From contig NZ_JARUBH010000009.1 in assembly GCF_029626105.1 (NCBI RefSeq), positions 3,162,001 to 3,226,000 on the forward strand: a stretch of DNA of 64,000 bases, written 5' to 3'. The notes beneath the pieces were generated by a model. That model saw nothing but the letters and a program-made list of their open reading frames with translations. It did not search any database and was not told the origin of the DNA. Of the stretch, positions 1 to 64,000 are shown one piece after another (the stretch's first letter is position 1; each line of letters starts with the position of its first letter). This stretch comes from Solwaraspora sp. WMMD792 (GTDB lineage: Bacteria > Actinomycetota > Actinomycetes > Mycobacteriales > Micromonosporaceae). Both the position numbers and the translations under genes were made by a program.

Positions 1-875
1 ATCCGGCCGGTGACGTCGCCGGCGGCGTACCCGCCGGGTGCGGTCGTGGCGAGGTGGGCGTCGGTGATTACGTGCCCCCGGTCGTCGACGGCGATCCCGG
101 CGGCCGGCAGGTCGAGGCCGTCGGTGGTCGGCCGTCGGCCGGTCGCGACCAGCAGCCGGTCGGCGTGGACCTGGCTGCCGTCGGCCAGCCGCAGCGTCAC
201 GCCGCCGACGGTGGTGCCCGCTTCGACGACCTGCGCACCGAGGCGCAGCGTGATCCCTTCGCGGGCGAACACGTCGGCGATCACCGCCGACACCGCCGGC
301 TCGTGGCCGGGCAACAGGCGGTCGGCGGTCTCGACGACGGTCACCCGGGTGCCGAACCGGGCGTACGCCTGGGCGAGTTCGCAGCCGACCGGGCCGCCGC
401 CGAGCACGATCAGCGACCCGGGTGCCGACGCGAGGTCGAAGACCGTCTCGGTGGTCAGGTACGGGACGTCGGCCAGCCCCGGCACCGACGGGACCGCCGG
501 GACGGCACCGGTGGCGACGACGTAGCGGCGGGCGGCCAGCACGGTGCCGTCGACGTCGACCCGGCCCGGCGCGACGAACCGGGCCCGACCGCGGCGTACC
601 TCGATGCCCTCGGCCCGCAGCGCGGCGTCGTCCTCGGTGGCGGCGATCCGCGCGATCACCGCCCGCATCCGTCGTACGGCGTCGTCGAACGCCAGCCCTC
701 GGGCGGCCGCCTCGATCAGGGTCTTCGACGGGACGCAGCCGGTGAACGTGCAGTCGCCGCCGGGCGGTCCGTCGGTGACCAGCAGCACCCGGGCGCCGGC
801 TCCGGCGGCGGCGCGGGCCGCACCGAGACCGGCCGCCCCGCCGCCGATCACCACCAGGTCGTGTCCGCCGGTCAC
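1..875 (-). CDS. MerA-like FAD/NAD(P) disulfide oxidoreductase (partial, C-terminus off window)
   Basis: Pyridine-nucleotide disulfide oxidoreductase related to mercuric reductase and dihydrolipoamide dehydrogenase. The N-terminus has the FAD-binding motif VIGGGAAGLGAARAA, followed by the redox-active CX4C site in CTFTGCVPSK. A second dinucleotide fold, GGGPVGCELA, lies near the middle, and AAGDVTG precedes the window edge. There is no N-terminal heavy-metal-associated domain. The C-terminal dimerisation domain, where MerA carries its vicinal Cys pair, is outside the window, so mercury specificity cannot be judged. The GTG start overlaps the stop of the upstream methyltransferase gene as GTGA, so the two are translationally coupled. 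It is the last visible gene of a radical SAM / methyltransferase / flavoprotein operon. The family is firm, the substrate unknown. Confidence 0.85.
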   Translation of the reverse strand, partial: MTGGHDLVVIGGGAAGLGAARAAAGAGARVLLVTDGPPGGDCTFTGCVPSKTLIEAAARGLAFDDAVRRMRAVIARIAATEDDAALRAEGIEVRRGRARFVAPGRVDVDGTVLAARRYVVATGAVPAVPSVPGLADVPYLTTETVFDLASAPGSLIVLGGGPVGCELAQAYARFGTRVTVVETADRLLPGHEPAVSAVIADVFAREGITLRLGAQVVEAGTTVGGVTLRLADGSQVHADRLLVATGRRPTTDGLDLPAAGIAVDDRGHVITDAHLATTAPGGYAAGDVTGR

Positions 876-1723
876 GGTCTGACTGCCACCAGCAGGCCGT
901 ACCCGATGATCTGTTCGGCGATCGCCGCGCGGGCGGCGGCCAGCACCGCCGGGGCCCGGGTGAAGTCCAGCCCGGCCGCCTCGGCCCGGTCCCGGGCGGT
1001 CATCCGGACCAGCGTCAGCCGGGCCTCGATCTGCTCCAGCATGGCGGCGACCGCGGCGTCGTGGCGTTGCGTGTACGTCACCCGCAGCCCGGCGGCGGCC
1101 AGCAGGTCGGCGTACTCGGCCAGCGGGCGGGCGTCGGCGACGCAGGCGATCCAGCCGCCGAGCCCGGCGAGTTCGGCCGGCAGCCGAGCCTGGTCGACGG
1201 TGACGTCGGTGAGGCCGAGGCGCCCGCCCGGCCGCAGCACCCGGGCGAACTCTGCGGCGGCGGTGGCCTTGTCGGGGAACGTGCAGAAGGCGCATTCGCA
1301 GACCACCGCGTCGAACGCCGCGTCCGGCACCGGCAGCCGCTCGGCGTCGCCGAGCTGGAACCGCACCGATCCCCGGGCACCGGCCGTCCCGGTCGCGGCA
1401 GCCGCCTGCGTCGCGGCGGAGACGTTGGCCGCCGACAGGTCGACGCCGGTGACGTCGGCCTTGTACGACTGGGCCAGCAGCAACGCGGTGGCGCCGCGCC
1501 CGCTGGCCACGTCGAGCACGGCCGCGCCGGGACGCAACGCGAGCCGGTCGGCGAGCCGCCGGGTCAACGCCAGACCGCCCGGATGGTACGACTCACCGAG
1601 CAGCAACGCGACGACGTCGGAGCCGTACGCGGCGGCGCAGCACGCCTTCGCGTCAGGCGTTGCGTCAGTCTTCGCGTCGGCGGAGACAGTGGGACCGTCC
1701 ACCGGCCAGGCCCGGCCGGTCAC
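872..1723 (-). CDS. ArsM-like class I SAM-dependent methyltransferase
   Basis: 283-residue class I methyltransferase. SAM motif I is VLDVASGRGAT (about residues 69-79), followed by GVDLS. CECAFCTFPDK (Cys142, Cys144, Cys147) precedes RVLRPGGRLGLTDV, and Cys194 lies in GWIACVADA. These positions resemble the two arsenic-binding cysteines of ArsM arsenite methyltransferases, and a vicinal pair (Cys28-Cys29) near the N-terminus adds further soft-metal ligands. Arsenite methylation is therefore the best family guess, but the protein is shorter than typical ArsM and the substrate is inferred. The GTG at 1723 is chosen because it overlaps the stop of the radical SAM gene as GTGA. Its own stop overlaps the start of the flavoprotein in the same way. 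Confidence 0.7.
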   Translation of the reverse strand: MTGRAWPVDGPTVSADAKTDATPDAKACCAAAYGSDVVALLLGESYHPGGLALTRRLADRLALRPGAAVLDVASGRGATALLLAQSYKADVTGVDLSAANVSAATQAAAATGTAGARGSVRFQLGDAERLPVPDAAFDAVVCECAFCTFPDKATAAAEFARVLRPGGRLGLTDVTVDQARLPAELAGLGGWIACVADARPLAEYADLLAAAGLRVTYTQRHDAAVAAMLEQIEARLTLVRMTARDRAEAAGLDFTRAPAVLAAARAAIAEQIIGYGLLVAVRP

Positions 1724-3315
1724 CGGACCCGCCGGCCGACGTTGGTGGTGTCCGGGGCGATCCGGCCGTTGCCGGTACGTCCACCGGGCCGGGCCACCTT
1801 CGATCCGTACGGCGAATCGGTCAGGACCGGCTGCAGCGGCAGCGCGTTGGGCACCACGTCGGCCACCGCGACACCGGACAGCTGCTCGCGGACCTGTTCC
1901 CGGTAGCCGACCGAGTTGTACGCGCAGAACGGAATCATCCGTCCGTCCGGGGTGATCTCCTCGACGCAGCATTTCATCAGCTGTTTGACGTTGAGCGTGT
2001 ACGGGTCCTGGAAGTCCTGAATGACGATCATGAAGGCCCGGTCGGTGATGTCGGCGATCGCCGCCGGCAGGTTGATCCCGCAGGCGTCGGCGCAGTCCAG
2101 CGCCGTCGCGGCGGCCGCCAACTGCTCACTGGTGGTCCCGGTGCCCATGAACGCCGACGCCGACCACAACTTCTCCAACGCCTCGCGGATCGCCAGGTCC
2201 GGCAGCACCCGGTTGGCGACGTAGTCGAGGTAGTCGGCGACGTTGAGCAGCCGCGGAATCGGCACCACCCCGAAGCCGGGTTCGCCAGGGGTGCCCTCGC
2301 TCAGCAGGTAGGTGATGGACCGGCAGGTCGGAAAGCAGCACGGCACCGGGAAGAAGTCCGACGCGGTGAACCAGTCGGGACGCTGCGCCACGATGCCGTG
2401 GATGATGTCGGAGTTGGTCAGCCGGTGCAACGGGTCGAACTCGACGTGCCGTCCGGCGTGGGTGACCGGCTGGAACGACACCGACCGTACGGCGGGATGC
2501 GTCAGCCCGTACTCGATGATCGCGCCGAGTTCGTGGTCGTTGAGCCCGCGCTCCACGGCGGCGACCAGGGTGACGGTCAGCCCGGCGTCGGCGCAGTTGT
2601 CCAGCGCCCGCCGCTTGATCTCGCGCAGGTCGCGGCCACGGATCGCCCAGTGGGTACGCTCGTCGAAGCCGTCGAACTGCAGGTAGATGTTGATCGCCCG
2701 GTCCGGGCTGTGCCGCCGGCCGAGTTCGGCGACGAACCGCTTGTCGGAGGCGAGCCGGATGCCGTTGGTGTTGAGGTTGACCGCCTTGATCGGGCGGGCC
2801 TGGGCGGCGTCGACGAACTCCAGGATCTGCTTGTGGATGGTGGGTTCCCCGCCGGAGAACATCACCACCTCGGGCTCGCCTTCGGCAGCGACGAACGTGT
2901 CGAGCATCCGTTCGCACTGGTCGAGGGTGATCGAGTAGCCGTCGGGTTGGTGGCCGGAGTCGGCGAAGCAGATCGGGCAGTCCAGGTTGCAGCCGGTGTT
3001 GACCTCGATGATGCCGAGGCAGGCATGCTGTTTGTGCTCGGGGCAGAGCCCGCAGTCGCTGGGGCAGCCGTCGACCACGTCGGTCTGGAACGCCAGCGGG
3101 ATCGTGCCGGGCTTGTTGAACCGGGCCGAGTCCAGGTACATCTGCGCGTCGCCGTAGACCAACGCCTCGAACTGCCCGTGCTCGCGGCAGCGTTTGCGCA
3201 GGAAGACCTTGTCGTCGCGGATGTTGACCTGAGCGTCGACGACGACCTTGCACACCGGGCAGATCGACTTGGTGTACTCGATGAAGATTTCGTCGCGATC
3301 CTGTTTGGCGGTCAT
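1720..3315 (-). CDS. Tes-like radical SAM protein
   Basis: 531 residues. An N-terminal Cys cluster (CPVC at 19-22, Cys43 followed by EHG) precedes GCPSDCGLCPEHKQHAC (84-99) and the radical SAM CX3CX2C site Cys109/Cys113/Cys116 in CNLDCPICF. SGGEPT follows. The C-terminus carries KCCVEE and IPFCAYN. This layout matches the family of archaeal tetraether lipid synthase (Tes, MJ0619/MA_1486-like). Arsinothricin ArsL is another radical SAM enzyme that works beside an ArsM and has a C-terminal Cys motif. The ATG at 3315 has GAGGAG four bases upstream. It is the first gene of a coupled operon with an ArsM-like methyltransferase and a MerA-like flavoprotein. The radical SAM assignment is secure; the reaction (lipid or organometalloid C-C or C-As bond chemistry) is not. 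Confidence 0.85.
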   Translation of the reverse strand: MTAKQDRDEIFIEYTKSICPVCKVVVDAQVNIRDDKVFLRKRCREHGQFEALVYGDAQMYLDSARFNKPGTIPLAFQTDVVDGCPSDCGLCPEHKQHACLGIIEVNTGCNLDCPICFADSGHQPDGYSITLDQCERMLDTFVAAEGEPEVVMFSGGEPTIHKQILEFVDAAQARPIKAVNLNTNGIRLASDKRFVAELGRRHSPDRAINIYLQFDGFDERTHWAIRGRDLREIKRRALDNCADAGLTVTLVAAVERGLNDHELGAIIEYGLTHPAVRSVSFQPVTHAGRHVEFDPLHRLTNSDIIHGIVAQRPDWFTASDFFPVPCCFPTCRSITYLLSEGTPGEPGFGVVPIPRLLNVADYLDYVANRVLPDLAIREALEKLWSASAFMGTGTTSEQLAAAATALDCADACGINLPAAIADITDRAFMIVIQDFQDPYTLNVKQLMKCCVEEITPDGRMIPFCAYNSVGYREQVREQLSGVAVADVVPNALPLQPVLTDSPYGSKVARPGGRTGNGRIAPDTTNVGRRVR

Positions 3316-3422
3316 CCAGCTCCTCGGCGGCGCGGTGGAACCCCAGGGCGACCAGTCCACCATCACCGACCGTGGCCCGGCAAGCACCCGATGCCGTCGG
3401 CCGTAGCCGGCTACCAGTGACA

Positions 3423-3466
3423 GCCCGATGCCGCAGAGACATGATCATGTCTCTGCGGCATCGGGC
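3423..3466. terminator. Perfect 44-bp palindrome after tpiA
   Basis: Positions 3423-3444 and 3445-3466 are exact reverse complements (22-bp arms, no spacer), centred on TGATCA. It lies about 50 bases past the tpiA stop and about 110 bases before the radical SAM gene, with all genes on the minus strand. There is no poly-U tract, as is common for actinobacterial terminators. The most likely role is terminator of the gap-pgk-tpiA transcript. A dimeric regulator site or a mobile-element remnant is possible. Confidence 0.6.
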
Positions 3467-3513
3467 CCGCGACGGTATGTGTGGGTGCGGTCGACCTTGA
3501 CGGTGTCGACCGG

Positions 3514-4308
3514 TCAGCGCTTGACGTGCTCCGGGAAGCGGGCTATCTGGGCGAACTCGTCGGCGTCCAGGCTGGCGCCGCCGATCAACGCGCCGTCGAC
3601 GTCGACCTCGGCCATGATCGCGGCGATGTTCGCCGCCTTGACCGAACCGCCGTACAGGATCCGGGTCTGGTCGGCGGTGGCCTGGTCGTACGACTCGGCC
3701 AGCCGGGCCCGGATCGCCCCGCACACCTCCTGCGCGTCGGCCGGGGTGGCGGTCTTGCCGGTGCCGATCGCCCAGACCGGCTCGTACGCGATGACAACCT
3801 TGACCACCTGCTCGGCGGTCAGCCCGGCCAGGGCGGCGTCGACCTGGTCGCGGCAGTGCGCGACGTGGCCGCCGGCCTCCCGCACGTCCAGGCCCTCACC
3901 GACGCACAGGATCGGGGTGATCCCGTTGGCCAGCGCGGCGGCCACCTTGGCCTTGACCACCGCGTCGTCCTCGTTGTGGTACGCCCGCCGCTCGGAGTGG
4001 CCGACGGTGACGTACTGGCAGCCCAGCTTCGCCAGCATCGCCCCGGAGATGTCACCGGTGTAGGCACCGGAGGCGTGCGGCGACAGGTCCTGCGCGCCGT
4101 AGCCGATGGCCAGCTTGTCGCCGTCGATCAGCGTCTGCACGCTGCGCAGCGCGGTGAACGGCGGCAGCACCGCCACCTCGACGTCGGTCAGCTGCTGCTC
4201 GTTCAGGCTGAACGCCAGCTTCTGGACCAGCGCGATGGCTTCCAGGTGGTTGAGGTTCATCTTCCAGTTGCCGGCCATCAGCGGCCGGCGGGCAACGGTC
4301 TCAGGCAC
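3514..4308 (-). CDS. tpiA: Triosephosphate isomerase
   Basis: 264 residues, the usual length. It interconverts dihydroxyacetone phosphate and glyceraldehyde 3-phosphate in cytosolic glycolysis. Key residues are visible: Lys in AGNWKMN near the N-terminus, catalytic His in GHSERR, catalytic Glu in [12 protein letters not shown], and the phosphate-binding YGGSVK near the C-terminus. The GTG start at 4308 lies five bases after the pgk stop, making it the third gene of the gap-pgk-tpiA operon. In most actinobacteria secG follows; here a 44-bp palindrome and an unrelated operon follow instead. Confidence 0.97.
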
Positions 4309-4313
4309 TGCTC

Positions 4314-6622
<2,309 letters not shown>

Positions 6623-6781
6623 TCACGCCGCAGCCGTACGTGGCTCGGGCGGGACACCCGAGGCGGTGGTCGCGGCGGGAGAGCCGGGTGCCGGCCCCGT
6701 CGCCGTACACTGCGACCCTATCCGAGAAGCCCGTGCCGTGTTGCGCCGGGGCGTCCGGTCACCCTGGTTCACAACTGGTGT

Positions 6782-7762
6782 TCACCCGACGAGCATCTCC
6801 GCCGTCACCGCGTCCTCGGTGTCCGGAATGCCGAGATCGCGGGCCCGTTTGTCGGCCAGCGCCAGCAGCCGCCGGATCCGCCCTGCGATCGCGTCCTTGG
6901 TCAGCGGCGGGTCGGCCAGGGCGCCCAGCTCCTCCAGCGACGCCTGGCGGTGCTCCAGCCGCAGCCGGCCCGCCGACGTCAGATGCCGCGGGGCGTCGTC
7001 GGCGAGGATCTCCAACGCCCGGGTCACCCGGGCGGCGGCGGCCACCGCCGCCCGGGCCGAGCGGCGCAGGTTGGCGTCGTCGAAGTTGGCCAACCGGTTC
7101 GCGGTGGCCCGCACCTCCCGGCGTACCCGCCGCTCCTCCCAGGTCAGCACGCTGGAGTGCGCGCCGATCCGGGTGAGCAGCGCGGCGATCGCGTCACCGT
7201 CCTTGACCACCACCCGGTCGACGCCGCGCACCTCGCGTGCCTTGGCGGCGATCCCCAGCCGCCGGGCGGCACCGACCAGCGCCAGCGCCGACTCCGGCCC
7301 CGGGCAGGTGATCTCCAACGCGCTGGACCGACCCGGCTCGGTCAACGACCCGTGCGACATGAACGCGCCCCGCCAGGCCGACACGGCGCAGCAGACGTTC
7401 GCCGACACCAGGTGCGGGGGCAGGCCACGCACCGGCCGGCCCCGCACGTCCAGCAGGCCGGTCTGCCGGGCCAACGCCTCGCCGTCCTTGACCACCCGGA
7501 TGATGAAGTGGTTGCCCTTGCGCAGCCCACTCGGGCTCAGCACGTGAATCTCGCTCGAGTAGCCGTAGACGTCGGCCACCTCCCGGCGCAGCCGCCGGGC
7601 GACCGCGTTGGTGTCCAGCTCGGCTTCGACGACGACCCGGCCGGCGACGATGTGCAGTCCGCCGGAGAAGCGCAGCAACGCGGCCATCTCGGCGCGACGG
7701 CAGCACGGCTTGGGCACGTCGACCCGGCTCAGCTCGTCCTTGACGGCAGCGGTCATCGCCAT
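6782..7762 (-). CDS. whiA: Sporulation transcription regulator WhiA
   Basis: 326 residues. WhiA combines a degenerate LAGLIDADG homing-endonuclease fold with a C-terminal helix-turn-helix, and in Streptomyces acts with WhiB to switch on sporulation septation genes. The N-terminus is [13 protein letters not shown], then CCRRAEM and LRFSGGLH. The central part has [17 protein letters not shown] and the C-terminus has [19 protein letters not shown]. The second ATG (7762) is preferred: AGGTG sits about eight bases upstream, against about two for the ATG at 7768. It sits in the standard rapZ-yvcK-whiA block. Confidence 0.96.
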
Positions 7763-7815
7763 AGTCATTCACCTCACGGGGGCCGGTTAGACGGCGGGTA
7801 CCGATACGTACGTGC

Positions 7816-8802
7816 TTAACGAGCGGACCCCAGGACAGGCACCAGGGCGGCACCCAACGCGACCGGATCGTGCCGGGGGCTGCCGTCGGCGACCGCCAAC
7901 GGGGCGAGCGTCAAACGCGCACCCAGCGATTCTGCCGCACGGGCCGCCGGCTCGGGATCGCCGACCGCCGTACCGTCGGCGAGCACCGTGTCGACCTGCA
8001 GCTGCGGCAGGTACCAGCTGAGCGCGGCGAGGTGGTCGGCGACCGACAGCCCGAGGGTCTCCTTCTCCGCCGCCAGGTTCAGCGTGACCAGCCGCCGGGC
8101 CGGGCTGGCCACGATCGCGGCGGCCAGGTCCGGCACCAGCAGATGCGGGATGACGCTGGTGTACCAACTGCCCGGCCCGAAGATCAGCCAGTCGGCGTCG
8201 CGTACCGCCGCCAGCACCGGCCGGCAGGCGGCCGGTGCCTTCGGCTGCAGCCGCACCGACTCGACCCGGCCCCGGGTGACCGCCACCGCGTGCTGGCCCC
8301 GGACCGTGACCACGTCAGTCGGCCGGCGCGGGTCACCGCCGCGCACGTCGGCTTCGATCGACACCGGCTCGCAGGACATCGGCAGCACCCGGCCGGTCGC
8401 GCCGAGCAGCCGGCCGACGTGGTCGAGGGCGGCGACCGGGTCACCGAGCAGCTCCATCAGCCCGCACAGCACCAGGTTGCCGACCGCGTGCCCGGTGAGT
8501 GGGTCGGGACGGTCGGTGGCCGGTGCCTCCCCCGGCACCGGCACGAACCGGTGCTGGAACAGCTCGGCGGTCAACTGGTCGGCCGACGCCGGCCCGGCCA
8601 GCGCGGCGAGCGCCTGGCGCAGGTCGCCGGGGGGCAGCGCGCCCCGGTCGGCCCGCAGCCGACCGCTCGACCCACCGTCGTCACCGACCGTGACCACCGC
8701 GGTGAGGTCCAGCGCCAGCTCGGCACCGGCGTGACGCAGGCCACGCAGCGAGGCGGCCAGCCCGTGCCCGCCGCCGAAGGCCACCACCCGCAGTACGCTC
8801 AC
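7816..8802 (-). CDS. YvcK/CofD-like gluconeogenesis factor
   Basis: 328 residues. The CofD-like fold is recognised by VVAFGGGHGLAASLRGLR at the N-terminus, VGDDGGSSGRLR, PPGDLRQAL and LIFGPGSWYTSVIPHLLV. In Bacillus subtilis and mycobacteria, YvcK binds UDP-sugars and is needed for growth on gluconeogenic carbon and for normal envelope growth (family knowledge). The GTG start overlaps the rapZ stop as GTGA. Only about 50 bases separate its stop from whiA, so rapZ-yvcK-whiA is probably one transcript. Confidence 0.93.
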   Translation of the reverse strand: MSVLRVVAFGGGHGLAASLRGLRHAGAELALDLTAVVTVGDDGGSSGRLRADRGALPPGDLRQALAALAGPASADQLTAELFQHRFVPVPGEAPATDRPDPLTGHAVGNLVLCGLMELLGDPVAALDHVGRLLGATGRVLPMSCEPVSIEADVRGGDPRRPTDVVTVRGQHAVAVTRGRVESVRLQPKAPAACRPVLAAVRDADWLIFGPGSWYTSVIPHLLVPDLAAAIVASPARRLVTLNLAAEKETLGLSVADHLAALSWYLPQLQVDTVLADGTAVGDPEPAARAAESLGARLTLAPLAVADGSPRHDPVALGAALVPVLGSAR

Positions 8803-9797
8803 TCGCGCCCCAGGTCACGGTGCTGGGCGTTGACCGACAGCCGGGCCTGACGCAGCCGTACGGCGAGCTCCTCGGCGATCGCCACGGAGCGGTGCTTGCC
8901 GCCGGTGCAGCCGACCGCCACGGTCAGATAGCGTTTGCCCTCCCGCTCGAACCCGGCGGTGGTGGCGTTGACCAGCTCGGCGTAGTTGCGGACGAAGTCG
9001 TCGGCGCCTTCCTGGCTGAGCACATACCCGCTGACCGACGCCTCCCGGCCGGTGTACTCGCGCAGATCCGGGACCCAGTACGGGTTGGGCAGGAACCGCG
9101 CGTCGATGACGAAGTCGGCGTCCGGCGGCAGCCCGTACTTGAAGCCGAACGACAGCACGGTGATCCGCAGCCGGCGGGCGTCCTCGCCGCCGAACAGCTC
9201 CTCGACCCGGCGCCGGAGCTGGTTCTCGTTCAGATGGCTGGTGTCGATGATCACATCGGCCTGGTCGCGGGCCTCGGCGAGCAGGTCCCGCTCGGCGGCG
9301 ATGCCGTCGGCCAGCCGGCCGTCGCCCTGCAGCGGATGCGAGCGCCGGACACTTTCGAACCGGCGGATCAGCACGTCGGCGGCGGCGTCGACAAAGACCA
9401 CCCGGGGCTGGTAGCCGCGTTCCTTGAGCGCCCGGATCGCGCCGACCAGGTCGGTGGAGAAGGCGCGGCTGCGCACGTCCAGCACCATCGCGGTACGCCG
9501 GGCCGCCCCACCGGCCCGCATCGCCAGCTCGGCCATGTCGAGCAGCAGCGCCTGCGGCAGGTTGTCCACCACGTAGTAGCCGACGTTCTCCAGGGCCCGG
9601 GCCACCGTGCTGCGTCCGCCACCGGACACCCCGGTCACCACGACCAGCCGGGCCTCGTTCTGGTCGGCCACGGTACCGGCCGGTTCGCCGTCGTGCACGG
9701 CGCTGCTGGCCAGGTCGTCGACCGCCGCGACGCTGGCCGGTGTGTCGTCGGCCGGCCGGGTGATGTCGTCGCCCGGGTTCAGGCTGTTCTGCCTCAC
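8799..9797 (-). CDS. rapZ: RapZ-family nucleotide-binding protein
   Basis: 332 residues. The N-terminal P-loop reads GVSGGGRST, with Arg where a canonical Walker A has Lys, as usual in actinobacterial members. VVDNLPQ, FLPNPYW and the C-terminal AVGCTGGKHRSVAIAE are family signatures. E. coli RapZ delivers GlmZ RNA to RNase E; actinobacteria lack GlmZ, so the role here is unknown. There is an extra N-terminal segment of about 48 residues before VVVTG. The GTG start has GGAGG four bases upstream. It is coupled to yvcK by a GTGA overlap. Confidence 0.93.
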   Translation of the reverse strand: MRQNSLNPGDDITRPADDTPASVAAVDDLASSAVHDGEPAGTVADQNEARLVVVTGVSGGGRSTVARALENVGYYVVDNLPQALLLDMAELAMRAGGAARRTAMVLDVRSRAFSTDLVGAIRALKERGYQPRVVFVDAAADVLIRRFESVRRSHPLQGDGRLADGIAAERDLLAEARDQADVIIDTSHLNENQLRRRVEELFGGEDARRLRITVLSFGFKYGLPPDADFVIDARFLPNPYWVPDLREYTGREASVSGYVLSQEGADDFVRNYAELVNATTAGFEREGKRYLTVAVGCTGGKHRSVAIAEELAVRLRQARLSVNAQHRDLGRE

Positions 9798-9860
9798 GGT
9801 CCTCCTGCCTCGGGTACGCGGCGCGCCAGGTGCGCGCAGGTCGGCACCACAGATGGGATT

Positions 9861-11834
9861 CTAGGTGCGATCCGCGCCGTCATCCGGCGACCCGGCGAGC
9901 GCAGCGACGATCGTCTCCGCGATCCGCCGGCCGATGCCGGGCACCTCGGTGATCTCGTCGACGGTCGCCGAGGCGATCCGCCGGACCGAGCCGAAGTGCC
10001 GCAGCAGCGCCTTGCGCCGGGTCTCGCCGAGCCCGGGCACCTGGTCCAGCCCGGAGGCCGTCATCCGCTTCGACCGGCGCTGCCGGTGGTAGGTGATCGC
10101 GAACCGGTGCGCCTCGTCGCGGATGCGTTGCAGCAGGTAGAGCCCTTCGGAGGTGCGCGGCAGGATCACCGGGTAGTCGTCGCCGGGCAGCCACACCTCC
10201 TCCAGCCGCTTGGCCAGCCCGCACAGCGCCACGTCGTCGACGCCGAGCTCGGCCAGCGCCGTCGCGGCGGCCTGCACCTGCGGCGCACCGCCGTCGACCA
10301 CGACCAACTGCGGCGGGTACGCGAACCGGCGTGGCCGTCCGGTCTGCGGGTCGACACCCGGCGGTGGCTGGGCCACGTCCGCCGCCGGCGGCGCCGGCAC
10401 GTCGTCAGCAGGCACCGTCGCCTGCGACGGCGGTTCGTCGGCGGGCTGGCGGTGGCGGGCGAAGCGTCTGCGCAGCACCTCGCTCATCGCGGACAGGTCG
10501 TCGGTCGCCCCCCGGACTGCGAACCGGCGGTACTCGGCCTTGCGGGGCAGCCCGTCCTCGAACACCACCAGGCTGGCCACCACGTCGGTGCCCTGGATCT
10601 GCGACACGTCGAAACACTCGATACGCAGCGGCGCGGCGGCCAGCCCCAGCGCCTCGGCGATCTCCTCCAACGCCTGGCTGCGGGTGGTCAGGTCACTGGC
10701 CCGGCGCAGCTTGTGCCGGGTCAACGCCTCGCCGGCGTTGCGGGCCACCGTCTCCATCAGGGCGCGCTTGTCGCCGCGTTGCGGCACCCGCAGCGTCACC
10801 CGGCTGCCTCGGCGGGCGGTCAGCCAGTCGGCGAGCGCCGGCGCGTCCGCCGGCAGCTCGGGCACCAGCAGCTCCCGGGGCACGTCGGTCTCGCCCTGCT
10901 CGGGGCCGTACACCTGGGTGCAGAAGTGATGCACCAGGTCGGCGGTGGTCAGCTGCTCGACCTTCTCCACCACCCAGCCGCGCTGACCGCGCACCCGGCC
11001 GCCGCGGACGTGGAACACCTGCACCGCGGCTTCGAGCGGGTCCTCGGCGAAGGCGACCACGTCGGCGTCGGTGCCGTCCCCGAGCACCACGGTCTGCTTC
11101 TCCATCGCCTTGCGCAGCGCGGCGACGTCGTCACGCAGCCGGGCGGCCCGCTCGAACTCCAACGCCTCGGCGGCGTCGTGCATGTCCCGCTCCAACCGGC
11201 GCACCATGGTGTCGGTGCGCCCGGCCATGAAGTCGCAGAACTCGTCGACGATCGCCCGGTGCCCGGCGGCGTCGACCCGGCCGACGCACGGCGCCGAGCA
11301 CTTGCCGATGTCACCGAGCAGACACGGCCGCCCGACCTGGCCGGCCTGCCGGAACACGCCGGCCGAGCAGGTCCGCGCCGGGAAGACCCGCAGCAGCAGG
11401 TCGAGGGTCTCGCGGATCGCCCAGGCGTGCGAGTACGGCCCGAAGTAGCGCACCCCTTTGCGTTTCGCCCCGCGCATCACCTGCAGCCGGGGAAACTCCT
11501 CGTCCAGCGTCACCGCCAGGTACGGGTAGGACTTGTCGTCCCGGTAGCGGACGTTGAACCGGGGGTCGTACTCCTTGATCCAGAGGTACTCCAGCTGCAG
11601 CGCCTCGACCTCGCTGCCGACGGTCACCCAGTCGACCGACGCGGCGGTGGTGACCATCTGCTGGGTCCGCTGGTGCAGTTGCCACAGGTCGCCGAAGTAG
11701 GAGTTGAGTCGGCTGCGCAGGCTCTTGGCCTTGCCGACGTAGATGACCCGCCCGGTGGGATCACGGAACCGGTAGACCCCCGGCGAGTCCGGGATGGTGC
11801 CGGGGGCGGGGCGGTAGCTGGACGGATCTGGCAT
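9861..11834 (-). CDS. uvrC: UvrABC system protein C (dual-incision nuclease)
   Basis: 657 residues. The N-terminal GIY-YIG nuclease domain ([23 protein letters not shown], shown here as separate blocks DSPGVYRF and [13 protein letters not shown]) makes the 3' incision. A Cys cluster ([21 protein letters not shown]) follows, then a UvrB-binding segment near residue 230. The RNase H-like 5' nuclease has ECFDVS and VVDGG, and a C-terminal helix-hairpin-helix has [19 protein letters not shown] Pro/Ala-rich insert of about 50 residues splits the nuclease half, as in other actinobacteria. The ATG at 11834 lies seven bases after a -10-like TACGCT, suggesting a leaderless mRNA from a DNA-damage-type promoter. 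Confidence 0.96.
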
Positions 11835-11841
11835 CGCCGTC

Positions 11842-11864
11842 AGCGTAGTCCAGGGCTGTGACAG
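11842..11864 (-). promoter_or_regulatory. Candidate PafBC/RecA-independent damage promoter of uvrC
   Basis: Read on the minus strand: CTGTCACAG, eight bases, then TACGCT. This fits TTGTCRGTG-N8-TAnnnT at the TGTCR core and the exact spacing. TACGCT ends seven bases before the uvrC ATG, so transcription would begin at or next to the start codon. Confidence 0.55.
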
Positions 11865-11871
11865 CTCCGGG

Positions 11872-11916
11872 CGTCCGCGTCCGCGTGGGCGGCCTCGCAC
11901 CCGGCGGACGCGGACG
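11872..11916 (-). terminator. Possible terminator of the Rieske gene
   Basis: Arms 11872-11883 and 11905-11916 are perfect 12-bp reverse complements (CGTCCGCGTCCG and its complement) with a 21-base loop. It sits 10 bases past the Rieske stop and just upstream of the uvrC promoter. There is no U-tract. Each arm is itself a repeat of CGGACG. Confidence 0.45.
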
Positions 11917-11925
11917 ACCGGGTCG

Positions 11926-12423
11926 TCAGGCTACCGAGATGGTCTCGCCGTCGACGGTGACGGTCTTCTCCTCCAGCGGCGCCGACGCCGGGCCGGAGAG
12001 CACCGAGCCGTCGGAGATGGAGAAACTGCTGAAGTGGCAGGTGCAGTTGATGGTGCCGCCGTCGAGGTTGGCCACCGGGCAGCCCTGGTGGGTGCAGACG
12101 TTGCTGAACGCTTTGAACTCGCCCTCGGCGGGCTGGGTGACCACGACGCCCTGGGCGGCAAGGATGACGCCGCTGCCGACCGGCACCTGGCTGGTGGTGA
12201 GCCCGTCACCGCCGGACCCGGTGTCGCCGCCGTCGTCGGTACCGCCGTCCGTGCCGGCGGACTGGCCCGCGTCGGCCGGTGCGTTGGCACCGTCGCCCAG
12301 GCTGTCGTCGGTACCGGTGCCGCAGGCGGCGAGCGCCACGGTCGCTCCGACCCCGCCCGCGCCGATCAGCAGCGCCCGGCGGCTGGTCGGACCGGCGTCG
12401 GTGGTCGTCTGGTGCTCAGTCAT
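11926..12423 (-). CDS. Tat-exported Rieske [2Fe-2S] lipoprotein
   Basis: 165 residues. The N-terminus carries a twin-Arg signal ([13 protein letters not shown]) ending in a lipobox-like LAAC, so the protein is probably folded with its cluster in the cytoplasm, exported by Tat and anchored by lipid. A Gly/Asp/Thr-rich linker (about residues 36-75) leads to a Rieske domain with the two cluster motifs CTHQGC and CTCHFS. Ligands are the first Cys and the His of each motif. GGAGG lies eight bases before the ATG. It lies between uvrA and uvrC, but no link to repair is evident. The electron-transfer partner is unknown. Confidence 0.9.
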
Positions 12424-12568
12424 TCAGCTTGCCTCCTGTCAGTTGCCACGGCTGGTCGTCCATGGCCACGCCAGTAGAAACGGCGAGGCGTCACGAACGG
12501 TTCATCCCGATATGACGGCAGGACCATGATCCATGCGCAGCCGTAGACGCCGCTGTACGGTCGCTGTG

Positions 12569-15553
12569 TCAATGCTGTGCGACCGCTTCGGCCGCCCGTC
12601 GCGCGCCGGAGCCACGCTTCGCCCGGGTCGACGCGGTGTTCGTCCGGCCGGGTACGCCGTTGGCCTTCGCGGCCCGCGCGGACGCGGCGGCGGCTCCACC
12701 GGCGGCGCCGGTACGGCCCAGGACCGGGCGCAGGAACGCCCCGGTGTGGCTCTCGGCGACCTCGGCGACCTCCTCCGGCGTGCCGGCGGCGACCACGGTG
12801 CCGCCCCGGTGCCCGCCCTCCGGCCCCATGTCGATCAGCCAGTCAGCGGTCTTGATCACGTCGAGGTTGTGCTCGATGACCACCACCGTGTTGCCCTTGT
12901 CGACCAGGCCGGCCAGCACGGTCAGCAGCTTGCGGATGTCCTCGAAGTGCAGCCCGGTGGTCGGCTCGTCGAGCACGTAGACCGTCCGGCCCGTGGAGCG
13001 CTTCTGCAACTCGGAGGCGAGCTTGACGCGCTGCGCCTCGCCGCCGGACAGGGTCGGCGCCGGCTGGCCGAGCCGCACGTAGCCCAGCCCCACGTCGACC
13101 AGGGTCTTCAGGTGGCGGTGGATCGCCGGGATGGCCTCGAAGAAGTCGGCCGCCTCCTCGATCGGCATCTGCAGGATCTCGGCGATGGTCCGGCCCTTGT
13201 AGTGGACCTCGAGGGTCTCCCGGTTGTACCGGTCACCCTTGCAGACCTCGCACGGCACGTAGACGTCCGGCAGGAAGTTCATCTCGATCTTGATCGTGCC
13301 GTCGCCCGAGCACGCCTCGCACCGGCCGCCCTTGACGTTGAACGAGAACCGCCCCGGACCGTAGCCGCGCACCTTGGCCTCGGTCGTCTCGGCGAACAAC
13401 CGGCGGACGTGGTCGAACACCCCGGTGTACGTCGCCGGATTCGACCGTGGGGTACGGCCGATCGGCGACTGGTCGACCCCGACGACCTTGTCCACGTGGT
13501 CCAGCCCGGTGATCCGGGTGTGCCGGCCGGGCACCAGCCGGGCGTTGTTGATCTGGTTGGCCAGCACGGTGTAGAGGATGTCGTTGACCAGCGTCGACTT
13601 GCCGGAGCCGCTGACCCCGGTGACCGCGATCAGCTGGCCGAGCGGGAACGTGACGGTCAGGTTGCGCAGGTTGTGCTCGCGGGCGCCGTGCACCACCAGC
13701 TCGCGGCCGGCCGTCGCCGGCCGCCGGGTGGCCGGCACCGGGATCGCCCTGCGGCCGGACAGGTACGCCCCGGTCAGCGACTCCTCGCTGGTCAGCAGCT
13801 CGTCGACCGGCCCGCTGTGCACGATCCGGCCGCCGTGCTCACCGGCGCCGGGCCCGATGTCGACGATCCAGTCGGCGGTCCGGATGGTGTCCTCGTCGTG
13901 CTCGACCACGATCAGCGTGTTGCCCAGGCCGCGCAGCCGCACCAGGGTCTCGATCAGCCGGTGGTTGTCCCGCTGGTGCAGCCCGATCGACGGCTCGTCC
14001 AGCACGTACAGCACCCCGACCAGGCCGGAGCCGATCTGGGTGGCGAGCCGGATCCGCTGCGCCTCGCCGCCGGAGAGGGTGCCGGCCGGGCGGTCCAGTG
14101 ACAGGTAGTCCAGGCCGACGTCGACCAGGAACCGCAGCCGGGCGTTGATCTCCTTGAGCACCCGCTCGGCGATCATCTTCTGCCGGTCGGTGAGCACCAG
14201 CCCACCCAGCAGGTCGGCGCACTCACCGACGGACAGCCCGGTCACCTCGGCGATGTTGCGTCCGGCCACGGTGACCGCGAGCACCTCGGGCTTGAGCCGG
14301 GCGCCGCCGCACGACCCGCACGGCACATCCCGCATGTAGCCCTCGTACTTCTCCCGGGACCACTCCGACTCGGTGTCGGTGTGCCGCCGCTCGATCCACT
14401 GCACCACGCCCTCGAAGCCGGTGTAGTAGGACCGCTCCCGGCCGTACTTGTTGCGGTAGCGGACGTGCACCTGGTCGTCGGAGCCGTACAGGATGGTCTT
14501 CTGCGCCCGGCTGGGCAGCTTGCGCCACGGGGTGTCCAGGTCGAAGTGCTCCGCCTCGCCGAGCGCGGCCAGCAGCCGGGCGAAGTACTCCTGGGTCTGC
14601 CCGCCGGACCAGGGCTGGATGGCGCCGTCGCGCAGCGACCGCTCCACGTCCGGGACGACCAGCTCCGCGTCGACCTCCTTCTTCGTCCCCAGACCGACGC
14701 ACTCCGGACAGGCACCGTACGGCGCGTTGAATGAGAAGACCCGCGGCTCCAGGTCCTCGATCGCCAGCGGATGGTCGTTCGGGCAGGCCAGGTGCTCGGA
14801 GAAGCGCCGCTCACGGGCCGGGTCGTCCTCGGCGAGGTCGACGAAGTCGAGCAGCACGATGCCGCCGGTGAGGCCGAGCGCCGACTCCACCGAGTCGGTC
14901 AGCCGCCGCCGGGCGCTCTGCTTGACGGTGAGCCGGTCGACGACCACCTCGATGGTGTGCTTCTCCTGCTTCTTGAGCTTCGGCGGCTCGGTCAACGGGT
15001 GCACCACCCCGTCGACCCGGGCCCGGGCGTACCCCTTGGCCTGCAGATCGGCGAAGAGGTCGAGGTACTCGCCCTTACGGCCGCGCACCACCGGGGCGAG
15101 CACCATGAACCGGGTGCCCTCGGGCATGGCCAGCACCCGGTCGACGATCTGCTGCGGGGTCTGCCGGGAGATCCGCTCGCCGCAGACCGGGCAGTGCGGC
15201 TCGCCGACCCGGGCGAAGAGCAGCCGCAGGTAGTCGTAGACCTCGGTGATCGTGCCGACGGTCGACCGCGGGTTGCGCGAGGTGGACTTCTGGTCGATGG
15301 AGACCGCCGGGGACAGCCCTTCGATGAAGTCGACGTCCGGCTTGTCCATCTGGCCGAGGAACTGCCGGGCGTACGACGACAGCGACTCCACGTACCGCCG
15401 CTGTCCCTCGGCGAAGATGGTGTCGAACGCGAGGCTCGACTTGCCCGAGCCGGACAGCCCGGTGAACACGATGAGCGCGTCACGCGGCAGGTCGAGGCTG
15501 ACGTCGCGGAGGTTGTGCTCACGCGCGCCACGGATGATCAATCGGTCGGCCAC
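12569..15553 (-). CDS. uvrA: UvrABC system protein A (damage-recognition ATPase)
   Basis: 994 residues. Two ABC ATPase modules with Walker [10 protein letters not shown] (N-terminal) and GVSGSGKST (about residue 640), each with LSGGEAQR signatures and LDEP Walker B motifs. Zinc-finger cysteines are seen in [24 protein letters not shown] and CEVCKGDR. It binds lesions as a UvrA2-UvrB complex in nucleotide excision repair. The GTG at 15553 starts [15 protein letters not shown], the normal N-terminus. A PafBC-like promoter lies about 117 bases upstream. It is monocistronic or followed by the Rieske gene 145 bases downstream. Confidence 0.97.
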
Positions 15554-15961
15554 GGTCCGCCTGCTCCCGTAGAGGCGCACAAAGGTGCGTGTTTGTCAGG
15601 TGTCTGAATCGTCACGTTTGACGGTGCCGGGTCAGTTGGGTCTGCGCCGACCCGGCCGATGCCTCGGCAACTGTAGCCCCGGGCTCCGACAACTCTGCCC
15701 GACACACGTCGTCACCCGATCGGGGTATCCCGGCACCGGTCCCGCCAATACCGCCCGGACGAGCCGGATCTCCCGGCATACTGCACATACTGGTCAAGTC
15801 ACCCATTGACCTGGCGTGGAGCAGGGGGTTCCTCCACGTGTCAGCGGGCCGGCCCGTCCGATCGGGGGGTGGGACGGGTCGGCCCCCGCTGCCATCCGGC
15901 CGGCAGGACCGACCAAGCCGGCAATGTCGGGCCGGGCAGCGGCGACGTAGCCTCTGATCCC
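15554..15961. other. Divergent uvrA / LCP intergenic region
   Basis: 408 bases without a gene. It holds the uvrA damage-type promoter (15670-15692) and an imperfect GC-rich hairpin at 15842-15891. The hairpin arms match except for a two-base bulge and one G-U pair, and the loop is about 11 bases. The hairpin would lie in the leader of the LCP transcript, or end an unseen RNA. An AT-richer patch near 15776-15815 (TACTGCACATACTGG, then TTGACC) may contain the LCP promoter, but no confident -35/-10 pair was found. Confidence 0.4.
15670..15692 (-). promoter_or_regulatory. Candidate PafBC/RecA-independent damage promoter of uvrA
   Basis: Minus strand: TTGTCGGAG, eight bases, TACAGT. It agrees with TTGTCRGTG-N8-TAnnnT at all but one specified position and is the best of the four such sites in this window. 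The predicted transcript start lies roughly 110 bases before the uvrA GTG, leaving an untranslated leader. Confidence 0.65.
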
Positions 15962-17065
15962 ATGTCCGACGCGGTCTCCGACCCCATGGTCGAAGCGAAC
16001 GCCACGCCCGAAGCGCCCACCCCCGACACCGCGTCGCCACCCGACGCGACCGAGGCGTCACCCGAAGCGACCGGGCGGCCGACCACCCGCCGGCGCGGTG
16101 GCCGCTGGCTGCGTCTCGCCCTGCTCGTGGCGGGGCTGTCGCTACTCCTGGTGGTCGGTGGTACCGCCACCGCCGGATGGCTGTACGCCCGCTCCGTCGA
16201 GTCGCACGTCGACAAGGTGGAGATCTTCACCGCACTGCCCGAGGCGCAACGCCCGGTCAAGGCCGTCGAGCAGGCGAGGAACTTCCTGATCGTCGGCAGC
16301 GACTCCCGGGATCCGGACACCTCCGGTTCCCGCACCGACACGATCATCCTGGCGCACCTGCCGGCCGACCGCAGTGGCGTACAGATGATCTCCATCCCCC
16401 GGGACACCTGGGTCCAGGTTCCGGACCCGGACGGCGGCGGCCGCCAGGACAAGATCAATTCCGCGTACGCGACCGGCGGGACGCCGCTGCTGGTGCAGAC
16501 CGTGGAGGCGTTCACCGGAGTCCGGATCGACCACGTGGTGCTCATCGACTTCGCCGGCTTCGCCGAGATCATCGACGCCGTCGGCGGCATCGAACTCGCC
16601 GTCGACGAATCGTTCACCTCGGTCCACCCGCCGTACCGGCAGTTCACCGCCGGACTGCAGCAGATGGACGGCGACACGGCGCTGGACTACGCCCGGCAGC
16701 GCAAACAGTTCGCCGACGGCGACTTCACCCGGGTACGGCACCAGCAGGAGATCATCGCGGCGGTGCTGGACCAGGCCAGCGGCAGCGGGCTGCTCACCAG
16801 CCCGGGCCGGCTGGACGACTTCCTGCGCGCCACCGCCGACGCGGTCACCGTGGACGAGGGCACCTCGGTGTTCGACACGGTGTGGGCGCTGCGGCAGCTG
16901 CGCAGCACCGACCTGACCATGCTCACCTCGCCGTCGGCGGGCACCGGCCAGCAGGCCGGGCAGAGTGTCGTCTTCCCCGACGAGGCGGCCGCGGCGGACC
17001 TGTACGCGGCGGTCCGTGGCGACACCGTCGACGACTGGCTGCGCGAACACCCGACCGGCAGCTGA
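15962..17065 (+). CDS. LytR-CpsA-Psr (LCP) family cell-wall glycopolymer ligase
   Basis: 367 residues. An acidic, Pro/Thr-rich cytoplasmic N-terminus (about 1-45) leads to a TTRRRGGRWLR stop-transfer patch and one membrane helix (about 50-75), then an extracellular LCP domain. The domain shows the pyrophosphate-binding Arg/Asp signatures SRTDTIILAHL, ISIPRDTWV and YARQRKQFADGDFTRVRHQ. LCP proteins attach teichoic acid- or arabinogalactan-type polymers to peptidoglycan from lipid-linked donors. ATG 15962 is chosen because homology starts after it; no clear Shine-Dalgarno is visible. It converges on rsgA, with a terminator hairpin between them. Confidence 0.92.
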   Translation: MSDAVSDPMVEANATPEAPTPDTASPPDATEASPEATGRPTTRRRGGRWLRLALLVAGLSLLLVVGGTATAGWLYARSVESHVDKVEIFTALPEAQRPVKAVEQARNFLIVGSDSRDPDTSGSRTDTIILAHLPADRSGVQMISIPRDTWVQVPDPDGGGRQDKINSAYATGGTPLLVQTVEAFTGVRIDHVVLIDFAGFAEIIDAVGGIELAVDESFTSVHPPYRQFTAGLQQMDGDTALDYARQRKQFADGDFTRVRHQQEIIAAVLDQASGSGLLTSPGRLDDFLRATADAVTVDEGTSVFDTVWALRQLRSTDLTMLTSPSAGTGQQAGQSVVFPDEAAAADLYAAVRGDTVDDWLREHPTGS

Positions 17066-17099
17066 CCCACGCCGCCGCCACCCGGACCGCCCCGCGACC

Positions 17100-17137
17100 G
17101 GTGGGCCCGGTGACGACGACCGTCACCGGAGCCCACC
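17100..17137. terminator. Bidirectional terminator between LCP gene and rsgA
   Basis: GGTGGGCCCGGTGAC pairs with GTCACCGGAGCCCACC (one bulged base) around a seven-base loop. It lies between two converging genes, 34 bases past the LCP stop and 8 bases past the rsgA stop, so it can end both transcripts. Confidence 0.7.
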
Positions 17138-17145
17138 GAACGGCG

Positions 17146-18213
17146 TCACCGCTGCCGGTAACGTGCCCGGTTGTCCTTCGTGATCCGCTTCCACTTGGCC
17201 CGCTCGGCGGCGGCCAGCCGCGCGTCCCGGCGACGCATCTCGTGCGCGACCTCCCGCTGCAGGCGCTGCCAACTCTCCCAGCGGCGCACCGGCAGGTCGC
17301 CCGACTCGATCGCGGCACGCACCGCGCAGCCCGGCTCACCGCTGTGCGCGCAGTCGGCGAACCGGCAGGCGGCGGCGAACTCGGCCACGTCGGAGAACGC
17401 CTCGTCCAAGCCGTCGGCGGAGTCCAGCAGACCCACCGCCCGTACCCCTGGGGTGTCCAGCACCGCCCCGCCGCCGGGGATCGGGATCAGCGCCCGGTAG
17501 GTGGTGGTGTGCCGGCCCTTGCCGTCGACCCGGCGGATGGCCTGCACCCCCATCACCTCGGTGCCGGCAAGGGCGTTGACCAGCGTCGACTTGCCCGCCC
17601 CGGACGGCCCCAACAGCCCCAGGGTGCGGCCAGGGGCCACGAGCCGGGACACCTCGTCGATGCCGTCACCGCGTTGCGCGCTGACCGTGATCACCGGTAC
17701 GCCCGGTGCCACGGCAGACACCTGGTCGGCCACCGCCGCCGGGTCGGCCACCGCGTCGCACTTGGTCAGCAGGACCACCGGCTCGGCGCCGGACTCCCAG
17801 GCCAACGCCAGGAAGCGTTCGATGCGGCTCAGGTCGGGTGCCGGGTGCATCGGTTCGACGACGGCGGCCGTGTCGACGTTGGCGGCGAGCACCTGCCCGG
17901 TGGAGTCCTTGTCGGCGGTACGGCGCACCAGCGCGGTCCGCCGGGGCAGCACCTGCTCGACGGTGGTCCGCTCGTCCGGCCAGGTCCGCACCAGCACCCA
18001 GTCACCGGCGCAGGGCAGGGCCACCGGGTCGGACGCGGCGGCGGTGAGGACCGCGCCGGCGACACTGGCCCGCATCGGTCCGTCGGCCACCAGTACGGTG
18101 CACACCCCGCGGTCCACCCGGGCCACCCGGCCGGGCTGGTGGTCGGTGTCGGGAGCCGGCAGGGCACGGTCGTGGAAGGCGTCCCAGCCGAGGGACACGA
18201 GATCGAACGTCAT
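17146..18213 (-). CDS. rsgA: Ribosome small-subunit biogenesis GTPase RsgA
   Basis: 355 residues. N-terminal OB-fold domain, then a circularly permuted GTPase in which the G4 motif LTKCD (about residue 149) precedes the P-loop GPSGAGKST (about 203) and G3 DTPG. The C-terminal zinc knuckle is CRFADCAHSGEPGC. RsgA checks late 30S maturation. AAGGG lies five bases before the ATG at 18213. Divergent from the metallo-hydrolase gene; no operon partner. Confidence 0.93.
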   Translation of the reverse strand: MTFDLVSLGWDAFHDRALPAPDTDHQPGRVARVDRGVCTVLVADGPMRASVAGAVLTAAASDPVALPCAGDWVLVRTWPDERTTVEQVLPRRTALVRRTADKDSTGQVLAANVDTAAVVEPMHPAPDLSRIERFLALAWESGAEPVVLLTKCDAVADPAAVADQVSAVAPGVPVITVSAQRGDGIDEVSRLVAPGRTLGLLGPSGAGKSTLVNALAGTEVMGVQAIRRVDGKGRHTTTYRALIPIPGGGAVLDTPGVRAVGLLDSADGLDEAFSDVAEFAAACRFADCAHSGEPGCAVRAAIESGDLPVRRWESWQRLQREVAHEMRRRDARLAAAERAKWKRITKDNRARYRQR

Positions 18214-18423
18214 GAGAACCCTTGTCAGGTCGTGGGGTGCCCGCCGGCCGGACCGGCCGGACGACCCCGGTGGGAAGGAGAGGCGGACGGACCGCAGGGG
18301 ACAGTCACGGTCACCACCACCTCCCTCCGGAGAGCTCTGCCTGACGCGTCACGGCAACGGTAGCCTTCTGACGGCAGCCCGGGAAAGCCAATTCCGCCCA
18401 GCCACGACCAGCAGGAGGTTCCG

Positions 18424-19077
18424 GTGCCCTACCAGGGAGACGTCACCGTCGGCGGCGCGCCGGACGTCCGGGAGCTGACCGAGCTCACCATCACCAAGAT
18501 CGCGGTCGGGCCGATGGACAACAACGCCTACCTGCTGCGCTGCACCAGTACCGGCGAGCAGGTGCTGATCGACGCGGCGAACGAGGCACCCCGGCTGCTG
18601 GAGCTGATCGGTCCGGCCGGGCTCGCCGCCGTCGTCACCACCCACCAGCACATGGACCACTGGGTGGCGCTGGAGGAGGTGGCCGCCGCCACCGGGGCCG
18701 CCTCGCTCGCCCACCCGGCCGACGCCGACGGGCTGCCGCTGGTCACCGCCACCATCACCGACGGCGACCGGGTCGCGGTCGGCGACTGTGAACTGGAGGT
18801 CGTCCACCTGGTCGGGCACACGCCCGGCTCGGTCGCCCTGCTCTACCGGGACCCGCACGGGGTGGCGCACCTGTTCACCGGCGACGCCTTGTTCCCCGGC
18901 GGGGTCGGCAACACCCGCAGCAACCGCCGCAACTTCTTGTCCCTGATCGACGACGTCGAGCACAAGCTGTTCGACCGGCTACCCGACGACACGTGGTTCT
19001 ACCCCGGTCACGGCAGGGACTCCACACTCGGTGCCGAACGCCCGGCGCTGCCGCAGTGGCGGGCCCGCGGCTGGTGA
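18424..19077 (+). CDS. MBL-fold metallo-hydrolase (glyoxalase II-like)
   Basis: 217 residues. Metallo-beta-lactamase fold with the zinc motif THQHMDHW (HxHxDH), then VHLVGHTPGS, FTGDALF and a C-terminal YPGHG. This order is typical of hydroxyacylglutathione-hydrolase-like proteins. M. tuberculosis has an MBL hydrolase (Rv1637c) next to uvrA, so this may be the local equivalent. The substrate is unknown. AGGAGG lies six bases before the GTG. It converges on the SDR gene with only 25 bases between stops. Confidence 0.88.
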   Translation: MPYQGDVTVGGAPDVRELTELTITKIAVGPMDNNAYLLRCTSTGEQVLIDAANEAPRLLELIGPAGLAAVVTTHQHMDHWVALEEVAAATGAASLAHPADADGLPLVTATITDGDRVAVGDCELEVVHLVGHTPGSVALLYRDPHGVAHLFTGDALFPGGVGNTRSNRRNFLSLIDDVEHKLFDRLPDDTWFYPGHGRDSTLGAERPALPQWRARGW

Positions 19078-19102
19078 CCCGTCAGGGACGAGGTGGCGAC
19101 GG

Positions 19103-19999
19103 TCAGATCGTCCGGCGACCGCCGGTCACGGCGAGCACCTCACCCGTGGTGTAGCTGGACTCCTGCGAGGCGAAGAAGACGAACGACGGGGCCAGCTCCG
19201 CCGGCTGCGCCGGCCGGCCGATCGGCGACGTGGTGCCGAACTCCCCCACCGCCTTCGGCGGCATGGTCGCCGGGATCAGCGGTGTCCAGACCGGCCCGGG
19301 CGCCACCGAGTTGACCCGGATCCCCTGGTCGACCAGGTTCGCCGCCAACCCTTTGGTGAAGTTGACGATGCCCGCCTTGGTGGTGGCGTAGTCCAGCAAC
19401 GACGGCGACGGATCGAACGCCTGGATCGACGACGTGTTGATGATGCTGGACCCCGGCGGCATGTGCGGCACGGCCGCCTTGCAGATCCAGAACAACGCGT
19501 ACAGGTTGGTCTTCAGCACCCGGTCGAACTGCTCGGTGGAGATCTCCGCGATCCCCTTCTCCTGCGCCATCTGGTACCCGGCGTTGTTGACCAGAATGTC
19601 GATGCCGCCGAGCTCCTCGACGGCGCGTCGCACCAGCTCGACGCACTGATGCTCGGTGGTGATGTCGCCGGGCACCGGCACCGCCCGCCGGCCGGCCGAC
19701 TCGACCAGCCGGACCGTCTCCCGGGCGTCGCGCTCCTCCTGCGGCAGGTACGACAGGACGACGTCGGCGCCCTCCCGGGCGAACGCGAGCGCCACCGCAC
19801 GGCCGATCCCCGAGTCCCCGCCGGTGATCACCGCCCGACGGTCGGTCAACCTGCCGGAGCCGCGGTAACTCTCCTCGCCGTGGTCCGGCGGCGGATCCAT
19901 CCTGGCGCCGGTGCCCGGCGGTGGCTGCTTCTGCACCGGCTGCCCCCGCTGCTGACCGTACTGCTCCGTCGGATCTTGCCGGATGTGCTGGTCGGCCAT
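19103..19999 (-). CDS. SDR-family oxidoreductase with intact catalytic site
   Basis: 298 residues. A hydrophilic Gln/Pro-rich N-terminal tail of about 50 residues precedes the NAD(P)-binding TGGDSGIGRAVA, the structural NNAG, and catalytic Ser and YATTK (Tyr and Lys present). The extended N-terminus is like YdaD/YhdG-type general-stress SDRs. GAGGAG lies nine bases before the ATG. Divergent from the membrane hydrolase gene at 20208. The substrate is unknown. Confidence 0.9.
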   Translation of the reverse strand: MADQHIRQDPTEQYGQQRGQPVQKQPPPGTGARMDPPPDHGEESYRGSGRLTDRRAVITGGDSGIGRAVALAFAREGADVVLSYLPQEERDARETVRLVESAGRRAVPVPGDITTEHQCVELVRRAVEELGGIDILVNNAGYQMAQEKGIAEISTEQFDRVLKTNLYALFWICKAAVPHMPPGSSIINTSSIQAFDPSPSLLDYATTKAGIVNFTKGLAANLVDQGIRVNSVAPGPVWTPLIPATMPPKAVGEFGTTSPIGRPAQPAELAPSFVFFASQESSYTTGEVLAVTGGRRTI

Positions 20000-20207
20000 G
20001 ATCGTTCGCTCCTCACGGTACGGGCGCAACGGGTGTGAACACCGCAGCCGTACCCACACCGCCCCGGACCGAAACCGTCCGCCGGTCCCCCGCACCGGCG
20101 TCCATCGCCGGGCAGGTTTGAGCCACCCGCCGGCGGGCAGCCGTCGTTCGGCATCACCAGACCCGGCTCTCCACGGCCGGCCGGGACAGGACGGGCGGCG
20201 TGACCGG

Positions 20208-21782
20208 ATGGGCACACGGGACGGAACGGACACCGCCGGCGCGAGCCGGGCGGCACCGACCCTCGGACCGCCCCGGCTCTGGCCGCTGGCTGTGCTGACC
20301 GTCGGGGCGACCCTGCTGGCTGCCACCGGCGCGCTGCCCCACTGGCCCGGCCTCGCGCACCTGGTCGCCCTGCCCCCGGTCGACCTGTACACCGACCTGC
20401 GGCTGCTGCTGACCAGAGCGCCGTCCCGGCCGTGGTTCGCCGCCGGGCTGATCGGGGCGCTGGCGGTACGGGTGAGCGTACTTGCGCTGATGCTCGGCGG
20501 GCTGGACCGGCAACGATTACGCTTGGCCGCCACCGTCTACCTCACGGCGCTGCCGGTCCTGCTGTTCGCCGCCGAGGCCACCTACATCGCCGCCGCCGTC
20601 CTCTACTCCCGGCTGTTCTGGGCCGGCGTCGGGCTGATGGCGCTGGTCGTGGTCGTCGTCATCACGCTGCCGTGGCAGGGCACGACCCGGCTGCGCCGGG
20701 CCTGGCGGCGCGCCTGGCGCCACGGGCTGCGGGTCGAGGTGACCGTTCCGTACGCGGCCGCCGTGATCGGCCTCGGCGTGCTCGCCGAACAGTTCCCGGC
20801 GCTGCTGCTGGTCGCCGTGCCGGTCTCCGGGGCGTTGTCCGCGGTCACGGTCCGGCTGCTCGCCCGCCCGGCCCCGGCGTTCCCCCGGCTGCGGCTCGTC
20901 GGCGCCACCGCGCTGTTCCTGGTCGCGACCGCCGGGTTCATCGCCACCAGGTCGGTGCCGGTCACCGATCCGGCCGCCCCGCGCGCCGGCTCCATTCTGC
21001 TGATGAGCGGAATCAACTCCGCCTCCGGCCGGGGCACCATCTTCGGCACCCGCACCGACGTCCTCGGCTACACCTGCGCGCAGACGTTCTACTTCTCCTA
21101 CGCCGGCCCTGGCGACGGCCAGCCGCAGGGCCGGGCCCGTTGCCCGATCCGCACCGGTGCCCCGTACGACCGGACGGACACCCAGCGGCCGTTCGCCGAG
21201 CAGGTGGCCATCTTCGCCGACCAGGTCCGGGACCTGCCCCGCCCGCTGGTCGTCGCCGCCCACTCGCACGCGGTGTGGGTGGCCTGGGAGGCGGTGACCG
21301 ACGGAGCCACGGCGCAGGTCGACGAGCTGATCCTGGTCGGGCCGTTCCCGGACAGCCCGGCCGGCTACCTCCCACCGGGTCGCGACGGGCCCGGTCGGGT
21401 CGGCAGCGACCTGTTCCGGCTGCTGGTGCCGATCTCCGACTGGGTGGACTTCCACTTCGAGCCGGACGCCCCGGCCGCCCGGGAACTACTCGCCCCGGCC
21501 AACGGCGGGGCCACCGTGCTGACCGATCCGCTGCCACCGCCGGTGCGGGCGGCGGCGGTCACCTCGGCGACCGATCTGCCGCTGATGCCGCATGGCTGGC
21601 GGCTGCCGGTCGCCCGCAACGTCTGTCCGGTCCGCGAGGCGCACCCTTTCCTGCCGGACACCCCGGCGTTCTACCACGAGGTCAACCGGTTCCTCGACGA
21701 CGAACCGCCACTGCCCTGCCCACCGTGGCGGGACTGGGGCCGACCGATGGCGCTGCCGTTCGGCGTACCCCCGATGGACTGA
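20208..21782 (+). CDS. Multi-pass membrane protein with C-terminal alpha/beta-hydrolase-like domain
   Basis: 524 residues. About six or seven hydrophobic helices fill residues 25-265 (for example LWPLAVLTVGATLLAATGAL and LLFAAEATYIAAAVLY), then an extracytoplasmic region. The C-terminal half resembles an alpha/beta hydrolase. VVAAHSHAVWVAWEA would place a Ser nucleophile in a degenerate GxSxG (A-H-S-H-A), followed by ELILVGPFPD. Cys pairs in the C-terminal region suggest disulfides. No named family recognised. First gene of a same-strand cluster with an SDR, an alpha/beta hydrolase and a protein of unknown family. The start ATG lacks a strong Shine-Dalgarno, so the N-terminus is uncertain. 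Confidence 0.7.
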   Translation: MGTRDGTDTAGASRAAPTLGPPRLWPLAVLTVGATLLAATGALPHWPGLAHLVALPPVDLYTDLRLLLTRAPSRPWFAAGLIGALAVRVSVLALMLGGLDRQRLRLAATVYLTALPVLLFAAEATYIAAAVLYSRLFWAGVGLMALVVVVVITLPWQGTTRLRRAWRRAWRHGLRVEVTVPYAAAVIGLGVLAEQFPALLLVAVPVSGALSAVTVRLLARPAPAFPRLRLVGATALFLVATAGFIATRSVPVTDPAAPRAGSILLMSGINSASGRGTIFGTRTDVLGYTCAQTFYFSYAGPGDGQPQGRARCPIRTGAPYDRTDTQRPFAEQVAIFADQVRDLPRPLVVAAHSHAVWVAWEAVTDGATAQVDELILVGPFPDSPAGYLPPGRDGPGRVGSDLFRLLVPISDWVDFHFEPDAPAARELLAPANGGATVLTDPLPPPVRAAAVTSATDLPLMPHGWRLPVARNVCPVREAHPFLPDTPAFYHEVNRFLDDEPPLPCPPWRDWGRPMALPFGVPPMD

Positions 21783-21811
21783 CCCCTGCCCACCGAGACC
21801 GGGAGGAACCC

Positions 21812-22723
21812 ATGGCCAGACATCTCGACGACCGGGTCGTCGTCGTCACCGGCGCGTCCAGTGGAACCGGCCGGGCCTGCGCCCACCGCTTCGCCGCCGC
21901 CGGCGCCACTCTGGTGCTGCTGGCCCGCCGCCGGGACGCGCTGGAGACGGTGGCGACCGAATGCCGTGGGCGGGGCGGACAGGTGCTGGTGGTTCCGCTC
22001 GACGTGACCGACGCCGACGCCGTCGCCGACGCCGCCCGGCAGGCCGTCGCCCAGTTCGGCCGGATCGACGTCTGGGTCAACAACGCGGGGGTCAACCTGT
22101 ACGGCGCGGTCGAGGAAACTCCCGCACACCTGTGGCATCAGGTGGTGCGAACCAACCTGTTTGGCACGTACCACGGCATCCGTGCCGCGCTGCCGTGGTT
22201 GCGGGACCAGGGACACGGGACCCTGATCACCGTCTCGTCGGTGCACGGCTGGGTGCCGACGCCGCAGCAGAGCGCGTACGCGGCGAGCGCGCACGCCGTC
22301 CGGGCGCTGAGCGACTGCACCCGGCAGGAGGTTCGTGACGTGCCCGGGATCGCGGTGTGCACGGTGCTGGCGGGGCCGGTGGACACCCCGATGTCGCGCA
22401 GCGCCGCGAACTGGACCGGTCGGCGGATGGTGCCGCCGGCCCGCCCCTGCCACCCCGACGAGGTGGCCATGACCGTCGTCAAGCTGGTCCGCAGCCCTCG
22501 CCGGGAGGTTCACGTCGGGCCCGGTGCCCGGCGCGGGGTGCTCGCCGCCCGGCTGCTGCCGGCGCTGACCGAGCGGGCCCGCGCCCGGGCGGCGCGGCGG
22601 TCCCAGGCCGCCGACGTTCCGGTCGGCTACACCGCCGGCAACCTGCTGCGACCCATGCCGCTCGGTGCCCGGGTCGACAGCGGCCGGAGTACGGCGTACC
22701 CCGCCTCGCGTGGTGCCCGATGA
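21812..22723 (+). CDS. SDR-family protein lacking the catalytic lysine
   Basis: 303 residues. It has the SDR cofactor motif TGASSGTGRA (13-22), the structural VNNAG (about 89-93), the Ser pair in TVSSVHG and Tyr156. The expected YxxxK reads Y-A-A-S-A: codon 160 (22289-22291) is GCG, Ala. The Lys orients the cofactor and lowers the Tyr pKa, so normal dehydrogenase activity is doubtful. A C-terminal extension rich in Arg (about 230-303) is not part of the core fold. GGAGG lies close to the ATG. Its stop overlaps the next start as ATGA, coupling it to the hydrolase. Confidence 0.85.
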   Translation: MARHLDDRVVVVTGASSGTGRACAHRFAAAGATLVLLARRRDALETVATECRGRGGQVLVVPLDVTDADAVADAARQAVAQFGRIDVWVNNAGVNLYGAVEETPAHLWHQVVRTNLFGTYHGIRAALPWLRDQGHGTLITVSSVHGWVPTPQQSAYAASAHAVRALSDCTRQEVRDVPGIAVCTVLAGPVDTPMSRSAANWTGRRMVPPARPCHPDEVAMTVVKLVRSPRREVHVGPGARRGVLAARLLPALTERARARAARRSQAADVPVGYTAGNLLRPMPLGARVDSGRSTAYPASRGAR

Positions 22724-23646
22724 GTCCGCTGCTGACGCCGTCGCCGCCCGGCTCGCCGACGCCGCAGCCGGTCACCCGGCAGGTCGAGGTGCCGGCCCCG
22801 CCGAGCTGGCGGGTCCGGGCCGGCGCACCCTCGGACATCATGTGGACGATCACCAGCCTGTGCTGGGACCGACCGGCGGCGCCGACGACGCAGGGCCCGG
22901 ACCGGCCGCCGGCACCGGCCAACCGCCGGCCGCCGATCGTGCTGGTGCACGGGCTCGGAGTCGCCGCCGGACTCGGCGTACCGGTGGCGGGCCGGCTCGC
23001 CGCCACCGGCACCGTACTGGCCCCGGACCTGCCCGGCTGCGGCCACAGCAGCAAGCCGGAGCCGGTGCCCGACGTCGCCGAACTCGGCACCGCCGTGGCC
23101 AGCTGGCTGCCCGCCGTGGTCACCGCCCCGGCCGTACTGGTCGGCGTGTCACTCGGTTGTCAGGTGGTGCTGGAGGCGGCCGCCCAGGCCCCCGACTGGG
23201 TGTCGGCGGTGGTGCTGGCCAGCCCCACGGTGGATCCGGGTCGCCGCACGTGGCGCAGCCAGCTGTGGCGCTGGCAGGCCGAGCAGACCACCCAGTCCGT
23301 CCGGCTCAAACGGATCCAGCTGACCGACTACCGCCGGGCGGGGGTGCGGCGGGTGCTGCGGACCTTCTCTGCGGCGCTGGCGGACCGGCCCGAGGACAGG
23401 ATCCGCCGGGTCGGCGCGCCGGTGCTGGTGTGCCGGGGCACCCGCGACCCGCTGGTGTCCGACCAGTGGGTCGCCGACCTGCGCCGGCAGGCCCCCGATG
23501 CCCGGCTGTGCCGACTGCCCGGCGTGGTGCACGCGATGAGCCACGACAACCCGGCCGAGTTCGCCCGGGTGATCCACGGCTTCCTCGACGAGCTCGCGAC
23601 GACCGGCGGAGGTGTCGACGGTGCCCGCGCCCGCGTTCCTGGCTAG
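22720..23646 (+). CDS. Alpha/beta-fold hydrolase
   Basis: 308 residues. A Pro-rich N-terminal segment of about 65 residues precedes IVLVHGLG (oxyanion-hole HG), the nucleophile elbow GVSLGCQ (Ser in GxSxG), an acidic residue in CRGTRDPLV and the catalytic His in VVHAMSHD. Reaction unknown. Coupled to the SDR upstream by ATGA. Its 3' end overlaps the start of the next gene by 26 bases. Confidence 0.88.
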   Translation: MSPLLTPSPPGSPTPQPVTRQVEVPAPPSWRVRAGAPSDIMWTITSLCWDRPAAPTTQGPDRPPAPANRRPPIVLVHGLGVAAGLGVPVAGRLAATGTVLAPDLPGCGHSSKPEPVPDVAELGTAVASWLPAVVTAPAVLVGVSLGCQVVLEAAAQAPDWVSAVVLASPTVDPGRRTWRSQLWRWQAEQTTQSVRLKRIQLTDYRRAGVRRVLRTFSAALADRPEDRIRRVGAPVLVCRGTRDPLVSDQWVADLRRQAPDARLCRLPGVVHAMSHDNPAEFARVIHGFLDELATTGGGVDGARARVPG

Positions 23647-25018
23647 CTTCGACTCGGCCTCGGCGATGCTGCTGGCCACCGCCGCGTACCTACGGGGTGA
23701 GTCGTTTCCCGCCCTCGGCCAGTCGAGACTGTTGAAACCGCTGGTGAAGGCGACCGACCTGCTGCCGGGCCGGGCCAGGGAGAAGGCGTTCATCGTCGGC
23801 GGGCTGACCGAGGCGGTACGGGCCGCGAAGATGGGCCGCATCGACGTGGCGGAGGTTTCCCGGTGGGTGACCCGGGAGTACCCACGGCGCCGCTATCCGG
23901 CGGTGGCGGTCGGCTCGTCCAGCGGCGCGCTGGTGCACCTGTGGGCGGCGCTGGGGGTGCCGTGGCTGCCGCAGACCTTCTTCATCCCGGTCGCCCAGCG
24001 GGTGCATCCGGACGATCCGACGACCGCGTTGCGCAAAGGTCTGCAGCCGGGTCGGGCGCTGCTCGACGCCAACCCGGACATCCAGCTGCACCACATGCAC
24101 GACGCCAACCAGGACCGGTTGATGGTGCGGGCGCTGACCTACTTCCGGTTCAAGCGCCGCACCCTGGGCGCGGAGTACGAGGCGTTTCTCCGGGAACGGC
24201 TGGCTCCCGGCGGGACGATCATCATCGCCGACTGCCGCAAGCAGTGGCGGACCACCGCGGTCGGTGAGCGCCATGTGTTCCAGCACGGTGCGGTCGGCGG
24301 TGCCACCCAGAACGAGTTCCACCGGGGTGGCCCCCGGGTGGCCGCCTACCTGCACCGCTACGACTCCCCGGTACGCCGGTGGGTCGGCCCGGAACCGGAC
24401 AGCGTCAGCCCGGAGGCGGAGTGGGGTTTCGCCCCGGAACTGGCCGAGGACGTCGACCGGTTCGCCGCCGAGAACGGCTACCAGGTCCGCCGGATCGGGT
24501 TCGACCGGCCGTCAGCACCCTCGCCGATGGTCGCCGACCTCTACCAGTGGTGGTACCGGCAGCGGCGCATCCCGGCGCGCCGGCTGCTGATCGAGTCGTT
24601 CATCGTGCTCGACCCGTGGTGGACGTTGCGGACCGGCTCGGTGCCCTACTGGATGACGTTCACCATGGATCCGAGCCTGCACGACGTCGAACGCTACCTG
24701 GACGAGCGGGATCCGTACGCCGACATCCACCTGGCGCTGTTCCAGAACGGTGTGCCGGACGCGGTGGGCTGGCCGCCGCCCGAGCGGTGGCAGGCGGTGC
24801 TCGACCGGGCCACCCGTAGCGGGCGCTACCTCGGCCGGAACCTGGCGGACTTCCCCTGTGAGATGTCGCTGTACGCACGGTACGACGAGGCGCTGCGGGC
24901 GATCCCGGCCCGGTATCCGATGCCGGGTCAGCTGACCCTCGCCCAGTTCGACGACTTCTGGCGGCGGTCCGGCGGGTACCCGGGCGTCAGCTGGGAGTCC
25001 CTGACACCGGACGGGTGA
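23621..25018 (+). CDS. Protein of unknown family (465 aa)
   Basis: Not recognised. It is a soluble, Trp/Arg-rich protein without signal peptide or membrane helix. Notable stretches are GSSSGALVHLWAALGVPW (about 95-112), LHHMHDANQD, and a segment resembling a methyltransferase post-strand loop, LAPGGTIIIADC. Strong GC3 bias supports it as real. The GTG at 23621 is chosen because GGAGG lies eight bases upstream; the earlier GTG at 23612 overlaps that Shine-Dalgarno. It overlaps the hydrolase gene and so belongs to the same operon. Confidence 0.65.
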   Translation: MPAPAFLASFDSASAMLLATAAYLRGESFPALGQSRLLKPLVKATDLLPGRAREKAFIVGGLTEAVRAAKMGRIDVAEVSRWVTREYPRRRYPAVAVGSSSGALVHLWAALGVPWLPQTFFIPVAQRVHPDDPTTALRKGLQPGRALLDANPDIQLHHMHDANQDRLMVRALTYFRFKRRTLGAEYEAFLRERLAPGGTIIIADCRKQWRTTAVGERHVFQHGAVGGATQNEFHRGGPRVAAYLHRYDSPVRRWVGPEPDSVSPEAEWGFAPELAEDVDRFAAENGYQVRRIGFDRPSAPSPMVADLYQWWYRQRRIPARRLLIESFIVLDPWWTLRTGSVPYWMTFTMDPSLHDVERYLDERDPYADIHLALFQNGVPDAVGWPPPERWQAVLDRATRSGRYLGRNLADFPCEMSLYARYDEALRAIPARYPMPGQLTLAQFDDFWRRSGGYPGVSWESLTPDG

Positions 25019-25040
25019 GGCCCGGGCCGCACCGGACCGC

Positions 25041-25859
25041 TCAGTTCTGCAGGAAGCCCTGGGCGACCCGGGCCTCGGCCAGCAACCGCGAGCAGGCGGC
25101 CGGGTCGGACTCGGTGATGGTGGGCACCTCGTCCTCGCCGCCGAGGCTGCGCAGGTACGCGAGTTCGGCGGGCCCGATGTGCCGGACCTTGCCGCTGTCG
25201 TGCACGACGTAGATCGGGTTCGGGGTCTGGATGGTGCACTGCACGAGGTACATGACGGTGTCTCCCGGGTCGTCGAGGTCGTCGATAATCCATCGCGGTC
25301 GGGGTGGTACCGGCGGTCGGATCGCGGTGACGATCTGCGCCGCCCGGGCGACGATCGTCGGCTTCTGAGCGACGATCGCCGGACCGGGACACTGGCTGTG
25401 TCCCCAGTCGAAGCCGTTCTCGGCCCCCATGCTGTGGTGGCCGAGTCCGCGTTCGAGCGGGCTGTTCGCGTTGCGGACCGGCACGCCGTGTTCGAGGTGT
25501 GATCGGGCCAGCAGTTGGGCGTTCGCCTCCAGCTGCGGTGCGGTGAGCCGGTCCGGCAGGAACCCTTCGTTCTCGATACTGAGCCAGGTGCGGTTGCCGG
25601 CCCGCTGTGTCCATGCCCGGATCTCGGTGTCGACCATCTGTGCGATGCGCCCGTCCTTGGCCACGACGAAGTGCGACGACACCCGCGACGCGGGGTTACG
25701 CTGCCAGGCGATGGTGCCCTCGAAGTAGCCGGCGGCGATGTGCACCACGATGCCGTGGTGCGCGTCGAGGCGGTCCTCCGGCTCGTTCAACGCACCGGTG
25801 CCGTTGCCGCTGTTCACGGTGGGACCCCGCCAGGTAGCGAGATCGGTCCAGATTCCCAT
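25041..25859 (-). CDS. N-acetylmuramoyl-L-alanine amidase (Amidase_2/PGRP type)
   Basis: 272 residues. The amidase_2 domain occupies about 1-170: HHGIVVHIAAGY carries the first zinc His, SSHFVVAKDG the substrate strand, and GHSQCPGP the C-terminal His/Cys ligands. A second domain of about 90 residues follows. There is no signal peptide, so the protein either leaves by another route or acts like a phage or spore lysin. AAAGGAGG lies nine bases before the ATG. No phage genes surround it. Converges on the 465-aa gene with 22 bases between stops. Confidence 0.8.
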   Translation of the reverse strand: MGIWTDLATWRGPTVNSGNGTGALNEPEDRLDAHHGIVVHIAAGYFEGTIAWQRNPASRVSSHFVVAKDGRIAQMVDTEIRAWTQRAGNRTWLSIENEGFLPDRLTAPQLEANAQLLARSHLEHGVPVRNANSPLERGLGHHSMGAENGFDWGHSQCPGPAIVAQKPTIVARAAQIVTAIRPPVPPRPRWIIDDLDDPGDTVMYLVQCTIQTPNPIYVVHDSGKVRHIGPAELAYLRSLGGEDEVPTITESDPAACSRLLAEARVAQGFLQN

Positions 25860-26301
25860 GTGGTGGTGCCTCCTTTCCCAGCCGGCGGATGGGGTGGGTG
25901 GATCGATTCCAGTCGGCGTCGGAGGAACGTGGGACCGTGAACCGGCTCGGCCGCCGCCTGCCGGGTGGCCCCGCTCACCGGTGCGGTTCCGCTCGCCGGT
26001 GCGGGCGCCGCCGCGCCATCAGGTCCACTGTGTGCACCGGCTGGCCCGGCCGGTGACTCACCTCGATCGGCACGTCCGGCGACAACTCGACTCCGGTCCT
26101 CCCGGTGTCGTCAGTCTTGGTGACCGACGCCTCCCGACGGTGCCATGTATCGAGAATAGCGTGACCAACAAGCTCCTGACCAGGGCAAATAACTCTGAGT
26201 ATTGGCAGCAATGGGTAAAGTTGTGGACCGCTGCTGGTTCGGATCGGTTGGCACCGGCCCGCCGCCGGAGGCCGGGTGGTGGCCGGCGGCGGCAGGGATC
26301 G
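25860..26301. other. Intergenic region with AT-rich patch
   Basis: 442 bases with no convincing gene. A patch at about 26150-26230 is clearly less GC-rich than anything nearby (for example AATAACTCTGAGTATTGG) and probably holds the amidase promoter. A short frame on the minus strand (ending 25975) could encode up to 78 residues but has no Shine-Dalgarno or recognisable domain. Confidence 0.4.
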
Positions 26302-28059
26302 TCAGTCCTGTGTGACCGGCAACCAGACCACCGACGGCCGCTGCGGGTCATGGAAGATCCACCGTTGGCTGCTCAGCAGCCGGGCGGCGGTACCCAGCGG
26401 CTCGCCGGAGCCCGGGTTTCTCGCCCACCGCGGATGCGCGCCACCGCTGACCTGCACCCGCAACCGTTCCCCCGCCGACAGCCGGCAGGCGGTCGGCCAG
26501 AGGGTCACCGGCACCCGGACCGCCTCGCCGTTCGTCGCCCCATCCACCCGGGACAGTCCATCACAGATGTTCCAGGACCTGCCGCGCCGGTCGACCCGGC
26601 ACAGCCGAACGAACACGTCGAAGTACGCGACGGTGCAGCGGACGTACACCTCGGCCGTCACCGGGCCGATCAGCTCCACCGGCCCGGCCAGCGGCCCGCT
26701 CGTGTAGGTCAGCACGTCCGGGCGGGCCTCCAGCTCCCGGTTGTCGCGCACCCCGGCGTGCTGGGCGATCAGCATCGGCCCGCCCACCGCCGGAGTCGGT
26801 GCGGCCGGGTCGTAGCGGTGCCGGTCCGGTGCCGACCGGGGCGGCATCGCCCGGCCCAGCCGACCGCCCGGCCACAGGTACCACCCGGTGGTCGTCGCCG
26901 GCGGCGGCCAGTCGGCGAGGTCACGCCACCCGGCCCCGGCGACGTGCACCCGCACCGGCCGGTGCCCGGACGCGGCGGGCCCTTCGCCGAAATAGGTCGC
27001 GAAGAACTCCGCCGCCTCCCGGTACGCCGTGACGAACAGCCCGGGACTGCCGTGCGTCCACGGCCCGACGGTGAGCCGGGGCCGCCGGCCCGCCGCCCGC
27101 AACGCCGCGTAGTCGGCCAGCTGAGCCGGCAGGAAGATGTCGTGCCAACCGGTCACCATCGACACCGGAGCGCGGACCTGGGCGACCTCCCGGTGGAAGG
27201 TACGGGGCAGCCAGTACGGTGCCGCCGGACGGTGCTGGGTGAGCCACTCCTGGAAGAACGGCACGGTGACCCCGGTCGCGACCCGGTCGGCCTCGGCCAG
27301 TGGCAGATGCGCCAGGCCGGCGGTCAGCCGGGGCAGGCCACGACGTAGCTCACGCTGGCGGGTCAGCCACGGCACCTGCTGCGCCGACATCAGCTCCGCC
27401 CAGGTCAGCACCGTGTCCAGGGAGAACGCCCCGCCGGCGTACGTGGAGTCGCGGGTCTGCGCGGCGGTGACCACCGCGACCATCGCCCGCAGGTCGTCGC
27501 CGGCATGGGCGGCCGTGGCCCACTGCCCGAGGCCCTGGTAGGAGATGCCGAAGGTGCCAAGCCGTCCGTCGTACCAGGGTTGCCGGCGCAACCACTCCAA
27601 CGTGTCCAGCCCGTCGGCCCGCTCGTGCAGCAACGGCTCGAACAGGCCGTCGGACCCGAACGTGCCCCGGCACGACTGGACGACGCAGTGCCAGCCACGG
27701 CGGGCGAACAGCAGACCGAGCAGCCGGACCGGACCGCCCCGACCGTACGGGGTCCGGATCAGCACGGCCGGCGCGGCGCCCGCACCCACCGGCCGATAGT
27801 GGTCGGTCCGCAGCCGCAGCCCGTCGCGGGTCCGCACGGCGAGGTCGCGCCGGATCCGGACCCGCCACGGACCCCCGGCACCGAACCGACGAAGGCCCGG
27901 GACCCCGAACCGCCGCAGGCCCGCAAGACCGTGCCGCCGCAGGCCCGCAAGACCGTGCCGCCGCAGGCCCGCAAGACCGTGCCGCCGCAGGCCCGCAAGA
28001 CCGTGCCGCCGCAGGCCCGCAAGACCGTGCCGCCGATCGGGCCGGCCGTCAGCGCCCAC
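26302..28059 (-). CDS. CocE/NonD (peptidase S15 family) hydrolase with repeat N-terminus
   Basis: 585 residues. The hydrolase core starts at about residue 70 (RDGLRLRTDHYRP), with the nucleophile Ser in GISYQG, a likely acid in GWHDIFL and His in GPWTHGS. A C-terminal jelly-roll (X-Pro peptidase C-terminal domain) follows. This fits cocaine-esterase-like acyl or peptide hydrolases. Ahead of the core, residues 9-48 are five exact copies of RRHGLAGL. The only usable start upstream of the core is GTG 28059, which overlaps the marR gene by 11 bases, so the repeats should be translated. No signal peptide. Confidence 0.85.
   Translation of the reverse strand: MGADGRPDRRHGLAGLRRHGLAGLRRHGLAGLRRHGLAGLRRHGLAGLRRFGVPGLRRFGAGGPWRVRIRRDLAVRTRDGLRLRTDHYRPVGAGAAPAVLIRTPYGRGGPVRLLGLLFARRGWHCVVQSCRGTFGSDGLFEPLLHERADGLDTLEWLRRQPWYDGRLGTFGISYQGLGQWATAAHAGDDLRAMVAVVTAAQTRDSTYAGGAFSLDTVLTWAELMSAQQVPWLTRQRELRRGLPRLTAGLAHLPLAEADRVATGVTVPFFQEWLTQHRPAAPYWLPRTFHREVAQVRAPVSMVTGWHDIFLPAQLADYAALRAAGRRPRLTVGPWTHGSPGLFVTAYREAAEFFATYFGEGPAASGHRPVRVHVAGAGWRDLADWPPPATTTGWYLWPGGRLGRAMPPRSAPDRHRYDPAAPTPAVGGPMLIAQHAGVRDNRELEARPDVLTYTSGPLAGPVELIGPVTAEVYVRCTVAYFDVFVRLCRVDRRGRSWNICDGLSRVDGATNGEAVRVPVTLWPTACRLSAGERLRVQVSGGAHPRWARNPGSGEPLGTAARLLSSQRWIFHDPQRPSVVWLPVTQD
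27911..28030. repeat. Five perfect 24-bp tandem repeats
   Basis: Five identical copies, each 24 bp, of the unit CGCCGCAGGCCCGCAAGACC+GTGC run without interruption. Diverged partial copies lie on the 27870-27910 side. The period is a multiple of three, so copy number can change without breaking the reading frame of the S15 hydrolase, in which the unit encodes an octapeptide. Confidence 0.95.
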
Positions 28060-28570
28060 GGCCGCCGTCCCGGGCAGCGGCGCGCACCTCGTCGCGGTGC
28101 GCCCGGGTGGACTCGCCCATCGCCGCCAGGAACCGGCGGACCGTCTCCAACTCGTCGTCGGTGAAGTCGGCCATCACGGCGTCGGTACGCCGGCCCAGCG
28201 GGGCGAAGAACTCGCGGGCCAGGGCGGCGCCCTCGGCCGCGTACCGCAGCCGCACCTTGCGCCGGTCGTCCGGGTCCCGGTCGCGGTACAGGTGTCCGGC
28301 CCGCTCCAGCCGGTCCACCAGGGCGGTGACCGAACCGGAGGTCAGGTTGAGGTGCACGCCCAGGCCGCCCGGGGTGATCGGGCTCCCGGTCTGCTCGGCG
28401 TCCATCACGGCGATCAGCGCCTGCAGGTCGGTGGCGTGCAGGTCGTGCAGTGCGGCGAAAGCATGGCCGACATGGCCGGCGTCGACGGTGTAGCTGCGCA
28501 ACCGGCGGATGATCTCCGCCACCACCGCTGACCGACCACTCGGCCGGGTCCCCCATACACCGGCGCCCAC
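28049..28570 (-). CDS. MarR-family transcriptional regulator
   Basis: 173 residues. Winged helix-turn-helix: LHATDLQALIAVM, recognition region HLNLTSGSVTALVDRLERAGHL, and the wing RDRDPDDRRKVRLR. It likely binds the 125-base divergent region and represses the MMPL exporter. GGAGG lies seven bases before GTG 28570. Its 3' end overlaps the S15 hydrolase gene by 11 bases, so the two are probably co-transcribed. The ligand is unknown. Confidence 0.9.
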   Translation of the reverse strand: MGAGVWGTRPSGRSAVVAEIIRRLRSYTVDAGHVGHAFAALHDLHATDLQALIAVMDAEQTGSPITPGGLGVHLNLTSGSVTALVDRLERAGHLYRDRDPDDRRKVRLRYAAEGAALAREFFAPLGRRTDAVMADFTDDELETVRRFLAAMGESTRAHRDEVRAAARDGGRGR

Positions 28571-28695
28571 CGTGTGCCCTCCGATCCATGTCCTGACATG
28601 ACCCTATCCCAGCCCGGCTATAGTCTTGATGAACGAGATACTGGATGGCCGTGAGATTTTGCCCCCGCCCAACCGGCGACGAACGAGGTGCACAC
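28571..28695. promoter_or_regulatory. Divergent marR / MMPL control region
   Basis: 125 bases between divergent genes. The relatively AT-rich stretch 28619-28645 (CTATAGTCTTGATGAACGAGATACTGG) has weak dyad symmetry (AGTCTTGAT against AGATACT) and is the likely MarR operator and promoter overlap. Assignment is by position only. Confidence 0.35.
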
Positions 28696-30843
28696 ATGCC
28701 CACACCGCTCGGCACCCGGCTGACCGCGATCATCTGCGGCCGGTGGACCGCCTGGCTGGTTCTGCTCACCGCAGCCGCATTTTCCGCGCTGGTGATCGAC
28801 TTCGCCGGCGATCCCCGCACCGGCGACGACCCCACCGGGGCGCTGCCCGACTCCGCCGAGTCCGTCCAGGTCGCCGAACTGCGCCGGCAACTGCCCGGCG
28901 GGCAGCTCAACCCGGCCCTCGTCGTCTACTCCCGCGACGGACAGCCGCTGACCGCCGACGACGACGCCGCCATCGCCACCGACCGTGAAGCCTTCGCCCG
29001 CGACGCCGTCGGCGAGGTCGGCCCACCGGTGTACGCCCCCGACCGCACCGCCGCCCTGGTCGCCGTCCCACTCCCCGCCGAAATCGACATCGAACGCCTC
29101 GGCGAGATCGTCGACCGGCTCCGCGCCGAGGCCCGCGCTGGACTTCCCGTCGGCGCCGAAGCGGAACTCACCGGCGGTGCCGGCTTCACCGCCGACGTCG
29201 CCGCCGCCTTCGACGGCGCCAACGTCACTCTGCTCGCCGCCACCGTCGCCGTCGTCGCCGCCCTGCTGCTGATCACCTACCGCAGCCCCTGGCTGTGGCT
29301 GGTGCCGCTCGCCGTGGTCGGCACCGCCGACGTGGTCAGCAACGGACTCATCGCCATCGTCAGCCGCGCCGTCGACCTGCGGATCGACCCCTCCACCACC
29401 GGCATCGTCGACGTGCTCGTCTTCGGTGCCGGCACCAACTACGCCCTGCTGCTGATCGCCCGCTACCGCGAGGAACTGCGCCGCGAACCCGACCGCCGCC
29501 GAGCCCTGCGCCGGGCGCTGAGCTCCGCCGGCCCAGCGATCACCGCCAGCGCCCTGACCGTTGTGCTCAGCCTGCTCACCCTGCTCGCCGCCGTACTCGC
29601 CAACGACCGCGCCATCGGCGTCGCCGGCGCCGTCGGCATCACCACCGCCATGCTGTACGGCCTGATCGTGCTGCCCGCCGCCCTGTCCGTCTGTGGACGT
29701 GGCCTGTTCTGGCCGTTCGTCCCCCGCCCGGGACAGGCCGACCCCACCCGCAGCGGCATCTGGGCCCGGGCGGGCGCGCTGGTCAGCCGGCGACCGCGCA
29801 CCGTGCTCGCCGGCTCCCTGCTGCTACTTGCCGTGCTGGCCACCGGCCTGCTCGACGCCCGGATCGGGCTGAGCAAGACCGAACAGTTCCGGGTCAGCGC
29901 CGAATCCATCGACGGGCTGGCCACCCTGTCCCGGTCCTTCCCACCCGGCGCCGCCGACCCGGTGATCGTCGTCGCCGACGCCGCCCAGACGCCGGCGGTG
30001 CTCGCCGCCGTCGAAACGGTCGACGGGGTCGCCAGCGCCCGACCAGCCGGCGGCACCACCGACCTCGCCGTCGTCGAGGTGGTGCTGCGCGCCGAACCGG
30101 ACAGCGCGGAAAGCTACCAGGTCATCCGGAACCTACGCGCCGCGCTCGACTCGGTACCGGCCGCCGACGCCCTCGTCGGCGGCTCCGTCGCCGCGAACCT
30201 CGACACCCGCGAGGCCGCCCTGCGTGACCTGCGGGTCGTCGTCCCACTGGTGCTCGTGGTGGTGCTGGCGGTGCTGATCGTGCTGCTCCGGTCGATCGTC
30301 GCACCGCTGATCCTGGTCGGTACGGTCGTCGCCACCTTCTTCGCCGCCCTCGGCGCGGCCACCACCCTGTTCACCCAGGTGCTCGGCTACCCGGCGCTGG
30401 ACACCAGCGTGCCGCTGCTGGCGTTCCTGTTCCTGGTCGCCCTCGGCGTCGACTACAACATCTTCCTCACCACCCGGGCCCGGGAGGAGGCGGCCGTCGA
30501 CGGCACCCGGCAGGGCGTGCGGACCGCGCTCGCCGTCACCGGCGGAGTGATCACCAGCGCCGGTGTCCTGCTCGCCGCGGTCTTCACCGTCCTGGGGGTG
30601 CTGCCGCTGGTCACCCTGACCGAGATCGGGGTGATCGTCGGGTTCGGCGTACTGCTCGACACGTTGCTGGTCCGGACGCTGCTGGTGCCGGCGATCGCGA
30701 TGGTGCTCGGCCGACGGTTCTGGTGGCCGAGCGCGCTCGCCCGCCACCGCGTCCCGCAGCCGGTGCCGGTCAGGGCCGACCCCACGCCGAAGCCGGTCGG
30801 GGCCGACCCGATGCCGGGCCGGCGCGCCGATGCCGGAGGATAG
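28696..30843 (+). CDS. MMPL-family (RND-type) exporter
   Basis: 715 residues. Two repeated halves, each an N-terminal helix, an extracytoplasmic loop domain and about five helices. Signature segments are [20 protein letters not shown] in the first half and [19 protein letters not shown] in the second, the latter with the proton-relay Asp-Tyr pair typical of MmpL proteins. MmpL transporters export lipids or drugs using the proton gradient. Start ATG 28696 has GAGGTG six bases upstream. It is divergent from marR and followed four bases later by typA, so typA may be read through from this promoter. Confidence 0.9.
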
Positions 30844-30847
30844 GAGC

Positions 30848-32713
30848 ATGCAGACCCGCTCCGATCTCCGTAACGTGGCCATCATCGCGCATGTCGACCA
30901 CGGCAAGACCACGCTGGTTGACGCGATGCTGCGCCAAGGCGGCCAGCTGCACGCCCGCGCCGAACTGCCCGACCGGGCGCTGGACTCCATGGACCTGGAG
31001 CGCGAAAAGGGCATCACCATCCTGGCCAAGAACACCGCGATCAGCTACGTGCCCGACCAGGGCGACCCGGTCGTCATCAACATCATCGACACCCCGGGGC
31101 ACGCCGACTTCGGCGGCGAGGTGGAACGCGGCCTCACCATGGTCGACGGCGTGGTGCTGCTGGTCGACGCCAGCGAGGGTCCGCTGCCGCAGACCCGGTT
31201 CGTGCTGCGCAAGGCGCTGCAGGCCCGGCTACCGATCATCCTGGTGATCAACAAGGTGGACCGGCCGGACGCGCGGATCAAAGAGGTCGTCGACGACACG
31301 TACGAGCTCTTCCTCGACCTCGACGCCGACGAGACCCAGATCGACTTCCCGATCGTGTACGCCTGCGCCCGCGACGGCGTCGCCTCGCTGACCCAGCCGG
31401 CCGGCGGCGCGGTGCCGGACGACAGCGACAACCTGGAACCGCTGTTCCGCACGCTGCTGGAGACGATCCCGGCACCGGCCTTCGACCCGGACGCGCCGCT
31501 GCAGGCGCACGTGACGAACCTCGACGCCTCCCCGTTCCTGGGCCGGCTGGCGCTGTGCCGGGTCCGGCAGGGCACCATCCGCAAGGGCCAGACCGTCGCC
31601 TGGTGCCGCACCGACGGCAGTCTGCAGAAGGTCCGCATCTCCGAGCTGCTGATGACCGAGGGACTGGAACGCAAGCCCGCCGAGGCCGCCGGCCCGGGCG
31701 ACATCATGGCGGTGGCCGGCATCCCGGACATCATGATCGGCGAGACCCTGGCCGACGCGGACGACCCCCGCCCGCTGCCGTTGATCACCGTCGACGAGCC
31801 GGCGATCTCGATGACGCTGGGCACCAACACCTCACCGTTGGCCGGCAAGGTCAAGGGGTCGAAGGTGACCGCCCGGCTGGTCAAGGACCGGCTGGACCGC
31901 GAACTGATCGGCAACGTGTCGCTGCGGGTGCTGCCCACCGAACGTCCGGACGCCTGGGAGGTGCAGGGCCGTGGTGAGCTGGCGCTGGCCATCCTGGTCG
32001 AGCAGATGCGCCGCGAGCAGTACGAGCTGACCGTCGGCAAGCCGCAGGTGGTCACCCGGGAGATCGACGGACGGGTCTGCGAGCCGGTGGAGCGGTTGAC
32101 CATCGACGCCCCCGATGAGTACCTGGGCGCGATCACCCAACTGCTGGCCACCCGCAAGGGCCGGATGGAGCAGCTGGTCAACCACGGCACCGGCTGGATC
32201 CGGATGGAGTGGCTGGTACCGGCCCGCGCGCTGATCGGGTTCCGGACCGAGTTCCTCACCGAGACCCGCGGCACCGGCATCCTGCACCACGTCTTCGAGT
32301 CCTACGAGCCGTGGTTCGGCGAGCTGCGGACCCGGCCCACCGGGTCGCTGGTCGCCGACCGGACCGGCGTGGCGACCAGCTTCGCCATGTTCAACCTGCA
32401 GGAACGCGGCTCGCTCTTCGTCGAACCGGGCACCCCGGTGTACGAGGGCATGCTGGTCGGCGAGAACTCCCGCGCCGACGACATGGACGTCAACATCACC
32501 AAAGAGAAGAAGCTGACGAACATGCGCTCGTCGACCGCCGACGAGTTGGAGCGGCTGGTGCCGCCCCGCAAGCTCTCCCTGGAGCAGGCGCTGGAGTTCT
32601 GCCGCGAAGACGAGTGCGTCGAGGTCACCCCCGAGGCGGTACGGCTGCGCAAGGTGATCCTCGACCAGACCGCCCGGGCCCGGGCGGCGGCCCGCCGCAA
32701 GCACCAGAGCTGA
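30848..32713 (+). CDS. typA: Ribosome-associated GTPase TypA/BipA
   Basis: 621 residues. Translational GTPase: P-loop AHVDHGKTT, switch [17 protein letters not shown], then EF-G-like domains and the BipA C-terminal domain (NMRSSTADE). It assists 50S assembly at low temperature or under stress. GGAGG and AGGAG both precede the ATG at 30848, the second formed across the MMPL stop codon (TAGGAG). Ends at a strong hairpin shared with terC. Confidence 0.96.
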
Positions 32714-32716
32714 ACC

Positions 32717-32760
32717 GCACCGCCGGTGGGAGCCCTCGGACGGGGTCCCACCGGCGGTGC
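32717..32760. terminator. Bidirectional terminator between typA and terC
   Basis: A perfect 15-bp stem (GCACCGCCGGTGGGA and its complement) with a 14-base loop lies four bases after the typA stop and four bases from the terC stop. It serves both converging genes. Confidence 0.85.
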
Positions 32761-32763
32761 CGG

Positions 32764-33762
32764 TCACTTGACGATGTCGGCGAGCTCCCGCTTACGGTCC
32801 CGGGACGACTTGACCAGGCTGGCTACCGTGGTGACCAGCAGGGTCACGAAGATGACGGCCAGCGACAGCCAGATCGGGATGTGCGGTGCCCAGCCGACCG
32901 GATCGCCACCGTTGACGAAGAACAGGGTGTTGTCGGCCAACGCCTCCAGCACCAGCTTGACGCCGATGAAGCCCAGCACCACCGCCAGGCCGTAGCTGAG
33001 GTAGACCAGCCGGTCCAGCAGGCCGCCGAGCAGGAAGTAGAGCTGCCGCAGCCCCATCAACGCGAAGACGTTGGCGGTGAAGACCAGGTACGGCTCCTGG
33101 GTGATGCCGAAGATCGCCGGGATCGAGTCCAGCGCGAAGATCAGGTCGGTGACGCCGATCGCGATCATGACGATCAGCATCGGCGTGAACATCCGCCGGC
33201 CAGCCTCGGTCACCGTGGTCAGCCGCCCACTGTCGTAGGCGCCGGAGACCGGCAGCACCCGCCGGCTCCACCGGATCAGCGCGTTCTCGGAGAACTCGTC
33301 GGTCGTCTCAGGCTGGCGCAGCTGGCCGATGGCGGTGTAGATGAGGAAGGCGCCGAAGATGTAGAACACCCAGGAGAACTGGGAGATCAGCACGGCGCCC
33401 GCCGCGATGAACCCGCCGCGCAGCACCAGCGCCAGCACGACGCCGACCAGCAGCACCTTCTGCTGGTACTTCCGGGGCACCACGAACCGGCCCATGATGA
33501 TCACGAACACGAAGAGGTTGTCGACGGAGAGGCTCTTCTCCGTGACGTAGCCGGCGAAGAACTCGCCGGCGTACCGCCCGCCGGACGTGGCCCACACCCC
33601 AAGCCCGAAGATCACCGCGAGCACGATGTAGAAGACGGTCCAGCCGGCCGACTCGCGCATGCTCGGTTCATGCGGCCGCCGGACGATGATCAACAGGTCG
33701 GCGATCAGCACTGCGGTCAGTACGACCAGGCTGACCAGCCAAACCCAGGCAGGGATGTTCAC
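32764..33762 (-). CDS. TerC/Alx-family membrane protein (probable Mn2+ exporter)
   Basis: 332 residues, about eight or nine membrane helices. Acidic in-membrane motifs typical of TerC are present: SLSVDNLFVFVIIM and IGVTDLIFALDSIPAIFG. Family members (Alx, YkoY, MeeF-type) export manganese or help metalate exported enzymes. Start GTG 33762 has GGAGG five bases upstream. The leader contains a yybP-ykoY manganese riboswitch, which strongly supports a manganese role rather than tellurium resistance. Confidence 0.92.
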   Translation of the reverse strand: MNIPAWVWLVSLVVLTAVLIADLLIIVRRPHEPSMRESAGWTVFYIVLAVIFGLGVWATSGGRYAGEFFAGYVTEKSLSVDNLFVFVIIMGRFVVPRKYQQKVLLVGVVLALVLRGGFIAAGAVLISQFSWVFYIFGAFLIYTAIGQLRQPETTDEFSENALIRWSRRVLPVSGAYDSGRLTTVTEAGRRMFTPMLIVMIAIGVTDLIFALDSIPAIFGITQEPYLVFTANVFALMGLRQLYFLLGGLLDRLVYLSYGLAVVLGFIGVKLVLEALADNTLFFVNGGDPVGWAPHIPIWLSLAVIFVTLLVTTVASLVKSSRDRKRELADIVK

Positions 33763-33848
33763 TCGGACCTCCGGCAGACACAGGGCACCGCCGACCGGAA
33801 CCGGGACAGGATGCCCCGGTCTTCGTGGAGATGCGCACAGCAGTGACT

Positions 33849-33984
33849 GACGGAGGTCTCTTCCGCCATCATCCACCGAACTTGTCTGCCTTCGGGGACG
33901 ATGACCGCAGGTGCCGGGTCGGTCCACCATGCGGGCCAACCGTGCTGACGACACCAGCGCGAGGGAATACTCCCCTCCTCCTGC
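33849..33984 (-). promoter_or_regulatory. yybP-ykoY manganese riboswitch upstream of terC
   Basis: Read on the minus strand, P1 5' arm GGAGG (33978-33974) runs directly into the conserved L1 sequence GGAGUA. GUCGUCA follows, then CCCGGCACC. A P4 stem (GUCAUCGUCC with GGAUGAUGGC) leads to GAAGAGA and the P1 3' arm CCUCC (33856-33852). These are the conserved blocks of the Mn2+-sensing class in the right order (compare GGAGUAGC, GUCGUCA, CCGGC and GCAAGACC in the Lactococcus element). It ends about 90 bases before the terC GTG. In this class Mn2+ binding usually raises expression of the exporter. Confidence 0.85.
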
Positions 33985-34158
33985 GTCATTGTTGCGCAAC
34001 TACCGGGCAAACGACACACCGGGGCGGGTTACCGGTGACGACAAGCACAACTTCTCAGCCATCCTAGGAGGCTAGATAGTCCTCGAAGCGGCAGCCATAC
34101 CCGCCGGAGACGGCCCCTCGGGCCGGTCCGGGCGCAGCCGTGTGGCAGGCTTCCCGCC

Positions 34159-34452
34159 ATGGTGCTTGAGATCGCGCTGGTCGATGTCCAGCCCGGCCGG
34201 GAAGCCGACTTCGCCGCAGCGTACGCCGCCGGCCGCCACCTGCTGGCCACCACTGACGGCTGCCGGTCGGTGCGGATGACCCGGGGGGTGGAGAGTCCCA
34301 GCCGGTTCGTACTGCTGGTCGAGTGGGACTCTGTCGACGCGCACGAGCAGAACTTCCGCGCCACCGACCGGTACCTGCGGTGGCGGGAACTGATTGGTCC
34401 GTACTTCGCCGCGCCGCCGGTGGTCGAACACTTCGTCGACCTGCCGGCGTGA
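34159..34452 (+). CDS. Antibiotic biosynthesis monooxygenase (ABM) domain protein
   Basis: 97 residues, a single ferredoxin-like ABM domain: EIALVDVQPGREADFAAAY, GCRSVRMTRG, FVLLVEWDSVDAH and the terminal FVDL. These small dimeric proteins include quinone-forming monooxygenases, haem-degrading enzymes and many of unknown role. The ATG has no clear Shine-Dalgarno. Ends 49 bases before the glycosyltransferase gene on the same strand, so the two may be co-transcribed. Confidence 0.85.
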   Translation: MVLEIALVDVQPGREADFAAAYAAGRHLLATTDGCRSVRMTRGVESPSRFVLLVEWDSVDAHEQNFRATDRYLRWRELIGPYFAAPPVVEHFVDLPA

Positions 34453-34501
34453 CCCGGACCCTGCCGATGTCCGGCCGGTCCGGACCAGGTCGGAGCCCGC
34501 G

Positions 34502-35749
34502 GTGCGGATAGAGATCGTGACCGCCGGCAGCCGGGGCGACGTCGCACCGTACACCGGTCTGGGGCAGGCCCTGCGGGCCGCCGGCCACCGGGTCACCGTG
34601 ACGACCCACGGCGCCTTCGACGCGCTGGTGACCGGCGGCGGCCTCGACTTCCGGTCGCTGCCCGGTGACCCGTACGCCGCCCAACTCACCCCCGGCGGGC
34701 GGCGGCTGCACCGGCTCGGCGGTGGGCTGCGCGGCACCGCCGAGTTCGTCCGGCAGGGCCGGCGCTACCTCGACGATCTCGCAACCGGGCTGGTCGACGT
34801 CGGTGCCGACGCCGACGTGCTGCTGCTGGCCACCACGACCGCTCCGCTGGGCTACTCGGTGGCACAGCGACGCGGGATCCCGAGCATCGGGGTCTTCCTG
34901 CAACCGGTCGCACCGACCGGCGACTTCCCGCCGGTGCTGCTCGGCGACCGGTCCTTCGGGTCGGCCGGCAACCGGGCGCTGGGGCGCGGAGCCGAGGCGG
35001 CCAGCGCTCGGGCGTACGACCACTCCTCCCGGCGGCTGCGCCACCGGCTCGGCCTGCCGCCGGTCCCGCTGGCCGCCCTGCTGCGGCAGGCCAGGCGCTC
35101 AGGCTGGCCGGTGCTGCACGGGTTCAGCCCGAGCGTGCTGCCCCGACCGGCCGACTGGCGCCCCGGGCTGGAGGTCGTCGGCTACTGGTGGCCGGCCGCC
35201 GACCCACACTGGACTCCCCCACCGGAGCTGACCGGGTTCCTGCGCGACGGTCCGCCGCCGGTGCTGATCACCTTCGGCAGCATGGCGGTGCTCGACGCGG
35301 CACTGCCGACACTGCTCGGTACGGCGTTGCGCCGGGCCGGCGTCCGCGCGATCGTGCAGGCCGGCTGGGGTGGGCTGCGGGTCGGCGGCGACGACGTCCT
35401 CGCGGTCGGCGACGTACCGCACGACCGGCTGCTGCCCCGGGTCGCGGCGGTGATCCACCACGCGGGGGCCGGCACCACCGCCGCCGGGCTGCGGGCCGGG
35501 GTGCCGGCGGTGACCGTACCGCTCATCGCCGACCAGCCGTTCTGGGCCGCCCGGCTGGCGCGGCTCGGGGTCGCCGCCGAGCCGCTGCCGGCCCGGCGGC
35601 TCACCGCCGACCGGCTGGCCGACGCCGTCCGCACGGTGCTCGACCGGCCCACGTACGCCGAACGGGCCCGGCACCTCGCGACCCGGATCGCCGCCGAGGA
35701 CGGGTACGCCGCAGTGCTGCGCGCCGTCGACCGGGTCACCCGCCGCTGA
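34502..35749 (+). CDS. GT1-family glycosyltransferase
   Basis: 415 residues. GT-B fold of the UDP-glycosyltransferase/sterol glucosyltransferase type: N-terminal IEIVTAGSRGDVAPYTGLGQALRAAGH, mid ITFGSMAV, and the C-terminal donor-binding region VAAVIHHAGAGTTAAGLRAGVPAVTVPLIADQPFWA. Acceptor unknown; relatives decorate macrolides, sterols and lipids. GTG 34502 is preceded by CGGAG. The 3' end overlaps the STM4011-family gene on the other strand by 14 bases. Confidence 0.9.
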   Translation: MRIEIVTAGSRGDVAPYTGLGQALRAAGHRVTVTTHGAFDALVTGGGLDFRSLPGDPYAAQLTPGGRRLHRLGGGLRGTAEFVRQGRRYLDDLATGLVDVGADADVLLLATTTAPLGYSVAQRRGIPSIGVFLQPVAPTGDFPPVLLGDRSFGSAGNRALGRGAEAASARAYDHSSRRLRHRLGLPPVPLAALLRQARRSGWPVLHGFSPSVLPRPADWRPGLEVVGYWWPAADPHWTPPPELTGFLRDGPPPVLITFGSMAVLDAALPTLLGTALRRAGVRAIVQAGWGGLRVGGDDVLAVGDVPHDRLLPRVAAVIHHAGAGTTAAGLRAGVPAVTVPLIADQPFWAARLARLGVAAEPLPARRLTADRLADAVRTVLDRPTYAERARHLATRIAAEDGYAAVLRAVDRVTRR

Positions 35750-36662
35750 CCGGATCCGCAGCAGCGGCCGGACCGGCCACCGCTGCGACCTCAGACGCCG
35801 TATCGGGGAAGGCGTGCGGGATGCGTTCCAGGACGCCGCCGGCGAAGACGTCGTACAGCGGCAGCTCCCGCAGATGCACGTAGCCGATGTGGCAGTCGCA
35901 CGAGTCCAGTGGGCAGGGGCGCGGGCGCAGCGCGGCCCGGTAGGAGCCGTCGTAGAGGTTGCCCAGCGGTTCGGCGACGAAGTGGCACCGGCGTACCGTG
36001 CCGTCCCCGTCGACCGAGACCACCGACTCCCCGGTGCGGCACGACCGCCCGGCCGACTGGTGCGGGTGGACGCTGTAGCCGAACAGCGGGTCGAGCTCGG
36101 TCCACGCCCGCTGCTGGGCGGCGTCGTAGCGGTGCCCGTCGGCGGCGTTGACCCAGAGGTAAACCTCGGCCGGTAGCGCGGCCCGCAGCGACCGGGCGGC
36201 CGCCAGGTGCTCCGGCAGGCCGACGACCCCTACCGAGAACCGCACCCCGGCGGTACGCAGCGTGCCGCAGCGGCGCAGGAAGACCTCCCGGTCGACCTGG
36301 CCCGGGTGGTACGTGGCCCAGAACGCCAGCCGGCGACGCTGGTCGGTGTCGGCGTCGGCCAGGAAGTCCAGCCGGGCGGCCAGGTTGGTCTGGATCGCCA
36401 CCCGGCCAACCTGCGGCAGCCCGGCCAGCCGCAGCAGCGCCCGCCGGTACCAGGACCGGGTCAACGCCTCGCCCCACGGGGTGAACAGCACCGAGATCCG
36501 GTCGTCGTGCGGATTACGCACGGCCCAGTCGACGAACCGGTCGAGCGCCACCCGGTCGGTGCGCAGCGTTGCCGGGTCGTCGCGGCGCTTGGCGAACGGA
36601 CAGTACGGGCAGTCGTAGTTGCAGCTGGCCAGCGGACCCCGGTAGAGGATGCTCAGGTCCAT
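35736..36662 (-). CDS. STM4011-family radical SAM protein
   Basis: 308 residues. The N-terminal [4Fe-4S] site is CX3CX2C (Cys14, Cys18, Cys21) in SCNYDCPYCPFAKRRDD. TPWGEAL follows, and a C-terminal auxiliary Cys set (Cys in SCRTGES, RCHF, CPLDSCDCH) could bind a second cluster, as in SPASM/twitch enzymes. I recognise it as the STM4011 family by sequence and by its four neighbours. Reaction unknown. It starts five bases after the STM4012 gene and is the last gene of the five-gene unit. Confidence 0.88.
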   Translation of the reverse strand: MDLSILYRGPLASCNYDCPYCPFAKRRDDPATLRTDRVALDRFVDWAVRNPHDDRISVLFTPWGEALTRSWYRRALLRLAGLPQVGRVAIQTNLAARLDFLADADTDQRRRLAFWATYHPGQVDREVFLRRCGTLRTAGVRFSVGVVGLPEHLAAARSLRAALPAEVYLWVNAADGHRYDAAQQRAWTELDPLFGYSVHPHQSAGRSCRTGESVVSVDGDGTVRRCHFVAEPLGNLYDGSYRAALRPRPCPLDSCDCHIGYVHLRELPLYDVFAGGVLERIPHAFPDTASEVAAVAGPAAAADPVSGG

Positions 36663-36667
36663 CCGGC

Positions 36668-37993
36668 TCACCGGGCCGGCAGGTCGGCCATCGCCGCCCG
36701 GACCCCGGTCGAGACCAGCCACGGGCCGATCGCGTCGCTGCGGGCCAGGCCGGCGCCGGTCAGCGCCAGCCGGTCCGGGGTGACCGTCAGCCACCCCTGG
36801 TCGACCAGCGTCGCCAGCTGCGGGAAGTCGTCGACGGCCCGGGTGGCGAACCGCGCCGCGTACGCCGCCTGGTCGCATCCGTCGGCCCGCAGCAGCGAGG
36901 TGATCAGCCAGCGTCGGCGCTGTTCGTCGCGGTCCAGCCGGAAACCCACCTCGGCGACGTCGAAGTCGGACTCCGGCCGGCGCAGGTAGTCGTCGATGAT
37001 CGCCCGCACCTGACCGACGGAGACCGCGTAGTCGAACGAGTAGTGCAGGTCGCTGGTGTAGGACCGGGCGCCGCAGCCGAGTCCGATCATCCCGTCCTCC
37101 TGGCAGGAGTACGCCGGGGCGTCGACGACCGGCAGCGACGCGCGGCGGAAGTGCCGCATCGACAGTTGCCGGTAGCCGGCGGCGCGCAGCCGGTCGACAC
37201 CGTGCCGGTACAGCGTCTGCCGTTGGGCGTCCCACTGTGGATCAGGCAGGTCGGCCGGGGCACGGCGGGCCAGGCCGGTCAGTGGGCGGACGTAGAGCGG
37301 GTAGAGGTAGATCTCCTCCGGCTCCCAGCGCAGCGCCGCGTCGAGCGACTGCGCCCAGGTGGCGTCGGTCTGGCCGGGGATGCCGTAGATCAGGTCGATG
37401 TTCAGCTCCGGGATCGGCTGGTCCCGAATAGCGGCCAGGGCGCGCTCGACCTCGACGCGACGCTGTGGCCGGCCGGCGGCCCGCGCCTCGGCGTCGAGGA
37501 AGCTCTGCACCCCGATGCTGATCCGGGTGGTGCCGCGGGCGGCGAGCACCGCCAGCCGGTCCGGGGTGGCGGTGGCCGGCGACGTCTCCACCGCAGTCGG
37601 CACGCCCGCCGGCCGGAACCTGTCGACCAGGTCGAACATCGTCGACAGCTCGTCGGCGTCCAGGTAGGTCGGCGTACCGCCGCCGACGGCGACCCGGGCG
37701 AACCGGGCGTCGTCGCCGAGCGCGGCGGCCACCCGTACCGCCTGGCGGCGCAGCTGGTCGAGGTAGGCGGCCACCTGCCCGGCCGGCGGGTTGGCTCGGG
37801 TGAACAGGTTGCAGAAGCCGCAGCGCATCTCGCAGAACGGCAGGTGCAGGTAGAGGAACAGCTCCGTGCGGCGCTGCCCGGACCAGACGTCGGCCAGCGC
37901 GGGACGCGGCCGCAGCGGCCGGTACGCCGTCTTGTGCGGATACCCGTACAGGTAACCCTGGTACGGCGAGCCGTCCAGGTCCGCGACGGTCAC
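36668..37993 (-). CDS. STM4012-family radical SAM protein (HemN-like)
   Basis: 441 residues. HemN-type radical SAM core with CX3CX2C at Cys54/Cys58/Cys61 (LPFCEMRCGFCNLF), VGGGTPTYL, RISIGVQSF and NIDLIYGIPGQT, plus a C-terminal HemN-like domain ending in a winged-helix segment. Although HemN-like, the YGYPHKTAYRPL N-terminus and gene context identify the STM4012 family rather than coproporphyrinogen oxidase. The GTG at 37993 overlaps the STM4013 stop as GTGA. Confidence 0.9.
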   Translation of the reverse strand: MTVADLDGSPYQGYLYGYPHKTAYRPLRPRPALADVWSGQRRTELFLYLHLPFCEMRCGFCNLFTRANPPAGQVAAYLDQLRRQAVRVAAALGDDARFARVAVGGGTPTYLDADELSTMFDLVDRFRPAGVPTAVETSPATATPDRLAVLAARGTTRISIGVQSFLDAEARAAGRPQRRVEVERALAAIRDQPIPELNIDLIYGIPGQTDATWAQSLDAALRWEPEEIYLYPLYVRPLTGLARRAPADLPDPQWDAQRQTLYRHGVDRLRAAGYRQLSMRHFRRASLPVVDAPAYSCQEDGMIGLGCGARSYTSDLHYSFDYAVSVGQVRAIIDDYLRRPESDFDVAEVGFRLDRDEQRRRWLITSLLRADGCDQAAYAARFATRAVDDFPQLATLVDQGWLTVTPDRLALTGAGLARSDAIGPWLVSTGVRAAMADLPAR

Positions 37994-38820
37994 GCCGGGT
38001 CCGGCGGCGCGGCGTCGGACCAGTCGCCGGGGGCGATCACGAAATCGGCGTACGGCACCGTCCACACCACCTCGTGCCCGACCCGGTGCCCGCTGTGCCC
38101 GTCCTCGCCGTACGCGGTGCCGTGGTCGGCGCAGATGATCGTCAGGCAGGGCCGGCCCCGGGAGCTGGCCATGGCGAACAACCGGCCGATGTGCCGGTCG
38201 ACGTACTCCAGTGCGGCGGCGTGGCTGTCCCGGTTGTCGCGTTCGGTGCCCGGCAGGTAGTGCCGGTTCGGCTGGTGCATCGCGGCCACGTTGACGAACA
38301 GGAACAGCGGCTGGTCGGCGGGTACGGCCGGGACGACCTCGGCGATCCGGTCCAGCTGGGCCTCGAAGCAGCCCGGCGCGGTCACCCCGAACGCCGGCTC
38401 CCAGTGCGCCTCGGCGAACAGTCCCGGCAGGGTCGCGCCCAGCGGCGAGGACCGGTTGAAGAACCCGACCCCGCCGACGCACACCGTGTGGTAGCCCTCC
38501 TTGCGCAGCGCGGTGACCAGGTCGGGTGCGTCGAAGACCCAGGTGTGCTCGTCGGTGGTGGCGCTGCCCGGGAAGGCGGCGGCGAACATCCGGGGGTGGC
38601 TGCCCGGTTCGGCCGGGGTGGGCAGGAAACCGGTGAAGAACGCCTGATGCGCGGCGTAGGTGAAGCTGGCCGGGCTGTGCCGGCGCTGCCACTGCCCGTC
38701 CGGTAGCGCGCGGGCCAGCTGCGGTGTCCGACCGGCGGCGAGCAGCTCGGCCGCCACGTCGTAACGCAACGTGTCGAGCGTGACGAACAGCAGGTCGTGG
38801 CTGCCGATCAGGTCCTTCAT
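37990..38820 (-). CDS. STM4013-family hydrolase (alkaline phosphatase/sulfatase fold)
   Basis: 276 residues. Alkaline-phosphatase-like fold: DLLFVTLDTLRYD at the N-terminus (metal Asp, and Thr as candidate nucleophile), SPASFTYAAHQAFFTGFLP, and the metal-binding ADHGTAYGEDGHSGHRVGH at the C-terminal end. No signal peptide, so it is cytoplasmic, unlike ordinary sulfatases. The start ATG overlaps the STM4014 stop as ATGA, with GGGAGG about five bases upstream. It presumably removes a phosphate- or sulfate-like group within the pathway; the substrate is unknown. Confidence 0.88.
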   Translation of the reverse strand: MKDLIGSHDLLFVTLDTLRYDVAAELLAAGRTPQLARALPDGQWQRRHSPASFTYAAHQAFFTGFLPTPAEPGSHPRMFAAAFPGSATTDEHTWVFDAPDLVTALRKEGYHTVCVGGVGFFNRSSPLGATLPGLFAEAHWEPAFGVTAPGCFEAQLDRIAEVVPAVPADQPLFLFVNVAAMHQPNRHYLPGTERDNRDSHAAALEYVDRHIGRLFAMASSRGRPCLTIICADHGTAYGEDGHSGHRVGHEVVWTVPYADFVIAPGDWSDAAPPDPA

Positions 38821-39932
38821 GCCGACCTCCCCATCGCGGCCGTGGTCCGCCAGGCGGCGAACCGGCCGGTACGTATGGCATGCAGTTGGGCAGCGTAGCT
38901 GTCCCGCCCGGCGGCGTCGCACACGCCGGGAAGCAGATCGCCGAAGGCGTTCACCTCCGCCACGGCGTGCCGCCGCCAGTCACTGCCGATCATCAGGTCC
39001 ACTCCGACGTGCAGGCTGCCGGTGAAGCAGCGGGCCGTGCGTACACAGTCGGCCAGCGCCGCCGCCCACCGGCGGGGACCGAACGCCGCCCGCACCGCCG
39101 CCGGGTCACCGCGCCGGTTGCCCAGGTGCAGGTTGGTCAACGGACCGTCGCTGCTGCGTACCACGAGGTGGCCCGGTACGCCGGCGATCACCAGCACCCG
39201 CAGGTCGACGACCCGGCCGTGTAGACCGGCCTTCGGGAACCAGCGCTGCACCAGCAACCCGTCCGGGGCCAACCGGTCCACGATAGAGGCGACCTCCCGC
39301 TCGGTGCGGTAGGTCCGCACCCGCAGCGAGTTGAACAGCCGCCCGTCGTCGGCCAGCTCGACCGAGGTGACCGCCTGCACCCGCCGGCCGTGTGTGTGCA
39401 GGGCGAGCACCCCGGACGCCGACGACCCGTGCACCGGCTTGACGAAGACCCGGGCCCAGCCGACGTCGGACAGAGCGGTACGCAGCTGCGCCCAGTCGCC
39501 GGGTGCGGTGTCCAGGATGGCCGGTTGCGCCACCCCGGCGGCGGCCAGCCGCCGGTGCCCGGCCCGTTTGTCGAACAGTACGGCGATGTCGGCCGGGTCG
39601 TTGAGCAGGGTCGCGCCGGCCCGCCGGGCGGCGTCGGTGAGCCGGCCCAGGGCGGCGCGCAGCCCGACGTACCAGGCGGCGCCGCCGCTGATCTCGCCGT
39701 GGTCGAGTGGCCGGCCGGCGCCGCGCAGCAGCCGGTCCACCTCGGAGTCCTCGCCGGGCGAGTCGATCCGTACCGTCGCCCCGCCGGGCAGGGCGATGTC
39801 CTCCCCGGCGGCGAGCTTCCGCCAGGGCAGCACCCGAACCCGCAGGCCAGCGGCGTGCGCGGCGGTGCGGAACGCCCCGACCCGCCGGTTGCCCGGGTTG
39901 CCGACCACGACCAGCGGCGTGGTGTGGCTCAT
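38817..39932 (-). CDS. STM4014-family protein (ATP-grasp fold)
   Basis: 371 residues. N-terminal VVVGNPGNRRV domain, then ATP-grasp features: LFDKRAGHRRLAAAGV, VFVKPVHGSSASGVLAL (nucleotide Lys and Gly-rich loop) and a metal-binding AEVNAFGDLLPGV near the C-terminus, similar to RimK-type ligases. It likely forms an amide or acyl-phosphate-dependent bond on a substrate made by the neighbouring enzymes (inference). Coupled to STM4013 downstream. Starts 20 bases after the STM4015 gene; no obvious Shine-Dalgarno. Confidence 0.85.
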   Translation of the reverse strand: MSHTTPLVVVGNPGNRRVGAFRTAAHAAGLRVRVLPWRKLAAGEDIALPGGATVRIDSPGEDSEVDRLLRGAGRPLDHGEISGGAAWYVGLRAALGRLTDAARRAGATLLNDPADIAVLFDKRAGHRRLAAAGVAQPAILDTAPGDWAQLRTALSDVGWARVFVKPVHGSSASGVLALHTHGRRVQAVTSVELADDGRLFNSLRVRTYRTEREVASIVDRLAPDGLLVQRWFPKAGLHGRVVDLRVLVIAGVPGHLVVRSSDGPLTNLHLGNRRGDPAAVRAAFGPRRWAAALADCVRTARCFTGSLHVGVDLMIGSDWRRHAVAEVNAFGDLLPGVCDAAGRDSYAAQLHAIRTGRFAAWRTTAAMGRSA

Positions 39933-39952
39933 CGGGTGAGGTTAACAACCGG

Positions 39953-40873
39953 TCATTCGCCGACCGAGACGTACCGCCCCCGGTGCGGGTCGACCTCCTG
40001 CTGATCACTCAGGTCGACGTCGACGCCGGGCAGTGCGGCCGGCAACCGGACCATCATCGCGTCGGACAGGTAGTGCCGGTGCAGGTCGAGACGGCGCAGA
40101 TGGGTCAACGGCTGCCCGGCGAGCAGGGCGGTGGCCCCATCGTCACCGAGGGTGCCCAACGACAGGTCGATGGTTTCCAGGCGGGGCACCACCGGCGCGG
40201 CGGTCAGCGCGGCGGCGACCGCGTCGGCGATCTCGGCGTTACGCAACCCGAGGGTACGCAGCGCGGGCAGCCGGGTGCCGTCGAGGATCGGCGCCAGGTC
40301 GTCCACTGAGGTGTCACCTTCGTAGTCGGGGGTGCCCAGCCACAGTTCCAGATGGGTGCAGGCCGGCAGATCGCTGGCGGCCACGGCGCGGGTGAGGGCG
40401 GCCGGCAGCCCGCCGGACTCGATGGCGAACTCCCGCAGCCCGGTGTGCCGCACCGGCTGCAACAGCAGCGACATCGCACCGCGTACCCGCAGCACCTGCA
40501 GCGCCGGGTAGGCGGCCAGCAGCGGGGTGACGTCGGGCTGCAGGATCCAGGAGATCTCGCACTCGTCGAAGGTCATCTCGCCGAGGAAGACGGCCCGCAG
40601 GTTGGTCAGCCGGGGCGCGGCGTCGACCAGCAGCTCCAGCGGGAACGCCACGTCCCACGGTTCGCCCCAGTCACCGGTCACCAGCGCGTCGACGCTCGCC
40701 GGGTCGACGGTGTCCAGCCAGGTGGCGAAGAGTTGGGCGAATTCGACCTCGTCCTCCTCCGACGCGCTGAGTCGCCAGGCGACCGGGGTGCCGGTGTGCT
40801 CCGCCGCGGTCTGCGGATCGAAGTCGACCACCGGCAGTCCGGCGAAATGGGTGATGTGCTCGTTGATGGTCAT
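39953..40873 (-). CDS. STM4015-family leucine-rich-repeat protein
   Basis: 306 residues. N-terminal segment THFAGLPVVDFDP, a WRLSASEEDE stretch, then leucine-rich repeats from about residue 85 onward (LTNLRAVFLGEM, LPALRTLGLRNAEI, LETIDLSLGTLGDDG, LTHLRRLDLHRHYLSD). LRRs bind proteins or peptides, so it may present or be the substrate of the radical SAM enzymes (inference). First gene of the five-gene unit. CGGAG lies nine or ten bases before the ATG. Confidence 0.85.
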   Translation of the reverse strand: MTINEHITHFAGLPVVDFDPQTAAEHTGTPVAWRLSASEEDEVEFAQLFATWLDTVDPASVDALVTGDWGEPWDVAFPLELLVDAAPRLTNLRAVFLGEMTFDECEISWILQPDVTPLLAAYPALQVLRVRGAMSLLLQPVRHTGLREFAIESGGLPAALTRAVAASDLPACTHLELWLGTPDYEGDTSVDDLAPILDGTRLPALRTLGLRNAEIADAVAAALTAAPVVPRLETIDLSLGTLGDDGATALLAGQPLTHLRRLDLHRHYLSDAMMVRLPAALPGVDVDLSDQQEVDPHRGRYVSVGE

Positions 40874-40953
40874 CGACGGCGCTCCGGGGAGGGCGTGGGG
40901 CTGCGGACCCGGCACGATAGCAACCCGGTGCGACGCGGCGCTGCCCGTACGGC

Positions 40954-41712
40954 CTACTGCGGCGACCGCAGTTCAGTTGATTGCCCGGAGTCGGCCATTG
41001 AGGGAAGGGCTGCGGCGATGCAGTCGAAAACCCGCTGGAGTCCGTCTCGGAACTGGTCGTCGCGGCTCAGGTGTGGCTGACGCGCCCGAGTTACGATCTT
41101 GGTGAAGATCGGGTACTCGCCGCTTCTCACCAGTTGGTCGATGTACGGGTGGCTCCGCGCCATCCACTCCGACTCGCTGAGCCCGCTGCGGCGCAGCTCC
41201 TTGGCTGAGCCGATCTCCTCGCGGACGGTGCCCTCGATGTAGCCGCTCAGCATGGCTATGAGGCCGAGGTTCTCGTCGATGGGGATGACGTCATCGAGCA
41301 CGCCCATCAACCGTTCGATCAGGAGCAGCTGGTTAGGGCCGAAGCTGGGCAGTGACCGCTGCACGGTGGCCATCCAGGGATGCCTCAGCCACATGGCCCG
41401 AAGCCCGTCGGCGTAGCGCGTCAGGTCCGTGCGCCAGTCGCCCGAGGGCATCCCCGCGACGTCGATCTCGCCCATCACCTGGTCGGCCATGAGATCGACA
41501 AGATTGTCGCGACTCGGGACGTACCGGTAGAGGGACATCGCACCGGCGCCGATCTCGGCGGCGATCCGTCGCATGGTGGCGGCCTCCAGCCCTTCGGCGT
41601 CGGCGATCCGGATCGCCGCCTCGGTGATCTGGGCACGGCTGTAACCCGGTTTCGGCCCGTAGGCCGGGCGCTCGGGTCGCATCCAGATGTTCACGTACTC
41701 GCCGTCGGTCAC
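40954..41712 (-). CDS. TetR-family repressor
   Basis: 252 residues. The N-terminal HTH is ITEAAIRIADAEGLEAATMRRIAAEIGAGAMSLYRYV, given here as two blocks around GLEAATMRRIA and GAGAMSLYRYV. A TetR C-terminal dimer and ligand domain with many Trp, Arg and Leu residues follows. GTG 41712 is preferred over GTG 41721: GGAGG lies ten bases before the former but only one base before the latter. It is divergent from a drug-type ABC exporter, and two copies of a GTAC-centred operator lie between them, so it probably represses both. Confidence 0.9.
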   Translation of the reverse strand: MTDGEYVNIWMRPERPAYGPKPGYSRAQITEAAIRIADAEGLEAATMRRIAAEIGAGAMSLYRYVPSRDNLVDLMADQVMGEIDVAGMPSGDWRTDLTRYADGLRAMWLRHPWMATVQRSLPSFGPNQLLLIERLMGVLDDVIPIDENLGLIAMLSGYIEGTVREEIGSAKELRRSGLSESEWMARSHPYIDQLVRSGEYPIFTKIVTRARQPHLSRDDQFRDGLQRVFDCIAAALPSMADSGQSTELRSPQ

Positions 41713-41728
41713 CGTATCCACCCCTCCG

Positions 41729-41758
41729 TTGCGTACATGGTACCCAGTCTCTTAGAGT
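41729..41758 (+). promoter_or_regulatory. Promoter of the DrrAB-type exporter, leaderless
   Basis: TTGCGT (41729-41734), 18-base spacer, TAGAGT (41753-41758), then seven bases to the ATG at 41766. There is no Shine-Dalgarno, so transcription probably begins at the start codon. The first operator copy occupies the spacer, so repressor binding would block polymerase. Confidence 0.55.
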
Positions 41759-41789
41759 GGCCACCATGACCGCGTACAACGTACCCAGT
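41731..41789. promoter_or_regulatory. Duplicated TetR operator
   Basis: Two 18-base direct repeats, GCGTACATGGTACCCAGT (41731-41748) and GCGTACAACGTACCCAGT (41772-41789), differ at two positions and lie 41 bases apart. Each contains the inverted repeat GTAC-N3-GTAC. The first lies between the -35 and -10, the second over codons 3-8 of the ATPase gene. Likely targets of the divergent TetR. Confidence 0.65.
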
Positions 41790-42743
41790 AAGGAGACAGG
41801 GGCGGATCCGATCGTCGTCGCCGACGGGCTGCGAAAGTCCTTCGGCACCGTCCCTGCGCTGCGAGGTCTGGACCTGAGCATCCCGAGGGGAACGGTGTGC
41901 GGCGTGCTGGGGCCCAACGGGGCAGGGAAGACGACCGCGGTACGCATCCTGGCGACCTTGTCCGATCCCGATGCCGGACACGCCCGGATAGCCGGATACG
42001 ACGTCGTCCGCGAGGCCGGCAGGGTACGCGAGCGGATCGGGCTCGCAGGCCAGTACGCCGCCGTGGACGAGAAGCTCACCGGCCGTGGCAACCTGCGCAT
42101 GTTCGGACGCCTCTACCACCTGTCCCACCGCGAGGCGCACCGGCGGGCCGACGAACTGCTCGACCGCTTCGACCTGACGCACGCCGCCGACCGCCCGGTC
42201 GCCGGCTACTCCGGTGGCATGCGCCGCCGGCTGGACCTGATCACCAGCATCATCCTGCGCCCCGAGGTGCTCTTCCTGGACGAGCCGACCACCGGCCTGG
42301 ACCCGCACAGCCGCGTCGAGATCTGGGACAGCATCCGCGAGCTGGTGGCCGAAGGCACCACCGTGCTGCTCACCACGCAGTACCTGGATGAGGCCGATCA
42401 GCTGGCCGACGACATCGCCGTCATCGACCACGGACAGGTGATCGCCACCGGCACGCCGGACGAGCTGAAGGCCACGATCGGGGACCGTCTCGACGTCACC
42501 GTCGAAGACCCCGCCGCGTTGGCGACGGCGGCGACGGTTCTGACCGTCCTGACCGGCGCCGAACCCACGACGACCGGAGCCGACCGGCTCAGCGTCGCGC
42601 TGCCCGTCACCGGCATGCGCCTCGCCGACATCGTGCGCGAGCTCGACCACGCCGGAGTCGCCGCCGCCGACGTGAGCCTGCGCCGCCCCACCCTCGACGA
42701 GGTGTTCCTGCGCCTCACCGGTCGCAGTGAGCCCGTCCGATGA
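41766..42743 (+). CDS. DrrA-type ABC exporter ATP-binding protein
   Basis: 325 residues. Walker A GPNGAGKTT, Q-loop, signature YSGGMRRRLDL, Walker [15 protein letters not shown]-loop LLTTQYLDEADQLADDI, then the DrrA C-terminal domain (RRPTLDEVFLRLTGR). Daunorubicin-resistance-type ATPases drive export of drugs or lipids with a DrrB permease. ATG 41766 is seven bases after TAGAGT and is probably leaderless; the GTG at 41757 is less likely. Overlaps the permease start as ATGA. Confidence 0.92.
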   Translation: MTAYNVPSKETGADPIVVADGLRKSFGTVPALRGLDLSIPRGTVCGVLGPNGAGKTTAVRILATLSDPDAGHARIAGYDVVREAGRVRERIGLAGQYAAVDEKLTGRGNLRMFGRLYHLSHREAHRRADELLDRFDLTHAADRPVAGYSGGMRRRLDLITSIILRPEVLFLDEPTTGLDPHSRVEIWDSIRELVAEGTTVLLTTQYLDEADQLADDIAVIDHGQVIATGTPDELKATIGDRLDVTVEDPAALATAATVLTVLTGAEPTTTGADRLSVALPVTGMRLADIVRELDHAGVAAADVSLRRPTLDEVFLRLTGRSEPVR

Positions 42744-43558
42744 CCGCCAACAGCACACCACTGGGTCGCCTGGGCTGGACACTCACCGACGGGCTGACCC
42801 TGATCGGCCGCGAGCTCGCACGGCTGCGGCAGGAGCCCGGGCAGATTGTCGCCGCGCTGGTCTTCCCCGCCGTCATGGTGGTGCTGTTCGGCTACGTCTT
42901 CGGCAGCGCGATCCAGGTGCCGGGTGGCGGTGACTACCGCGAGTACCTCATGCCTGGGCTGTTCGCGATGGTGACCTTCTCCGCGTGGTTGGGGGTCCTG
43001 ACGCGGACGGCCAGCGACGCCGCCCGCGGCGTGATGGACCGATTCCGCTCCATGCCGATGGCGCGCTTGGCGGTGCCGTTCGGGCAGACCGGCGCAGACC
43101 TGCTGACCGGCCTGTTGATGCTGACCATCATGGTGGGTGCGGGACTGCTGGTGGGCTGGCAGCCACACCGCGGCCTGATCCCCACGATTCAGGCGTTCCT
43201 GTTGATGATCGTGCTGCGGTATGCGCTGAGCTGGGTGGGCGTCTATGTGGGCCTGGCGGTCAAGAACGACCAGGTCGCCGACGCGATGGTGCCGCTTGGC
43301 CTGCCGTTCACGATGCTGTCGAACGCGTTCGTCCCGACCGACGGCATGCCGGGCTGGTTGCGCCTCCTGGCGGACTGGAACCCGGTGAGCGCGCTCACCA
43401 TCGCCTTGCGGGAGCTGTTCGGCAATCCGGGCGCCCCCTCGGGAAACGCGGCCTGGCCACTCGCGCATCCGGTGACCGCCGTCCTGCTCTGGACGGCCGC
43501 CCTGCTGGTGACCTTCGTCCCGCTGTCGTTGCGCGCCTACACGCGCCGAGGACGCTGA
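42740..43558 (+). CDS. DrrB-type ABC exporter permease (ABC-2)
   Basis: 272 residues, six membrane helices of the ABC-2 type: LVFPAVMVVLFGYVFGSAI, LMPGLFAMVTFSAWLGVL, GVMDRFRSMPMARLAVPFGQ in the coupling region, and the conserved SNAFVPTDGMPGWLR loop. It pairs with the upstream ATPase, which overlaps its start by four bases. Export substrate unknown; the TetR control suggests a toxic small molecule. Confidence 0.92.
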   Translation: MTANSTPLGRLGWTLTDGLTLIGRELARLRQEPGQIVAALVFPAVMVVLFGYVFGSAIQVPGGGDYREYLMPGLFAMVTFSAWLGVLTRTASDAARGVMDRFRSMPMARLAVPFGQTGADLLTGLLMLTIMVGAGLLVGWQPHRGLIPTIQAFLLMIVLRYALSWVGVYVGLAVKNDQVADAMVPLGLPFTMLSNAFVPTDGMPGWLRLLADWNPVSALTIALRELFGNPGAPSGNAAWPLAHPVTAVLLWTAALLVTFVPLSLRAYTRRGR

Positions 43559-43861
43559 AGGCTCCTGGTTTCCTTACTCTTTCTGACGCAAGGCGTGGCG
43601 GCTCGTCAGAGTGCGCGGCACACAGCCTCGTCCAATGCCGGGGAACGGTTCGGCTGTCAGGGCTTCGGCAAGGAACGCCGGCTTCCCGTGCAACGCCCCA
43701 GGCCGAGGTCAGGCTGACCCCGACCCTTTTGGGGTGTGAGGCTCGGCGGCACCCCGGAGTCGTGACCGGGCACTCGACCGTCTACCCGGTCGGCGGGTCA
43801 GACGATCGGTTGGCGGCGCCACGCTGCCGCCCTTTACGGTAGGGCTTCGCCCCGCACGACG
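43559..43861. other. Intergenic region after the exporter
   Basis: 303 bases. A weak hairpin (ACCCC, nine bases, GGGGT, about 43719-43737) may end the exporter transcript, and other small inverted repeats lie near 43780-43855. The stretch 43635-43760 has codon-like composition but no complete frame with a start. I see no recognisable gene remnant. Confidence 0.35.
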
Positions 43862-44050
43862 TCAGCCGCGCAGGCTGTCCACGAAGGATCGCCAGCCGGT
43901 GGCCGGGAAGGCGAGCTGCGGACCGGTCGGATCGGTGGAGTCGCGGACCGCCACCACCCCGCCGGCCGGCGCGACCTCGACGCAGTTCCCGTTCGCGTTG
44001 CTGCGGCTGCTCTTGCGCCAACACAGCGGCTCGGTTGGGGTCGACTCCAC
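43862..44050 (-). CDS. DUF397 protein
   Basis: 62 residues, a whole DUF397 domain: CWRKSSRSNANGNCVEVA, VAVRDS, and a C-terminal WRSFVDSLRG. DUF397 proteins pair with Scr1-type helix-turn-helix regulators (for example WhiJ and BldB systems) and act as small partner proteins in actinobacterial development. GTG 44050 has AAGGGGG six bases upstream. It starts 29 bases after the paired regulator, which is 5'-truncated here, so this gene may have lost its promoter. Confidence 0.88.
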   Translation of the reverse strand: MESTPTEPLCWRKSSRSNANGNCVEVAPAGGVVAVRDSTDPTGPQLAFPATGWRSFVDSLRG

Positions 44051-44079
44051 GGCGCACCCCCTTCCGGCGGGCAATCCAC

Positions 44080-44862
44080 TCAACTCTCTGCCACCAGCTT
44101 AGCCAGCAGATCCCGGCTTTCATCGGCCGGCAGCGCAGCCTTCTGAAGCCAGCGGCCGATCCGGGCGTACAGGATCACGTCCTCGTCGTCGGTGAGGTGG
44201 ATGTCGCTGGTCAGCGTCTCCAGCACCACGGTGCGAGGATCGGCCGGGTCGGGGAACGAGTAGAGCGAGAAGCTGGTGTGCGGCATGAACGAATCGTGCA
44301 CGACCGCTTCGAGCGGCAGCACCTGGATGGTGACGTTGTCCAGCTCGCTGAGCGCGGTCAGGTGGCGCAGCTGGCCGCGCCGGGTCTCGGGTGGCACGCT
44401 GGCCCGCAGCAGCGCACTCTCGTCGATGACCGCCTCGTAGTGCGGCGGATGTTCGCGACGCAGCACTTCCTGTCGGGCGGTACGCGCCAAGGTGTCAGCG
44501 TTGATGTCGAGGTCACCGTAGACGTCGCGACCGGAGCGGACCCGCAGCCGGGCGTACTCCGGGGTCTGCAGCAGCCCAGGCACCAGCAGTTGCTGGTACT
44601 CGAAGATCGTGGCAGCGCTGGCTTCGAGCTCGGTGTAGCCACGCTGGCGCTGACCCATCGAGCCGAGCGCCTTCCACCAGCCACGGGTGGCGGCGGCGTC
44701 GCGGGCGATGATGACCAGCTTCTCCCGCTCGGCCGGCACGACGTGGTAGACGTCGAGCAGGTCCAGAATGTCGGCCAGGTCTGGTCTGCTCTGGCCCAGT
44801 TCGAGCCGGGACAGCTTCGATGTCGACGCCCAGCCGAGCTGGTCGCAGACCTGCTCCAGGGT
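44080..44862 (-). pseudogene. Scr1-type XRE regulator, 5'-truncated
   Basis: The C-terminal Scr1/DUF5753 domain is intact (EYQQLLVPGLLQTPEYAR, ESALLR, then DPADPRTVVLETLTSD). The frame extends upstream through most of an HTH (TLEQVCDQLGWASTSKLSRLELGQSRPD). But it lacks the usual first 15-20 residues: upstream of TLEQV the frame runs through unrelated codons to a TAG with no ATG, GTG or TTG. The only start downstream is GTG at about 44739, which would drop the HTH entirely. The family likeness ends at about 44862, where an equally truncated gene begins on the other strand. Probably a deletion junction. Confidence 0.65.
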
Positions 44863-44879
44863 AGAGTTTCCGGCCGTCG

Positions 44880-45202
44880 GGTGGGGTCTGGAGTACGCCG
44901 ACGAGGCACTGGTCTACTTCCGGCACCCGCAGCGGGAGATCCGCGAGGTCGGCATCCTCCGCACCGTCGAGGACGCCTGGACGTTCTACCTGCAATGGGG
45001 TGAGCTGGAGCTGGTCCGCCCCGGCGAGCCGGGCTGGCCTGCCACGCCTGCCCAGCCGACACCACCACCCGGCCAAGTCACAACCGACCGGCAAGGCGAC
45101 GACGAGGCGAATCTCGACGACACGTGGGGGCTGCTCTGGCGGGCCAGCCAGCGCCCCGGTGCCGAGCTGGCCCAGCTCTACCCCGGCGATCGGCTCAGCT
45201 GA
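44880..45202 (+). pseudogene. 5'-truncated gene fragment of unknown family
   Basis: A plus-strand frame with good codon bias and protein-like sequence (EYADEALVYFRHP, REIREVGILRTVEDAWTFYLQWGELELV, DDTWGLLWRASQ). It starts abruptly at about 44880 with no start codon; upstream the frame only continues into the antisense of the Scr1 regulator. It ends at 45202, overlapping the uvrB stop by eight bases. No family recognised. Confidence 0.55.
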
Positions 45203-47312
45203 CGCCGGCGACGTCCATCGCCCGCAGCTCCTTCTTCAGCTCGGAGATCTCGTCGCGGATCCGGGCGGCCAGCTCGAACTGCAGCTCGCGGGCGGCATTG
45301 AGCATCTGGTCGTTGAGCTCCTGGATCAGCTGGGCCAGGTCGGCGCGCGCCATGCCGGCGCTGGACGGGGTGGTGGTGCCCCGGCCCTTGCTGCGGGTCT
45401 CCGGCACCGGGCCCTTGCCGCGCGACATCTGCCGGCCGGAGCCGCCGGCCGACCGACCGGCGAGCGCGCCGTCGGTGTCGTCGGCCTCCCGGTAGATGTC
45501 GTCGAGGATGTCGTGGATCTTCTTGCGCAGCGGCTCCGGGGAGATGCCGTTGGCCTCGTTGTACGCCACCTGCTTGGCCCGACGCCGGTTGGTCTCGTCG
45601 ATCGCGTCCGCCATCGACGGGGTCATCTTGTCGGCGTACATGTGGACCTCGCCGGAGACGTTACGGGCGGCCCGACCGATGGTCTGGATCAGCGACCGGC
45701 CGCTGCGCAGGAAGCCCTCCTTGTCGGCGTCGAGGATCGCCACCAGGGACACCTCGGGCAGGTCCAGGCCCTCGCGGAGCAGGTTGATGCCGACCAGTAC
45801 GTCGTAGTCGCCCTTGCGCAGCTCACGCAGCAGCTCGACCCGGCGCAGCGTGTCGACCTCGGAGTGCAGGTAGCGCACCCGGATGCCGTGCTCCAGCAGG
45901 TAGTCGGTGAGGTCCTCGGCCATCTTCTTGGTCAACGTGGTGACCAGCACCCGCTCGTCGCGGTCGGTGCGCAGCCTGATCTCGTGCATCAGGTCGTCGA
46001 TCTGGCCCTTGGTCGGCTTGACCTTGACCTGTGGGTCGACCAGGCCGGTGGGGCGGATCACCTGCTCGACGAACTCGCCGGCCGCCTGCTCCAGCTCCCA
46101 CGGCCCGGGGGTGGCGGACAGGAACACCATCTGGCCGACCCGCTCCAGGAACTCATCGAAGCGCAGCGGCCGGTTGTCGGCCGCACTGGGCAGCCGGAAC
46201 CCGTGGTCGATCAGCATCCGCTTGCGGGAGGCGTCGCCCTCGAACATGCCGCCGATCTGCGGGATCGTCACGTGCGACTCGTCGACGACGGTGACGAAGT
46301 CGTCCGGGAAGTAGTCGAGCAGGGTGTGCGGCGGACTGCCGTAGTCGCGGCCGTCGATGTGCATCGAGTAGTTCTCAATGCCGGAGCAGAAGCCGACCTG
46401 ACGCATCATCTCAATGTCGTACGTGGTGCGCATCCGCAGCCGCTGCGCTTCGAGGAGCTTGCCCTGCCGGTCCAGCTCGGCGAGCCGGTCGGTCAGCTCG
46501 GCCTCGATGTCGCGGATCGCCCGCTCCATCCGCGCCGGCCCGGCGGCGTAGTGCGTGGCCGGGAAGATCAGCAACTGGTCGACCTCGCGCACCACGTCAC
46601 CGGTCAACGGGTGCAGGTAGTAGAGCCGCTCGATCTCGTCACCGAAGAACTCGATCCGGACCGCCAGCTCCTCGTACGCCGGAATGATCTCCAGGGTGTC
46701 GCCGCGGACCCGGAACGTGCCCCGGCTGAACGACAGGTCGTTGCGGGCGTACTGGATGTCGACCAGGCGGCGCAGCAGCGAGTCACGGTCCTGCTCGGCG
46801 CCGGCGGTCACCTTGACCGCGCGTTCGAGATATTCCTGCGGGGTGCCCAGGCCGTAGATCGCCGAGACGGTGGCGACCACGATCACGTCGCGGCGGGTCA
46901 GCAGCGACATGGTCGCCGAGTGCCGCAGCCGCTCCACCTCCTCGTTGATCGAGGAGTCCTTCTCGATGTAGGTGTCGGTCTGCGGGATGTACGCCTCGGG
47001 CTGGTAGTAGTCGTAGTAGGAGACGAAGTACTCCACCGCGTTGTGCGGCATCAACTCGCGGAACTCCTTGGCCAGCTGGGCGCAGAGCGTCTTGTTGGGG
47101 GCCATCACCAGGGTGGGCCGCTGCAACCGCTCGACGAGCCAGGCGGTGGTGGCGCTCTTACCGGTGCCGGTCGCGCCGAGCAGCACCGAATGCCGGTCTC
47201 CGCGACGCACCCGGCGCTCAAGCTCGTCAATGGCTGCCGGCTGGTCGCCGGCCGGCGAGTAGTCGCTGACGACCTGGAAGCGGCCGTCGAGTCGCGGGAT
47301 GTCGAGCGCCAT
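45195..47312 (-). CDS. uvrB: UvrABC system protein B (damage-verification helicase)
   Basis: 705 residues. Helicase motif I GATGTGKS (about 45-52), beta-hairpin [61 protein letters not shown] (family signature; shown here in blocks [12 protein letters not shown] and [12 protein letters not shown]), QTIGRAARN, and a C-terminal UvrC-binding helix pair ([27 protein letters not shown]). It opens DNA at lesions passed from UvrA and recruits UvrC. The ATG lies six bases after TAGGTT, so the mRNA is probably leaderless. Confidence 0.97.
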
Positions 47313-47318
47313 GGCCCA

Positions 47319-47341
47319 AACCTACGCCGTGGGTCCGACAG
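47319..47341 (-). promoter_or_regulatory. Candidate PafBC/RecA-independent damage promoter of uvrB
   Basis: Minus strand: CTGTCGGAC, eight bases, TAGGTT, then six bases to the uvrB ATG. It fits TTGTCRGTG-N8-TAnnnT at TGTCRG, the spacing and the -10. The short distance predicts a leaderless transcript. Confidence 0.6.
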
Positions 47342-47595
47342 AGTGCCGCCGGTCGCGGATCGGCATCGATATTGTCATTGTGTGGGTTGCCTCACCCGCG
47401 ATACCGTGACAGGGTAGGCCGCTCGCGGCGGCCGCGCGGACCACCGGCAGCGCCCATCACGGCGCGCCACGGGTCCGGACGTTCGGGTAGCTGCCCTGGC
47501 GCGAGCCGGTGAGCGCACCCGGAGTTGTCACGCCCCGCGTGACCCGGCCGCCGCGAGCGCCCCACCTACCCGCCCCACGCTGGCCGCTCCCGTCG

Positions 47596-48789
47596 TCACG
47601 GCTGCCAGCCGGTCTCCTCGATCCACCGCAGCAGGCGCGGCCAGACCTGGTCGAACCACGGCTCCTTGGCTTCGGCATACTCCCGGGTGGTCGGCGCGGT
47701 CGCCGCGATCCGCCGCTTGACGGCCAGGTAGTCGGCCCGCTCACCCGGATCGGCGCGCAGCAGGTCGCGGAACGCCAACGCGTACCGCCAGCCCGGCGAG
47801 TCGGCGACCCGCACGTGCAGGTTGACCGGCCGGCCGGGGTCGGCGTTGCCGTGCAGCCGCTTCGGCCAGCGTTCACCCGGCCGGCCGGTCGCCGGATCGG
47901 GGCGCGGGTTGTCCCACCAGTCGCCGGGAAACCGGGGGAACCCGGCGGCGGCGAGCGCGTCCGCGCAACCGTCGGCATCGTCCAGCGACTCGACGGTGAG
48001 CTGGATGTCGATGACGTCCTTGGCCGGCAGACCGGGCACCGAGGTGGAGCCGATGTGGTCGACCCGCCGGCCGGCGCCGACCGTCTGCCGCACCCGGGCG
48101 GCCAGCCGGTCGAACTGCTCCGGCCAGGTCGGGTCAGGCTCGGTGAGGACCGCCAGCGGCGGACGCGGCGCGGGCCGGGCGGCCCGCAGGTTCGCCTCGT
48201 ACGGCACCAGCCGGTCGTGCCAGAGCCGGTCGACGGCGTCGGCGAGGTCGTCGCGACTACCGTCGTTGGACAGCAGCACGTCAGCGGCGGCGCGGCGTTG
48301 CGCGTCGTCGGCCTGGGCGCGGATCCGGGCCCGCGCGTCGTCGGGCGCCATCCCCCGGTCGCGGGTCAGCCGTTCGACGCGCAGTGCCTCGGCCGCCGAC
48401 ACCACGACCACCAGGTGGTACGTGGCGGCCAGCCCGGTCTCCACCAGCAGCGGTACGTCGTTGACCACGACCGCGTCGGTCGGTGCGGCGGCGGTGAGTT
48501 CGGCGGTACGGGCCCGGACCAGCGGGTGCACGATTTCCTCCAGCCGACGCCGGGCGGCCGGATCGGCGAAGACCCGGGCACCCAGGGCCGGCCGATCCAG
48601 GGCACCGTCGGCGGCGACGACGTCCGGCCCGAAGGCCGCGACGACCCTGGCCAGCCCGTCGGTGCCCGGTGCCACCACCTCCCGGGCCAGCCGGTCGGCG
48701 TCGACGATCACCGCGCCGTTGGTGGCGAGCCGGTTGGCGACGGCGCTCTTGCCGGCGCCGATGCCGCCGGTGAGACCTACCCTCAGCAT
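47596..48789 (-). CDS. coaE: Dephospho-CoA kinase fused to a GrpB/UPF0157 domain
   Basis: 397 residues. The N-terminal kinase (about 1-200) has P-loop [20 protein letters not shown] and LLVETGL. It phosphorylates dephospho-CoA in the last CoA step. The C-terminal GrpB-like nucleotidyltransferase domain (about 215-397) has [20 protein letters not shown] and the terminal YAEAKEPW. The same fusion is seen in mycobacterial CoaE (Rv1631), where the extra domain helps solubility or folding. Lies between rpsA and uvrB, as in M. tuberculosis. No strong Shine-Dalgarno. Confidence 0.93.
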
Positions 48790-48917
48790 GCCGCCCAGTG
48801 AACCGGATCGGCTGCCCGGCCGGTCCGCCGGGGGGCTCGTGTCCGCCGGATCGGGTCAGTGGGTGGTCCCCCAGGGGCCGGCCGCACGGTGGGCACGGCA
48901 GACAGTGGTACGCCACG

Positions 48918-48966
48918 ACAGACAGCGGTCCCGCCGGGCATCCTGCCCGGCGGGACCGCTGTCTGT
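48918..48966 (-). terminator. rpsA terminator
   Basis: A perfect 23-bp stem (48918-48940 with 48944-48966) closed by a three-base formal loop, 24 bases past the rpsA stop. It ends the highly expressed rpsA transcript before coaE. Confidence 0.85.
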
Positions 48967-48990
48967 GTCAGCCGATGTTGCTATGGGGCC

Positions 48991-50508
48991 TCAGCTCTTG
49001 CCGCCGGCCAGCTTCTCCCGCAGCGCGGCGAGCGCCTCGTCGGTGGCGAGGGTGCCGGCCGGCTCCTCGCTGGCCCGCGACGGGGTCGAGCTGGAGGTCG
49101 CCCCACCACCGCCGCCGCCACCGCCGCCCGCGGGGGCGGCGACCGGCGGAGCCGGGTTGGCTGCGGCGTCCGCGTCGGCGGCCCGGGCGGTCTGCACCTG
49201 CCGGGTGTGCGCTTCCCAGCGGTTGCGGGCCTCGGCGTACTGCTGCTCCCAGGTCTCCCGCTGCTTGTCGAAGCCTTCCAGCCACTCCCCGGTCTCCGGG
49301 TCGAAGCCTTCGGGGTAGATGTAGTTGCCCTCGTTGTCGTACGTGGCGGCCATGCCGTAGAGGGTCGGGTCGAAGTGCTCCTCGCCCTCGACGAAGCCCT
49401 CGTTGGCCTGCTTGAGCGACAGCGAGATCCGGCGACGCTCCAGGTCGATGTCGATGACCTTGACCATGACGTCCGAGCCGACCTGGACGACCTGCTCGGG
49501 GATCTCGACGTGCCGCTCGGCGAGCTCGGAGATGTGCACCAGGCCCTCGATGCCGTCGTCGACGCGGACGAACGCACCGAACGGCACCAGCTTGGTCACC
49601 TTGCCGGGCACGATCTGCTGGATCGCGTGGGTCCGGGCGAACTGACGCCACGGGTCTTCCTGGGTGGCCTTGAGCGACAGCGAGACCCGCTCGCGGTCCA
49701 GGTCGACGTCGAGCACCTCGACCTCGACCTCCTGGCCGACCTCGACCACCTCGGACGGGTGGTCGATGTGCTTCCAGGACAGCTCGGAGACGTGCACCAG
49801 GCCGTCCACGCCGCCGAGGTCGACGAAGGCGCCGAAGTTGACGATCGAGGAGACGACGCCCTTGCGGACCTGCCCCTTCTGCAGCTTGTTGAGGAACTCG
49901 GTGCGCACCTCGGACTGCGTCTGCTCCAGCCAGGCCCGGCGGGACAGGACCACGTTGTTACGGTTCTTGTCCAGCTCGATGATCTTGGCTTCGAGCTCGC
50001 GGCCGACGTACGGCTGCAGGTCACGGACCCGGCGCATCTCCACCAGCGACGCGGGCAGGAAGCCACGCAGCCCGATGTCCAGGATCAGGCCACCCTTGAC
50101 CACCTCGATGACCGAGCCACGGACGACCCCGTCCTCGTCCTTGATCTTCTCGATCGTGCCCCACGCGCGCTCGTACTGGGCGCGCTTCTTCGACAGGATC
50201 AGCCGGCCTTCCTTGTCCTCCTTCTGCAGGACAAGGGCTTCGATGTGGTCGCCCACCGAGACAACGTCGGCTGGGTCCACGTCGTGCTTGATCGACAACT
50301 CGCGCGAGGGGATGACACCCTCGGTCTTGTAGCCGATGTCGAGCAGGACCTCGTCCCGGTCGACCTTGACGACGGTACCTTCCACGATGTCGCCGTCGTT
50401 GAAGTACTTGATGGTCTCGTCGATCGCCGCGAGGAAGGCTTCCTCGGTGCCGAGGTCGTCGACGGTGACCTTGGGGGCGCTCGAGGTGGCCTCGATGCTG
50501 CTCGTCAT
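48991..50508 (-). CDS. rpsA: 30S ribosomal protein S1
   Basis: 505 residues. Four S1 RNA-binding domains (about 36-105, 124-190, 209-278, 295-364; for example GTVVKVDRDEVLLDIGYKTEG and VSSIVNFGAFVDLGGVDGLVHVS, cited by position). An actinobacterial C-terminal tail follows with FDPTLYGMAA, a run of nine Gly and the terminal DEALAALREKLAGG. E. coli S1 has six domains; four is normal here. ATG 50508 gives the standard N-terminus MTSSIEAT. CGGAG is 12 bases upstream. The 430-base upstream region suggests a long leader. Confidence 0.96.
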   Translation of the reverse strand: MTSSIEATSSAPKVTVDDLGTEEAFLAAIDETIKYFNDGDIVEGTVVKVDRDEVLLDIGYKTEGVIPSRELSIKHDVDPADVVSVGDHIEALVLQKEDKEGRLILSKKRAQYERAWGTIEKIKDEDGVVRGSVIEVVKGGLILDIGLRGFLPASLVEMRRVRDLQPYVGRELEAKIIELDKNRNNVVLSRRAWLEQTQSEVRTEFLNKLQKGQVRKGVVSSIVNFGAFVDLGGVDGLVHVSELSWKHIDHPSEVVEVGQEVEVEVLDVDLDRERVSLSLKATQEDPWRQFARTHAIQQIVPGKVTKLVPFGAFVRVDDGIEGLVHISELAERHVEIPEQVVQVGSDVMVKVIDIDLERRRISLSLKQANEGFVEGEEHFDPTLYGMAATYDNEGNYIYPEGFDPETGEWLEGFDKQRETWEQQYAEARNRWEAHTRQVQTARAADADAAANPAPPVAAPAGGGGGGGGGATSSSTPSRASEEPAGTLATDEALAALREKLAGGKS

Positions 50509-50940
50509 GTGGGCGGTTGCTCCGGATCGGATGGGTGTCACTGCTGGCTTGTCGTTGCGGTGACCTGGCGTGGCTCACGGATCCGCCGGCGGGCACACCG
50601 CGACGATGACGTCTTCGTCACCGACCGTGACCGAGGGGATCATCGACCGCCGCTGCCATCATCGGATGTAACCGCCGACCGCGGACCTGCTCCCTGCCGA
50701 GGCACACGATCCGCGAGCGCATCGACTAGCCTACCGGTTGCATTACCACAGCGTGCAAGCCCTCCCGGGAGCTATCCGGGCGCACATGTCGGTGGTTGGG
50801 AAAAATCGGACCCACAGGCGGGGATTCCCGCACTTTCGTGGACTCGCTGTGACCGAGATCACACCCGTTTCGCGGGCCGTCAAGCGTAGCACGCCGGGCC
50901 GGTAACGCTCCCACGCGACGCTGCCCGTACCGTCTGCGCC
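50509..50940. promoter_or_regulatory. rpsA leader and divergent control region
   Basis: 432 bases between rpsA (minus) and a methyltransferase gene (plus). It contains a CRP-type palindrome at 50848-50863, a candidate rpsA promoter near 50727-50757 (TTGCAC, 19 bases, TAGGCT on the minus strand) and a hairpin-prone segment at about 50603-50648. In the latter, GATGA/TCATC flanks an inner GGTCAC/GTGACG stem that would lie in the rpsA mRNA leader. Only the palindrome is convincing. Confidence 0.45.
50848..50863. promoter_or_regulatory. CRP-type binding site
   Basis: TGTGACCGAGATCACA is a perfect TGTGA-N6-TCACA palindrome. On the minus strand it reads TGTGATCTCGGTCACA, matching the mycobacterial CRP (Rv3676)/GlxR consensus TGTGANNTNNNTCACA. 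It is centred about 85 bases before the methyltransferase gene and about 350 bases before rpsA, so either could be controlled. Confidence 0.6.
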
Positions 50941-51819
50941 GTGACCACCGCACCGCCCACACCCGCCGACCGGCCCGACGTCGACCCGGATCCCGACCGG
51001 CTCCCGGATCCCGACCAACTCAGAGTGACCAGGCACGAAGTCACCGATCAGCAGGCCCGGCAGGCCAACCGACGCTGGTGGGACGCCGACGCCGACGCCT
51101 ACCAGACCGAGCACGGCGAGTTCCTCGGCGACGCCGACCTGCGCTGGTGCCCAGAAGGGCTGCGGGAGGCCGACGCCGGGCTGCTCGGCGACGTCGCCGG
51201 GCGGCGGGTGCTCGAACTGGGCTGCGGAGCCGCCGCCGGCAGCCGGTGGCTCGCCCGGCAGGGTGCCGAGAGCATCGCGCTGGACCTGTCGGCGGGCATG
51301 CTGCGCCAGGCCGTCGCCGGCGCCGACCGCACCGGCGTCGCGGTGCCGCTGGTGCAGGCCGACGCGCTGACGCTGCCGTTCGTCGACGCCGCGTTCGACA
51401 CCGTCTGGACCGCGTTCGGCGCGGTGCCGTTCGTCGCCGACTCGGCGGCCGTGATGCGCGAGGTGCACCGGGTGCTGCGCCCCGGCGGACGCTGGGTCTT
51501 CGCCGTCACCCACCCGATGCGCTGGATCTTCCTCGACGACCCCGGCGAGCGCGGCCTGGTCGCGGTGCACTCCTACTTCGACCGGCGGCCGTACGTGGAG
51601 ACCGACGACGACGGCACCCCCAGCTACGTCGAGCAGCACCGTACGCTCGGCGACCGGGTCCGGGAACTCGTCGCCGCCGGGTTCCGGCTGCTCGACGTCG
51701 TCGAACCGCCGTGGCCGGACGGGCACGAGCAGATCTGGGGGCAGTGGAGTCCGCTGCGCGGGCGGCTCTTCCCCGGCACCGCGATCTTCGTCGCCGACCG
51801 GCCGCCCACGGCTGGCTGA
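50941..51819 (+). CDS. Class I SAM-dependent methyltransferase
   Basis: 292 residues. An acidic, Pro/Asp-rich N-terminus (about 1-30) precedes ANRRWWDADADAYQTEHG and SAM motif I VLELGCGAAAGSRWLA. ALDLSAGML, TVWTAFGAVPFV and RVLRPGGRWVFAVTHPMRW follow. The substrate is unknown. GTG 50941 lies seven bases after a -10-like TACCGT, suggesting a leaderless start. A CRP-type site lies about 85 bases upstream. Confidence 0.88.
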   Translation: MTTAPPTPADRPDVDPDPDRLPDPDQLRVTRHEVTDQQARQANRRWWDADADAYQTEHGEFLGDADLRWCPEGLREADAGLLGDVAGRRVLELGCGAAAGSRWLARQGAESIALDLSAGMLRQAVAGADRTGVAVPLVQADALTLPFVDAAFDTVWTAFGAVPFVADSAAVMREVHRVLRPGGRWVFAVTHPMRWIFLDDPGERGLVAVHSYFDRRPYVETDDDGTPSYVEQHRTLGDRVRELVAAGFRLLDVVEPPWPDGHEQIWGQWSPLRGRLFPGTAIFVADRPPTAG

Positions 51820-51897
51820 GACGGCCACCGCGCACCGCGCCGACCCACCGCGCGCCGCCGGCCCTCGCCGGCACCCCGGCGGCGGTACGCTGACCGG

Positions 51898-52521
51898 GTG
51901 AGCGCCGAGCCGATCCATCCTGCCGCAGCGTCCGGCAGGGCGTGGACCGCACCGTGGCAGCCGGACCCGGTCCGGCAGCAGCTGGCTGACTACAGCATCG
52001 AAGACGTCCTCGCCCTGCCCGCCGACGCCCCCCGCGTCGAACTCCTCGACGGAGTCCTCACCGTGGTTCCCTCCCCCACTCTCGGTCACCAGAGCATCAC
52101 GAGCCTGCTGTGGTTGTGGCTGCACCGGCACGCGCCGGACGGCTACCGGGCCACCCAAGCGGTCGGGGTCGCCGTCGGGCCACGCAACACCTACGAGCCC
52201 GACGTGCTGCTGCACCGCGCCGAGGGCAGCCGCGACCGGCACTACCTGACCCCCGACGAGGTGCTGCTGGTCGTCGAGGTGGTTTCCCCGGCGACCCGCC
52301 GCCGGGACCGGTTCGACAAGCCCGCCGGGTACGCCGCCGTCGGCATCGGCCACTACTGGCGGGTCGAGCAGGACCCGGTGCGGATCTACGCCTACCAGCT
52401 CGGCGACCGGCCGGGCGCCAGCGGCGAGCGGGAGTACGCCCTCGTCGCCGAGTCCGCCGACCTGCTCGAACTCGACGCCCCGTTCCCGGTGAAGCTGCCG
52501 ATCTCCGAGATCACCCCGTAG
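51898..52521 (+). CDS. Uma2/DUF820-family PD-(D/E)XK protein
   Basis: 207 residues. The Uma2 domain has IEDVLALP, VELLDGVLTVVPSP, YEPDVLLHR and LLVVEVVSPATRRRDRFDKPAGYAAVGIGHYWRV, the last containing the E-x-(S)-x-D/K pattern of the restriction-endonuclease-like fold (cited in blocks VVEVVSP and DKPAGYA). These genes are abundant in actinobacteria and cyanobacteria, and their role is unclear. The GTG follows TACGCT by six bases, a probable leaderless start. Confidence 0.88.
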   Translation: MSAEPIHPAAASGRAWTAPWQPDPVRQQLADYSIEDVLALPADAPRVELLDGVLTVVPSPTLGHQSITSLLWLWLHRHAPDGYRATQAVGVAVGPRNTYEPDVLLHRAEGSRDRHYLTPDEVLLVVEVVSPATRRRDRFDKPAGYAAVGIGHYWRVEQDPVRIYAYQLGDRPGASGEREYALVAESADLLELDAPFPVKLPISEITP

Positions 52522-52570
52522 GCCCCGGCCCAGCGGGATTGCCGGCCCGGCCGGCGGGTACCCGGCCGCC

Positions 52571-52840
52571 ATGGCGAGGAACAAACGCCCCCGCGAGGGC
52601 GACCGACCCGACCAACGGCCCGGCCGACCGGTCGAGCACCCCCGACCTGGTGACCGGGTCAACTGGCGCAGCCACGGGGTGACCGTGCCGGGCACCGTCG
52701 AAGAGGAGATCACCACCCGGCGGAAGTCCGCCGGACGTACCGTGGTCGCCGATTCGGAACATCCGCAGTACCGGGTCCGTAGCGACAAGTCCGGCCGCGA
52801 CGCGGTACACAAGCCGGAGGCGTTGCGCCGTGCCGAGTGA
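52571..52840 (+). CDS. DUF2945 (HVA1-type Tudor-like) protein
   Basis: 89 residues. A basic N-terminus, then RPGDRVNWRSHG, a GTVEEEI strand, a TVVADSEHPQYRVRSDKSGRDAVHKPEAL core: the short beta-barrel of DUF2945/HVA1 (blocks DRVNWRSHG and YRVRSDKSG). Role unknown. The last 11 bases overlap the next gene, so the two are coupled. Confidence 0.85.
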   Translation: MARNKRPREGDRPDQRPGRPVEHPRPGDRVNWRSHGVTVPGTVEEEITTRRKSAGRTVVADSEHPQYRVRSDKSGRDAVHKPEALRRAE

Positions 52841-53210
52841 CCGCACCCGCACCGCCGGGCACCGCCCGACCCGGACCGACGCCTCCGATGGCGCGGCGGC
52901 GTACCGGGCGTTCGTCGAAGCGGTCAACATGAGCCCGGGTGAGCTGGAGAAGTGGCTGCGCACCCCGGAGTCGACCGCTGCCGGGCAGCACCACGACGGC
53001 GGCGAGTCGGTCGGGCACGCCTCCGGCCGCCGGATCGTCGACCTGCTGCGGACCAAGCGGGAGGCGTTGTCCGACGACGACTACGCCCACATGCGCAAGG
53101 TGGTCGGGTACGTGCACCGGCACCTGGCCCAACGCCCGTCCGGCGACGTCAGCGACACCCGGTGGCGTCACTCGCTGATGAACTGGGGCCACGACCCGCT
53201 GAAGGCGTGA
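52830..53210 (+). CDS. DUF3140 protein
   Basis: 126 residues. DUF3140 domain from about residue 23: AYRAFVEAVNMSPGELEKWL, GRRIVDLLRTKR, LSDDDYAHMRKVVGYVHRHL and RWRHSLMNWGHDP. DUF3140 is commonly encoded beside DUF2945, as here. Function unknown, perhaps DNA-associated. Start GTG 52830 lies within the end of the DUF2945 gene. Converges on polA with 56 bases between stops. Confidence 0.87.
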   Translation: MPSDRTRTAGHRPTRTDASDGAAAYRAFVEAVNMSPGELEKWLRTPESTAAGQHHDGGESVGHASGRRIVDLLRTKREALSDDDYAHMRKVVGYVHRHLAQRPSGDVSDTRWRHSLMNWGHDPLKA

Positions 53211-53266
53211 TCAACGGCTGGCCGTCATCGGTGCGGCGGCCCGTCCGCGATCAGGTCGCCGGGCGG

Positions 53267-55954
53267 TCAGTGCCCGGCGGTGTGCCAGTCGGTGCCGACC
53301 CCGACGGAGACCTCCAGCGGCACCGACAGCGGGTGGGCGCCGCCCATCTCGCGGCGGACCAGGCTCTCCAGCTCGGCCCGCTCCCCCGGCGCCACCTCGA
53401 AGACCAGCTCGTCGTGCACCTGCAGCAGCATCCGCGAGCGCAGCGACGAGGTGCGCAACGCGGTGTCGACGTGCAGCATCGCGACCTTGATCAGGTCGGC
53501 GGCGGAGCCCTGAATCGGGGCGTTGAGCGCCATCCGCTCGGCCATCTCCCGACGCTGCCGGTTGTCGCTGACCAGGTCAGGGAGGTAACGGCGGCGGCCG
53601 AGGATCGTGGAGGTGTAGCCGTCCTGGCGGGCCTGGCCGACCAGCGCCTGCAGGTAGTCACGGACCCCGCCGAACCGGCGGAAGTACTCCTCCATCAGCG
53701 CCTTCGCCTCGTCGGTGGCGATGCCGAGCTGCTGGGACAGGCCGAAGGCGCTCAGCCCGTACGCCAGACCGTAGTTCATCGCCTTGATCCGGCGGCGCTG
53801 CTCGGCATCGACCGACTCCAACGACACCTGGAACACCGATGCCGCGGTGACGGCGTGGAAGTCCTCGCCGGAGTTGAACGCGTCGATCAGGGCCTCGTCG
53901 CCGGACAGGTGCGCCATGATCCGCATCTCGATCTGGCTGTAGTCGGCGGTCAGTAGCGACTCGTAGCCGGCTCCGACGACGAACGCCCGCCGGATCCGGC
54001 GGCCCTCCTCGGTGCGGATCGGGATGTTCTGCAGGTTGGGGTCGGTGGAGGAGAGCCGGCCGGTGGCGGCCACCGTCTGGTTGAAGGTGGTGTGGATCCG
54101 GCCGTCGTCGGAGATCGACTTGAGCAGCCCGTCGACGGTCGACTTGAGCCGGGCCACGTCGCGGTGGCGCAGCAGGTGGGCCAGCAGCGGATGCTCGGTC
54201 TGGGCGAACAGCCACTGCAGCGCGTCGGCGTCGGTGGTGTAACCGGTCTTGATCTTCTTCGTCTTGGGCAGCCCCAGGTCGGTGAAGAGGATCTCCTGCA
54301 GCTGCTTGGGCGAGCCGAGGTTGAACTCACGCCCGATCACCCGGTACGCGGCCTGGGCGGCGGCCTTGACCTCGGCGGCGAACTGAGCCTCCAGCTCGGT
54401 CAGGTACTCGGTGTCGGCGCCGATGCCGGCCTGCTCCATGCCGGCGAGGACCTCGACCAGCGGCAGCTCGACGTCGGCGAGCAGCCGGGTCGAGGCGTCG
54501 CCGTCGCGGGCCAGCTCGGCGTCGATCGCCGCCGCCAGGTCGAGGGTGGCCCGGGCGCGCAGCATCAGGTTCTGCTCGACCTCGCTCTGCGGGCCGAGCC
54601 CGTCGAGGGTGAGCTGGCCGTCGTCGGGGGCGTCGACCCGCAGCTCCCGGTGCAGGTAGCGCAGGGCCAGATCGACCAGGTCGTAGGAGCGCTGGTCCGG
54701 GCGGGCCAGGTAGGCGGCGAGCGCGGTGTCCCGGTCGATGCCGTCCAGCGACCAACCGTGCGCGGCGAACGCCAGCCGGGCCGGTTTGCTGTCGTGCAGC
54801 ACCTTGCGCCGACCGTCGTCGGCGAGCCAGCCGGCGACCGCCGCCTCGTCGGCCGGGTCCAGGGCGGAAGGGTCGAACCATCCGGCGGCCCCGTCCGCGG
54901 TGGCCACCGCAATCGCGCTGAGGTTGCCGGTGCCCCGGCCGAAGATGCCGGCGACCGCGACGCCGACGCTGGCCCCGGCCGTGGTGTGCCCGGCCAGCCA
55001 GGGGGCGACCGCTCCGGCACCGAGCACCTCCCCGGCCAGGTCGAAGCCGGCTTCGGCCTCCGGCTCGACGGCGTCGAGGTACTGGTAGAGCCGGTCGCGC
55101 AGGATCCGGAACTGCAGCGTGTCGAAGACCTGGTGGACGGCTTCCCGGTCCCAGCCGGTCCACCGGGCGTCGGCCGGAGTCAGCGGCAGCTGCAGATCAG
55201 CCACCAGACAGTTGAGCTCGTAGTTGCGGATCACGTCGGCGAGCCGCTCCCGCAGGCTCTCCCCCGCCTTGCCCTTGATCTTGTCCGCCTGGGCGATCAC
55301 CCCGTCCAGACCACCGTACTGGCTGATCCACTTGGCGGCGGTCTTCGGACCGACGCCGGGCACCCCGGGCAGGTTGTCACTGGACTCGCCGACCAGCGCC
55401 GCCAGGTCGCGGTAGTGGCCCGGCCCGACGCCGTAGCGGGCGGTGACCGCCGACGGGTCCATCCGGGCCAGGTCGGACACGCCCTTGCGCGGGTACAGCA
55501 CGGTGGTCCGGTCGTCGACCAGCTGGAAGGCGTCCCGGTCGCCGGTACAGATCAGCACCTGCATGCCGGCGTCGCGCCCCTGCCCGGCCAGGGTGGCGAT
55601 GACGTCGTCGGCCTCGTAGTTGTCCTTCGTGACGTACGGGATGCGCAGCGCGGTCAGCACTTCCTGGACCAGGCTCACCTGACCGGCGAAGTCGGCCGGG
55701 CTCTCCGAACGGCCGGCCTTGTACTCGGCGTACCGCTCGGTGCGAAACGACCGGCGGGAGACGTCGAAGGCGACCACGATGTGGGTCGGCCGCTCGTCGC
55801 GCAGCACGTTGATCAGCATCGAGGTGAAGCCGTAGACCGCGTTGGTCGGCTGGCCGGTGCTGGTGGAGAAGTTCTCCACGGGCAGCGCGAAGAACGCCCG
55901 GTAGGCCAGCGAATGGCCGTCGAGCAGCAACAGGCGGGGCGCGTCGTCGGTCAC
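53267..55954 (-). CDS. polA: DNA polymerase I
   Basis: 895 residues. The N-terminal 5'-3' exonuclease has LLLDGHSLAYRAF, NYEADDVIATLA, CTGDRDAFQLV and GVGPKTAAKW. The central 3'-5' exonuclease domain lacks the catalytic acidic residues, as usual in actinobacteria. Polymerase motifs are A LLTADYSQIEMRIMAHLS, B RRIKAMNYGLAYG and C QVHDELVFEV. It fills repair gaps and removes primers. GTG 55954 is eight bases after TAGAGT of a damage-type promoter, so the mRNA is nearly leaderless. Confidence 0.97.
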   Translation of the reverse strand: MTDDAPRLLLLDGHSLAYRAFFALPVENFSTSTGQPTNAVYGFTSMLINVLRDERPTHIVVAFDVSRRSFRTERYAEYKAGRSESPADFAGQVSLVQEVLTALRIPYVTKDNYEADDVIATLAGQGRDAGMQVLICTGDRDAFQLVDDRTTVLYPRKGVSDLARMDPSAVTARYGVGPGHYRDLAALVGESSDNLPGVPGVGPKTAAKWISQYGGLDGVIAQADKIKGKAGESLRERLADVIRNYELNCLVADLQLPLTPADARWTGWDREAVHQVFDTLQFRILRDRLYQYLDAVEPEAEAGFDLAGEVLGAGAVAPWLAGHTTAGASVGVAVAGIFGRGTGNLSAIAVATADGAAGWFDPSALDPADEAAVAGWLADDGRRKVLHDSKPARLAFAAHGWSLDGIDRDTALAAYLARPDQRSYDLVDLALRYLHRELRVDAPDDGQLTLDGLGPQSEVEQNLMLRARATLDLAAAIDAELARDGDASTRLLADVELPLVEVLAGMEQAGIGADTEYLTELEAQFAAEVKAAAQAAYRVIGREFNLGSPKQLQEILFTDLGLPKTKKIKTGYTTDADALQWLFAQTEHPLLAHLLRHRDVARLKSTVDGLLKSISDDGRIHTTFNQTVAATGRLSSTDPNLQNIPIRTEEGRRIRRAFVVGAGYESLLTADYSQIEMRIMAHLSGDEALIDAFNSGEDFHAVTAASVFQVSLESVDAEQRRRIKAMNYGLAYGLSAFGLSQQLGIATDEAKALMEEYFRRFGGVRDYLQALVGQARQDGYTSTILGRRRYLPDLVSDNRQRREMAERMALNAPIQGSAADLIKVAMLHVDTALRTSSLRSRMLLQVHDELVFEVAPGERAELESLVRREMGGAHPLSVPLEVSVGVGTDWHTAGH

Positions 55955-55962
55955 GTCAAGCG

Positions 55963-55985
55963 ACTCTAGTCGTGGGGTACGACAC
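55963..55985 (-). promoter_or_regulatory. Candidate damage-type promoter of polA
   Basis: Minus strand: GTGTCGTAC, eight bases, TAGAGT, eight bases, then GTG. The TGTCR core, N8 spacing and TAnnnT are kept, but the rest of the upstream box diverges, so this is the weakest of the four sites. Confidence 0.4.
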
Positions 55986-56021
55986 CGTGCCGGGCGGCTC
56001 GCGCCGGGCGCGGCGCCGGGG

Positions 56022-56807
56022 TCACAGCACCTTGCTGAGGAAGGCCCGGGTCCGGTCGTGCCGTGGATCGGCCAGGACCTGCCGGGGTACGCCCGACTCG
56101 ACCACCACCCCGCCGTCCATGAATACCAGCGAGTCACCGACCTCCCGGGCGAAACCGATCTCGTGGGTCACCACGATCATCGTCATCCCGTCCCGGGCCA
56201 GGTCCCGCATCACGTCCAGCACCTCGCCGACGAGTTCCGGGTCCAGCGCGCTGGTCGGCTCGTCGAACAGCATCAGCTTGGGCCGCATGGCCAGCGCGCG
56301 GGCGATCGCCACCCGCTGCTGCTGCCCGCCGGACAGCTGCCCCGGGTAGGCGCCCGCCCGGTCCGCCAGACCCACCCGGTCCAGCAACGCCGCCGCCAGC
56401 TCACGGACCGCCGGCCGGGGCTGACGGCGGACCCGCAGCGGCGCCTCCATCACGTTGTCCAGCGCGGTCATGTGCGGGAACAGGTTGAACCGTTGGAACA
56501 CCATGCCGATCTGCTGGCGCTGCGCGGCCACCTCCCGGGCCGGCAGCTCGTGCAGTTTGCCGCGCCGCTGCCGGTAGCCGACCAGTTCCCCGTCCACCCG
56601 GATCCGCCCGGCGTCGATCTTCTCCAGGTGGTTGATGCAGCGCAGAAAGGTCGACTTGCCGGAGCCGGACGGCCCGATCACGCAGCACACCTCACCGGGC
56701 CGGACCGCCAGGTCCACCCCGGTGAGCACGTCGACCGGGCCGAACGACTTGTGCACGTTCTCGGCGTGCACCATCAGGGTGTCCGACCCGGCGGGTGGCG
56801 CGGTCAT
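56022..56807 (-). CDS. Polar amino-acid ABC importer, ATP-binding protein (GlnQ-type)
   Basis: 261 residues. Walker [11 protein letters not shown]-loop [17 protein letters not shown], signature [15 protein letters not shown], Walker [18 protein letters not shown]-loop VVTHEIGFA. Typical of the amino-acid (PAAT) family. It overlaps the permease gene as ATGA and is last in an SBP-permease-ATPase operon. Confidence 0.93.
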
Positions 56808-57805
56808 CGGGCCCCTTTCGCAGCAACGGTGCCGAAGCCGCGGGAGAACCGCCGTTCGACGAAGGACTGGCCGACCATCAGCACACTGGTCAGCGCCAGA
56901 TACCACAGGCAGGCGGCGACCAGCATCGGGAAGACCTGGAAGGTCCGCGAGCCGACCGCCGACAGTTGGAAGAACAGCTCGTTGGTGACCGGTACGAAGG
57001 CCAGCAGCGAGGTGTCCTTGAGCATCGCGATGGTCTCGTTGCCGGTCGGCGGCACGATCACCCGCATCGCCTGGGGCAGCACCACCCGGCGCAGAGTCAG
57101 GCCCTGGCTCATGCCGAGCGCGGCGCAGGCCTCGGCCTGGCCGGGGTCGACCGAGCCGATGCCGGCGCGGACGATCTCCGCCATGTAGGCGGCCTCGGAC
57201 AGCGCCAACCCGAGCAGGCCGGCGACGAAACCACTGATCGCGGTCCGGGCGTCGAAGCCCCAGATCCGGGCCTCGAAGTCGGTGACGCCGAACAGCGCGC
57301 CGAGCTGCCGGTCGAACGGCAGCCCGAACTCCAGCCGCTCCCAGAGGATGCCGAGGTTGCCGAAGAGCACCAGCAGCACCACCCGGGGCACCGCCCGGAA
57401 GAACCAGGTGTAGAGCCAGGCGACGCCGGCCAGGACCGGGTTGCCGGACAGCCGCATCACCGCGACCAGCACCCCGAGCGCGACGCCGATCACCATCGCG
57501 AGCAGGGTCATCGTGATGGTGGTCCGCACGCCCTCGACGATCGGCGGCCGGAACATGTTGTCGATCATGAAAGTCCACTGGAACCGGTCGTTGGTGACCA
57601 GCAGGTGGACGAACATCGCGGCGAGTACGGCGAGCACGCCGACCGCCAGCCAACGGCCCGGCCGGCGTACCGGCACCGCCCGGATCGGCTCGGGTCGGCC
57701 ACGCGCCGGCTCCGGCGAACCGGACTCGGGCGCAGGCGGCCCGGGTGAGGGTGCCTCCCCGGACGGCGTCACGCCGTCCGGGGAGGAAGGGTTGTCCGCG
57801 GACAT
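56804..57805 (-). CDS. Polar amino-acid ABC importer permease (HisM/GlnP-type)
   Basis: 333 residues. A Pro/Ser-rich cytoplasmic tail of about 48 residues, then about five membrane helices and the EAA loop [29 protein letters not shown] (signature blocks [10 protein letters not shown] and VVLPQA). The single permease probably forms a homodimer. The ATG lies 14 bases after the binding-protein stop. Codons 6-17 contain a perfect 15-bp hairpin. The long N-terminal tail is unusual for HisM-type proteins. Confidence 0.92.
57754..57786 (-). terminator. Intra-operon hairpin at the start of the permease gene
   Basis: Arms 57754-57768 and 57772-57786 are perfect 15-bp complements (CCTCCCCGGACGGCG) with a three-base loop. 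It lies just after the binding-protein gene and inside codons 6-17 of the permease. Likely acts as an attenuator or as a 3' RNA stabiliser that raises binding-protein yield. Confidence 0.6.
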
Positions 57806-57819
57806 CGGCAGCCGGGGAC

Positions 57820-58719
57820 TCAGGGGTTGACGGCCGGGTCGGTGATCCCGCCCGCCTCGACGCCCCAGTTGCTCAGCGCCTGCTCGTAGCCGCCGTCGGC
57901 GATGATCGCGTCAAGCGCCTCGGCCAACGCCTCGGCGAACCCGGCCTGGTCCTGGGCCACCACGTAGCCGTACGGCGCCGAGTCGTAGATGTCGCCGGAC
58001 AGTTCCAGCTCGCCGTTGGTCTGCTGGACCGCGTACGCGCAGACCGGCGAGTCGGCCAGCATCGCGTCGTTCTTGCCGGAGACCACCGAGGTGGTCGCCT
58101 GGTCCTGCCCCTGGAACTGTTCGATGACGATCTCCGGGTCGCCGGCCTCGACGCACGCCGCCGAGCGGGCCTCGATGTCCTCCACCTGCACGGTGCCGGC
58201 CTGGACCGCCACCCGCTTGCCGCAGGCGTCGTCCGGGTCGACCGGCTCCCCGGCCCGCGACGCCCACTGGGTGCCGGCCGAGAAGTAGGACACCATGTCG
58301 ACCTGGGCCTTGCGCTCGTCGTTGATGGTGAACGAGGAGACCCCGATCTCGTACTTGCCGGACATCACCCCGGGGATGATGTCGTCGAACTGGCTGGGCA
58401 CGTACTCGGTGGTCAGGCCGAGCTTGCCCGCGACGGTGTTGAACAGGTCGACGTCGAACCCGATGACCGTGCTGCCGTCGGTGTCGAGGAACTCCGCCGG
58501 AGCGTAGGTCGCGTCGACACCGACCAGGATCTTGCCGTCGGCCTTGATCTCGTCCGGGACGAGCGCGGCCAGCTCGTCGTCGGCCGACGCGCTCGGCGCG
58601 TCGCCGCCCGGCTGTTCGACGCTGTCCTGCTCCCCGCAGCTGGCGACGGCCAGCAGCAGAGCGAACGCTCCGGCGGCGCCGGCGACGGCCCGCCGGATCC
58701 GGTGATGTGAGGTGGTCAC
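57820..58719 (-). CDS. Polar amino-acid ABC importer, substrate-binding lipoprotein
   Basis: 299 residues. Signal peptide with basic RIRR, a hydrophobic core and lipobox VASC at about residue 29, then an acidic linker and SBP family 3 domain: [57 protein letters not shown] and a C-terminal [16 protein letters not shown]. Binds a polar amino acid or glutamine-like ligand outside the membrane. GTG 58719 has GGAGG about five bases upstream. First of its operon. Confidence 0.92.
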
Positions 58720-58759
58720 GTTTCCTCCGAGGGGGTGGTCGGGTCGTACCGGTGCCGGG

Positions 58760-59470
58760 TCAGGCGACACCGAGGTACGCCTCCTTGACGGCCGGGTCGT
58801 GCAGCAGGTCGGCGCCGGTGCCGGACTTGACGATCCGGCCGGTTTCCAGCACGTACGCGCGGTGCGCCCGGGACAGCGCCTGTTGGGCGTTCTGCTCGAC
58901 CAGCAGGACCGTGGTGCCCTGCTGGTTGATCTCCACGATGATGTCGAAGATCTGCTGGATCAGCATCGGGGCGAGCCCCATCGACGGCTCGTCGAGCAGC
59001 AGCAGCTTCGGCCGGCTCATCAGCGCGCGGCCCACGGCGAGCATCTGCTGCTCGCCGCCGGACAGCGTGCCGCCGGGCTGCCTGCGACGCTCGGCCAGCC
59101 GGGGGAACAGGCCCAGCACCCGGTCCAGGTCGGCGGCGATACCGGCGCGGTCGCGCCGGGTGTACGCCCCCATGTCGAGGTTCTCCAGCACCGTCATGCC
59201 GGGGAAGATGCCCCGGCCCTCCGGTGCCTGGCACAGTCCGCGCCGGACCCGCAGGTCGGCCCGGAGCTTGGAGATGTCCTCGCCGTCGAAGGTGATCCGC
59301 CCGGCGGCGATCGGCCGGATGCCGGAGATCGCCCGCATGGTGGTGGACTTGCCGGCGCCGTTGGCGCCGATCAGGGCGACGATCTCGCCCTCGTTCACCG
59401 TCAGGCTGATGCCGTGCAGCGCCTGGATCCGCCCGTACAGCAGGCTGACGTCGTCGATCTCAAGCAGCAT
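58760..59470 (-). CDS. livF: Branched-chain amino-acid ABC importer ATPase LivF
   Basis: 236 residues. Walker A GANGAGKST, then the LivF-type Q-loop CQAPEGRGIFPGMTVLENL, signature LSGGEQQMLAVGRAL, Walker B LLLLDEPSMGLAP and LLVEQNA. It pairs with LivG. GGAG lies nine bases before the ATG, which overlaps the end of livG by 11 bases. Last gene of livJHMGF. Only 40 bases separate it from the next operon's binding-protein gene. Confidence 0.95.
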   Translation of the reverse strand: MLLEIDDVSLLYGRIQALHGISLTVNEGEIVALIGANGAGKSTTMRAISGIRPIAAGRITFDGEDISKLRADLRVRRGLCQAPEGRGIFPGMTVLENLDMGAYTRRDRAGIAADLDRVLGLFPRLAERRRQPGGTLSGGEQQMLAVGRALMSRPKLLLLDEPSMGLAPMLIQQIFDIIVEINQQGTTVLLVEQNAQQALSRAHRAYVLETGRIVKSGTGADLLHDPAVKEAYLGVA

Positions 59471-60278
59471 CGTCCGGCACTCCCAGGTAGGCGGCGATCA
59501 CCCGGTGGTCGTCCCGCACCTCGGCGGGGAGCCCTTCGGCGATCTTCTTTCCGAACTCCAGCACCACGATCCGGTCGGTGACCCCCATCACCAGACGCAT
59601 GTCGTGCTCGATCAGCAGCACGGTGACGCCCCGGTCGCGGATCTGCCGGATCAGTTGGAGCAGCTCCTCCTTCTCCGCCGGGTTGAACCCGGCCGCCGGC
59701 TCGTCGAGGCAGAGCAGCACCGGGCTGGTGGCCAGCGCCCGGGCGATCTCCAGCCGCCGCTGTTCGCCGTACGACAGGTTGCGGGCCATCTCGTCGATCC
59801 GGTGGCCGATGCCGACGAAGTCCAGCAGCTCGCGGGCCTTCTCCCGGCCGTCACGTTCCTCGCGCCAGTGCCGTGGCAGCCGCAGCATCGCCGAGATGAC
59901 GCTGGTCTTGTGGTGGGCGTCCGCGCCGACCTGGACGTTCTCCAGGGCGGTCATCTCGGGGAACAGCCGGATGTTCTGGAACGTCCGGGCCATGCCCATC
60001 TTGGTGATCTGGTGGCGTTTCTTGCCGGTGATCCGCTCGCCCCGGAACCGGATCTCGCCCTCGGTGGGCCGGTAGATGCCGGTCATCGCGTTGAAGCAGG
60101 TCGTCTTGCCGGCCCCGTTCGGGCCGATCAGGCCGAGGATCTCGCCCTTGTAGAGGGTGAAGTCCACGTCGTCCAGGGCGACCACACCGCCGAAGCGCAG
60201 CGTGACGTGGTCGACCTCGAGCAGGGGTTCGCGGGTCGCGGCGCTCGGGCCGGCCCCGGTCGCTTCGGTGTCAGCCAC
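59460..60278 (-). CDS. livG: Branched-chain amino-acid ABC importer ATPase LivG
   Basis: 272 residues. Walker A GPNGAGKTT, RTFQNIRLFPEMTALENV, signature LSYGEQRRLEIARAL (Tyr variant typical of LivG), Walker B LLCLDEPAAGFNP, H-loop LLIEHDM. GTG 60278 overlaps the livM stop by eight bases, with AGGAGG about nine bases upstream. Confidence 0.95.
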   Translation of the reverse strand: MADTEATGAGPSAATREPLLEVDHVTLRFGGVVALDDVDFTLYKGEILGLIGPNGAGKTTCFNAMTGIYRPTEGEIRFRGERITGKKRHQITKMGMARTFQNIRLFPEMTALENVQVGADAHHKTSVISAMLRLPRHWREERDGREKARELLDFVGIGHRIDEMARNLSYGEQRRLEIARALATSPVLLCLDEPAAGFNPAEKEELLQLIRQIRDRGVTVLLIEHDMRLVMGVTDRIVVLEFGKKIAEGLPAEVRDDHRVIAAYLGVPDDAA

Positions 60279-61380
60279 CGACGGCCACCTCCTTACGGCG
60301 GTCCTTGAACTCGGCGGATCGTCGCCGGTTGGCGATCAGGCCCTGCGGCCGGAAGATCATCATGATCACGAGAGTCAGGCCGAAGACCAGGAACCGGTAC
60401 TCGTAGAGTTCGATGCCGAACAGCTCGATGCCCCGGAAGCGTTCGATCAGGTACGCCACCAGGCCGCCGCCGACGATCGCGCCGACGATGTTGCCGGAGC
60501 CGCCGAGGATCACCGCCGCCAGGATGATGATCGAGTTGAGTAGCTCGAAGTTCTGCGAGCTGACGAAGTTCTGCTTGCCGGCGAACAACGCGCCGGCCAG
60601 CCCACCGATCGCCGCGCCCATGGCGAACGCCCACAGCTTGAACTTGAAGGTGGGCACCCCCATCAGCTGGGCGGCGTCCTCGTCCTCCCGGATCGAGACC
60701 CAGGCCCGGCCGACCCGGCTGCGGTTGAGGTTGCTGACCAGGATCACCACCACGATGATCAGGGTGAGCACCAGCCAGTAGTACGGGCGGGCGTCGAGTA
60801 CGCCGAAGACCGGTTTGCCGTCGGCGTACTCGCCGGGCGGGTGCGGGATCTGGTTGAGCCCGCGCTGGCCCTTGAGGAACTCGGAGCTGACCGCGGCGAT
60901 CCGGATCATCTCGGCGAAGCCGAGGGTGACGATCGCCAGGTAGTCGCCGCGCAGCCGCAGGGTCGGGGTGCCGAGCATCAGGCCGGAGATCATCGTGATG
61001 CCGATCGCCAGCGGAAGCGCCATCTCCCACTGCCAGAGCGTCTTCAGGTCGCTGCTGGGTGAGGTGAGCACCGCGACCGTGTACGCCCCGACGGCGAAGA
61101 AGCCGAAGTAGCCGAGGTCGAGCAGGCCGGCGAAACCGACCACGATGTTCAGCCCGACCGCCAGCAGCACGTAGATGGAGACGGTGAACAGCACCTGACC
61201 GAAGTTGGACTCGGTGGTCGGGATCGGCCCGAGGTGCTGGTAGAAACCTTCGTTGGGCAGGGCGTAGAAGAACACCACCACGGCAGCGATCAGCACCCAG
61301 CGGGTCCACTTGGGCATGTGGTGCCAGCGGTCGGAGAGCTGGCCGCGTGCGTCGTGCAGCTTGGTCCGCAGACTGGTCAT
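60271..61380 (-). CDS. livM: Branched-chain amino-acid ABC importer permease LivM
   Basis: 369 residues. A charged N-terminus of about 25 residues precedes eight to ten helices with LivM signatures GLNIVVGFAGLLDLGYFGFFAVGAYT (block VVGFAGLLDLGY), RLRGDYLAIVTLGFAEM, and the coupling region GRAWVSIREDEDAAQLMGV. ATG 61380 overlaps the livH stop as ATGA. GGGAGG lies upstream. Forms the channel with LivH. Confidence 0.95.
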   Translation of the reverse strand: MTSLRTKLHDARGQLSDRWHHMPKWTRWVLIAAVVVFFYALPNEGFYQHLGPIPTTESNFGQVLFTVSIYVLLAVGLNIVVGFAGLLDLGYFGFFAVGAYTVAVLTSPSSDLKTLWQWEMALPLAIGITMISGLMLGTPTLRLRGDYLAIVTLGFAEMIRIAAVSSEFLKGQRGLNQIPHPPGEYADGKPVFGVLDARPYYWLVLTLIIVVVILVSNLNRSRVGRAWVSIREDEDAAQLMGVPTFKFKLWAFAMGAAIGGLAGALFAGKQNFVSSQNFELLNSIIILAAVILGGSGNIVGAIVGGGLVAYLIERFRGIELFGIELYEYRFLVFGLTLVIMMIFRPQGLIANRRRSAEFKDRRKEVAVGG

Positions 61381-62327
61381 ACCCGCGCCCTCCCCAGGGA
61401 TTCGCCGAGCAGGCCGGTCGGCCGGAACATCAGCAGGACGACCAGCACGGCGAAGGCCACGAAGTCCTTCCACTGCGTACCGAACAGGCCGGAGGCGTAG
61501 TTCTCGACCACGCCGAGCAGAAAGCCGCCGAGCAGCGCGCCGCGCAGGTTGCCGATCCCGCCGAGCACGGCTGCGGTGAACGCCTTGAGCCCGAGCAGGA
61601 AGCCGACACTGTAGGTGAGCACCCCGATGCGGACGTTGTAGAGCAGGCCGGCGACGCCGGCCATCAGGCCGCCCATCACGAAGATGATCATGATGATCCG
61701 GTCCTTGTTGACCCCCATCAGCGCGGCGGTGTTCGGGTCCTGGGCAACCGCCCGCACGCCCCGGCCCATTCGGCTGCGGTTGATGAAGAAGTCAAGGCCG
61801 ATCATCATGCCCAGCGCCGCGACGACGGTCAGCACCTGCACGATGCTGACCGGCACGCCGGCGACGGTGAACCACGGCTCGTTGCTGACGATGGTCGGCA
61901 GGCCCTGCGGCAACCGCCGGGTGTAGATCCCGAACGCCTCGGCCATCACGATGGACGCGCCGATCGCGGTGATCAGGAAGGCCAGCGGCGGCGCGTTGCG
62001 CTTGCGCAACGGCCGGTACGCGACCCGTTCGACCAGGGTCGCGGTCGCTGCCGACGCCAGCGCCGCGGCGACCATCGCGATCAGGAAGTAGAAGACGATC
62101 TGGCCCACTCCGCTGACCACCGAGTCCTGGGTCAGGCCGAGCGCGCCCCAGGTCCACAGCGCGGCGAACGCGCCGGCGATGAAGACCTCGGAGTGGGCGA
62201 AGTTGATGAGTCTGAGCACGCCGTAGACCAGCGTGTAGCCCAGCGCGACCAGGGCATAGATGGCGCCCTGTGTCAAGCCGGTCGTGGTGAGCTCTCCGAA
62301 GTTCGAGAGCAGTCCGTTGACGTCCAA
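61377..62327 (-). CDS. livH: Branched-chain amino-acid ABC importer permease LivH
   Basis: 316 residues. About eight helices with LivH signatures TGLTQGAIYALVALGYTLVYGVLRLINFAH (block GAIYALVALGYTLVYG), GRGVRAVAQDPNTAALMGV and AVLGGIGNLRGALLGG. I chose the TTG at 62327, giving LDVNGLLSNFGE. TGGAG lies eight bases upstream, and the family N-terminus starts here. A longer frame from about 62393 would translate the upstream hairpin and is rejected. Confidence 0.93.
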   Translation of the reverse strand: MDVNGLLSNFGELTTTGLTQGAIYALVALGYTLVYGVLRLINFAHSEVFIAGAFAALWTWGALGLTQDSVVSGVGQIVFYFLIAMVAAALASAATATLVERVAYRPLRKRNAPPLAFLITAIGASIVMAEAFGIYTRRLPQGLPTIVSNEPWFTVAGVPVSIVQVLTVVAALGMMIGLDFFINRSRMGRGVRAVAQDPNTAALMGVNKDRIIMIIFVMGGLMAGVAGLLYNVRIGVLTYSVGFLLGLKAFTAAVLGGIGNLRGALLGGFLLGVVENYASGLFGTQWKDFVAFAVLVVLLMFRPTGLLGESLGRARV

Positions 62328-62360
62328 GGAGGGTGCTCCATCGAGGGCTGGGAAAAGAGT

Positions 62361-62396
62361 CGGGTGCGGCCGGGAGCGTGCTCCCGGCCGCACCCG
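62361..62396 (-). terminator. Intra-operon hairpin between livJ and livH
   Basis: Perfect 17-bp arms (62361-62377 and 62380-62396, CGGGTGCGGCCGGGAGC and complement) with a two-base formal loop, 30 bases past the livJ stop and 34 bases before the livH TTG. Likely partial terminator or 3' stabiliser that keeps binding-protein mRNA in excess of the rest of the operon. Confidence 0.7.
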
Positions 62397-62426
62397 CTAG
62401 ACAGCTGATCTCGCCGATCGGGCGGA

Positions 62427-63590
62427 TCAGGGCTTGGGGATCTCCTGGTCCGCCACGACCTCGCCGTCGACGACCTTGAACGCCCAGACGACAACCTGGT
62501 TGACGTCCATCTCGCCCTTCTCGTCGAACTTGTAGCTGGCCGCGACGCCTTCGCCCTCGTAGTTCTTCACCCACTCGAGCAGCGCCTCGCGGGTGGTGTT
62601 GCCCTCCTTGATGCCCTCGAGCATGATGTTCGCCGCGTCGTAGGCGGTGTCGCTGTAGGTGCCCGGCGGGCTACCGTGCAGCGCCTCGTAGTCGGCGGCG
62701 AAGCTACCGCGCGCCTCGGTGGCCGGCTGGCAGGGGCAGGTGAGAATGGTGCCCTCGGCGGCGGCCGCACCAGCCGACTCGACGAACGCCGGGTCGTTGA
62801 CGCCGTCACCGGCAACCATCGTCGCGGTGATGCCCGCGTCGGTGAGCTGCTTACGGATCAGGCCGGCCTCCTGGTAGTAGCCACCGAAGAAGACCGCGTC
62901 CGCCTCCGAGGAACGCACCTTGGTGACGGTCGCGGAGAAGTCGACCTGCTTGCCCTCGCCCTGAACCTTGTCGGAGTCGACAACCAGGTCACCGAGGACG
63001 TTCTTGACCTCGTCGGCCAGCCCGGCGCCGTACGCCGACTGGTCGTCGATGACGAAGACCTTCTCCGCGTTCAGCACGTCGCGGATGTAGACACCGGCGG
63101 CCGGGCCCTGGCTCAGGTCGTTGCCGACGCCCCGGAAGAAGGTCGGCCAGCCCTGGTCGGCCAGGCTCGGCCGGGTCGCCGACGGAGTGATGGTGACCAG
63201 ACCGGCCTCGGCGAACAGCGGGCCGGCCGCCTCCGACTCACCGGAGTACGCCGGACCGACGATGCCGAGCATCTTCTCGTCGTCGATGGCCCGCTGGGCC
63301 AGACCCGGCGCCTGGTCCGGGCTGCCCTGCGAGTCCAGGCCAACCAGCTCGACCTTGCAGTCCGGGTTCGCCTCGTTGTACTGCTCGACCGCGAGCGCGG
63401 CACCGTTGTTCTCGTTGATGCCGAGCGCCGCAGAGGGGCCGGTCAGCGCCCCGAAAAAGGCGATCTTGTAACCACACGCATCGCCGCCAGCTTCCGTAGT
63501 GTCGCCGTCGCCGCCGCCGCAGGCGGCGCCGCCCGCGACGAGCGCCATCATGGCGACGCCGCCGAGCACGCGGACAAGATTACGCTTCAA
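62427..63590 (-). CDS. livJ: Branched-chain amino-acid ABC importer binding lipoprotein LivJ
   Basis: 387 residues. Signal peptide LKRNLVRVLGGVAMMALVAGG with lipobox GAAC (about residue 24), Gly/Asp linker, then a periplasmic-binding-protein type I fold: KIAFFGALTGPSAALG, VGLDSQGSPDQAPGLAQ, GIVGPAYSGESEAA, FGGYYQEAGLI and YDAANIML. TTG 63590 is chosen because AGGAGG lies ten bases upstream and the signal peptide begins here; the longer upstream frame is not protein-like. First gene of livJHMGF. Confidence 0.93.
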   Translation of the reverse strand: MKRNLVRVLGGVAMMALVAGGAACGGGDGDTTEAGGDACGYKIAFFGALTGPSAALGINENNGAALAVEQYNEANPDCKVELVGLDSQGSPDQAPGLAQRAIDDEKMLGIVGPAYSGESEAAGPLFAEAGLVTITPSATRPSLADQGWPTFFRGVGNDLSQGPAAGVYIRDVLNAEKVFVIDDQSAYGAGLADEVKNVLGDLVVDSDKVQGEGKQVDFSATVTKVRSSEADAVFFGGYYQEAGLIRKQLTDAGITATMVAGDGVNDPAFVESAGAAAAEGTILTCPCQPATEARGSFAADYEALHGSPPGTYSDTAYDAANIMLEGIKEGNTTREALLEWVKNYEGEGVAASYKFDEKGEMDVNQVVVWAFKVVDGEVVADQEIPKP

Positions 63591-63829
63591 GGCTCGAAAC
63601 CCTCCTAGATCCAATTGGCCCGAACCACCCACTGCCGATTGGCTCTTGCGGGAAGCACGCACCCAGCCGTTATCCCGGCCTTGGGGCGGGACGCTATCCC
63701 ACCTGCCGGGCACGCCGTAAGGTTCAGGAAGGGCCGTTGACAAAAACGTTACGTAGCGTGGCCTGACTGCCCGTATGGCTGTAACACGAGACGACCGTCA
63801 TCCCCCGACGTCGATGCCGGGGCAGCGGC

Positions 63830-63883
63830 TCACTGCTGCTGGCTGGCGGCCTCGGTTCACTGCTGCTGGCTGGCGGCCTCACC
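63830..63883. repeat. 27-bp tandem duplication at the 3' end of the ANTAR gene
   Basis: TCACTGCTGCTGGCTGGCGGCCTC occurs at 63830-63853 (given as two joined blocks TCACTGCTGCTG and GCTGGCGGCCTC) and again at 63857-63880, a 27-base period. The unit covers the last seven or eight codons and stop (EAASQQQ-stop), so the gene tail is duplicated with a second stop downstream. Confidence 0.9.
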
Positions 63884-64000
63884 GGGCGTCTCGGCCAGGA
63901 TCCGGTCGGCGACGTCGCGCATGGTCATCCGGTGGTCCATCGCCATCCGCTGGATCCACTTGAACGCCTGCGGCTCCGTCATGCCGTACGAGGTCATCAA
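63857..64000 (-). CDS. ANTAR-domain response regulator (partial, C-terminal part)
   Basis: The last 47 codons only, running off the window at 64000. The visible protein MTSYGMTEPQAFKWIQRM, MDHRMTMRDVADRILAE is the RNA-binding ANTAR three-helix domain, as in PdtaR (M. tuberculosis Rv1626, also near polA-rpsA). ANTAR proteins are usually response regulators that bind paired hairpins in mRNA to prevent termination. The receiver domain is outside the window. Confidence 0.85.
   Translation of the reverse strand: MMTSYGMTEPQAFKWIQRMAMDHRMTMRDVADRILAETPGEAASQQQ

Follow-up and report, generated by a model that had tools for sequence, protein, structure and literature searches.

The minus strand of the window (the whole stretch of 64,000 nucleotides from Solwaraspora sp. 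WMMD792 that was analysed) carries five tightly packed genes at 35736-40873, all of them complete and open reading frames. These encode an LRR protein of the STM4015 family (39953..40873, minus strand, 306 aa; NF038076, 350 bits, cut-off 275), an ATP-grasp ligase of the STM4014 family (38817..39932, minus strand, 371 aa; NF038074, 400 bits, cut-off 175), a hydrolase of the STM4013 family with the alkaline-phosphatase superfamily fold (37990..38820, minus strand, 276 aa; NF038075, 411 bits, cut-off 250), a HemN-like radical SAM protein of the STM4012 family (36668..37993, minus strand; NF006067, 603 bits, cut-off 380) and a radical SAM protein of the STM4011 family with five further conserved Cys (35736..36662, minus strand, 308 aa; NF038073, 390 bits, cut-off 200). 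An ATGA overlap joins STM4013 to STM4014, a GTGA overlap holds the GTG start of STM4012, and a gap of 5 bases separates STM4012 from STM4011. The NCBIfam HMM search, with all five proteins well above the curated cut-offs, and the one-strand gene order confirmed the STM4011-STM4015 set that the earlier note had recognized. Its description of the order and packing agreed with the ORF coordinates, overlaps and gaps, and it was also right about the HemN-like and auxiliary-Cys types of the radical SAM proteins and about the lack of an obvious leader in STM4013. The set is present in Salmonella, E. coli and many actinomycetes and has family names but, as the note had also held, no described product or reaction; the PMC literature searched gave no function for it. 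A scan found neither promoters nor terminators, and the window contains no tRNA.

We compared 87 loci, 80 from genome contigs and 7 from plasmids; the genome loci were retrieved with STM4011 (the best 80 of 526, all actinomycetes) and are therefore conditioned on this gene. In 80/87 loci all five genes share a strand and follow the order STM4015(n)-4014-4013-4012-4011, identical to the window, so their association is more than chance. Four of the seven exceptional loci are cut by contig ends (L039, L066, L073 and L087), one cluster (L090) lacks STM4014 and has it elsewhere in the same genome, another (L034) is a lone STM4013 paralogue, and the last (L037) is without STM4012 and has only a minor part of STM4013. 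In an unconditioned sample of 197 Actinomycetes genomes, STM4015, STM4014 and STM4011 were detected in the same 19 genomes, each with one STM4014, one STM4011 and 1-5 STM4015 copies (38 STM4015 places in the 19 genomes). The genes co-occur as the earlier note had supposed; the extra LRR paralogues that it had proposed to look for beside the genes do flank them in many genomes (up to five STM4015) but not in this one, which has a single STM4015. Outside Actinomycetota, where the distribution is based on plasmid and E. coli records, the gene order is identical to that of the window in records of Salmonella, Paenibacillus, Deinococcus and Methylobacterium, and of 5426 complete E. coli genomes, 154 match a query spanning STM4014 to STM4011.

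A DUF6745/GHxH pair flanks most actinomycete loci and is absent from the window. Both flanking proteins have near-fixed last residues (Asp in 68/68 GHxH proteins, Thr in nearly all of 67 DUF6745 proteins). The DUF6745 ending Y-x-P-x-x-[E/Q]-T at first resembled the STM4015 tail, and we considered this protein as a second carrier; the idea was dropped because many copies have Gln at the acidic position. The other recurring actinomycete flankers examined belong to common types (GDSL lipase, Tyr phosphatase, M23 peptidase, class III aminotransferase and TetR), and those of the window (TetR, ABC transporter, glycosyltransferase, ABM and TerC) did not show up as constant neighbours. A Cof-type HAD phosphatase gene accompanies the system in some hosts, including enterobacteria, and is not found in the window. 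At the loci examined the set includes neither a protease gene nor an exporter gene, and no release enzyme was seen in the operon.

The last residue of STM4015 is Glu in all 109 extracted proteins (a partial, inverted copy at the border of L060 was left out) and in 110/110 rows once the STM4015 of the window is added to the alignment. This invariance, which is new here, extends to 33/33 STM4015 taken from 16 genomes of the 197-genome sample, which has 38 STM4015 places in total (species may repeat). In the window the Glu (Glu306) closes the conserved C-terminal tail RYVSVGE (codons 300-306, 39956..39976, minus strand). The tail follows a variable acidic linker, and mean pairwise identity is 0.551 for the body, 0.215 for the linker and 0.718 for the tail (5995 pairs). 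Other tail positions are replaced, such as Arg300 by Tyr and others, and vary between phyla. Ser, Thr and Lys are all absent from the last seven residues of 53/109 proteins, and Lys from the last twenty of 99/109. The terminal Glu is kept in every class of spacing from the following gene (overlap, 36; 0-6 bases, 17; 7-12, 14; 13-20, 3; 21-40, 7; over 40, 32), these gaps being approximate as start codons were picked by script, and also in four copies that lie about 100 kb off or on a different contig; gene overlap or a ribosome site as its cause was therefore rejected. A tail pattern matched 108 of 13030 ORFs of at least 20 aa from 84 loci and the window, all of them STM4015, and is not exhaustive, having missed one of the 101 known STM4015 in the scanned loci and the short ORF of L137. 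In one genome (G467) an ORF with only the last 46 STM4015 residues, including the terminal Glu, lies directly before STM4014; it was seen only there and could be a gene in decay. In the alignment, conserved positions in loops of the LRR domain are W69, E106, W109, G154-G155 and Y184. The structure model of STM4015 has a pLDDT of 92 for residues 291-300 and 77 for the last six. By a criterion set beforehand, a disordered tail would favour a carrier and an ordered one would weaken that idea, and the mostly ordered model was counted against it; since the stretch before the tail is confidently modelled, the tail may be docked rather than a free arm.

The model of STM4014 (pLDDT 91) found its best Foldseek matches in PsnB, ArgX (the ArgX with LysW), LysX and RimK, with PsnB at the top. 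Among the 50 best matches, 29 are PsnB, ArgX, LysX, RimK, PruB or MdnC, 15 are D-Ala-D-Ala ligases and 6 are inositol kinases, all at moderate similarity (query TM about 0.42-0.59, identity 10-20%). The modelled fold is closest to ligases whose targets are peptide and protein carboxylates. In a sequence-profile comparison with the PDB, LysX came first with a weak match (E 0.018), and the score for the RimK family TIGR00768 is 17.3 of 143.4 bits, far under the curated cut-off. STM4014 contains the sequence KPVHGSSASGV and lacks a GSWGR string.

STM4013 matches Pfam Sulfatase (54.6 bits). Type I sulfatases carry the Cys or Ser that becomes formylglycine in the motif C/S-x-P-x-R; STM4013 has Thr54 at this position, conserved in 98% or more of 81 aligned rows and in 8/8, and His58 in place of the motif Arg. 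Thr54 favours a reaction on phosphoesters over one on sulfate esters, so that the sulfatase-fold hydrolase of the earlier note stands as a fold and probably not as a sulfate enzyme. The PDB relatives of STM4012 are HemN (1olt) and NocN (9p2u), and its scores are under the curated cut-offs of HemN (128 of 325 bits), HemW (135 of 205) and HutW (151 of 400). When a defence role was considered, it was the sole match in a PADLOC scan of seven proteins (PDC-M51A, E 5.5e-8). In STM4011 the Cys pattern is C208-x12-G221-x4-C226 followed by C250-x4-C255-x-C257. The SPASM motif reads C-x9-15-G-x4-C and then C-x2-C-x5-C-x3-C, and enzymes of the SPASM/twitch type often act on peptides; the spacing in STM4011 appears SPASM/twitch-like.

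Because the last residue is identical in all copies examined, our results suggest that the C-terminal end of STM4015 is where the enzymes attach a group or assemble one. We put at about one in two the probability that the operon modifies this protein tail, with STM4014 coupling an amine to the terminal Glu and the radical SAM enzymes and STM4013 acting there too. The folded LRR protein would offer its Glu as attachment site, and STM4014 would use ATP to activate the carboxylate and couple an amino acid or similar amine, in the way that LysX/ArgX modify LysW/ArgW and RimK modifies ribosomal protein S6. The attached group or the tail would next be worked on by STM4013, perhaps a Thr-nucleophile phosphohydrolase or phosphotransferase, and by both radical SAM enzymes, a Cof-type HAD phosphatase might join later steps in some hosts, and the product would be kept as a permanent modification or freed by an enzyme from outside the operon. 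What was observed is the invariant Glu in the copies examined, one ligase per 1-5 LRR copies, the joint occurrence and the fold class of the ligase model; the role of Glu as acceptor, the amine, the chemistry, the release and each later step are inferred. Counted against the reading are the mostly ordered tail model, the near-fixed ends of the two flanking proteins, the moderate Foldseek matches with their D-Ala-D-Ala ligases and inositol kinases, the low RimK score and the absence of an EDWGE-type ending, GSWGR or a release enzyme. The suggestion in the earlier note that the LRR protein is substrate or carrier gains indirect support from the Glu and the RimK/LysX/graspetide-type model of STM4014. 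More tentatively, STM4015 could be an LRR carrier on which STM4014 loads a small molecule; the two radical SAM enzymes and a Thr-nucleophile phospho-enzyme would reshape this molecule, which would finally either leave the carrier or stay on it as a protein-bound cofactor, with one enzyme set for 1-5 carriers across actinomycetes, enterobacteria, Paenibacillus, Deinococcus, Methylobacterium and Bacteroides.

The same tail could instead serve docking or structure, with a partner or the LRR domain binding its terminal carboxylate and Glu side chain; the ligase and the radical SAM enzymes would have a separate small molecule as substrate, and STM4015 would be a scaffold or regulator. The ordered tail, the near-fixed ends of other neighbourhood proteins and the conserved LRR loops, which could form a binding face, agree with this; we nevertheless consider it rather unlikely, as residues near the end are replaced and the last one never is, and STM4014 resembles enzymes working on protein or peptide carboxylates.

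We regard as still less probable a RiPP-like system in which the LRR part serves as an outsized leader for a core made of the last 7-10 residues, cross-linked or altered by the radical SAM enzymes, with STM4014 making a graspetide-type ring or capping the end and a host protease freeing the product. PsnB, the top match of STM4014, is a graspetide ligase, and the Cys spacing of STM4011 and the single enzyme set serving tandem STM4015 copies would also fit. Graspetide cores, however, combine conserved acidic donors with Ser, Thr or Lys acceptors, and the STM4015 tail has no conserved acceptor; its residues other than Glu differ between phyla, and the set is without protease or exporter. A cytoplasmic sulfatase (STM4013) working with a coproporphyrinogen oxidase or heme enzyme (STM4012), the LRR protein being incidental, would account for the Pfam match and the HemN likeness, and is very improbable given Thr54, the HemN and HutW scores and the 19 genomes that STM4015 shares with STM4011 and STM4014.

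The set is already catalogued by name in NCBIfam, and the proteins of the window are members of the five families without difference. PDB 2ra8 (B. fragilis Q64V53), a relative of the STM4015 in the window, has the same kind of ending as STM4015 (YPMITE before the tag) and an extra N-terminal domain, which we take to be WGR and which STM4015 lacks; no paper on it was found in the literature searched. In PMC10433800, the LysW/LysX amino-group carrier system is defined by the invariant C-terminal Glu of the carrier. STM4015 shares this feature, and as in LysW/ArgW with LysX/ArgX the essential end Glu stands beside an ATP-grasp ligase of similar modelled fold. LysW-type carriers are, however, small, with Zn-binding Cys, an EDWGE ending and GSWGR in the ligase, and they carry the amine on the gamma-carboxyl of their terminal Glu. 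We do not file STM4015 among them because it has 306 aa, ends in SVGE and has a partner ligase without GSWGR; LysX/ArgX are also weakly related to STM4014 by sequence, and the partner enzymes differ.

RimK is an ATP-grasp ligase acting on the C-terminus of ribosomal protein S6 (RpsF), according to PMC10092738. STM4014 has a similar modelled fold but falls far below the RimK-family cut-off. To our knowledge, the RimK/RpsF system includes no radical SAM enzymes. An invariant Glu beside a RimK/LysX-like modelled ligase gives this widespread operon a first functional hypothesis that can be tested. Pearlins (3-thiaglutamate, 3-thiahomoleucine) are built on the C-terminus of an encoded carrier with a radical SAM enzyme involved, as described in PMC9303977, which is the logic proposed for STM4015; they differ in that PEARLs use aminoacyl-tRNA and are another enzyme type, the carrier peptides are short, and a protease and a transporter are present. 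If the proposal is true, a folded LRR protein would join the few known carriers on which amide-bonded metabolites are built.

On the minus strand of the window, five closely packed genes at 35736-40873 encode proteins that each score above the curated cut-off of the NCBIfam models named for Salmonella STM4011-STM4015, in agreement with the family assignments, coordinates and gene order proposed in the earlier note. The start codon is GTG (37993) for STM4012 and ATG (36662) for STM4011. The operon is flanked on its 5' side by genes for a TetR regulator and an ABC transporter and on its 3' side by a glycosyltransferase gene on the opposite strand, and the genome carries one copy of STM4015, the leucine-rich repeat (LRR) protein. 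Of 5.39 million papers in PubMed Central (PMC), which lacks most subscription papers, two contain the locus names STM4011-STM4015, as table rows only in the excerpts retrieved: one lists STM4013.S among sigma54-enriched ORFs (PMC3844500), and the other names STM4015 in a scan for positive selection (PMC2784778). SEN3800, DUF6745, PF20530, the family names and 2RA8/Q64V53 returned nothing there, and a search for ATP-grasp and radical SAM together with leucine-rich repeat gave no paper on this system, judged by title.

STM4015, STM4011 and STM4014 were detected in the same 19 of 197 Actinomycetes genomes (at 38, 19 and 19 places, respectively); in a sample taken across the phylum, 6 of 296 genomes had STM4013 above its cut-off. 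We compared 87 loci, comprising seven plasmid loci and the best 80 of 526 genome loci from a scan with an STM4011 alignment (all actinomycetes), and 80 of the 87 contain all five genes in a single order. The earlier note had asked whether extra LRR paralogs flank the genes: more than one STM4015 is present in 26 of the 80 complete loci (24 with two, one with four and one with an inverted extra copy), and one sampled genome (G341) encodes five in tandem. Plasmids of Salmonella, Paenibacillus, Deinococcus and Methylobacterium also carry the five-gene set, and a Bacteroides plasmid has a reduced version. In E. coli, 154 of 5426 genomes have the set on the chromosome, as found with a query spanning STM4014 to STM4011. 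In two E. coli records examined (L130 and L131), the cluster and its HAD gene lie between typA-glnA and yih or ompL genes; STM4015 is annotated as frameshifted in one of them.

All 109 STM4015 proteins extracted from the loci (leaving out one inverted partial copy in L060) end in glutamate, and position 306 is Glu in 110/110 rows of the alignment that includes the window protein, from which none was dropped. The tail is further marked by Arg300 (108 rows), Tyr or Phe at 301 (108) and Val304 (101), and is preceded by about 12 acidic, variable residues. Mean pairwise identity is 0.551 in the body, 0.215 in this linker and 0.718 in the tail; for 30 pairs of copies within one locus, the values are 0.56, 0.18 and 0.78. 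The proteins of Salmonella, Paenibacillus, Bacteroides and E. coli end in YTE, LTE, ITE and FTE, respectively. In 16 of the sampled genomes we read 33 of the 38 STM4015 places, which may share species with the 109, and all are Glu-terminated, Arg300 being often substituted (endings such as YYPSVTE). The last codon is GAG in 90 and GAA in 19 of the 109, and the Glu end is kept regardless of the gap to the next gene (overlap, 36; at most 6 bases, 17; more than 40 bases, 32). It is also present in four copies that lie outside the cluster, either on a different contig or about 100 kb away.

No constant final residue was found in STM4014, STM4013 or STM4011 of the same operons; in STM4012 it is Lys or Arg in 82/84. 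Two flanking proteins also have near-fixed ends, a GHxH protein (Asp in 68/68) and DUF6745 (Thr in nearly all of 67), so a fixed end is not unique to STM4015; more telling is that its constant end follows a variable linker. In Thermocatellispora, STM4014 is missing from the cluster (L090) and is encoded elsewhere in the genome (G467; E 8e-129), where its start overlaps the final part of a short ORF (67-116 aa for alternative start codons). This ORF (L137, 10028-10231, minus strand), directly before STM4014, matches the last 46 STM4015 residues and ends FVVVGE; most repeats are lost, and the tail and adjoining ligase gene are retained. This single case could be a decaying gene.

Pfam assigns STM4013 a sulfatase-like fold. 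The Cys/Ser position is occupied by Thr54, in at least 98% of 81 rows and in 8/8. In relatives that carry it, Thr at this position denotes phosphoester chemistry. STM4012 is similar to HemN and the methyltransferase NocN, and falls below the HemN, HemW and HutW cut-offs. STM4011 has three plus five cysteines invariant in seven sequences. STM4013 paralogues outside the five-gene set occur in Kitasatospora (L133, 5816-9235), beside genes for MoaA-like radical SAM, thymidylate-kinase-like and NUDIX-like proteins and a hypothetical 165-aa protein, and in S. albidoflavus (L034, 7726-9889), beside a NUDIX gene, a lasso-B2-like gene and a short relative of that 165-aa protein; they possibly represent a separate phospho-chemistry cluster. 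A distant sulfatase-like relative of STM4013 (29.5% identity) is encoded on Agrobacterium Ti plasmids (L036, 8001-8837), the other four genes not being among the nearby annotations.

A Cof-type HAD gene lies 3' of STM4011 in Salmonella, E. coli and two sampled actinomycetes (confirmed by Pfam in one of these two), and in Bacteroides a HAD domain is fused to STM4011 in one ORF (Cof E 2e-19, below the Cof cut-off). Such genes adjoin or are joined to STM4011 at L037 8325-9890, L031 10907-11641, L130 10667-11365, L149 7695-8400 and L144 near 3273, and adjoin the GHxH gene at L043 12410-13180 and L058 11445-12221. Their placement hints at a phosphorylated intermediate. The genes for DUF6745 and the ~100-aa protein with GHxH and HEEH motifs are found near 65 of the 80 actinomycete loci (L039-L118) and three plasmid loci (L032 3165-4629, L035 11034-12343 and L038 4498-5823). 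The small protein corresponds to phrog_27831, and related proteins occur in 10 phage records, of which eight are from Microcystis phages. DUF6745 exceeds 300 bits in 8/197 genomes, all within the 19 with STM4015. Since the genome of the window gave a weak DUF6745 match (32 bits) and no GHxH match in a search run without a positive control, the pair looks accessory.

STM4014 matches an ATP-grasp family, and its AlphaFold2 model from 30 sequences has a pLDDT of 91.4. In Foldseek against PDB, 29 of the best 50 matches are PsnB, ArgX, LysX, RimK, PruB or MdnC, with PsnB first and ArgX with LysW second; the others are 15 D-Ala-D-Ala ligases and six inositol kinases, and similarity is moderate (query TM ~0.4-0.6). 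A sequence profile of the STM4014 family against PDB gave LysX as the best, weak match (E 0.018), mainly over a D-[LI]-R ... T-N ... G-G stretch. K165, D312, E326 and N328, which we take to have ATP-grasp roles, each show at least 98% conservation over 80 rows (three sequences were left out for length), and E326 is not present in all five distant sequences.

From the sequences, synteny, co-occurrence and modelled fold we infer the chemical steps: with a probability of roughly 0.5, STM4014 would modify the terminal Glu of STM4015. The bolder idea, with this Glu as the site where a metabolite or cofactor is assembled, seems rather unlikely to us. The remaining probability goes to a docking or structural tail, or to a RiPP-like route. 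The STM4015 model (pLDDT 93.0) has 2ra8, a B. fragilis relative likewise ending in ITE, as its best structural match (query TM 0.82). Residues 291-300 are confidently modelled (pLDDT 92) and the last six less so (77), where a loose arm had been expected. This speaks against a plain arm of the LysW kind and leaves room for docking or a structural role.

Modification of the terminal Glu by STM4014 would have counterparts in known systems, as described in excerpts of the cited papers. LysX couples an amino group to LysW through the side-chain carboxyl of the carrier's terminal Glu, and replacing the last Glu of ArgW leads to arginine auxotrophy (PMC10433800). The C-terminus of RpsF receives glutamates from RimK (PMC10092738), and amino-acid products are made via both carrier types, LysW-type and PEARL (PMC9303977).
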